IMG/VR virus record: IMGVR_UViG_3300031857_019776
Span: 1 to 27,545 of that record
Source: a virus
Length of the DNA: 27,545 bases
Direction: 5' to 3' (one strand)
In this document: positions 1-27,545 of the stretch, piece after piece
How positions within the stretch are numbered: position 1 is the first letter of the stretch
Layout: each line of letters starts with the position of its first letter
Made by a program: the position numbers and the translations under genes
Notes under the pieces: model-generated
What the model was told of the DNA's origin: nothing
Database searches by the model: none
Seen by the model: the letters and a program-made list of their open reading frames with translations, nothing else

Positions 1-544
1 CATTCATAAGTGGGTTATCTTGGTTTGGTGTTGACATAACTTTTAGTTTATCACCTTTTGTTAGTATCAACCACACCCATCCTGAACCAAATCTTTCTTG
101 AGCAAATTCTTCAAAAACAGTTTTAAATTCTCTATAACTTCCAAAATCTTTCTTAATTTTTTCTAAAATATCACCTTGTATTTTTTGTTTTTTAGGTGAC
201 AACATTTTCCAAAATAATGCATGATTGAAAGCTCCACCCGCATTATTTCGTATAGTTTCGTCGTACTTACTAATTGATTTAATGATTTCTTCTAACTCTA
301 AATCTCCGTAGTCTTTTTGAGAAAGTGCCTTGTTTAATTTTTTAACATACCCTTTGTAATGTTTATTATAATGGGTTGACATCGTTTCTGAATCAATAAA
401 GTTTTTTAATGCAGAATATGAGTAAGGTAATTCTTCAATACCTATACGTTTCATCTCATTCAAAATAAATTGTTGATTTACTTTAAATTCCTCTTTTAGA
501 AGTTGTTCGTTAATTAGATTGATTCTATCTTCAATCTTTTTCAT
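1..544 (-). CDS. sod: Fe/Mn-family superoxide dismutase (3' end outside window)
   Basis: Translating the minus strand from the ATG at 544-542 gives 181 codons with no stop up to the window edge, so the C-terminus is missing. The family converts superoxide to oxygen and hydrogen peroxide with a mononuclear Fe or Mn. Visible hallmarks are LPYSYSALKNFID, then THYNKHYKGYV with the first metal-ligand His, then NNAGGAFNHALFWKMLSP with the second ligand His (FNHALFW), then FGSGWVWL and STPNQDNPLM. The remaining ligands, expected in a DVWEHAYY-type motif, lie beyond the edge. About 40 charged residues precede the LPY motif, where bacterial enzymes usually have only a few, so this copy has an N-terminal extension. 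It lies 38 nt downstream of the SNF2 gene on the same strand and has a TATTTAT box 23 nt before its ATG. The family call is firm. Catalytic competence and metal preference cannot be judged from the truncated copy. Confidence 0.9.
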   Translation of the reverse strand, partial: MKKIEDRINLINEQLLKEEFKVNQQFILNEMKRIGIEELPYSYSALKNFIDSETMSTHYNKHYKGYVKKLNKALSQKDYGDLELEEIIKSISKYDETIRNNAGGAFNHALFWKMLSPKKQKIQGDILEKIKKDFGSYREFKTVFEEFAQERFGSGWVWLILTKGDKLKVMSTPNQDNPLMN

Positions 545-560
545 ATTGTATTATTTAATA

Positions 561-567
561 ATAAATA
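561..567 (-). promoter_or_regulatory. TATTTAT box upstream of superoxide dismutase gene
   Basis: The minus strand reads GGTTATTTATTATT here, 23 nt before the ATG at 544. The same heptamer occurs upstream of many plus-strand structural genes, so it may be a phage promoter element. Its role is inferred. Confidence 0.4.
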
Positions 568-582
568 ACCTGAAAGTTTGAA

Positions 583-2355
583 TTATCTTAAGTTATTAAT
601 TTTATTCATGATTTCTTCAACAATATCCCCTGAATTAAGGTTATCACCCATAACAGTTGCAATGTTTTGTTTTTTGTTATTAATCATGTCGTATATGATT
701 CCTTCTATTGTGTTTTCAAATATTGGGTAGTAAACTGATACTGAATTCTTTTGACCGTAACGATATGCTCTATCTTCAGCTTGTGATAAGTCACCTGGTA
801 CAAATGAAAGGTCATTTATAATAACCGCTTCAGCGGCGGTAAGAGTAATACCTACACCTGCTGCTTTAATATTACCAACAAACACTTTAATTTTATCATT
901 TTCTTGGAATTGGTCAACCGCATATTGTCTTTGAGGTTTTGTACAACTACCATCTAAATAAACCGCTTGTTTACCAAAGTGGTCTTTGATTTTATTTAAA
1001 GTTTCAGTGAAATTTGTAAAGATAATTACTTTTTTATCTTGGTCTAAAATATTTTGGGCAAGTTCTATTGTACTATTAACCTTTTCATCTGAGATAACTT
1101 GTCTCACTTTCATAAGTTTTGAAAATTGTACAGTTAATGATGATGATTCTTCTTTTTTATTATCGTACCAATTGTAATACTCACCCATCAAACCTTCATA
1201 TAATCTTGACTTCAATCTCAAATAAACGGGTGTAATGATTTTATCAGGTAAATCCAAGACATCTTCTTTTAATCTTCTCAAAACTTGTCTTGATGTTCTA
1301 TCTCTTAATTCTTCTAAATTAGATGCTCCTGTAACATTCCAAACTTTTCTATTTCCAGCTTTAAACTGATATCCTTGACAATATCTTATAGCATATGCCA
1401 TCCAATTTTGAGCAACAGGACTTTCAATTAAACTTAACAAATTAAAATAATTCATTGGTCTTGAAGTCATCGGAGTTCCCGTTAATAACCACAATCTATC
1501 AACCTTTTTTGAGAAATTATTAACTAATTTTGTTCTCTGAGCTTGTCCGTTTTGAACATAATGTGCCTCATCAATAATGATTAGGTCGGGATTGAATTGA
1601 TTAATTAAAGAGGTTTCTTTTTCTTTTAAATCGTAAAAATTCTTAAGAATATCATAGTTAACAATTACAAAATCGTGGTCTATTGAGAAGTTTTTACCCT
1701 CAGCAATATAAACACTTTTGTCAGTATAATTTTTAATCTCTCTTTCCCAATTTATTTTAAGTGATGCGGGACAAATGATTAGAATTTTCTTTGAACCCGT
1801 CTCTAATGATGCAATAATTGTTGAGGTAGTTTTACCAAGACCCATATCATCCGCCAAAATAAATCTTTTACTACCAACAAGTTTTTCAATCGCTTCTTTT
1901 TGGTGGTCTAACGGAGGTCTATGGGAATATTTTGAATAATCTATTGTTACCTTCTCAACAACATGAGTTTTAATTAACGCTCCCTTTGGTAACCAAAAAT
2001 CATGAATCTCTTCAGATTCAAATAGTTTACCCCAAATATGATAAGATTTCTCTTTTTCGGCTAATAATTTCTCAACCCAAACATTTTTAGGTATTTCAGT
2101 ATAAAGTTTTTCGTCGGCAATCTTCTTTGAGAAATAAGGGTCTAAATCAACCCATTTTTTGGCGACTTTTGGTTGTTTATCGTGGAAATTTATAATATAA
2201 TCTGATTGAGAACGTGTTAAATAAAACTTTTTACTTTTTTGAAGGTTCTTTTTTAATTTCAGAATATAATTATTTGCACCATCATAGCTTTCAAGAATTG
2301 ATAATGCTCTTGTTTCAACAGTATTTGGGATATTTGGAGTTGGTAAAAGTTCCAA
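583..2355 (-). CDS. SNF2-family DNA-dependent ATPase/helicase (SMARCAL1/HARP-like core)
   Basis: A 590-residue superfamily 2 translocase. All core motifs are present. Motif I is ADDMGLGKTT (about residues 168-177). Motif II is IIIDEAH (259-265). Motif III is LLTGTPM (290-296). The C-terminal RecA lobe has VIIFTNFTETL, GVGITLTAAEAVI and motif VI QAEDRAYRYGQ. The compact two-lobe form with an N-terminal region of about 145 residues resembles SMARCAL1/HARP-like proteins, which remodel branched or annealed DNA. In a phage this suggests replication-fork or recombination work like that of T4 UvsW, which is an inference. The start is unusual. No ATG precedes Walker A and an in-frame TAA lies just upstream, which makes TTG at 2355-2353 the most likely start. 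The gene diverges from the neck gene across a 47-nt gap and is followed by the dismutase gene. Confidence 0.9.
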   Translation of the reverse strand: MELLPTPNIPNTVETRALSILESYDGANNYILKLKKNLQKSKKFYLTRSQSDYIINFHDKQPKVAKKWVDLDPYFSKKIADEKLYTEIPKNVWVEKLLAEKEKSYHIWGKLFESEEIHDFWLPKGALIKTHVVEKVTIDYSKYSHRPPLDHQKEAIEKLVGSKRFILADDMGLGKTTSTIIASLETGSKKILIICPASLKINWEREIKNYTDKSVYIAEGKNFSIDHDFVIVNYDILKNFYDLKEKETSLINQFNPDLIIIDEAHYVQNGQAQRTKLVNNFSKKVDRLWLLTGTPMTSRPMNYFNLLSLIESPVAQNWMAYAIRYCQGYQFKAGNRKVWNVTGASNLEELRDRTSRQVLRRLKEDVLDLPDKIITPVYLRLKSRLYEGLMGEYYNWYDNKKEESSSLTVQFSKLMKVRQVISDEKVNSTIELAQNILDQDKKVIIFTNFTETLNKIKDHFGKQAVYLDGSCTKPQRQYAVDQFQENDKIKVFVGNIKAAGVGITLTAAEAVIINDLSFVPGDLSQAEDRAYRYGQKNSVSVYYPIFENTIEGIIYDMINNKKQNIATVMGDNLNSGDIVEEIMNKINNLR

Positions 2356-2391
2356 TGTACACTTTTAAATAAAAAATAATCAATTAATTAA

Positions 2392-2398
2392 TATTTAT
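2392..2398 (+). promoter_or_regulatory. TATTTAT box before neck-like gene
   Basis: AATATTTATCAAT lies 4 nt upstream of the ATG at 2403, inside the 47-nt divergent gap shared with the SNF2 gene. The distance is shorter than at other sites. If it is a -10 element the transcript would be nearly leaderless, so this copy is less certain. Confidence 0.3.
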
Positions 2399-2402
2399 CA
2401 AT

Positions 2403-2918
2403 ATGTCAGAGAATAAAGTTCCAATAACAAGATTAGGTAAATTTTTTGGAGAAGAAGATTTCGGTTTGGATATCTCAATAGGTTCCGAATGGTTGGAGGG
2501 TGATATGAATTTCACATTAGTCCTTTATCGTGTTGATAGAACTAAAACCAAAACTGATGATGTATATGGAGAGACTTTAGTAGATGGTATTAAGTTTTTA
2601 CCACCTATTGAGTTCAAAGGATATGTTAAAATAATAGCACCTGAAAACAAATATTTAGGTACTTCAAAATTAGACCAAGTAGAACCTGGTAATCTAACTG
2701 TTGGTGTATACCAACGTCAATTAGATGAATTGGGTATTGATATTAATTATGGTGACTACATTGGTTATTATGAAACAGAAAGTAGAGTAAGATACTATGT
2801 TGTTAATAATGATGGTCGTGTTACATCTGATAATAAACACACTTATGCTGGATATAAACCATTTTATAGGTCAATTATCGCATCTGCAGTTATGAATAAT
2901 GAATTTAGAGGATTATAA
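2403..2918 (+). CDS. Putative neck / head-tail connector protein (gp14-like)
   Basis: A 171-residue, beta-strand-rich, acidic protein without signal peptide or membrane segment. Its C-terminal part (about residues 115-165) has a GDYIGYYETESRVRYYVV strand pair and then YAGYKPFYRSIIASA. This resembles the pattern of neck or head-closure proteins, in which a loop gating the DNA channel is followed by conserved aromatic and Arg residues. Position supports this: it sits 3 nt before the gp15-like tail terminator, the place held by gp13/gp14 in T4-like genomes. T4 gp14 is longer (256 aa) and overall similarity is not obvious by eye. The assignment therefore rests mainly on gene order. It could also be another small virion connector subunit. 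It starts the plus-strand structural operon. Confidence 0.5.
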   Translation: MSENKVPITRLGKFFGEEDFGLDISIGSEWLEGDMNFTLVLYRVDRTKTKTDDVYGETLVDGIKFLPPIEFKGYVKIIAPENKYLGTSKLDQVEPGNLTVGVYQRQLDELGIDINYGDYIGYYETESRVRYYVVNNDGRVTSDNKHTYAGYKPFYRSIIASAVMNNEFRGL

Positions 2919-2921
2919 TTT

Positions 2922-3959
2922 ATGCCATTACCAAAAAAAATTAAACCTTTTTTACCTTTAACTGAACCTAAAACTTTATTACCAAGAAGGTATGAGTTAT
3001 TAGAAAAAATTAATAAAGAAGGTACTTACTTACCCAAATCTATTTTACATGCTGATTTGGATAGAGGATTTTTAGATTTTGTAAAAGATGAGTTGAAAAC
3101 AGTTGTTAATGGTAAGGTTATTCCAACAGTTGATATAATTGTAACAACTCAAAATTGGTCACAATTTGTAGAAACTTGGGATTTTCAAAATTTAGATAAA
3201 AATGTTGAGCCTCCTCTTATTACAACAGTTCGAAATCAAGATGTTAAACTTGGTAATTCACCGTCTATAATTTATAATATTCCAAATAGAAGACTTTATT
3301 TTTACGCTCAGGTTCCGACATGGGATGGTCAAAGAAATGGTTATGATGTTTATAAAATTCCTCAACCTGTTCCTGTTGATATTACTTTTACAGTAAAAAT
3401 TATTTGTAATAGAATGAGAGAATTAAATGCGTTTAATAAAGTAGTATTAGAAAAATTCTCTTCTCGACAAGCATATCAAGTTATCAAAGGTCATTATATT
3501 CCAATAGTGATGAATAATATTAGTAATGAATCAGAATTATCTATTGAAAAAAGAAATTATTATATTCAAACATATGAATTTACAATGTTAGGATTTTTAA
3601 TAGATGAGGATGAGTTTGAGGTATCTCCAGCAATAAATAGAGTATTACAAGTTGTTGAGTTAGATGAAAAAGTTTCTAGAAAACAGAAAAAAAATAATAG
3701 TAACCCATCAAGTACAACTTTGGATGTGTTATTTCTTGTTGGTAATAGTGTTATTTCACAATTATTTGATTATACCGTTAACCTTAATTTAGGTGACACA
3801 TTCAATGTCGAACATTTTCAAGTTTATATAAATAATTTATACTACGGTGAAGATATTAGTCAAATACAAGTTAATACAGGAGATGTTGTTAGAATCACTA
3901 TAACAAAAAACGACGATAGTTTAGAATCAAAAATTCAATTCAACAACCTACTTATTTAA
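2922..3959 (+). CDS. 15: Tail terminator / sheath-stabiliser protein (T4 gp15-like)
   Basis: A 345-residue protein. T4 gp15 caps the finished tube and sheath and forms the docking surface for the neck. Shared layout includes VIPTVDIIVTTQNWSQF near residues 65-82, a central PVPVDITFTVKIICNRMREL segment matching the gp15 strand-helix in which paired strands precede the 'F..Y.DDM' helix, and then YYIQTYEFTMLGFLIDEDEF, matching gp15 'RRIEWSLTFEVNGWMYPP'. It is longer than T4 gp15 (272 aa) because of about 100 C-terminal residues after a Lys/Asn-rich linker near 250-262. That extra part is beta-rich and has no recognised family. It follows the neck-like gene by 3 nt and its stop overlaps the end of the convergent small gene by 4 nt. 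Confidence is good for the central domain and low for the C-terminal domain. Confidence 0.75.
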   Translation: MPLPKKIKPFLPLTEPKTLLPRRYELLEKINKEGTYLPKSILHADLDRGFLDFVKDELKTVVNGKVIPTVDIIVTTQNWSQFVETWDFQNLDKNVEPPLITTVRNQDVKLGNSPSIIYNIPNRRLYFYAQVPTWDGQRNGYDVYKIPQPVPVDITFTVKIICNRMRELNAFNKVVLEKFSSRQAYQVIKGHYIPIVMNNISNESELSIEKRNYYIQTYEFTMLGFLIDEDEFEVSPAINRVLQVVELDEKVSRKQKKNNSNPSSTTLDVLFLVGNSVISQLFDYTVNLNLGDTFNVEHFQVYINNLYYGEDISQIQVNTGDVVRITITKNDDSLESKIQFNNLLI

Positions 3960-4120
3960 TTCTCACCGTAAATATCTTTTTTCGGTTTACAGTTATCCAC
4001 AATTAGTTTTTCTAAAAATCTATACATGACAATCCCCTTGTCATCACAATACTTTTTAAGTATATCGTGTGTCTCAATTGATATTTTAAGATTTTTTATT
4101 TTTTTGATATTATCTGACAT
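3956..4120 (-). CDS. 54-aa ribbon-helix-helix (Arc/CopG-like) DNA-binding protein
   Basis: A short minus-strand gene running from ATG 4120-4118 to TAA 3958-3956. The protein starts MSDNIKKIKNLKISIET, and the strand LKISIET is followed by helix HDILKKYCDDKG and helix MYRFLEKLIVDNC. This strand-helix-helix order, size and basic N-terminus fit the MetJ/Arc/CopG ribbon-helix-helix fold, in which two chains form one beta-ribbon that reads DNA. It is antisense to the tail genes and sits between the gp15-like and sheath genes, the place of the terminase genes 16 and 17 in T4. Its stop codon overlaps the gp15-like stop. Its leader carries a hairpin and an inverted repeat, so autoregulation or control of the neighbouring sheath promoter is plausible. 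That is inference. Target and function are unknown. Confidence 0.7.
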   Translation of the reverse strand: MSDNIKKIKNLKISIETHDILKKYCDDKGIVMYRFLEKLIVDNCKPKKDIYGEN

Positions 4121-4131
4121 ATTAGAAAATA

Positions 4132-4149
4132 GGCAGAAAATAATCTGCC
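4132..4149. promoter_or_regulatory. Hairpin GGCAGA-6-TCTGCC in RHH gene leader
   Basis: A perfect 6-bp inverted repeat with a 6-nt loop lies 11-29 nt upstream of the RHH start on the minus strand, in the 120-nt gap between the RHH and sheath genes. It lacks a following T-run on either strand, so it is not a standard intrinsic terminator. It is GC-rich against its surroundings and is a good candidate for an operator or an mRNA leader structure. Confidence 0.5.
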
Positions 4150-4155
4150 CAATTT

Positions 4156-4162
4156 ATAAATA
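4156..4162 (-). promoter_or_regulatory. TATTTAT box upstream of RHH gene (also reads TATAAATA on + strand)
   Basis: The minus strand reads GTATTTATAAAT, 42 nt before the RHH ATG. The same bases read on the plus strand give TATAAATA (4155-4162), the T4 late-promoter consensus, 79 nt before the sheath gene. Either gene or both could be served. The bases alone do not decide. Confidence 0.4.
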
Positions 4163-4175
4163 CATTGTATAATGT
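4162..4175. promoter_or_regulatory. Inverted repeat ACATT-4-AATGT
   Basis: Palindromic half-sites ACATT and AATGT separated by 4 bp overlap the TATTTAT box and a minus-strand TTGACA (4178-4173). Short palindromes beside a promoter are the usual operator form for ribbon-helix-helix dimers. An RHH gene starts 42 nt away, so this is a candidate autoregulatory operator. Confidence 0.35.
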
Positions 4176-4199
4176 CAAGTATTTTGTTTTTTTTTCAAA

Positions 4200-4206
4200 T
4201 ATTTAT
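4200..4206 (+). promoter_or_regulatory. TATTTAT box upstream of tail sheath gene
   Basis: CAAATATTTATCTATAAAA lies 41 nt before the sheath ATG and is preceded by a long T-run. It is a putative late-promoter element of the recurrent type. Confidence 0.4.
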
Positions 4207-4240
4207 CTATAAAATAAATTAACTAATAAAAAATCTAGTA

Positions 4241-7200
4241 ATGGCATCTAACAGTAAAGTTTTTGTATCTCCAGGTGTTTACACATCTGAAGTAGACTTA
4301 AGTTTTGTTTCACAAAGTGTGGGTGTGACAACTTTAGGTATAGTAGGGGAAACTCTAAAAGGTCCAGCTTTTGAACCAATTTTCATCACAAGTTTTGATG
4401 AATTCTCTACTTACTTTGGTGGTACATCTCCTGAAAAGTTTGTGAATACACAAATCCCAAAATATGAAGCTGCGTATATCGCAAAATCATATTTACAACA
4501 ATCAAATCAATTATTTGTAACTAGAGTTTTAGGGTTATCAGGATATGACGCAGGACCATCTTGGTCTATTTATACTGTTGCGAATGTTGACCCAACAACT
4601 ATAGGATTCAAATGTATTAACGCAGAACCTGCTTCACCTGAAACAGATTGTGAACCAATTTGTTTGGAATATGAAACAATTCCTTACATTTTTGATTTTA
4701 CAGGTTGTACATCAGGAATTAATAGTATTTCATATACTTCTTCTTTACCTGATATTATACAATCGAAATTAACAACTCCATTTGAGTTATTCAACGGAAA
4801 TATATCAAGTATTGATTCAAATATTAAAAATCAAATTAATCAAGTAATTTTAAATAACTCATTAGTTAATACTTCTGTTTATTTTTATGGGGTGATTGAA
4901 GGTAACGATTATGATGGTTTGATTTCATCATACGGTACTACTGATTTAACAAATGTGTATGGTGTTGATGATGTAAGTTCGTCAACGGCTGATTTATCAG
5001 ACCCTAACAATGACCCATGGTTTTACTCATTATTTAATAATGTAGGTAATTCTGTTTATACAGGTTCATCATTCTATTCAACAATTGTTGATTTCGTAAC
5101 AACTTCAACTTCATCAAATTGTGCATCTTTTATAAACTATAGTGTTAGTGGTGTAACAGGTGGTATTAATTACAATACAAATACAATTAACGTTGTATTA
5201 CCATACGCAACTTTCTCAGCAGCGACATTAACAAATGTAATTAGTGATTTTAGTGCATGTACTACAGATATAACTGTTAGTTCAGTACCACAACAAAGTG
5301 GTGTGACTGTTAATGATTTTTCAAGTGGTTGTTTAACATATGTTTTAACATCTGAAGATTCTACAGTTATATCTAACTGGACAGTTTGTGTAACAATTGA
5401 GAATCCATGTAATCCAGCAACTGCAGGTAACACAGGTTCACAAAATGTTGGAAATATTGTAACATGTTATAGTGGTAGTGTAATGGGTACAATTTATGTG
5501 TATTCAGGAACTGCTTATACTGATTTTGACGATTTAGTAGTTGCGACTCTACGTTCAAGAGGTGTTGCAAATTATAATACTGATGACGGGGCAGTGTATG
5601 AAGTGTCAGGTTTATCTGATGTTCAAATGGTTTGTACAGGTCCTTATAGTGGAATTAGTACTAATCCATACGCAACATTTGGTATTAACATTACAGGTAA
5701 GACAGGTACTCAATATTTCTTTGAAACATCATTTACAAACTCTGACCCAAAATATATTTCTAAAGTATTTGGTTCTTCAAATTTTGGTAAACCTAAATCA
5801 ATTGTACCATTGTTTGTTGAAGAAAGATATCAAAATTTGTTAAATTATGGATACAAGAAAGGATATGTTAGAGGATTAAATTGTGAATTCATTTCTTTAC
5901 CTAATGCAAGACAAGGGGTTGATTCAACAACAATTGCTTGGTATTTAGAACAATATCAGTCACCAAGTTCTCCTTGGGTTGTTTCTGAGTTAAGAGGTAA
6001 TAAAGTTTACAACTTATTTAAATTCACAACAATTGCGGACGGTGATTCAGCGAATATTGAAGTTAAAATTTCAATCGCTAACATGTCGTTTAATAATGGT
6101 ACTTTTGACGTATTAGTTAGAGATTTCTTTGACACAGATGCAAATCCTGTTGTTTTAGAAAAATTCACTAATTGTAGCATGAATCCAACAGAAAATAACT
6201 TCATAGCTCAAAAAATTGGTACTGTTAACGGTGAATATCAATTAAACTCAAAATATGTAATGATAACTATGAACGAAGATGCACCAATAGATGCACTTCC
6301 TTGTGGTTTTGAGGGTTATTTAACAAGACAATACGCCGGAGCTAAATCACCATTCCCAATTTACAAAACTAAATATGACTATCCTGGTGAAGTTGTTTAT
6401 GACCAACCATTTGGTACTTCAACAGGAGCAAATGACGCAAATACAAGTCCTGGAGATAATGTTAGAAGAACTTATTTAGGTATTTCAGATACTATTGGTT
6501 ATGATGTTGATTTCTATAGTTATAAAGGAAAACAATTACCATTAGATATTTGTAATGATACTACAGGTGATGATTGGGCTTATTTTACCAGAGGTTATCA
6601 CATGGATATAAACGCTCAATCTATCTTAATACCTGCAGGATTTGCGACTGGAGGACAACCAGCGTTCTACGTTGGAGCATCTCCATTTACTAGTGACCCT
6701 GAATCGGCAGATAACCAATATTATAGATTATTTGCACGTAAATTCTCTCTTCTTTGTAATGGTGGATTTGATGGATGGGATATATATAGAGATTATAGAA
6801 CAAACCTTGATAGATTTGTTTTAGGTAAATCAGGTTATTTAAAAGGAGCTTGTACATCTATAAAATATCCTAACGCCTCAGGATGGGGAGCATTTAAACA
6901 AATTACTGTTGGAAACAATAGTACGGATTGGGCAAATACTGATTATTACGCATATTTGTTAGGACAACAAACTTTCGCTAATCCTGAATCTGTTAATATA
7001 AATGTGTTTGTTACACCTGGTATTGATTATATTAATAACTCAAACTTGGTTGAAGAAGCTATTGATATGATTGAGTATAACAGAGCTGACTCATTGTATA
7101 TTTGTACAACTCCTGACTACAATCTGTTTACAACAACAACTTCAGACCCCGCTGAAATAATTTACCCAACTGAAGCGGTTGATAGTTTAGATAATACTGG

Positions 7201-7828
7201 TATTGATTCTAACTACACCGCAACTTACTATCCTTGGGTACTTACAAGAGATTCGGTTAATAATACACAAATTTATATTCCAGCAACTGCTGAGGTATGT
7301 AGAAATTTAGCATTAACTGATAACATTGCTTATCCTTGGTTCGCAACCGCTGGTTATACTCGTGGTATAGTAAACGCGATTAAAGCTCGTAAAAAACTAA
7401 CCCAAGAGGATAGAGATACTCTTTATAAAGGAAGAATTAACCCAATTGCAACTTTCTCAGACGTAGGAACTGTAATTTGGGGTAATAAAACTCTTCAAGT
7501 TAAAGAATCCGCTCTTGATAGAATCAATGTAAGAAGATTGTTATTACAAGCTCGTAAGTTGATTTCGGCAGTTTCTGTGAGATTGTTGTTTGAACAAAAC
7601 GATTCTAAGGTAAGACAAGATTTCTTAAATGCGGTTAATCCAATATTAGACGCTATCAGAAGAGATAGAGGTTTATATGATTTCCGTGTAACTGTTTCTT
7701 CAGACACTTCTGATTTAGATAGAAATCAAATGACAGGTAAAATTTATATCAAACCAACTAAATCTTTAGAATTCATTGATATTACGTTCTACATTACTCC
7801 AACAGGAGCATCATTCGAAAATATCTAA
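4241..7828 (+). CDS. 18: Contractile tail sheath protein (T4 gp18-like, enlarged)
   Basis: A 1195-residue sheath subunit. The sheath contracts to drive the tube through the envelope. The N-terminus (VSPGVYTSEVD, then GIVGETLKGPAFEPIFI and FGG) matches the gp18 N-terminal domain. The C-terminus matches the conserved inner domain: WFATAGYTRGIV, FEQNDSKVRQDFLNAVNPIL, DRGLYDFRVT, then MTGKIYIKPTKSLEFIDI. T4 gp18 has 659 residues. Much of the extra length lies between about residues 120 and 500, a Ser/Thr/Asn-rich, beta-rich stretch with about 11 cysteines, unlike the flanks. It is probably one or more surface-exposed domains on the outside of the tail. The gene has its own leader with a TATTTAT box and ends in a strong terminator. 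The family call is firm. The function of the inserted domains is unknown. Confidence 0.95.
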   Translation: MASNSKVFVSPGVYTSEVDLSFVSQSVGVTTLGIVGETLKGPAFEPIFITSFDEFSTYFGGTSPEKFVNTQIPKYEAAYIAKSYLQQSNQLFVTRVLGLSGYDAGPSWSIYTVANVDPTTIGFKCINAEPASPETDCEPICLEYETIPYIFDFTGCTSGINSISYTSSLPDIIQSKLTTPFELFNGNISSIDSNIKNQINQVILNNSLVNTSVYFYGVIEGNDYDGLISSYGTTDLTNVYGVDDVSSSTADLSDPNNDPWFYSLFNNVGNSVYTGSSFYSTIVDFVTTSTSSNCASFINYSVSGVTGGINYNTNTINVVLPYATFSAATLTNVISDFSACTTDITVSSVPQQSGVTVNDFSSGCLTYVLTSEDSTVISNWTVCVTIENPCNPATAGNTGSQNVGNIVTCYSGSVMGTIYVYSGTAYTDFDDLVVATLRSRGVANYNTDDGAVYEVSGLSDVQMVCTGPYSGISTNPYATFGINITGKTGTQYFFETSFTNSDPKYISKVFGSSNFGKPKSIVPLFVEERYQNLLNYGYKKGYVRGLNCEFISLPNARQGVDSTTIAWYLEQYQSPSSPWVVSELRGNKVYNLFKFTTIADGDSANIEVKISIANMSFNNGTFDVLVRDFFDTDANPVVLEKFTNCSMNPTENNFIAQKIGTVNGEYQLNSKYVMITMNEDAPIDALPCGFEGYLTRQYAGAKSPFPIYKTKYDYPGEVVYDQPFGTSTGANDANTSPGDNVRRTYLGISDTIGYDVDFYSYKGKQLPLDICNDTTGDDWAYFTRGYHMDINAQSILIPAGFATGGQPAFYVGASPFTSDPESADNQYYRLFARKFSLLCNGGFDGWDIYRDYRTNLDRFVLGKSGYLKGACTSIKYPNASGWGAFKQITVGNNSTDWANTDYYAYLLGQQTFANPESVNINVFVTPGIDYINNSNLVEEAIDMIEYNRADSLYICTTPDYNLFTTTTSDPAEIIYPTEAVDSLDNTGIDSNYTATYYPWVLTRDSVNNTQIYIPATAEVCRNLALTDNIAYPWFATAGYTRGIVNAIKARKKLTQEDRDTLYKGRINPIATFSDVGTVIWGNKTLQVKESALDRINVRRLLLQARKLISAVSVRLLFEQNDSKVRQDFLNAVNPILDAIRRDRGLYDFRVTVSSDTSDLDRNQMTGKIYIKPTKSLEFIDITFYITPTGASFENI

Positions 7829-7841
7829 TAAATTTACTAAT

Positions 7842-7872
7842 AAAACAAACCGGGTAAAACCGGTTTGTTTTT
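7842..7872 (+). terminator. Intrinsic terminator after tail sheath gene
   Basis: A perfect stem of 11-12 bp, AAACAAACCGG paired with CCGGTTTGTTT, with loop GTAAAA and a terminal T-run. It ends 12 nt before the ATG of the HAD gene, so that gene must rely on read-through or on a promoter inside the hairpin region. Confidence 0.85.
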
Positions 7873-7884
7873 ATATTTAATATT

Positions 7885-8685
7885 ATGAGAGTATATTTAA
7901 TTGAAAATATAAGAGAAGAATTTACACCTGATACTTTATATTATGCATTCGATTGGGATGATAATATCTTAAGTATGCCAACTCAAATTGTTCTTATGGA
8001 TGATAATGGTGAGGAGGTTTTGATGTCAACTGAAGATTATGCGAAATATCGTTCTAAAATTGGGGTTGAACCATTTAAATACAAAGGTAAATCAGTTGTT
8101 GGATACGCCGATGACGCTTATCGATTTTTTTCTACAAAGGGTGATAAAAGATTTTTAATGGATGTGATGTTTGCAAATGAAGGTCCTGAATGGGATAAAT
8201 TTGTTAATACAGTAAATAATGGTTCTATTTTTGCAATTGTTACAGCTCGTGGTCATAGTCCTTTGGTTATTAGAAAGGCAATCGAAATGATGATTGATTC
8301 AAATTATAAGGGTATTGATAAAAAAGAACTTGTTAAAAATTTAAGAAAATTTCGTGAGTTTGCTGAAGAAGACGATATGAGTGACGAAGAATTAATTGAA
8401 TCTTACATGGATATGAATAAATATTATCCAGTAACTTACAATAGTGGTTCAGCCGCAAAACCTGAAAAGTTAAAAGTGGAAGCTTTAAAAGAATTTTGGA
8501 ATTATGTAAATTATATATCAGGAGTTTTACATAAACCAGCATATATTAAAAACCTTATTTCAAATAGATTTGTACCTAAAGTTGTATTTTCAGATGATGA
8601 TAAGAAAAATATTGAATACGCTTCTGAAAAATTACCAGGAAAAAAATTTGATTTTGTATTAACTCAAAAACAAGAGAATAGCTAA
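7885..8685 (+). CDS. HAD-superfamily phosphatase-like protein
   Basis: A 266-residue cytosolic protein with the three visible HAD motifs. Motif I is FDWDDN (nucleophile Asp23 and acid/base Asp25). Motif II is FAIVTARGHSP (Thr120). Motif III is VVFSDDDKKN (Asp237-Asp239). A helical cap-like insert fills about residues 125-220. HAD enzymes use the first Asp to form a phospho-aspartate intermediate. Phage members include the 3'-phosphatase domain of T4 polynucleotide kinase, but no kinase domain is present here, so the substrate (nucleotide, nucleic-acid end or protein) is open. The gene is inserted between sheath and tube genes, which are adjacent in T4, and follows the sheath terminator by 12 nt. 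The superfamily call is good and the substrate is unknown. Confidence 0.75.
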   Translation: MRVYLIENIREEFTPDTLYYAFDWDDNILSMPTQIVLMDDNGEEVLMSTEDYAKYRSKIGVEPFKYKGKSVVGYADDAYRFFSTKGDKRFLMDVMFANEGPEWDKFVNTVNNGSIFAIVTARGHSPLVIRKAIEMMIDSNYKGIDKKELVKNLRKFREFAEEDDMSDEELIESYMDMNKYYPVTYNSGSAAKPEKLKVEALKEFWNYVNYISGVLHKPAYIKNLISNRFVPKVVFSDDDKKNIEYASEKLPGKKFDFVLTQKQENS

Positions 8686-8755
8686 TATATTAATTAATGT
8701 TACTAGTACTAATATTTTAAAAAAAAAATAAAAGTAAATAAAAAAAAAATTAATA

Positions 8756-8762
8756 TATTTAT
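8756..8762 (+). promoter_or_regulatory. TATTTAT box upstream of tail tube gene
   Basis: ATATATTTATTTAATAAAT lies 40 nt before the tube ATG in a 110-nt gap made almost only of A and T, with several A-runs. It is a putative late-promoter element. No other structure was seen in this gap except the short palindrome TACTAGTA. Confidence 0.4.
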
Positions 8763-8795
8763 TTAATAAATAATAAAAACTAAAACAAAAAAAAT

Positions 8796-9284
8796 ATGGC
8801 TGATTTACTGATGAAAATGCCTATACCTTATGAACCGAAAAGAGTAAATAGGTTTATATTAAGGTTTGATTCAACTTTGGGAATTAATGAATGGTTTGTA
8901 GAGTCTGCAGCAAGACCTAGTATCAAAATTAACTCCGTACCAATCCCCTTTTTGAATACTGAAACATATGTTGCAGGAAGATTCAACTGGAACACTATCT
9001 CTGTCAAGTTTAGAGACCCAATAGGACCTTCAGCTTCACAAGCGTTAATGGAATGGGTTAGATTATGTGCAGAGTCTGTAACAGGTCGTATGGGTTATGC
9101 TGCGGGATATAAGAAAAATGTTGATTTAGAGATGTTAGACCCAACAGGAGTTGTTGTTGAAAAATGGGTGTTAGAAGGTACGTGGATTGAATCAGCAAAC
9201 TTTGATACATTAGCTTATGGTCAAGATGGTTTAGCGACAATTACAACATCTTTGAGAATGGACCGTTGTATACTTGTATACTAA
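8796..9284 (+). CDS. 19: Tail tube protein (T4 gp19-like)
   Basis: A 162-residue protein, nearly the same length as T4 gp19 (163 aa), which stacks as hexamer rings to form the inner tube that conducts DNA. Features fit the tube fold: RFILRFDSTLGINEWFVESAA early, then PIPFLNTETYVAG and WNTISVKFRD (compare gp19 'PVGFMNRKINVAG' and 'WTVTVMND'), a central helix with ALMEWVRLCAE, then EMLDPTGVVVEKWVLEGTWI and a final strand TSLRMDRCILVY. It lies downstream of the sheath gene, split from it by the HAD gene. It has its own A/T-only leader and is followed by a 16-bp-stem terminator, which suits an abundant late product. Confidence 0.9.
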   Translation: MADLLMKMPIPYEPKRVNRFILRFDSTLGINEWFVESAARPSIKINSVPIPFLNTETYVAGRFNWNTISVKFRDPIGPSASQALMEWVRLCAESVTGRMGYAAGYKKNVDLEMLDPTGVVVEKWVLEGTWIESANFDTLAYGQDGLATITTSLRMDRCILVY

Positions 9285-9304
9285 TTTATAATAAAAATTT
9301 AATA

Positions 9305-9344
9305 AAAAAAGTTTCTTTATTACTCTTTATAAAGAAACTTTTTT
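9305..9344 (+). terminator. Intrinsic terminator after tail tube gene
   Basis: A perfect 16-bp stem, AAAAAAGTTTCTTTAT paired with ATAAAGAAACTTTTTT, with loop TACTCTTT and a T-run. The flanking A-run would also let it work on the opposite strand, though no minus-strand gene ends here. The next small gene begins 16 nt later. Confidence 0.85.
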
Positions 9345-9360
9345 ATTTTAATATATTCAT

Positions 9361-9495
9361 ATGGATAATTTAAGTGGTTTTACATGTGAAACATGTGGAA
9401 AAGTGTTTGAATCTGAAGAAGAATTTGAAAATAGACACAATGAAAGATATACAAAATTAAATCAACCAAAGTCTAAAAAAAATGTTGATTTATAG
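9361..9495 (+). CDS. 44-aa C2H2-zinc-finger-like microprotein
   Basis: A short gene running from ATG 9361 to TAG 9495. Residues 7-30 read FTCETCGKVFESEEEF and then NRHNERY. The spacing C-x2-C-x3-F-x5-F-x2-H is exactly that of a classical C2H2 zinc finger, with ligands Cys9, Cys12 and His25. The fourth ligand, expected 3-5 residues after His25, is not there, because the following residues are NERYTK. The tail is Lys/Asn-rich. It may bind zinc with three protein ligands or complete the site by dimerisation, or it may be degenerate. It lies 16 nt after the tube terminator and 32 nt before the gp26-like gene. No SD sequence precedes it. The role is unknown, with DNA or protein binding most likely. 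Confidence 0.65.
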   Translation: MDNLSGFTCETCGKVFESEEEFENRHNERYTKLNQPKSKKNVDL

Positions 9496-9527
9496 ATATC
9501 TTTAGTTATTTTTTTAAAAAAATATTT

Positions 9528-10283
9528 ATGGAACCAAATGTTTATACCGCAGGTCAAGAAAATTTTAATCTACCTCACGATTTATTAAAACTACCTACTG
9601 AAGGTAAATTTTATAAAACAAAAAAGAAAAGTGTTAAAATAGGATACTTAACCGCTAACGATGAAAATATACTAATATCAGGTTTAAATAACTCTCAACA
9701 ACTTATATTGAACTTATTAAGAAGTAAAATATATGAACACGATATTAGACCTGAAAATTTAATAGATTCTGATGTTGAAGCAATTCTTATCTTTTTGAGA
9801 AATACATCATTTGGTCCGGAGTATAAATTTGATGTAATTGATACTAAAACTGGTAAGAAATTTGAAACTACAATTTTATTAGATGAGTTAGAATTTAAAA
9901 AAGTTGAAAATTTCCCATCAGAAGATGGTACTTTTACCGTTAAATTACCAAAATCACAGTCAACTGTAAAAATTAGACCATTAACTTTTGGTGAAAATTT
10001 AGAGATTGATAAAATGGTTGAATCGTATCCGACAGGAAGAGTAGCTCCAAAAATAACTTGGAGATTACAAAAACAAATTGTTGATGTTGAGGGTAATTCT
10101 GAACTTGGTTTTATTAGTAAATTTATATCAGAGTTACCTATCATGGATTCTAAGTTTATTAGAAATTTTTTATTGGAAAATGTTCCATCACTCGATTTAA
10201 GAAAAAAAGTAAAAACCCCATCAGGAGATATGGTTGACATCGATGTCAATCTGGGGGTTGAGTTTTTTCGCCCTTTCTTCTAA
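9528..10283 (+). CDS. 26: gp26-like baseplate-hub/tail-assembly protein (chaperone candidate)
   Basis: A 251-residue soluble protein. The pattern LPTEGKFY, VKIGYLTANDENIL, DVEAILIFLRNTSFGPEY, then TGKKFETTILLDELEF and DGTFTVKLP matches the T4 gp26 baseplate family as found in T4-like phages. It sits just before the tape-measure gene, the place of tail assembly chaperones in contractile and long-tailed phages. Its 3' end (VEFFRPFF) contains a T6-C tract at 10263-10269, after which the +1 frame stays open to 10431. This suggests that a second, longer product of about 300 residues is made by frameshifting (see separate entry). The start ATG overlaps a TATTTAT heptamer (9523-9529), and no closer alternative start exists. 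The family call is good. Whether it acts as hub component or chaperone is unresolved. Confidence 0.75.
   Translation: MEPNVYTAGQENFNLPHDLLKLPTEGKFYKTKKKSVKIGYLTANDENILISGLNNSQQLILNLLRSKIYEHDIRPENLIDSDVEAILIFLRNTSFGPEYKFDVIDTKTGKKFETTILLDELEFKKVENFPSEDGTFTVKLPKSQSTVKIRPLTFGENLEIDKMVESYPTGRVAPKITWRLQKQIVDVEGNSELGFISKFISELPIMDSKFIRNFLLENVPSLDLRKKVKTPSGDMVDIDVNLGVEFFRPFF
10263..10269 (+). promoter_or_regulatory. Candidate ribosomal frameshift site T TTT TTC in gp26-like gene
   Basis: In the zero frame the codons are GAG TTT TTT CGC. A +1 slip moves Phe-tRNA from TTT to TTC, which the same tRNA reads, and continues with GCC. A -2 slip reaches the same frame. Phage Mu uses a comparable homopolymer tract for its tail chaperone. 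A weak 6-bp stem, ATTAGA with TCTAAT at 10299-10319, lies about 30 nt downstream. This is inferred from sequence only. Confidence 0.45.
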
Positions 10284-10431
10284 TCACAGAACTTATTTAT
10301 TAGACGGATATTATCTAATGTCTAAATTTTTAAGTACATCATATTCCGATTATATGTCTATGCCGACTTATTCAAGGGAATATCTTATTTCTCAAATCAT
10401 AAAGCATAATACTCCAAAAAGTGATGGATAA
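10270..10431 (+). CDS. +1-frame extension of gp26-like protein (tail-assembly-chaperone C-terminal part)
   Basis: The frame is open from before the zero-frame stop (10281-10283) to TAA 10429-10431. Entered at 10270 it adds about 53 residues, ALSSNHRTYLLDGYY followed by SYSDYMSMPTYSREYLISQI. The 'S-x-x-[DE]-Y-x-x-M-P-x-Y-x-R-[EK]-x-L-I' pattern resembles the C-terminal T part of G/GT-type tail chaperones, which is made only by frameshifting and recruits the tape measure. It ends 20 nt before the tape-measure ATG. Alternative: independent translation from the ATG at 10318 gives a 37-residue protein. The strong in-frame conservation-like pattern upstream of that ATG (NHRTYLLDGYYL) favours fusion by frameshift, as does the lack of any leader for a separate gene. 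Confidence 0.55.
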   Translation, partial: ALSSNHRTYLLDGYYLMSKFLSTSYSDYMSMPTYSREYLISQIIKHNTPKSDG

Positions 10432-10433
10432 GA

Positions 10434-10440
10434 TATTTAT
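10434..10440 (+). promoter_or_regulatory. TATTTAT box upstream of tape-measure gene
   Basis: GATATTTATAAG lies 18 nt before the ATG at 10452, just after the stop of the +1-frame extension. It is a putative late-promoter element of the recurrent type. Confidence 0.4.
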
Positions 10441-10451
10441 AAGTAAAAAAA

Positions 10452-12440
10452 ATGTTTAGTAACGGTGACGAATTAAATTATAAATCTCTTTATGAGGACC
10501 TTGATAAAAAGATAAAAGGATTAACCGCTCAAAAATCTGAGGACGCGACATCTATAACAGATGCGTTGACAAAATTTGCACAAAGGTTAGAGACAAATTT
10601 TAATCCTGATAGGATTCAGGAAGCAATGTATGATTTGGATAAAACAAGTTATTCAATTGCTAAAAGTTTTGGTGAAAGTGATTTTAGATTAAATGCTATT
10701 AAATCAAGTTTAACTGATGCTTATGTTTCAGTTGCTAAAATTGGTGGTAGTTGGAAAGATATTACTGATACTCAAACTACGTTAATGCAAACATTAGGTA
10801 GGAATGTAATTGTAAGTTCTGATATTATATCAGATTTTATTGCGACACAAAAAGTAACTGGTGTAAATGCTCAAACGTTATCTGATAATTTTAAAAACAT
10901 AGGTATTTCTATGGGTCAAGTAGGAGACCAAATGTTGGGGGTAATGGATAAGGCAAAAAGTTTAGGAGTAAACGCCCAAGCGGTTTCATCTGTTGTTGTT
11001 GCAAATCTTGAGTCATTAAATAAATATAACTTTGAAGGAGGAATTGACGGTTTGGCTGAAATGGCCGCTCAAACAGTTTCAATGAGAGTTAATATGAAGG
11101 ATATGTTTAGCTTCGCGGAAAAAGTATTTAACCCTGAGGGGGCCATAAATATGGCGGCGGCTCTACAAAGATTAGGGGTAACTCAAAGTAGTTTATTAGA
11201 CCCACTGACACTCTTAGATTTATCTCAAAATGACCCTGCTGAATTAACTAATCAAGTTGTAGAAATGACAAAATCATTTGTCAAACTTAATGAAGCGGGT
11301 AATTTTGAAATTGCAAAAGGAGCTAAACGTCAATTAAGAGAGATTTCAGAAGCAACCTCAATACCATATGAAACATTAACTAAAATGGCTTTAGCTAGTG
11401 TTGAATTAGATGATAAATTACAAAGAATTAAATTCCCGAGTGATTTTGCAAATGATGATGACAGAAAATTAATTGCTAATTTAGCTGAAAAAGGAAAAGA
11501 TGGAACATATAATATAACATTTACTGATAAAGACGGTAAAACAGTAACTGAAGCGGTAGATAACTTAAATCAAGAACAATTAAGTTTTTTAGCACAAAAA
11601 GAAAAAGAAAGACCTAAAACAATGGAGGAGTTTGCTGAAAAACAATTGGATACTTTAGGTAGTATAAATGCCTCTTTAAACCGTGTAACTAATATTATAC
11701 CATTGGCACTTGCTGGTTCAACTATTTCTACAGATTTGTTAAGTGTTGGTAAAAATTTTATAAAAGGTATGGCTGAAATTATACCTACAGAAACTGTTGC
11801 AAGTACTAAACAATTGAGGGTGATGTTTGATGAATCAGCGTCTGATTTAAGTACCGCTATTAATAAAATAGCATCAGGTGATGGAGGTCTTTCGGACCTA
11901 GGAGATGCTATGGGTAAAGTTATAACTAAAATTTCTGGAAAAGGAGCGGAAACTTTTTTAACATCTATAGATAATGCCGCGACAAGTTTATCAAATTTAA
12001 CAGAAAGTTCAAACGGTTTAGTTAAATTAGTAGGACAATCTTTACAAAAAGTTCCTGGATATGAAAAATTAATAGAAGAATCTAAAAATTTAACAGATAA
12101 TCAAACAGTAGAAAGTAAAAATGAAACTATTACTGTAAAACCGAAAGATTTTATTTTACAAACTTATGATGAAGATTTTCTTGTTGCTGGAGGCACAAGA
12201 TTAGGGGAAAACACAATAGAAACTAATAAAAATTCAACATCAGAACAAATACATACGATTAATTTAAATATTTCAGCTCCAAATGGAATGAATGAGACAC
12301 AGTTTAATGACTCTTTATTCGTACAAGAAATAACTAAAAGTATTGAAGGAGTTCTTACTGCAAATGGTTTATTAAGTCCTGGCGGAAGATTACCTTCACC
12401 AAATACAAATTTTCAAACAACACGTAATAAGAAAAAATAA
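10452..12440 (+). CDS. Tape measure protein
   Basis: A 662-residue, mostly helical protein. Long stretches of small and polar residues (SIAKSFGESDFRLNAIKSSL, SISMGQVGD-type repeats and NAQAVSSVVVANLESLN) and a central hydrophobic segment, TNIIPLALAGSTISTDLL (about 415-432), are typical of tail-length rulers that fill the tube before DNA passage. The segment with EKVFNPEGAINMAAALQRLG (about 225-245) looks like the conserved core. It lies directly after the putative chaperone pair and before the baseplate genes, as expected. Tail rulers scale at roughly 0.15 nm per residue, which predicts a tail of about 100 nm, similar to T4, whose ruler gp29 has 590 residues. The C-terminus is basic (TTRNKKK). 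The role is well supported by context, and no enzymatic domain was seen. Confidence 0.8.
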   Translation: MFSNGDELNYKSLYEDLDKKIKGLTAQKSEDATSITDALTKFAQRLETNFNPDRIQEAMYDLDKTSYSIAKSFGESDFRLNAIKSSLTDAYVSVAKIGGSWKDITDTQTTLMQTLGRNVIVSSDIISDFIATQKVTGVNAQTLSDNFKNIGISMGQVGDQMLGVMDKAKSLGVNAQAVSSVVVANLESLNKYNFEGGIDGLAEMAAQTVSMRVNMKDMFSFAEKVFNPEGAINMAAALQRLGVTQSSLLDPLTLLDLSQNDPAELTNQVVEMTKSFVKLNEAGNFEIAKGAKRQLREISEATSIPYETLTKMALASVELDDKLQRIKFPSDFANDDDRKLIANLAEKGKDGTYNITFTDKDGKTVTEAVDNLNQEQLSFLAQKEKERPKTMEEFAEKQLDTLGSINASLNRVTNIIPLALAGSTISTDLLSVGKNFIKGMAEIIPTETVASTKQLRVMFDESASDLSTAINKIASGDGGLSDLGDAMGKVITKISGKGAETFLTSIDNAATSLSNLTESSNGLVKLVGQSLQKVPGYEKLIEESKNLTDNQTVESKNETITVKPKDFILQTYDEDFLVAGGTRLGENTIETNKNSTSEQIHTINLNISAPNGMNETQFNDSLFVQEITKSIEGVLTANGLLSPGGRLPSPNTNFQTTRNKKK

Positions 12441-12449
12441 TATTATCAG

Positions 12450-12456
12450 TATTTAT
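12450..12456 (+). promoter_or_regulatory. TATTTAT box upstream of 1691-aa baseplate gene
   Basis: CAGTATTTATATTAAAA lies 21 nt before the ATG at 12471 in a 30-nt gap. It is a putative late-promoter element of the recurrent type. Confidence 0.4.
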
Positions 12457-12470
12457 ATTAAAACGTAAAT

Positions 12471-15400
12471 ATGTCCGAAAGTAGTTTATCATTCGCATCA
12501 ACCTCATCTTTTAGGAATTCACTGTTAGCCAGGAACTTAGCTCCTTATAACGTAGAGGGAGTTTGGACACCACCTGTAAATAATATATCTTACGAAATAA
12601 CATTAACAGATTCATCTGTTATTGATTCCCCAAATAATTTGATTGCGGATGACCCATTTGCAAATCAATTATATCCTTTGAATGAATTTGGACCTGAAGG
12701 TGGGTTTGATACAACAATTACTTATAATGGACCTCCATTACCTGTTAATTCAAATCAAGGACCTTATAACCCAAATCAGACCGCTTTAGATTTAATTAAT
12801 GAATTCAATATTGATGCTCAATATATTGAAAATAAATATGGTCCTAATGGAGGTTTCCAAGATATGTTTTTTTTGGATACTGTTCAGGTTAATAATAAAA
12901 TATATTCTCCGTATTGGCAACCACCTAGTTTTTTACCGTCAAATTACACTCCATATGAAATTTTAACCTCAGAAAATCCTGATGGTAACAACGGACCTTT
13001 ATCACAAGATTCTTTTATTGCTCGTATTGGTGCGGAATCTTTAAGATTTGCATTTGGACAAAGAATTGGGGCGGAAATTTTTCAAAATACTGTTGGTCAA
13101 GTAAATTTAGAATCTTTACAAGACCCATTTGAAATTAGTTTATTAGTAACTGGTCAACAACCTTTGGTTTATAGAAATTGGAGAATTACAGTACCTGAAA
13201 ACCCTATTCTTAGAACTGTAGATTTAATTACTCGATTATCATCGGCTTATTGGCCTGTTTCACCTATTCCTGGTGATTATTTTGATGAGAATAGTGGTGT
13301 TCAAAACCAACAAACATCTTTAGCGTTAAATACTATTAATCAATTAACAGGTGGATTTTTAGGACCGATTCTTAATATTAATAGAAATCCATCTGAGATA
13401 TTTTTAGCAAATACGGGTAATGGACAAAGGTCAGTACTTTTTAGTAATATTGATTACAATAGGTATCAACCACCTTATGATAGAAATTTTGGAGGTATTT
13501 TAGGTATCGCTTCTGGTATAGTAAATTTAGCCATTGAAATAATTAATCCTGATAATGGAACTTTGATAGGTGGTTATTATGTTGGTAATAAAACATCTGA
13601 ACCATCATCAATAACATCACCGCCAAACCAAGTACCTGTCAATGTTTTTGGACAACAAGTTAAATCACCTGTTTACGGACCGTCAGAATTAGGTATTTTA
13701 TTTGAAGGAAATCAAGAAAATTTAAATTTTACATTTACCCAAGTCCCATATTCAAACGGAGGTTCATTAGATGGTGGATTTACGTGGGTTTCACCTAAAT
13801 TCCAAGATAATGCGGGATATCATGTTGGACCTGGAGGTGCAATTGGTTCAATTGATGAAGATTTTAATTTAGTATCTTCAAACTATACAAGAGGTCAATC
13901 AACTAATTTAACTTTTAAAGGTAATTCTATTTTAGATAATACCCAAAGATTAGTAGAATCTGCAGATAATGTTCAAGGTACTAGTAGACTTAAACATGTT
14001 GGAAATGCTATTAATCAAGTTAGTAAAGTTTTTAATGACGGTTATAAAGAAATTACAAAAGGTTCTAAAGTTTTATCATATGTAGATAATACAACTGGTG
14101 ATGAGAATGGTATTGAGTATTGTAGAATTTTCACTAAAGATACCCCATATTTAGTTTATCGTGATTTACAAAAAGTTGATGGTATTACAACTCAGGGTAG
14201 AAGATTCTCACATTCAGTATTAGATAGTACATTTAATTTAAATATAAGTCCAACAAAAAATCCTGGTTCGACTAATATAATTGCAGATGATGCAAAAACA
14301 GGTACAGGAGGTTATGCTAAAAAATATATGTTTTCATTAGAAAACTTAGCTTGGAGAACATCAAGTAGACCTGGATATACTTATGATGATTTACCGACAT
14401 GTGAAAAAGGACCTAATGGTGGTAGAGTAATGTGGTTTCCACCTTATGAACTTACATATAGTGATTCATCTACTGCTAACTGGCAACCAACATCATTTTT
14501 AGGTAGACCTGAACCAATTTACACTTATAAGGATACAAATAGAACAGGTAATTTGAGTTGGAAAATAATTGTGGATAGTCCGTCAGTACTAAATGTTATT
14601 GTTGAACAACAATTAAAAGGTAAAAGTAGTGAAAAAATAAATTCTATTTTGGATTCTTTTTTTGCTGGATGTGTTAAATTTGATATCTATGAATTAGCTA
14701 AAAAATATAACACTATCCCAACTAGTGATTTATACACTTATCAAGAAATTTTAAATAAACCAAACTTAACAAAAGAAGAATACGAAGAGATAGTTTTGGA
14801 AATACCTGCAGAACCAAATACAGATGGTAGTGCCGGTTCCGGAACTGAACCAATTCCTAATCTTGGTACTGAGTCAGGCGGAGGAGTTAATAATAGTTCT
14901 TTAATAGATAGTTTTAAGACTACGTATGAAGATTTAGGGTTTTATTTTTTTAATGATATTCCTGACCCTAACACAAACAAAGTAATAAGTTCGGTATCGT
15001 ATCAAGATACCTATGATTCATATACTAATCAAAATTTTATTGATTCGTCTATTATAACATCAAATAATACTTTTAATATAAATGAAGGATTTTGTAAAAA
15101 TAATGTTGAGTTTTGTGAAAATCAAAAACAAATTAATGATTTTTATAATACAGTAATAATTCCATCATATAAAAAGGCATCATCAGATGATAAAAATTTC
15201 ATAGATGAAGCTTACGAAATTTTAAGTAACGGATTAGCAAAAATTTCAATAGAAATGGTTGGTTCAGCCTCAGCGACCGCAACTGTTAATTATAATAAAA
15301 ATTTGTCTGTAAGAAGAATCGACTCCGTAGAAAAATTCTTTAAAACATTTGATAATGGAAAGTTATTACCATTTTTTGAAGATGGTTCATTTAAAATAGT

Positions 15401-17546
15401 AAATAAAGCGGCTAAAGGAGAAATTGAGACGATTGCTATACCAAAGATGGCTGATGGGTCAACAGGTAGAGAAGTGAATTGTAATACAGATATAAGTGGT
15501 AGTGATGGTGTTACAAGTAATTCACAAATATATGCAGTTGATGCGATGGCTTGTAGAAGAGTAAAAATTTCAAAAATTAATATTGAAAGTCTTATTCAAA
15601 CACCTACCCCTACAATAGAATTAATTGAACAAGAAACTATTCCTAACCCAGATGTTCCTGAAATTACAACAATAAAAATTCCACTTAAAACACCTACTCC
15701 TAAATCAACTAAAACAATTGTACAAAAATTAAAAGAAAATTTAGGGAAAAGAATTTTGAGAAATCTTTTAACTGAATGTGATTATTTTGAAGTAATAAAA
15801 GAAAATGTTCCATTTGTTTATGATTCAATAAGAGAAAAAATAAGATACTTTAATCCTGCTTTTCACTCAATGACACCTGAAGGTCTTAACTCAAGACTGA
15901 CTTTTTTAAATCAGTGTTTAAGACCGGGTGAGACAATACCAATAATAGGTTCGGATGGAAAACCAAGAATTAATGACTCTATTAATACATCATTTGGGGC
16001 TCCACCTGTATTAGTTTTAAGAATTGGGGACTTTTTTAACACAAAAATTATTCCTAAAAACTTACAATTTCAGTATGAAAATTTTGATTTAAATCCTGAA
16101 GGTATAGGAATTCAACCAATGATTGCTAAGGTTACACTTAGTTTTGATATTATTGGGGGAATGGGTATAGCAAAACCCGTTGAAGAACTTCAAAATGCAT
16201 TATCTTTCAACTATTATGCTAACACTGAAATTTACGATGAAAGAGCAACATCAACTGAAGATACTACTGCTATAGATAAAGAATTGGCTCAACTTTTAGG
16301 ACTTACACCTGAAATAACAACTAATATATCAAATACTGGATTTTCACCACAACAACAAAATGAAGGTGGGTCAATTATTGGTGAAATTATAACAACAGTA
16401 CCTATTGAAGGTGGTTCGTCTGGTGAAACTTCTTATCAAAAAATTATGGATAATTTATTATTGTCTTCTAAATCATATTTTGAAACAATACCAAATAAAC
16501 TCCAAGAAATTAATGATAAATACAATTACGGAATTGTTCAAATGATTAATCAAGACAGATATTATATTAATGGTGATGTAAAATCTAATGGTGATTCAGT
16601 ACCTTGTAGAATATATGGTGTACCATATCAAATTGAACAATCGGTTAAAAATTTATTTGATAAAGTAATTGAAGATATTGAAAATGATACAAATCCAATT
16701 ATGGATAAGTTAGTTAATGATTTTAACTTTTTTGAAAGTGATTTAAGACAAGTAAGAATAAACATGGTGAATTATGTTAAAGAACTTCAAAATGTTATGA
16801 ATAATGATTTAACTTTAATTATTCAGGATATGTCTAGTTTCCAACAAACATTTGTAAGATTTATTCAAAAACTAAATATTATTGATAATCTGACTGATGG
16901 TAAAATTAATTCGGTTGGAACGGCTAATGTTTATACATTATCAGGTTTAGATGGTGATAATGTGAGTCAAAGTTCATCTCAAGTGTCAAATACGTATGAA
17001 GAATTTTATTCTGATTATTTTGATTTTGGACAAACAATTGATGAATTTTATGATTTTTGTGTTAACCAAAATATAATAACAAATGATTACCCAAGTGTTG
17101 GTGACATATTTTTGTTAGGTGATTATTTTACTGATGATATTACGTATAAATCATTCTATATGATTATAGGAAGAATATTAAGTAACTCAAATACTAAAGA
17201 AAATTTTATTTCGTCAATTATAAGTGACACATTAACAAGTGTTGATGAACCATATAATTTACAAAATAAATTTAAAAATATAACTAACGATTTAGCTAGA
17301 GATTATAAAAAAGAAGTTGAAAAGGGTGATGATTTATTTAAAGACTTTAAGGGAGATAATGATTATATTGAATATAAAGATGGTTTAGATGTTAAAATGT
17401 TTCCGGCTGGAAAAACTCGAAAATTCTCATATACCACTGTTGGAGGAACGGAACAACAAAAGACGGAAATACAAAATCTTTATAAATCTGAGAATACAAA
17501 TAATGACACATCAACTTATTTAGGAAAAGTAAAATTTAATAATTAA
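12471..17546 (+). CDS. Very large baseplate structural protein with OmpA-like module
   Basis: A 1691-residue protein. The N-terminal 650 residues are Asn/Pro/Gly-rich with a short repeated motif, NEFGPEGGF (72-80) and NKYGPNGGF (about 121-129). Around 620-760 is a module, FLGRPEPIYTYKDTNRTG then LSWKIIVDSPSVLN, that is also seen in tail/baseplate proteins of other phages. A related beta module, SFGAPPVLVLRIGDFF to KVTLSFDIIGGMG, follows at about 1165-1255. Between them (about 820-965) is a segment reading LGFYFFNDIP, then EILSNGLAKISIEMVGSAS, then NKNLSVRRIDSVEKFF, which matches the OmpA C-terminal peptidoglycan-binding fold pattern. The C-terminus is helical. It is followed by the gp53-like and hub genes at 2-nt and overlapping junctions. 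A baseplate role is inferred from neighbours and modules. The exact T4 counterpart is unclear. Confidence 0.65.
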   Translation: MSESSLSFASTSSFRNSLLARNLAPYNVEGVWTPPVNNISYEITLTDSSVIDSPNNLIADDPFANQLYPLNEFGPEGGFDTTITYNGPPLPVNSNQGPYNPNQTALDLINEFNIDAQYIENKYGPNGGFQDMFFLDTVQVNNKIYSPYWQPPSFLPSNYTPYEILTSENPDGNNGPLSQDSFIARIGAESLRFAFGQRIGAEIFQNTVGQVNLESLQDPFEISLLVTGQQPLVYRNWRITVPENPILRTVDLITRLSSAYWPVSPIPGDYFDENSGVQNQQTSLALNTINQLTGGFLGPILNINRNPSEIFLANTGNGQRSVLFSNIDYNRYQPPYDRNFGGILGIASGIVNLAIEIINPDNGTLIGGYYVGNKTSEPSSITSPPNQVPVNVFGQQVKSPVYGPSELGILFEGNQENLNFTFTQVPYSNGGSLDGGFTWVSPKFQDNAGYHVGPGGAIGSIDEDFNLVSSNYTRGQSTNLTFKGNSILDNTQRLVESADNVQGTSRLKHVGNAINQVSKVFNDGYKEITKGSKVLSYVDNTTGDENGIEYCRIFTKDTPYLVYRDLQKVDGITTQGRRFSHSVLDSTFNLNISPTKNPGSTNIIADDAKTGTGGYAKKYMFSLENLAWRTSSRPGYTYDDLPTCEKGPNGGRVMWFPPYELTYSDSSTANWQPTSFLGRPEPIYTYKDTNRTGNLSWKIIVDSPSVLNVIVEQQLKGKSSEKINSILDSFFAGCVKFDIYELAKKYNTIPTSDLYTYQEILNKPNLTKEEYEEIVLEIPAEPNTDGSAGSGTEPIPNLGTESGGGVNNSSLIDSFKTTYEDLGFYFFNDIPDPNTNKVISSVSYQDTYDSYTNQNFIDSSIITSNNTFNINEGFCKNNVEFCENQKQINDFYNTVIIPSYKKASSDDKNFIDEAYEILSNGLAKISIEMVGSASATATVNYNKNLSVRRIDSVEKFFKTFDNGKLLPFFEDGSFKIVNKAAKGEIETIAIPKMADGSTGREVNCNTDISGSDGVTSNSQIYAVDAMACRRVKISKINIESLIQTPTPTIELIEQETIPNPDVPEITTIKIPLKTPTPKSTKTIVQKLKENLGKRILRNLLTECDYFEVIKENVPFVYDSIREKIRYFNPAFHSMTPEGLNSRLTFLNQCLRPGETIPIIGSDGKPRINDSINTSFGAPPVLVLRIGDFFNTKIIPKNLQFQYENFDLNPEGIGIQPMIAKVTLSFDIIGGMGIAKPVEELQNALSFNYYANTEIYDERATSTEDTTAIDKELAQLLGLTPEITTNISNTGFSPQQQNEGGSIIGEIITTVPIEGGSSGETSYQKIMDNLLLSSKSYFETIPNKLQEINDKYNYGIVQMINQDRYYINGDVKSNGDSVPCRIYGVPYQIEQSVKNLFDKVIEDIENDTNPIMDKLVNDFNFFESDLRQVRINMVNYVKELQNVMNNDLTLIIQDMSSFQQTFVRFIQKLNIIDNLTDGKINSVGTANVYTLSGLDGDNVSQSSSQVSNTYEEFYSDYFDFGQTIDEFYDFCVNQNIITNDYPSVGDIFLLGDYFTDDITYKSFYMIIGRILSNSNTKENFISSIISDTLTSVDEPYNLQNKFKNITNDLARDYKKEVEKGDDLFKDFKGDNDYIEYKDGLDVKMFPAGKTRKFSYTTVGGTEQQKTEIQNLYKSENTNNDTSTYLGKVKFNN

Positions 17547-17548
17547 TT

Positions 17549-17872
17549 ATGGCATTTCAGTATTATAATAGATATAACAATTTTTCAATTGATGGTAAAC
17601 AAACTGTTGTACCATATATTACTTTACCATCAAAAACTACCGATAAAAGATTTATATATAAAGTTAATCAATCCAGATTAGATAAAGTTTCGCAACAATA
17701 TTATAATTCACCGACATTTGGATGGTTAATTATGATGGCAAATCCTAATTTTGGTGGACAAGAATGGAATATACCTGATGGTGCGATATTGACTATTCCA
17801 TTTCCTTTAATAACTTCTTTACAAGATTATAAATCAGCATTAGATAATCACTTCTTTTATTATGGTAGGTAA
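17549..17872 (+). CDS. 53: Baseplate wedge protein, gp53/LysM-like
   Basis: A 107-residue protein. Residues 33-85 read RFIYKVNQSRLDKVSQQYY, then FGWLIMMANPNF, then WNIPDGAILTIPFP. This is the pattern of T4 gp53 and LysM-like tail proteins, in which an initial strand and a helix are followed by 'Y..P..[WY]..I...N......-[ILV]..G..L.IP'. T4 gp53 has 196 residues and joins wedges around the hub, whereas this copy keeps only the conserved core. LysM-like folds in tail proteins mostly serve assembly, though glycan binding is possible. The ATG is 2 nt after the upstream stop, and its own end overlaps the start of the hub gene by 11 nt. This suggests translational coupling of the three baseplate genes. 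Confidence 0.75.
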   Translation: MAFQYYNRYNNFSIDGKQTVVPYITLPSKTTDKRFIYKVNQSRLDKVSQQYYNSPTFGWLIMMANPNFGGQEWNIPDGAILTIPFPLITSLQDYKSALDNHFFYYGR

Positions 17873-20800
17873 CTCTGAAAATATTTTTGTCGATTATGAT
17901 TATAATAATATTATAGTAGTTGACCCAAACAAAATCGTTGACATTGACGGTAAAGTAAAAGAAAGACATGTTAAAGTGGAAGATTTGGTTATGTACGCAA
18001 ATCTTGAGTGTGATATTTTACCTAGAACTAAATTAGCTGTCGGTGCAGGTAACAATAGTGATATTCAAACAATTTCAATTGCAAAAGTTAACTTTTTAAA
18101 ACCTGGTGGTAAAACTTTTTTAGATAATTCTTATACTAATGAAATAACAGGTTTAAATTCTTTAAAGGGATTAGGTGTTAATCAACCTAAAGTCGAAAGT
18201 ATAAAAAACCCATCTAAAAATGATGATTATTTCTATAGACAGTCAACATATTCAGAAGGTAAAGAACAAAGTGTTGATAATGGTCTTTTAGGTATCGTAC
18301 AAATAGGGATTAATACGGACATGTCTTTCATGCCTGTAATTGATATTACTTTAGAGGACGTTAAGGGAAAGGCTTTATTTGAAGGTGGTGATAGCTCACC
18401 ATACGGGTGTTTTTTCAATCTCCCATACCCTTTGTTTAATTTAACAATTAAAGGATATTATGGTAAAGCGTTAAGATTACCGTTAATGTTACAAAGTTTT
18501 ACTTCTGATTTTAATAGTTTAACTGGTAACTTTACAATTAGATTAAAATTTTACACATACAAATATACAATATTAACTGAGATAAGTTTAGCTGGACTTT
18601 TAGCCGCTCCACACATGTATAAATCAACGTTAAGAATTGAACCTAAAAGTGAAGGTCCATCACAGTTTAAAAAAGTTGATAATAGTGTAGTTGAAAGAGG
18701 TTATGAAAAAGTAAAAGAACTTTATAGTGAATATAAATCTAAAGGATTAATTCCTGAAGATTTTCCTGAAATTACTGTTCCTCAGTTAAGAAATAGATTA
18801 GAAAATTTTGTTAAAAATATTACAGATTCTTTAACTAAAGAAAATTTAGACCCATTGACTAATTGTGAGAGTTATGTTAAAAATTTACAAGAATATCAAA
18901 AAGAAGTTTATTATTATCAAAACGGTAAATCTTGGTTTGATAAGTACATGGATGTTGAAAATTTTTACGTTTTAAAAAATTCAAAAATTAAAATCTATCC
19001 ATTTAAAAAACAATTTCAAACAGAACAACAAAAACAAGATGCGTTAAGTGAACTTAAAGAGTTAATAAGTAAATATGGTGATGACAAAAAAGGTTTATTA
19101 AATGGTAATATTACATTAGGACAAAACGGAAGTTATGTTATTAATAATAAATCTCCAAAATCTTCACAAATTACTGTTGATATTGACCTTGATACATTTG
19201 TGATAGATTTAAAATCTAATGATGTTGATTTAACTGAAACTTATATACAAAGAAACGGTGGAAAACAACCAAATTCTGCGGATACTGTTAATCTACAAAG
19301 TCAATTAGATGATACTAATAATTTTAATACTGGAAATATAAAAACTTCAGAAGGAAATAAAATACCGCAATTTACATATTATTATTTTGAAGGAACTAAA
19401 TCTTTTATTGAAAAAACTAATAATATTTCCAAATTAGCTCAGTCTTACAAAGAAGAAATACAAAAAGAATTAACTTTTGCTCTTTCTGAATTATTACAAG
19501 ATAAAAGTAAAGGTATTGGATTTGTTCCTAATATTAGAAATGTTTTAGCGGTTATTTTTGCTAGTGGTGAAGCTTTTTTGAGATTATTAGATGATGTTCA
19601 TACTAAAGCTTGGGAGTTAAATAATAATACAATTAGAAAAAATGCTATTTTAGGAGATAAACCTAGTAGTGATAATTTAAATGACGGTCTTGGTGAGGAT
19701 ACTCCAATTTATCCATGGCCTCAATATATTGTTGCAACAACTTCAAATGATAATAGAGAAAAATATGAGATTAGGTATCCTGGTGAAAGTGATGTTGTTG
19801 AACAAACACAAGGTTATCTTTATGAATATTGGCCTGAGATTGAATTTGTTGAAGAATTTATAAGAGCTTATGTTGAAAAAGTTTCTCAAACAGATACTGA
19901 TACGGAAACTGGATTTAATCAAACCGAAGATGTTAAAAGATTAACACTCAATGCTATTGAATTCCCTATAGGGACTGATGTTTATTCAAATAAAGAAGAG
20001 ATTAAATTTTTATTTGAGATATTTGAAAGACTTTTTTATGTTTCATCATATTCAAAACTTAATAGAATAAATTATGATGTTTCTGAATCGGATAAAATTA
20101 CAAGTTTAATTTCCGATACTGAAAAAATAAATTTATTAAATAGTTTGTCAAATGATAATCCGTTTCTTATACAAAAACTTCAAAATTACGGATTTAATTC
20201 CTCAAATTTTTTATCAATTTTAGAACAATTCTCAAATGAAGGACAAGGACAAAGTTGGCAAAATTTTATAAGGGGAATTTATAATACTAGTTATATAAAA
20301 AATCAAACAGATAATTTATTATTTGAATTTATAAATCAAGAAGTTTTAACAGATAAAAAAAGTCAACCTATTGTTTCTTTAACTAATGAAAACGATATTG
20401 TAAATTTAATTTCTAATTCAACTAAATCTAATAAATTTGATTTAACTGACACTTATCCATTTACTAATTTTAATTGGGTAAAATCTAACTTAGCTGATGG
20501 TAAATCAATACAAAATGTTGATTTATCTTTTGATACCAAAAAAGTATTAAATTTTAACACTCTTAATAAAGTTATATGTAATTTTTCTCAAACAACGTTT
20601 AATGCAATCGGAAAACCGTTTAGTAACTTTTTGATGGAGACAATTAATGAACCAACAGGTTACGAAACAAGTCTAACAGATTTTTATAACTCAAGAGTTT
20701 ACCAATATCAAAATGTTACTGAGGGAGACGTTCTTTACGGTGACTATAGTGGAAACGTAACGTCCCTTCAAACTACATCTATGTTAAACACACCATTTTT

Positions 20801-23800
20801 TACAAATGCAATACAAGAAGGTGTTGAAAAGTTTAGAAACTATGATACATATCCTTTTGTATCTGCGGCATATTTGTTTATTAATAGTTTACCAATTGCG
20901 ACATTAAGGGAAAAATATAAAACTTATGAAAATGGGGCAACAATTGATTTAGATTATATTTTTGCGACACTTAAAAAGTTTGGGGCTATCCATAAGGTAC
21001 CTTACTCTTGGATGGTTAAAATAGGTTCAATTTGGCATCGTTATAAAAAATATACAGAAACAGGTTTTGATATTATTAATTCTTCATGGTCATCTTTTGA
21101 TAAGGTTGCTAACTACGACCCAATCACAAATGACCCAACAAAAATTTATTCATTAGATATAAATGGTTCTGCGGTTGATATTATATTAGAAAAAAATACA
21201 GTTATTGGGTCTGAAACATCTACAGTTATAAATGTTGGGTTTTATCCAAAACTTATTAATGATTTTAACGTTTTTTACCAAGGATTTAATATCATTGATT
21301 TTACATACACAGAAGTTGATATTCAAAATGCATTTGCTTCAGGATTAACACTTAATTATGTTGATAGTGCGGTTATTAATTTAGCTGAAGGATTTGACCC
21401 TAATGATGATTTGAGAGATTTGAAAATAACACCTTGGTCAGTATCAGTTAACACTTTAGATTCAAATTATGAATATCCGTTTCCGTCTGAGGGTAGTTTA
21501 ATAAATCAAACTAAAAACGAGTGCTTTAATTCTAATGGTCAGATTACCAATGAAGTTTTATCTAATAACTCGGTTTACGATGGTTCAGTTAGAAATTTTT
21601 GGTCATTACCTCATTATGGTTATTTTGATATTTCAAAAATAGTTAAACCTTCACCCGAAGAATATCTTAAAACAATTTTCACTGAATCGTCAATTCAATC
21701 TAATTTTTCATTTAATAAAAATGGATATGAGTATACAAAAATAAGTGAAATGTTCTCTATTTTTGAAAAACAAGTTTTAGACAGATTTGAAATAGAATTT
21801 TTAAATTTTTCTAAAACAGTTTATGATTATGAAAGTAATTTGGTTTCGAATTCTGAAACAGAAACAGAGTTTGGGTTCAAAAATTTTCAGTACATGATGA
21901 GACAAATGATGAAAGTTCCAAAACAAACGGGACAAACTGGTGCTGAAGTAGTAAAAAATATTTTACAAAAACAATTTATAAGTGTTAATGATTATTTAAA
22001 ACAATTTTTAAATTACGATGTTATTTTTAAATTTGGAAACCCGTCAAGTTTTGATAAAAAATTATTTTATTCATTTTCAAATTTACCTTTAGTTGATAAA
22101 TTTGACCCCGATAGTTATCAAACTACAACACCTAATTCACTTCCGGTTAATGGTGGTAACGTTACATTATTACAATCACAGATTAATTATCCAAATGAGT
22201 GGATTTCTTTAAAAACTTATGTTGGTTTTTCTGAAATTCCCGAACTTACATATAGTGACAATGGTTCATATATCACAGATTTCTTTATTGATTTTAATAT
22301 TGCATTTACTGTTAATAATATAAAGTTGTTCGCTCCTATAATTAAAATGTACGCAACTCAAAAACTTAACGGTACACAATCTAATCAAATCCAGTCCCAA
22401 ATACCACCTGCTTCTTTTGTAACTTTAACAGTTGCTAGTGCTAATTTAGAAGGTGGGTATCAAATTTTAATTAAAAAGGGGTTTGAAAATTCTGAACCTA
22501 ATTTATGGCCGTTATTATTTGATGAAAATGGAATTCAAGTTTATGAGGGTATACATAATTTTTATTTCCCACCATCAACTTGGAATGATGTGTGTCAACA
22601 ACTTATAAATGATACAATAATTAAAGTTTTTGGTTCATTATCTACAAATCCGTTAGCCCCACAATATATTGTAACACAACAAATTGATGCGTTTACTAAT
22701 TATCCTGTTACAAACAATCCGAATAATAAAATAGGTAAAGAAAAGTTTTTTGAAGTCATGACAAATTATTTACTTGTTATTGAAAACTTTCTTAATAAAT
22801 CACTAAATAATTTATTGATAAGATTAAGAGTTGATTTACCAAATATTACAATTCAAAGTCAAAAAATTAATTCAAGGTTACAAGGACCACAAACTAAAGT
22901 TGAATTGTGGGAATCTTTTAAAGCTACAAACGACAAATGGATTTCAGGGACAGATTTTAAAAGTAAAACATTATTTGAAGATGTTTTAATTTTAGATAGG
23001 GCTTCAAGGGATATTGGTAGTAAAGTTTTAGTTGATGTTTACGAATTGAAAAATCAATTATCAGATATGAATGTTAAAAGTAATATGTTATATTTGGTAA
23101 ATGAAATATTGTCACATAACCACTTTGTTGTTATGAATGTACCTGCTTATATGAACTTTTATAATGTTCAAAATGCTACAAAAAATCCTATACCTAAATT
23201 TGAGGGAACTAACGATTTTGCTAATAGTTTATTCGGTAGTTTTTTGAATGTTGATTATCGAAATTCATCAACAAAAATGGTTTGTTTTTACGGTGGAAAA
23301 TTAAGTGAATATTTAGATATTAAAAGTGTTGATTTTAGATATAAAAATGATGCGTTTGATTTAACAAAGGATAATCCTTTAATTGAAAATCAAATAGGTA
23401 AAAATGATTGGGATAAATCTAATAGAGTAGTTGGTTTTAATGTTGATATAGGTACTCAAAATCAAACAATATTTAAAGGTTTCAGTGTATCTCAAAATAA
23501 TGGACTATCAACTGCGGAAAGTTTAGCTATTTTAAATGAAATGGCTAATCAGGCTGGTAATCGAGGTGGAGCAACTCAAAATCTTTCATTATATAACTTA
23601 TATAAAAATAGAAGTTATGCTTGTAGTATAGATATGCTTGGTAACGCTATGATTCAACCAACAATGTACTTTAATTTAAGGTATGTACCAATGTTTAGTG
23701 GACCTTATATGATTACAGGGGTTAGACATACTATAGTACCTGGTAATTTCTCAACTACAGTTACAGGTCAAAGACAACCTATATATTCTTTACCACAATT

Positions 23801-24524
23801 AGATGAATACTTACAAAGTATTAAAACAAATTTATTAGAAGGTATTTTAGAGAAAGTTAAAAAATCTGATGTGAGTGAGTCGGCACCTAATACAGGAATT
23901 AATCAAAATGCTCAAACAAGTAATATTGAAAATAGTATTCAAACAACCAATGTCGCTAGTAATCAAGTAACACAAAGTTGTATTGATTTACTTTCAAGTG
24001 AATATGATTATAGCCCAAGTGATAATCCAAAATCTACAAGTTTATCTTATGAGATTATGGTTAATAATATCACAAATTCAACTTCAGATGTATTACTACA
24101 AAAGATTATTTTTGCAACTTTTTATATACAAAGTGGTAACTTTAATAACAGTGGAGCATTCCAAAAATTTAATAGTTGGGAAAATAATTATGGTAAAATA
24201 ACTTTAAATCAATATTGGGGCGGAAGCTCAAGTTATTTTGGTGATGATAAAAAGTTTTGGTGTAGTAGTACATCAATACCAATGGCAAGTTTTTCTAATG
24301 TAAGAAAATCAGTCGACTTTTTAGTTGCTAGATGGGCGTCAAGAATTGTAACTACAAGTGATACTCCTGAAAGTATTTCAGACTTTATTTCATTGAATTG
24401 GAATAAGAGTAATGTTAGTGAATCAATATCAGTTTCTGAGACGAATAACTCTAATTTAACAATTAATTATGTAACTATTGTTACCGAAGCTTTGGAATTA
24501 TTTAATTCAATTACAAACAGATAA
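17862..24524 (+). CDS. Giant baseplate hub protein with C-terminal lysozyme-like region
   Basis: A 2220-residue protein. The N-terminal domain (about 150-260) has VIDITLEDVKGKALFEGG, then SPYGCFFNLPYPLFNLTIKG and TGNFTIRLKFYTYKY, a baseplate-hub-type beta module. Near 1920-1990, DMLGNAMIQPTMYFNL then FSGPYMITGVRHTIVPGNF matches hub proteins of the gp27/late-control-D type, in which a tube-like barrel closes the tail end. A Ser/Asn/Gln-rich linker (about 2010-2040) leads to a final 180 residues with IIFATFYIQSGNF, NSWENNYGKI, YWGG, ASFSNVRKSVDFLVARW. That order is typical of lysozyme or glucosaminidase domains of tails, but the expected catalytic Glu of 'ESG' is Gln2090. The start ATG overlaps the gp53-like gene by 11 nt. 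The hub role is good. The muralytic activity is doubtful. Confidence 0.7.
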   Translation: MVGNSENIFVDYDYNNIIVVDPNKIVDIDGKVKERHVKVEDLVMYANLECDILPRTKLAVGAGNNSDIQTISIAKVNFLKPGGKTFLDNSYTNEITGLNSLKGLGVNQPKVESIKNPSKNDDYFYRQSTYSEGKEQSVDNGLLGIVQIGINTDMSFMPVIDITLEDVKGKALFEGGDSSPYGCFFNLPYPLFNLTIKGYYGKALRLPLMLQSFTSDFNSLTGNFTIRLKFYTYKYTILTEISLAGLLAAPHMYKSTLRIEPKSEGPSQFKKVDNSVVERGYEKVKELYSEYKSKGLIPEDFPEITVPQLRNRLENFVKNITDSLTKENLDPLTNCESYVKNLQEYQKEVYYYQNGKSWFDKYMDVENFYVLKNSKIKIYPFKKQFQTEQQKQDALSELKELISKYGDDKKGLLNGNITLGQNGSYVINNKSPKSSQITVDIDLDTFVIDLKSNDVDLTETYIQRNGGKQPNSADTVNLQSQLDDTNNFNTGNIKTSEGNKIPQFTYYYFEGTKSFIEKTNNISKLAQSYKEEIQKELTFALSELLQDKSKGIGFVPNIRNVLAVIFASGEAFLRLLDDVHTKAWELNNNTIRKNAILGDKPSSDNLNDGLGEDTPIYPWPQYIVATTSNDNREKYEIRYPGESDVVEQTQGYLYEYWPEIEFVEEFIRAYVEKVSQTDTDTETGFNQTEDVKRLTLNAIEFPIGTDVYSNKEEIKFLFEIFERLFYVSSYSKLNRINYDVSESDKITSLISDTEKINLLNSLSNDNPFLIQKLQNYGFNSSNFLSILEQFSNEGQGQSWQNFIRGIYNTSYIKNQTDNLLFEFINQEVLTDKKSQPIVSLTNENDIVNLISNSTKSNKFDLTDTYPFTNFNWVKSNLADGKSIQNVDLSFDTKKVLNFNTLNKVICNFSQTTFNAIGKPFSNFLMETINEPTGYETSLTDFYNSRVYQYQNVTEGDVLYGDYSGNVTSLQTTSMLNTPFFTNAIQEGVEKFRNYDTYPFVSAAYLFINSLPIATLREKYKTYENGATIDLDYIFATLKKFGAIHKVPYSWMVKIGSIWHRYKKYTETGFDIINSSWSSFDKVANYDPITNDPTKIYSLDINGSAVDIILEKNTVIGSETSTVINVGFYPKLINDFNVFYQGFNIIDFTYTEVDIQNAFASGLTLNYVDSAVINLAEGFDPNDDLRDLKITPWSVSVNTLDSNYEYPFPSEGSLINQTKNECFNSNGQITNEVLSNNSVYDGSVRNFWSLPHYGYFDISKIVKPSPEEYLKTIFTESSIQSNFSFNKNGYEYTKISEMFSIFEKQVLDRFEIEFLNFSKTVYDYESNLVSNSETETEFGFKNFQYMMRQMMKVPKQTGQTGAEVVKNILQKQFISVNDYLKQFLNYDVIFKFGNPSSFDKKLFYSFSNLPLVDKFDPDSYQTTTPNSLPVNGGNVTLLQSQINYPNEWISLKTYVGFSEIPELTYSDNGSYITDFFIDFNIAFTVNNIKLFAPIIKMYATQKLNGTQSNQIQSQIPPASFVTLTVASANLEGGYQILIKKGFENSEPNLWPLLFDENGIQVYEGIHNFYFPPSTWNDVCQQLINDTIIKVFGSLSTNPLAPQYIVTQQIDAFTNYPVTNNPNNKIGKEKFFEVMTNYLLVIENFLNKSLNNLLIRLRVDLPNITIQSQKINSRLQGPQTKVELWESFKATNDKWISGTDFKSKTLFEDVLILDRASRDIGSKVLVDVYELKNQLSDMNVKSNMLYLVNEILSHNHFVVMNVPAYMNFYNVQNATKNPIPKFEGTNDFANSLFGSFLNVDYRNSSTKMVCFYGGKLSEYLDIKSVDFRYKNDAFDLTKDNPLIENQIGKNDWDKSNRVVGFNVDIGTQNQTIFKGFSVSQNNGLSTAESLAILNEMANQAGNRGGATQNLSLYNLYKNRSYACSIDMLGNAMIQPTMYFNLRYVPMFSGPYMITGVRHTIVPGNFSTTVTGQRQPIYSLPQLDEYLQSIKTNLLEGILEKVKKSDVSESAPNTGINQNAQTSNIENSIQTTNVASNQVTQSCIDLLSSEYDYSPSDNPKSTSLSYEIMVNNITNSTSDVLLQKIIFATFYIQSGNFNNSGAFQKFNSWENNYGKITLNQYWGGSSSYFGDDKKFWCSSTSIPMASFSNVRKSVDFLVARWASRIVTTSDTPESISDFISLNWNKSNVSESISVSETNNSNLTINYVTIVTEALELFNSITNR

Positions 24525-24550
24525 TACTTAAACATTTTTGGTTTATTAGA

Positions 24551-24557
24551 TATTTAT
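24551..24557 (+). promoter_or_regulatory. TATTTAT box upstream of 74-aa gene
   Basis: GATATTTATAAAA lies 21 nt before the ATG at 24572, in a 47-nt gap. The spacing is the same as for the 1691-aa baseplate gene. Confidence 0.4.
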
Positions 24558-24571
24558 AAAAAAATGTAATT

Positions 24572-24796
24572 ATGAATACAAAAGATTTATTAGACAAATA
24601 TTTGGGAAAGAATTCTAGAATTTCAGAAAGAGATACTGGAAACGGTTATAAAGAAGTTTGTGATTTAGACACAGGTGATTGTTATACTGTACGAATGAAA
24701 GATGGTTTAATTGAAAGATTTGACCATTCAGTACAAAAATCAAAAAGAATACAAGTAGAAACCACTAAAGGGATTAAACAATTATTAAACGGATAA
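24572..24796 (+). CDS. Hypothetical 74-aa protein
   Basis: No family recognised. The protein is charged and soluble. An N-terminal helix, TKDLLDKYLGK, is followed by predicted strands around YKEVCDLDTGDCYTVRMKDG, which contains two Cys six residues apart (EVCDLDTGDC), and then by a basic C-terminal helix (VQKSKRI to IKQLLNG). There is no signal peptide or membrane segment. It has its own leader with a TATTTAT box, and its stop is 1 nt before the next ATG, so it forms a two-gene unit with the Pro/Ala-rich protein. A virion or assembly role is possible from position only. Confidence 0.6.
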   Translation: MNTKDLLDKYLGKNSRISERDTGNGYKEVCDLDTGDCYTVRMKDGLIERFDHSVQKSKRIQVETTKGIKQLLNG

Positions 24797-24797
24797 A

Positions 24798-25481
24798 ATG
24801 AAAATCGATTTACAAATTTTAGAAGAATTAAAAAGATATAATCAAATAAATGATTATATTTTGGAACAAGAAGTAGCTTTACCACCAGCTCCTGGTGGGG
24901 ATGCGGGAGCACCTGTTCCACCACCCGCGGATGCACCTGTAGATGCTGCTGGAGCGGCTGCAACACCACCACCTCCGACACCTAATGAATCTCCGGCACC
25001 TGTTGATACGAATACTGACCCTGATGTTGAAAAGTTAGATGATGAAGGTAAGTCTGAAGAAAAGAAAGATAAAAAGGGTGAAGAAATTGAGATAACCGAT
25101 TTAGTAAAATCTCAAAAAAATATCGAAGATAAACAAGAAGAATATTTTGATAATTTATTCAAACATTTAGGTGATTTAGAAGATAAATTATCTAATATGG
25201 ATAATATTTTAGATAAACTTAATGATTTAGAAAGTAAAATTGAAAAATATAGAGTTAAAACACCACAAGAAAAATTGGAATTAAGAACGCTAGATTCTGG
25301 TCCATATAATCAGAAACTTTCAGATTTTTTTGAAGATAAAGAAGATGACTTTGAAAAAACTGGAAAAAATGAATATGTTTTAACTCAAAAAGAAATTTCA
25401 GATTATTCACCGATTGACATTAAAAAAAGCTTTAGAGATTTTGGTGATGAAAACATGGGTGATTTTGTAAACGTAAGATAA
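24798..25481 (+). CDS. Hypothetical protein with Pro/Ala-rich linker and coiled coil
   Basis: A 227-residue protein of unrecognised family. Residues 1-27 form a helix (LQILEELKRYNQINDYILEQ). Residues 28-75 are a Pro/Ala/Gly tract (APGGDAGAPVPPPADAP and on). Residues 75-105 are acidic and Lys-rich. Residues 108-160 have heptad-like Leu/Ile spacing (NLFKHLGDLEDKLSNMDNIL, then LNDLESKIEK), typical of a coiled coil. The C-terminal 65 residues are acidic and may fold. The linker is GC-rich in otherwise AT-rich DNA (about 24885-24995) because of Pro, Ala and Gly codons. This rod-and-linker design suits a flexible virion or scaffold component. It shares a transcript with the 74-aa gene and ends 4 nt before a strong terminator. 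Confidence 0.65.
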   Translation: MKIDLQILEELKRYNQINDYILEQEVALPPAPGGDAGAPVPPPADAPVDAAGAAATPPPPTPNESPAPVDTNTDPDVEKLDDEGKSEEKKDKKGEEIEITDLVKSQKNIEDKQEEYFDNLFKHLGDLEDKLSNMDNILDKLNDLESKIEKYRVKTPQEKLELRTLDSGPYNQKLSDFFEDKEDDFEKTGKNEYVLTQKEISDYSPIDIKKSFRDFGDENMGDFVNVR

Positions 25482-25485
25482 ATAC

Positions 25486-25507
25486 ACGGTCTTCGGACCG
25501 TTTTTTT
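25486..25507 (+). terminator. Intrinsic terminator closing the structural block
   Basis: Stem ACGGTC with GACCGT, a stable TTCG tetraloop, and a run of seven T. It separates the structural genes from the replication/recombination genes and directly precedes a separate promoter. Confidence 0.92.
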
Positions 25508-25518
25508 ATCTAACTCAT

Positions 25519-25547
25519 TTGACTATACTACGGCTGACACTTATAAT
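25519..25547 (+). promoter_or_regulatory. Sigma70-like promoter of the gp32-like gene
   Basis: TTGACT (25519-25524) and TATAAT (25542-25547) are separated by exactly 17 bp, 25 nt before the ATG. This nearly perfect bacterial housekeeping promoter differs from the TATTTAT boxes of the structural genes and fits early or middle expression. Bacteroidota housekeeping promoters usually have a different -10 (TAnnTTTG), so the fit to the inferred host is not perfect. Confidence 0.65.
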
Positions 25548-25571
25548 TAGTAAACAATTAAATTAACACAT

Positions 25572-26420
25572 ATGGCGACAAACAATTCTCTAGACGCTGT
25601 TCTTGCACAGTACGAACAAGCGACAAAAGGTGGTTCATCTTCTACCTCAATGACACAAGATGAAAGAATGAAAAAATACTTTGCAGCTATCCTTAAGGAT
25701 AACGAAAAACAAGGTCAAAAAAGGTTACGTATTCTCCCTACAAAAGACGGCTCATCACCTTTCAAAGAGGTATGGTACCACGAAGTACAAATTGATGGAA
25801 AGTGGAATAAAATTTACGACCCAGGAAAAAACGACAATGAACGTTCACCTTTGACCGAAGTTTATGAAGAACTTATGTCAACAGGTAAAGAGTCGGACAA
25901 AGAACTTGCTAAACAATATAAACCAAGAAAGTTTTATATTCTTAAAGTTGTTGACCGTGATAACGAACAAGATGGAGTTAAGTTTTGGCGTTTTAAACAC
26001 AACTATAAAAACGAAGGAATTCTTGATAAGATTATCCCAATTTTTAGAGCTAAAGGTGATATAACAGACCCTGAAAAAGGAAGAGATATTATCTTAGAAT
26101 TAACTAAAGCTAAGACCCCAAAAGGTGCTACATACACAGTTATCCAAACTATTATGTATGATGACCCAACGTCGGTTCATGAAGATAAAGCGACTGCTGA
26201 TTCATGGGTTAACGATGCGTTATCTTGGTCGGATGTTTATTCTAAAAAACCTGTAGAATACTTGGAAGCGATTGCAAGAGGTGAAGTACCTCGTTGGGAC
26301 TCTGATGCTGGTAAATATGTTTATGGAAATTCTGAGGAATCTCTTATTTCTATCGGTGGAAACACACCAATAGTTGACCCACAAGCTGGCAACGAACCTG
26401 ATGGTGATTTACCATTCTAA
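25572..26420 (+). CDS. 32: Single-stranded DNA-binding protein (T4 gp32-like)
   Basis: A 282-residue protein. gp32 coats ssDNA during replication, recombination and repair. The core shows KRLRILPTKDGSSPFKEVW and a strand with WYHEVQIDGKWNK (compare gp32 'KIRILPA...SPF' and 'NHGFKKNGKWY'), then KFYILKVVDRDNEQDGVKFW (compare '[20 protein letters not shown]') and a late GATYTVIQTIMYDD strand. There is no cysteine at all, so the structural zinc site of T4 gp32 (three Cys and one His) is absent. The C-terminus ends DGDLPF, close to the DDDIPF tip of bacterial SSB. The gene has its own promoter, sits next to uvsX and ends with a terminator. Confidence in the family is good. Confidence 0.85.
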   Translation: MATNNSLDAVLAQYEQATKGGSSSTSMTQDERMKKYFAAILKDNEKQGQKRLRILPTKDGSSPFKEVWYHEVQIDGKWNKIYDPGKNDNERSPLTEVYEELMSTGKESDKELAKQYKPRKFYILKVVDRDNEQDGVKFWRFKHNYKNEGILDKIIPIFRAKGDITDPEKGRDIILELTKAKTPKGATYTVIQTIMYDDPTSVHEDKATADSWVNDALSWSDVYSKKPVEYLEAIARGEVPRWDSDAGKYVYGNSEESLISIGGNTPIVDPQAGNEPDGDLPF

Positions 26421-26424
26421 TATT

Positions 26425-26475
26425 TAAGAGTTTGGACATCTACTTAGACAAGGTGTCCAAACTCTTATTTTTTAA
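26425..26475 (+). terminator. Intrinsic terminator after gp32-like gene
   Basis: A 14-bp perfect stem, TAAGAGTTTGGACA paired with TGTCCAAACTCTTA, with a 15-nt loop and a following T-run. It ends about 30 nt before the uvsX ATG. Only a short leader remains for a separate uvsX promoter, so partial read-through may set the gp32:UvsX ratio. Confidence 0.85.
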
Positions 26476-26503
26476 CAAATTTTTAACTAACACTTAGACA
26501 TTA

Positions 26504-27493
26504 ATGGCAATTAAGAAAAAAGAAATTGGATTAGATTCTATTAAATCCAAATTTTCATCAAAAACAAAATATAAACCTGAAAGTTACTACAATTGTGGAG
26601 ATGCTTTCATGGGTGCGTGTGGATTACCAGGTCCTGTTATGGGTGGTATAAACATGTTTTTAGGTCATTCTAATTCATCTAAGACGACTGCGATGATATT
26701 AGCTGCGGCTGATGCTCAGAAAAAAGGACATTTACCTGTTTTCATTATTACAGAAAAAAAATGGTCTTGGACTCACGCAGTTGAATTAGGTTTATCGGCA
26801 TCTCAAAACTCTGAGGGTGAATGGGACGGTGATTTCATTTTTAACGATAGTTTTGACTATATTGAACAAGCTACTGATTTCATTAATGAAGTATTGGACG
26901 CTCAAGAAAAAGGTGATTTACCATATAATTTACTATTTTTGTGGGATTCTGTTGGAAGTATTCCTTGTAAAATGACATTTGAAGGTAAAGGTGGAAAAAT
27001 GCACAACGCTTCTACACTTGCTGATAAGATTGGTATGGGAATACATTCAAGAATTAGTAAATCTAAAAAAGAAGAGTATCCTTATTATAACACAATGGTA
27101 GTTGTAAACCAACCTTGGGTAGATTTACCTGATAACCCATTTGGACAACCTGAAATCAAGGCAAAAGGTGGTGAAGCGTTATGGTTAGCATCTGCTTTAG
27201 TGTTCTTATTTGGAAATCAGAAAAAGGCTGGTATTAATCATATTACTGCGACAAAAAATGGTAGAACTGTTCGTTACGCAATTAGAACCAAAATCTCTAT
27301 TTTGAAAAACCACGTAAATGGTTTAGGTTATAGTGATGGTAAGATTATTGCCGTACCACAGGGTTATATTTCAGATACTAAAGAGGCTTTAGAAAACTAC
27401 AAGAAAGAATTCTCACAGTATTGGAACGCTGTTTTAACAGGTACTGGTGAAATTCTTCTTGACGAAGAAGTTGTTGATGAGTCTGACATCTAA
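26504..27493 (+). CDS. uvsX: RecA-like recombinase (T4 UvsX-like)
   Basis: A 329-residue strand-exchange ATPase, shorter than T4 UvsX (391 aa). It acts with gp32 in recombination-dependent replication. Walker A is GHSNSSKTT (54-62), which lacks the usual Gly before Lys. T4 UvsX is likewise atypical there (GPSKSFKS), so this supports the UvsX clade over bacterial RecA. The presumed catalytic Glu is in FIITEKKW (Glu84). Walker B is LLFLWDSVGS (Asp148). MVVVNQPWVDL (about 198-208) and GGEALWLASALVFLF (about 223-237) correspond to the L1-L2 DNA-binding region and the strand that follows. The C-terminus is acidic. It is followed 11 nt later by a 5'-nuclease-like gene start. Confidence 0.9.
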   Translation: MAIKKKEIGLDSIKSKFSSKTKYKPESYYNCGDAFMGACGLPGPVMGGINMFLGHSNSSKTTAMILAAADAQKKGHLPVFIITEKKWSWTHAVELGLSASQNSEGEWDGDFIFNDSFDYIEQATDFINEVLDAQEKGDLPYNLLFLWDSVGSIPCKMTFEGKGGKMHNASTLADKIGMGIHSRISKSKKEEYPYYNTMVVVNQPWVDLPDNPFGQPEIKAKGGEALWLASALVFLFGNQKKAGINHITATKNGRTVRYAIRTKISILKNHVNGLGYSDGKIIAVPQGYISDTKEALENYKKEFSQYWNAVLTGTGEILLDEEVVDESDI

Positions 27494-27504
27494 AATTAAA
27501 TTAA

Positions 27505-27545
27505 GTGATTAAAACACTATTAATTGACGGTAACAATTTATTAAA
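27505..27545 (+). CDS. 5'-nuclease (FEN/RNase H-like) N-terminus, cut by window edge
   Basis: Only 13 codons are visible: GTG start, then IKTLLIDGNNLL. A TAA codon immediately precedes the GTG in frame, so GTG is the first possible start. 'LLIDGNNL' is the N-terminal strand and metal-binding Asp of PIN/FEN-type 5'-3' exonucleases, including phage RNase H and the 5' nuclease of DNA polymerases. Position after uvsX fits a replication or repair nuclease. The call rests on a short motif only. Confidence 0.5.
   Translation, partial: MIKTLLIDGNNLL

Follow-up and report, generated by a model that had tools for sequence, protein, structure and literature searches.

In phage lambda, the gene lying between the tail tube and tape-measure genes gives rise to a short chaperone, gpG, and to an extended form, gpGT, produced by a -1 shift near the stop codon of the short frame that adds a short C-terminal domain. 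Reviews describe this G-T frameshifting as conserved "except T4". In T4, the hub assembly chaperones gp26 and gp51 are encoded by separate genes, with neither a frameshift nor an overlapping frame after gp26, and gp51 is presented in reviews as essential and of unknown function. No report of a frameshift in gp26 or gp51 was found in the literature, the search being limited to open-access papers. A +1 slip of the P-site tRNA is found in prfB, which encodes RF2: the site is CUU-UGA, the UGA makes a slow A site, and a Shine-Dalgarno duplex between mRNA and rRNA, placed 3 nt upstream, adjoins the E site.

The window analyzed here, i.e., the whole stretch of 27,545 nucleotides of the viral record IMGVR_UViG_3300031857_019776, carries a gp26-like gene resembling the lambda locus in its position between the tube gene and a probable tape-measure gene and in its layout, with a short form and a putative extended form, a shift near the stop, and a short C-terminal domain added. 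Unlike in lambda, the putative shift is +1 rather than -1, and the site combines an upstream hairpin with a Phe-tRNA site bearing a rare Arg codon. The preferred reading, to which a probability of about 0.88 is given, is that some ribosomes slip +1 at GAG TTT TTT CGC with the help of the hairpin, yielding a short and a long chaperone. The making of the fusion and its function as a chaperone are inferred, as no peptide or reporter data are available.

Gene order and overlapping frames

The features of the locus are as follows.

8796..9284 (+): tail tube protein, gp19-like, upstream neighbor (phrog_4542 tail tube, E 2.3e-24)
9528..10283 (+): gp26-like gene, 0 frame, 251 aa, short form "G" (PF12322 and phrog_150 profile matches)
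10214..10220 (+): 5' arm of the hairpin, AACCCCA, conserved core RCCCCR (RNAalifold, pair counts)
10253..10259 (+): 3' arm of the hairpin, GGGGGTT, conserved core TGGGGY (GGG codon bias, RNAalifold, pair counts)
10260..10271 (+): putative shift site GAG TTT TTT CGC, the +1 frame resuming at the GC; P-site re-pairing from TTT to TTC, rare Arg CGN in the A site
10270..10431 (+): extension in the +1 frame (53 codons and a stop), the "T" domain corresponding to the C-terminus of T4 gp51 (conservation, dN/dS, hhalign)
10452..12440 (+): probable tape-measure gene, downstream neighbor (position only)

In profile searches, the gp26-like gene matches PF12322 (T4_baseplate) with an E-value of 2.8e-9 and 37.4 bits, above the curated cut-off of 24.5, and phrog_150 (baseplate hub) with an E-value of 8.2e-12, which places it in the T4 gp26 family. 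The ends of the two PF12322 proteins are also alike, T4 gp26 terminating in EFFELL* and the short form of the window (9528-10283) in GVEFFRPFF*. No stop interrupts the +1 frame across the tract before 10429-10431, and the 0 frame fused to the extension computes to 300 aa. The first-pass annotation had pointed out this overlap, which is confirmed and proves larger than first described, and had predicted a product of about 300 aa, in agreement with the computed length of the inferred fusion. Its listed start, 10234, does not hold as a gene start, being merely where the open +1 frame has its first TTG; the meaningful extension runs from 10270. Its placing of the gene between tube and tape measure is retained, the tube being identified by profile and the tape measure by position only. 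Indeed, no family match was obtained for 10452..12440 in Pfam/PHROG-type profile searches, and the tape-measure gene occupies the equivalent position in immuto and LIS04, and stands one small gene further on in Cr30.

The locus shows two marks of the G/GT mode, a gene order of tube, gp26-like gene and probable tape measure (by position, as in immuto and LIS04) and a second frame that overlaps at a slippery site without a start of its own. Membership by descent of the lambda-type chaperone family is not met, with no sequence match in profile searches and no fold match in the PDB; as the fold has no PDB match, no structural link to lambda-type chaperones is drawn. The A-site codon of the shift site is among the rarest in the window, CGC being used once and CGG never in the 7,996 codons of its main genes. 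Since the host is not known, the term "rare codon" rests on phage codon usage only.

Besides this locus, the window displays other features of note. Between the tube and gp26 genes, the inverted repeat AGTTTCTTTAT/ATAAAGAAACT with a T run after it (9305-9350, +) is likely a terminator, and an annotated terminator stands at the equivalent place in SP-15; further on lies a small 44-aa ORF (9361-9495, +) that carries the zinc-finger-like motif CETCGKVFESEEEFENRH. The tail sheath protein (4241-7828, +) is very long, with 1,195 aa and sheath domains only in the last ~300 residues. Between the sheath and tube genes lies a gene for a 266-aa protein (7885-8685, +) without Pfam match, whose start, AFDWDDNIL, resembles a HAD phosphatase motif. 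On the strand opposite the tail genes, an SNF2-family helicase gene is found at 583-2355 (-), and a Fe/Mn superoxide dismutase gene with both domains (2-544, -) runs off the end at the contig edge.

A pattern scan found the 20-nt element GGGGNNGARTTTTTTCGNCC in at least 120 viral contigs. Among the matches listed, all 120 fetched loci show a gp26-like upstream ORF, a short 0-frame tail that begins with EFFRP and stops within a few codons, and a conserved +1 extension, roughly 46-63 aa long and marked by the motif LSSxYR...LDExYyL...SYsD...MPtYxRKYlI, cut short at some loci where the contig ends. Bacterial and archaeal genomes totaling 257 Gb gave 81 scattered chance matches to the same element, none with gp26 context. 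The tract and the +1 frame were already present in five protein-level relatives; a search with every synonymous spelling of G-[AV]-E-F-F-R-P-F mostly returned the same site, and a scan for non-GGG Gly codons gave 58 stretches, only three of which lay elsewhere than at the gp26 site. Judged by these comparisons, the shift-site overlap is far beyond chance. As homopolymers are prone to error and the sequence comes from a metagenome, the overlap might be put down to faulty assembly or sequencing, or to a frame open by chance; the same overlap in at least 120 contigs, equivalent overlaps in complete genomes of cultured phages and the dN/dS of the extension (0.40) leave this explanation a negligible weight.

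Codon choice, hairpin and direction of the putative shift

Codons were counted in 93 non-redundant relatives. The second Phe codon is TTT in all 93, and Arg is CGN in all of them and never AGR, whereas 88% AGR would be expected from background. Gly is encoded by GGG in 89/93 (10% expected, p 9e-82), Ala at codon -17 by GCC in 74 of 76 cases (11% expected, p 1e-67), and codon -16 is CCG in 65/93. At the level of codon statistics, this choice shows selection on the RNA at the tract, which is constrained far beyond coding need; 3' of the slip site, the constraint is ascribed to double coding (RPFF and xLSS). Both the joint conservation of the T6-C tract with the +1 frame and the synonymous-site constraint, proposed as checks by the first-pass annotation, are thus found, the former at 120/120 loci among the matches listed and the latter in the 93 relatives.

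In the relatives of the window's family, TTT TTT is invariably followed by C, which is what a +1 re-pairing from TTT to TTC needs. Two lineages (L216/L218 and L221) read TTC TTT CGN, where a -2 slip is unable to re-pair. Because of these lineages and of the invariant C, +1 is favored over -2, a leaning drawn from relatives, the direction in the window itself being inferred. In a -2 shift, the Phe-tRNA would move back two bases within the T6 run and one extra Phe would be incorporated. The tract TTTTTTCGN has the shape of the phage Mu site, a homopolymeric hexamer before CGN. Shifting by -2 is established in Mu (PMC5009743), and TTT TTT AGT at the gp26 end of Listeria phage LIS04 (L289) suits -2 better than +1, for which re-pairing is poor. 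A -2 shift has, however, no need for the invariant C, and it could not re-pair in the TTC TTT CGN lineages, nor at TTC TTT CGT, AAC TTT CTA or TTT CTT TGG in distant relatives. The requirement for a homopolymeric hexamer that marks the Mu type is not met, the hexamer being dispensable in these TTC TTT variants. The -2 shift is accordingly held to be unlikely. On the direction, left between +1 and -2 by the first-pass annotation, the evidence leans to +1; -2 fails where lineages carry TTC TTT CGN and remains possible at the T6 tract of the window itself.

The presence of a homopolymer run also brings to mind slippage of RNA polymerase on the T6 tract as the source of the second frame. In the TTC TTT lineages, however, the run is of three T only, and polymerase slippage gives no role to the upstream hairpin or to the CGN constraint, so that it appears very improbable.

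An RNA hairpin that is conserved among relatives ends shortly 5' of the slip site, the end of its conserved stem being separated by 4 nt from the E-site codon and by 7 nt from the P-site codon. The GGGGY of codons -4 and -3 has its complement in codons -17 and -16, and relatives with GGT for Gly mostly have A as the last base of codon -17, a C-G pair becoming A-U at two synonymous positions. The stem was recovered unprompted and independently by RNAalifold. Pairing reaches 93.6% of cells (44 sequences) versus at most 58.3% for slid registers, and none of 500 shuffles attains the observed stem pairing or covariation score, these statistics being limited by the relatedness of the sequences. The stem appears in the predicted fold of 92/101 relatives (median z -2.04); in the window, the hairpin folds at -16.9 kcal/mol (z -2.09) and the outermost conserved pair, 10220/10253, is a non-standard A-G. 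Independent compensatory changes on the tree number two for the stem, none against and one neutral, in a test with low power; beyond these two changes, the evidence for the stem, as read from the alignment, is conservation. Downstream of the slip site, no structure was found in 101 relatives (z -0.03).

Hairpins adjoining the E site raise +1 and lower -1 shifting in a 70S system with designed constructs (PMC6321510); by analogy, a stimulatory role is inferred for the hairpin at this site. The resemblance to prfB lies in the +1 slip of the P-site tRNA, the slow A site and the upstream duplex adjoining the E site. The site is nevertheless not of the prfB type, as TTT-CGC with a hairpin stands in place of CUU-UGA with its Shine-Dalgarno sequence, the slow codon is a rare sense codon instead of UGA, the duplex is an intramolecular hairpin instead of an mRNA-rRNA duplex, and no autoregulation is implied.

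Two other roles for this region were considered. A Shine-Dalgarno function as the main role of GGGG was rejected, as the wobble base co-varies with codon -17 and the spacing is unlike that of prfB. A pseudoknot between TCAGGAG and the downstream CCTTTCTTC was set aside without a formal test, as double coding explains the downstream constraint and no downstream structure was found.

The extension and its counterparts in T4-like phages

The extension has a median dN/dS of 0.40 over 3,028 pairs and is, by this measure, under purifying selection. In the 97 extensions of the window's clade, no conserved start codon was found: nine lack Met, and elsewhere the first Met falls anywhere from residue 4 to 39. 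The +1 frame 5' of the slip site contains only GTG or TTG codons in 64 cases, an ATG in 24 and none of these in nine. The downstream frame is therefore conserved as protein without its own conserved start, as expected by the first-pass annotation, whose proposal that programmed frameshifting in a gene of the T4 gp26 family yields a G/GT-type pair receives strong support from the comparative evidence, the spanning product remaining inferred. Absent from that annotation were the upstream hairpin, the kinship between the extension and T4 gp51, and the spread through T4-like phages.

By hhalign, the extension matches the C-terminus of T4/44RR gp51 together with T4-like extensions with a probability of 94.3% (E 1e-7), versus 2.2% at most for the shuffled-column control, and phrog_634 matches 5/51 fused relatives (best E 0.0018). 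On these profile comparisons, the extension and the gp51 C-terminal domain of T4 are homologous. The succession of a PF12322 domain and a gp51 C-terminal domain seen in one chain of T4 gp51 is thus met at the level of sequence, the fused chain itself being inferred. A structure was modeled for the relative L080, a CGG variant (41-sequence alignment A2), and not for the window's own fused protein. This fused model (pLDDT 84.5, pTM 0.78) predicts three helices within the extension, at residues 254-269, 273-278 and 281-295. The PDB, searched by profile and by fold (Foldseek, L080 model), gave no match other than weak unrelated ones, whereas the model matches many predicted phage baseplate hub or hub assembly proteins (best E 1.8e-32).

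T4 gp26 and gp51 both belong to PF12322 (8.8e-64 and 3.9e-52, respectively), gp51 being longer, with a C-terminal part that matches phrog_634. This same profile matches an out-of-frame stretch after gp26 in eight phages, S-PM2, P-SSM2, KVP40, HTVC008M, S-CRM01, Cr30, phiM12 and phiW-14 (E 1e-32 to 6e-6). Putative shift sites at the gp26 end fall into three types.

T TTT TTC (-1): P-SSM2, S-PM2, phiW-14, Atu_ph07, Cassandra, KVP40, S-CRM01
T TTT TTT (-1): Cr30, phiM12, XacN1, HTVC008M
+1-type sites: SP-15, GXN1, immuto, LR756508, MelJY01, RM378

The out-of-frame arrangement occurs in most of the T4-like viruses checked, and phages with a single copy (cyanophages, KVP40, Cr30, phiM12, SP-15 and others) carry the extension at -1 or +1; Atu_ph07, Cassandra and MelJY01, in which copies were not counted, are left out of the single-copy set. 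Immuto falls below the PF12322 threshold and was recovered by tblastn and phrog_150. SP-15, a close relative of LIS04, reads TTT TTT CAC at the gp26 end. T4 and 44RR display two PF12322 copies without an overlapping extension, whereas KVP40, of T4's own family, has one copy, so that the gene split, as far as copy number tells, probably arose within that family. In Campylobacter phage NCTC12673 (L303, L306), two adjacent PF12322 stretches are found, with a weak gp51-type match in the second, possibly an independent split.

Cyanophages, KVP40 and Cr30 thus share with the window a single PF12322 gene with an out-of-frame gp51-like domain at a T-run, and differ from it in their -1 sites, in a two-gene annotation and in that reinitiation is not excluded. 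Indeed, in S-PM2, P-SSM2, KVP40 and Cr30, the extension is annotated as a CDS of its own, "gp51" or "baseplate hub assembly catalyst", and the KVP40 record likens it to a 40-residue stretch of the T4 gp51 C-terminus. In S-PM2 and P-SSM2, this CDS begins directly after the gp26 stop; because an ATG follows this stop, a reinitiated small protein is not excluded in cyanophages. Such records would suit an extension made as a separate small protein, from its own start or by termination-reinitiation. In the window's clade, this is unlikely and carries only slight weight, since no start is conserved, the constraint on the tract far exceeds coding need, and T4 gp51 has the domain fused to a PF12322 domain.

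A proposed pathway and its bearing on T4

Under the +1 frameshifting reading, the majority of ribosomes would terminate at the 0-frame stop and release the 251-aa short form, while a minority would wait at GAG TTT TTT CGC for the rare Arg codon. The peptidyl-tRNA-Phe would then move one base forward, from TTT to TTC, assisted by the mRNA hairpin that may refold behind the ribosome and adjoin the E site. Shifted ribosomes would continue in the +1 frame to the 300-aa long form with its predicted helical C-terminal domain. The roles of the two forms, including what they bind, are inferred by analogy with the lambda pair G and GT: the part common to both would coat the tape-measure protein, tube subunits would be brought in by the added domain, and both forms would leave before the tail is finished.

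For the superfamily as a whole, it appears likely, with less assurance than for the window itself, that the ancestral tail chaperone of T4-like phages was a single PF12322 gene producing G and GT by frameshifting, with a shift direction (+1, -1, perhaps -2) that depends on the lineage. T4 and its close relatives would have duplicated it, the short form remaining with gene 26 and the long form with gene 51, while in the window's clade an mRNA hairpin would replace the Shine-Dalgarno duplex. The conserved upstream hairpin would then be a natural case of the element studied in designed constructs (PMC6321510). If gp26 and gp51 are indeed G and GT split into two genes, the T4 exception vanishes, and many T4-like genomes, in which the extension was missed or called a separate gp51, would need their annotation corrected. 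Such a split would also explain gp51, the "essential protein of unknown function", whose role would be the loading of tube subunits onto the tape measure, a proposal that is testable.
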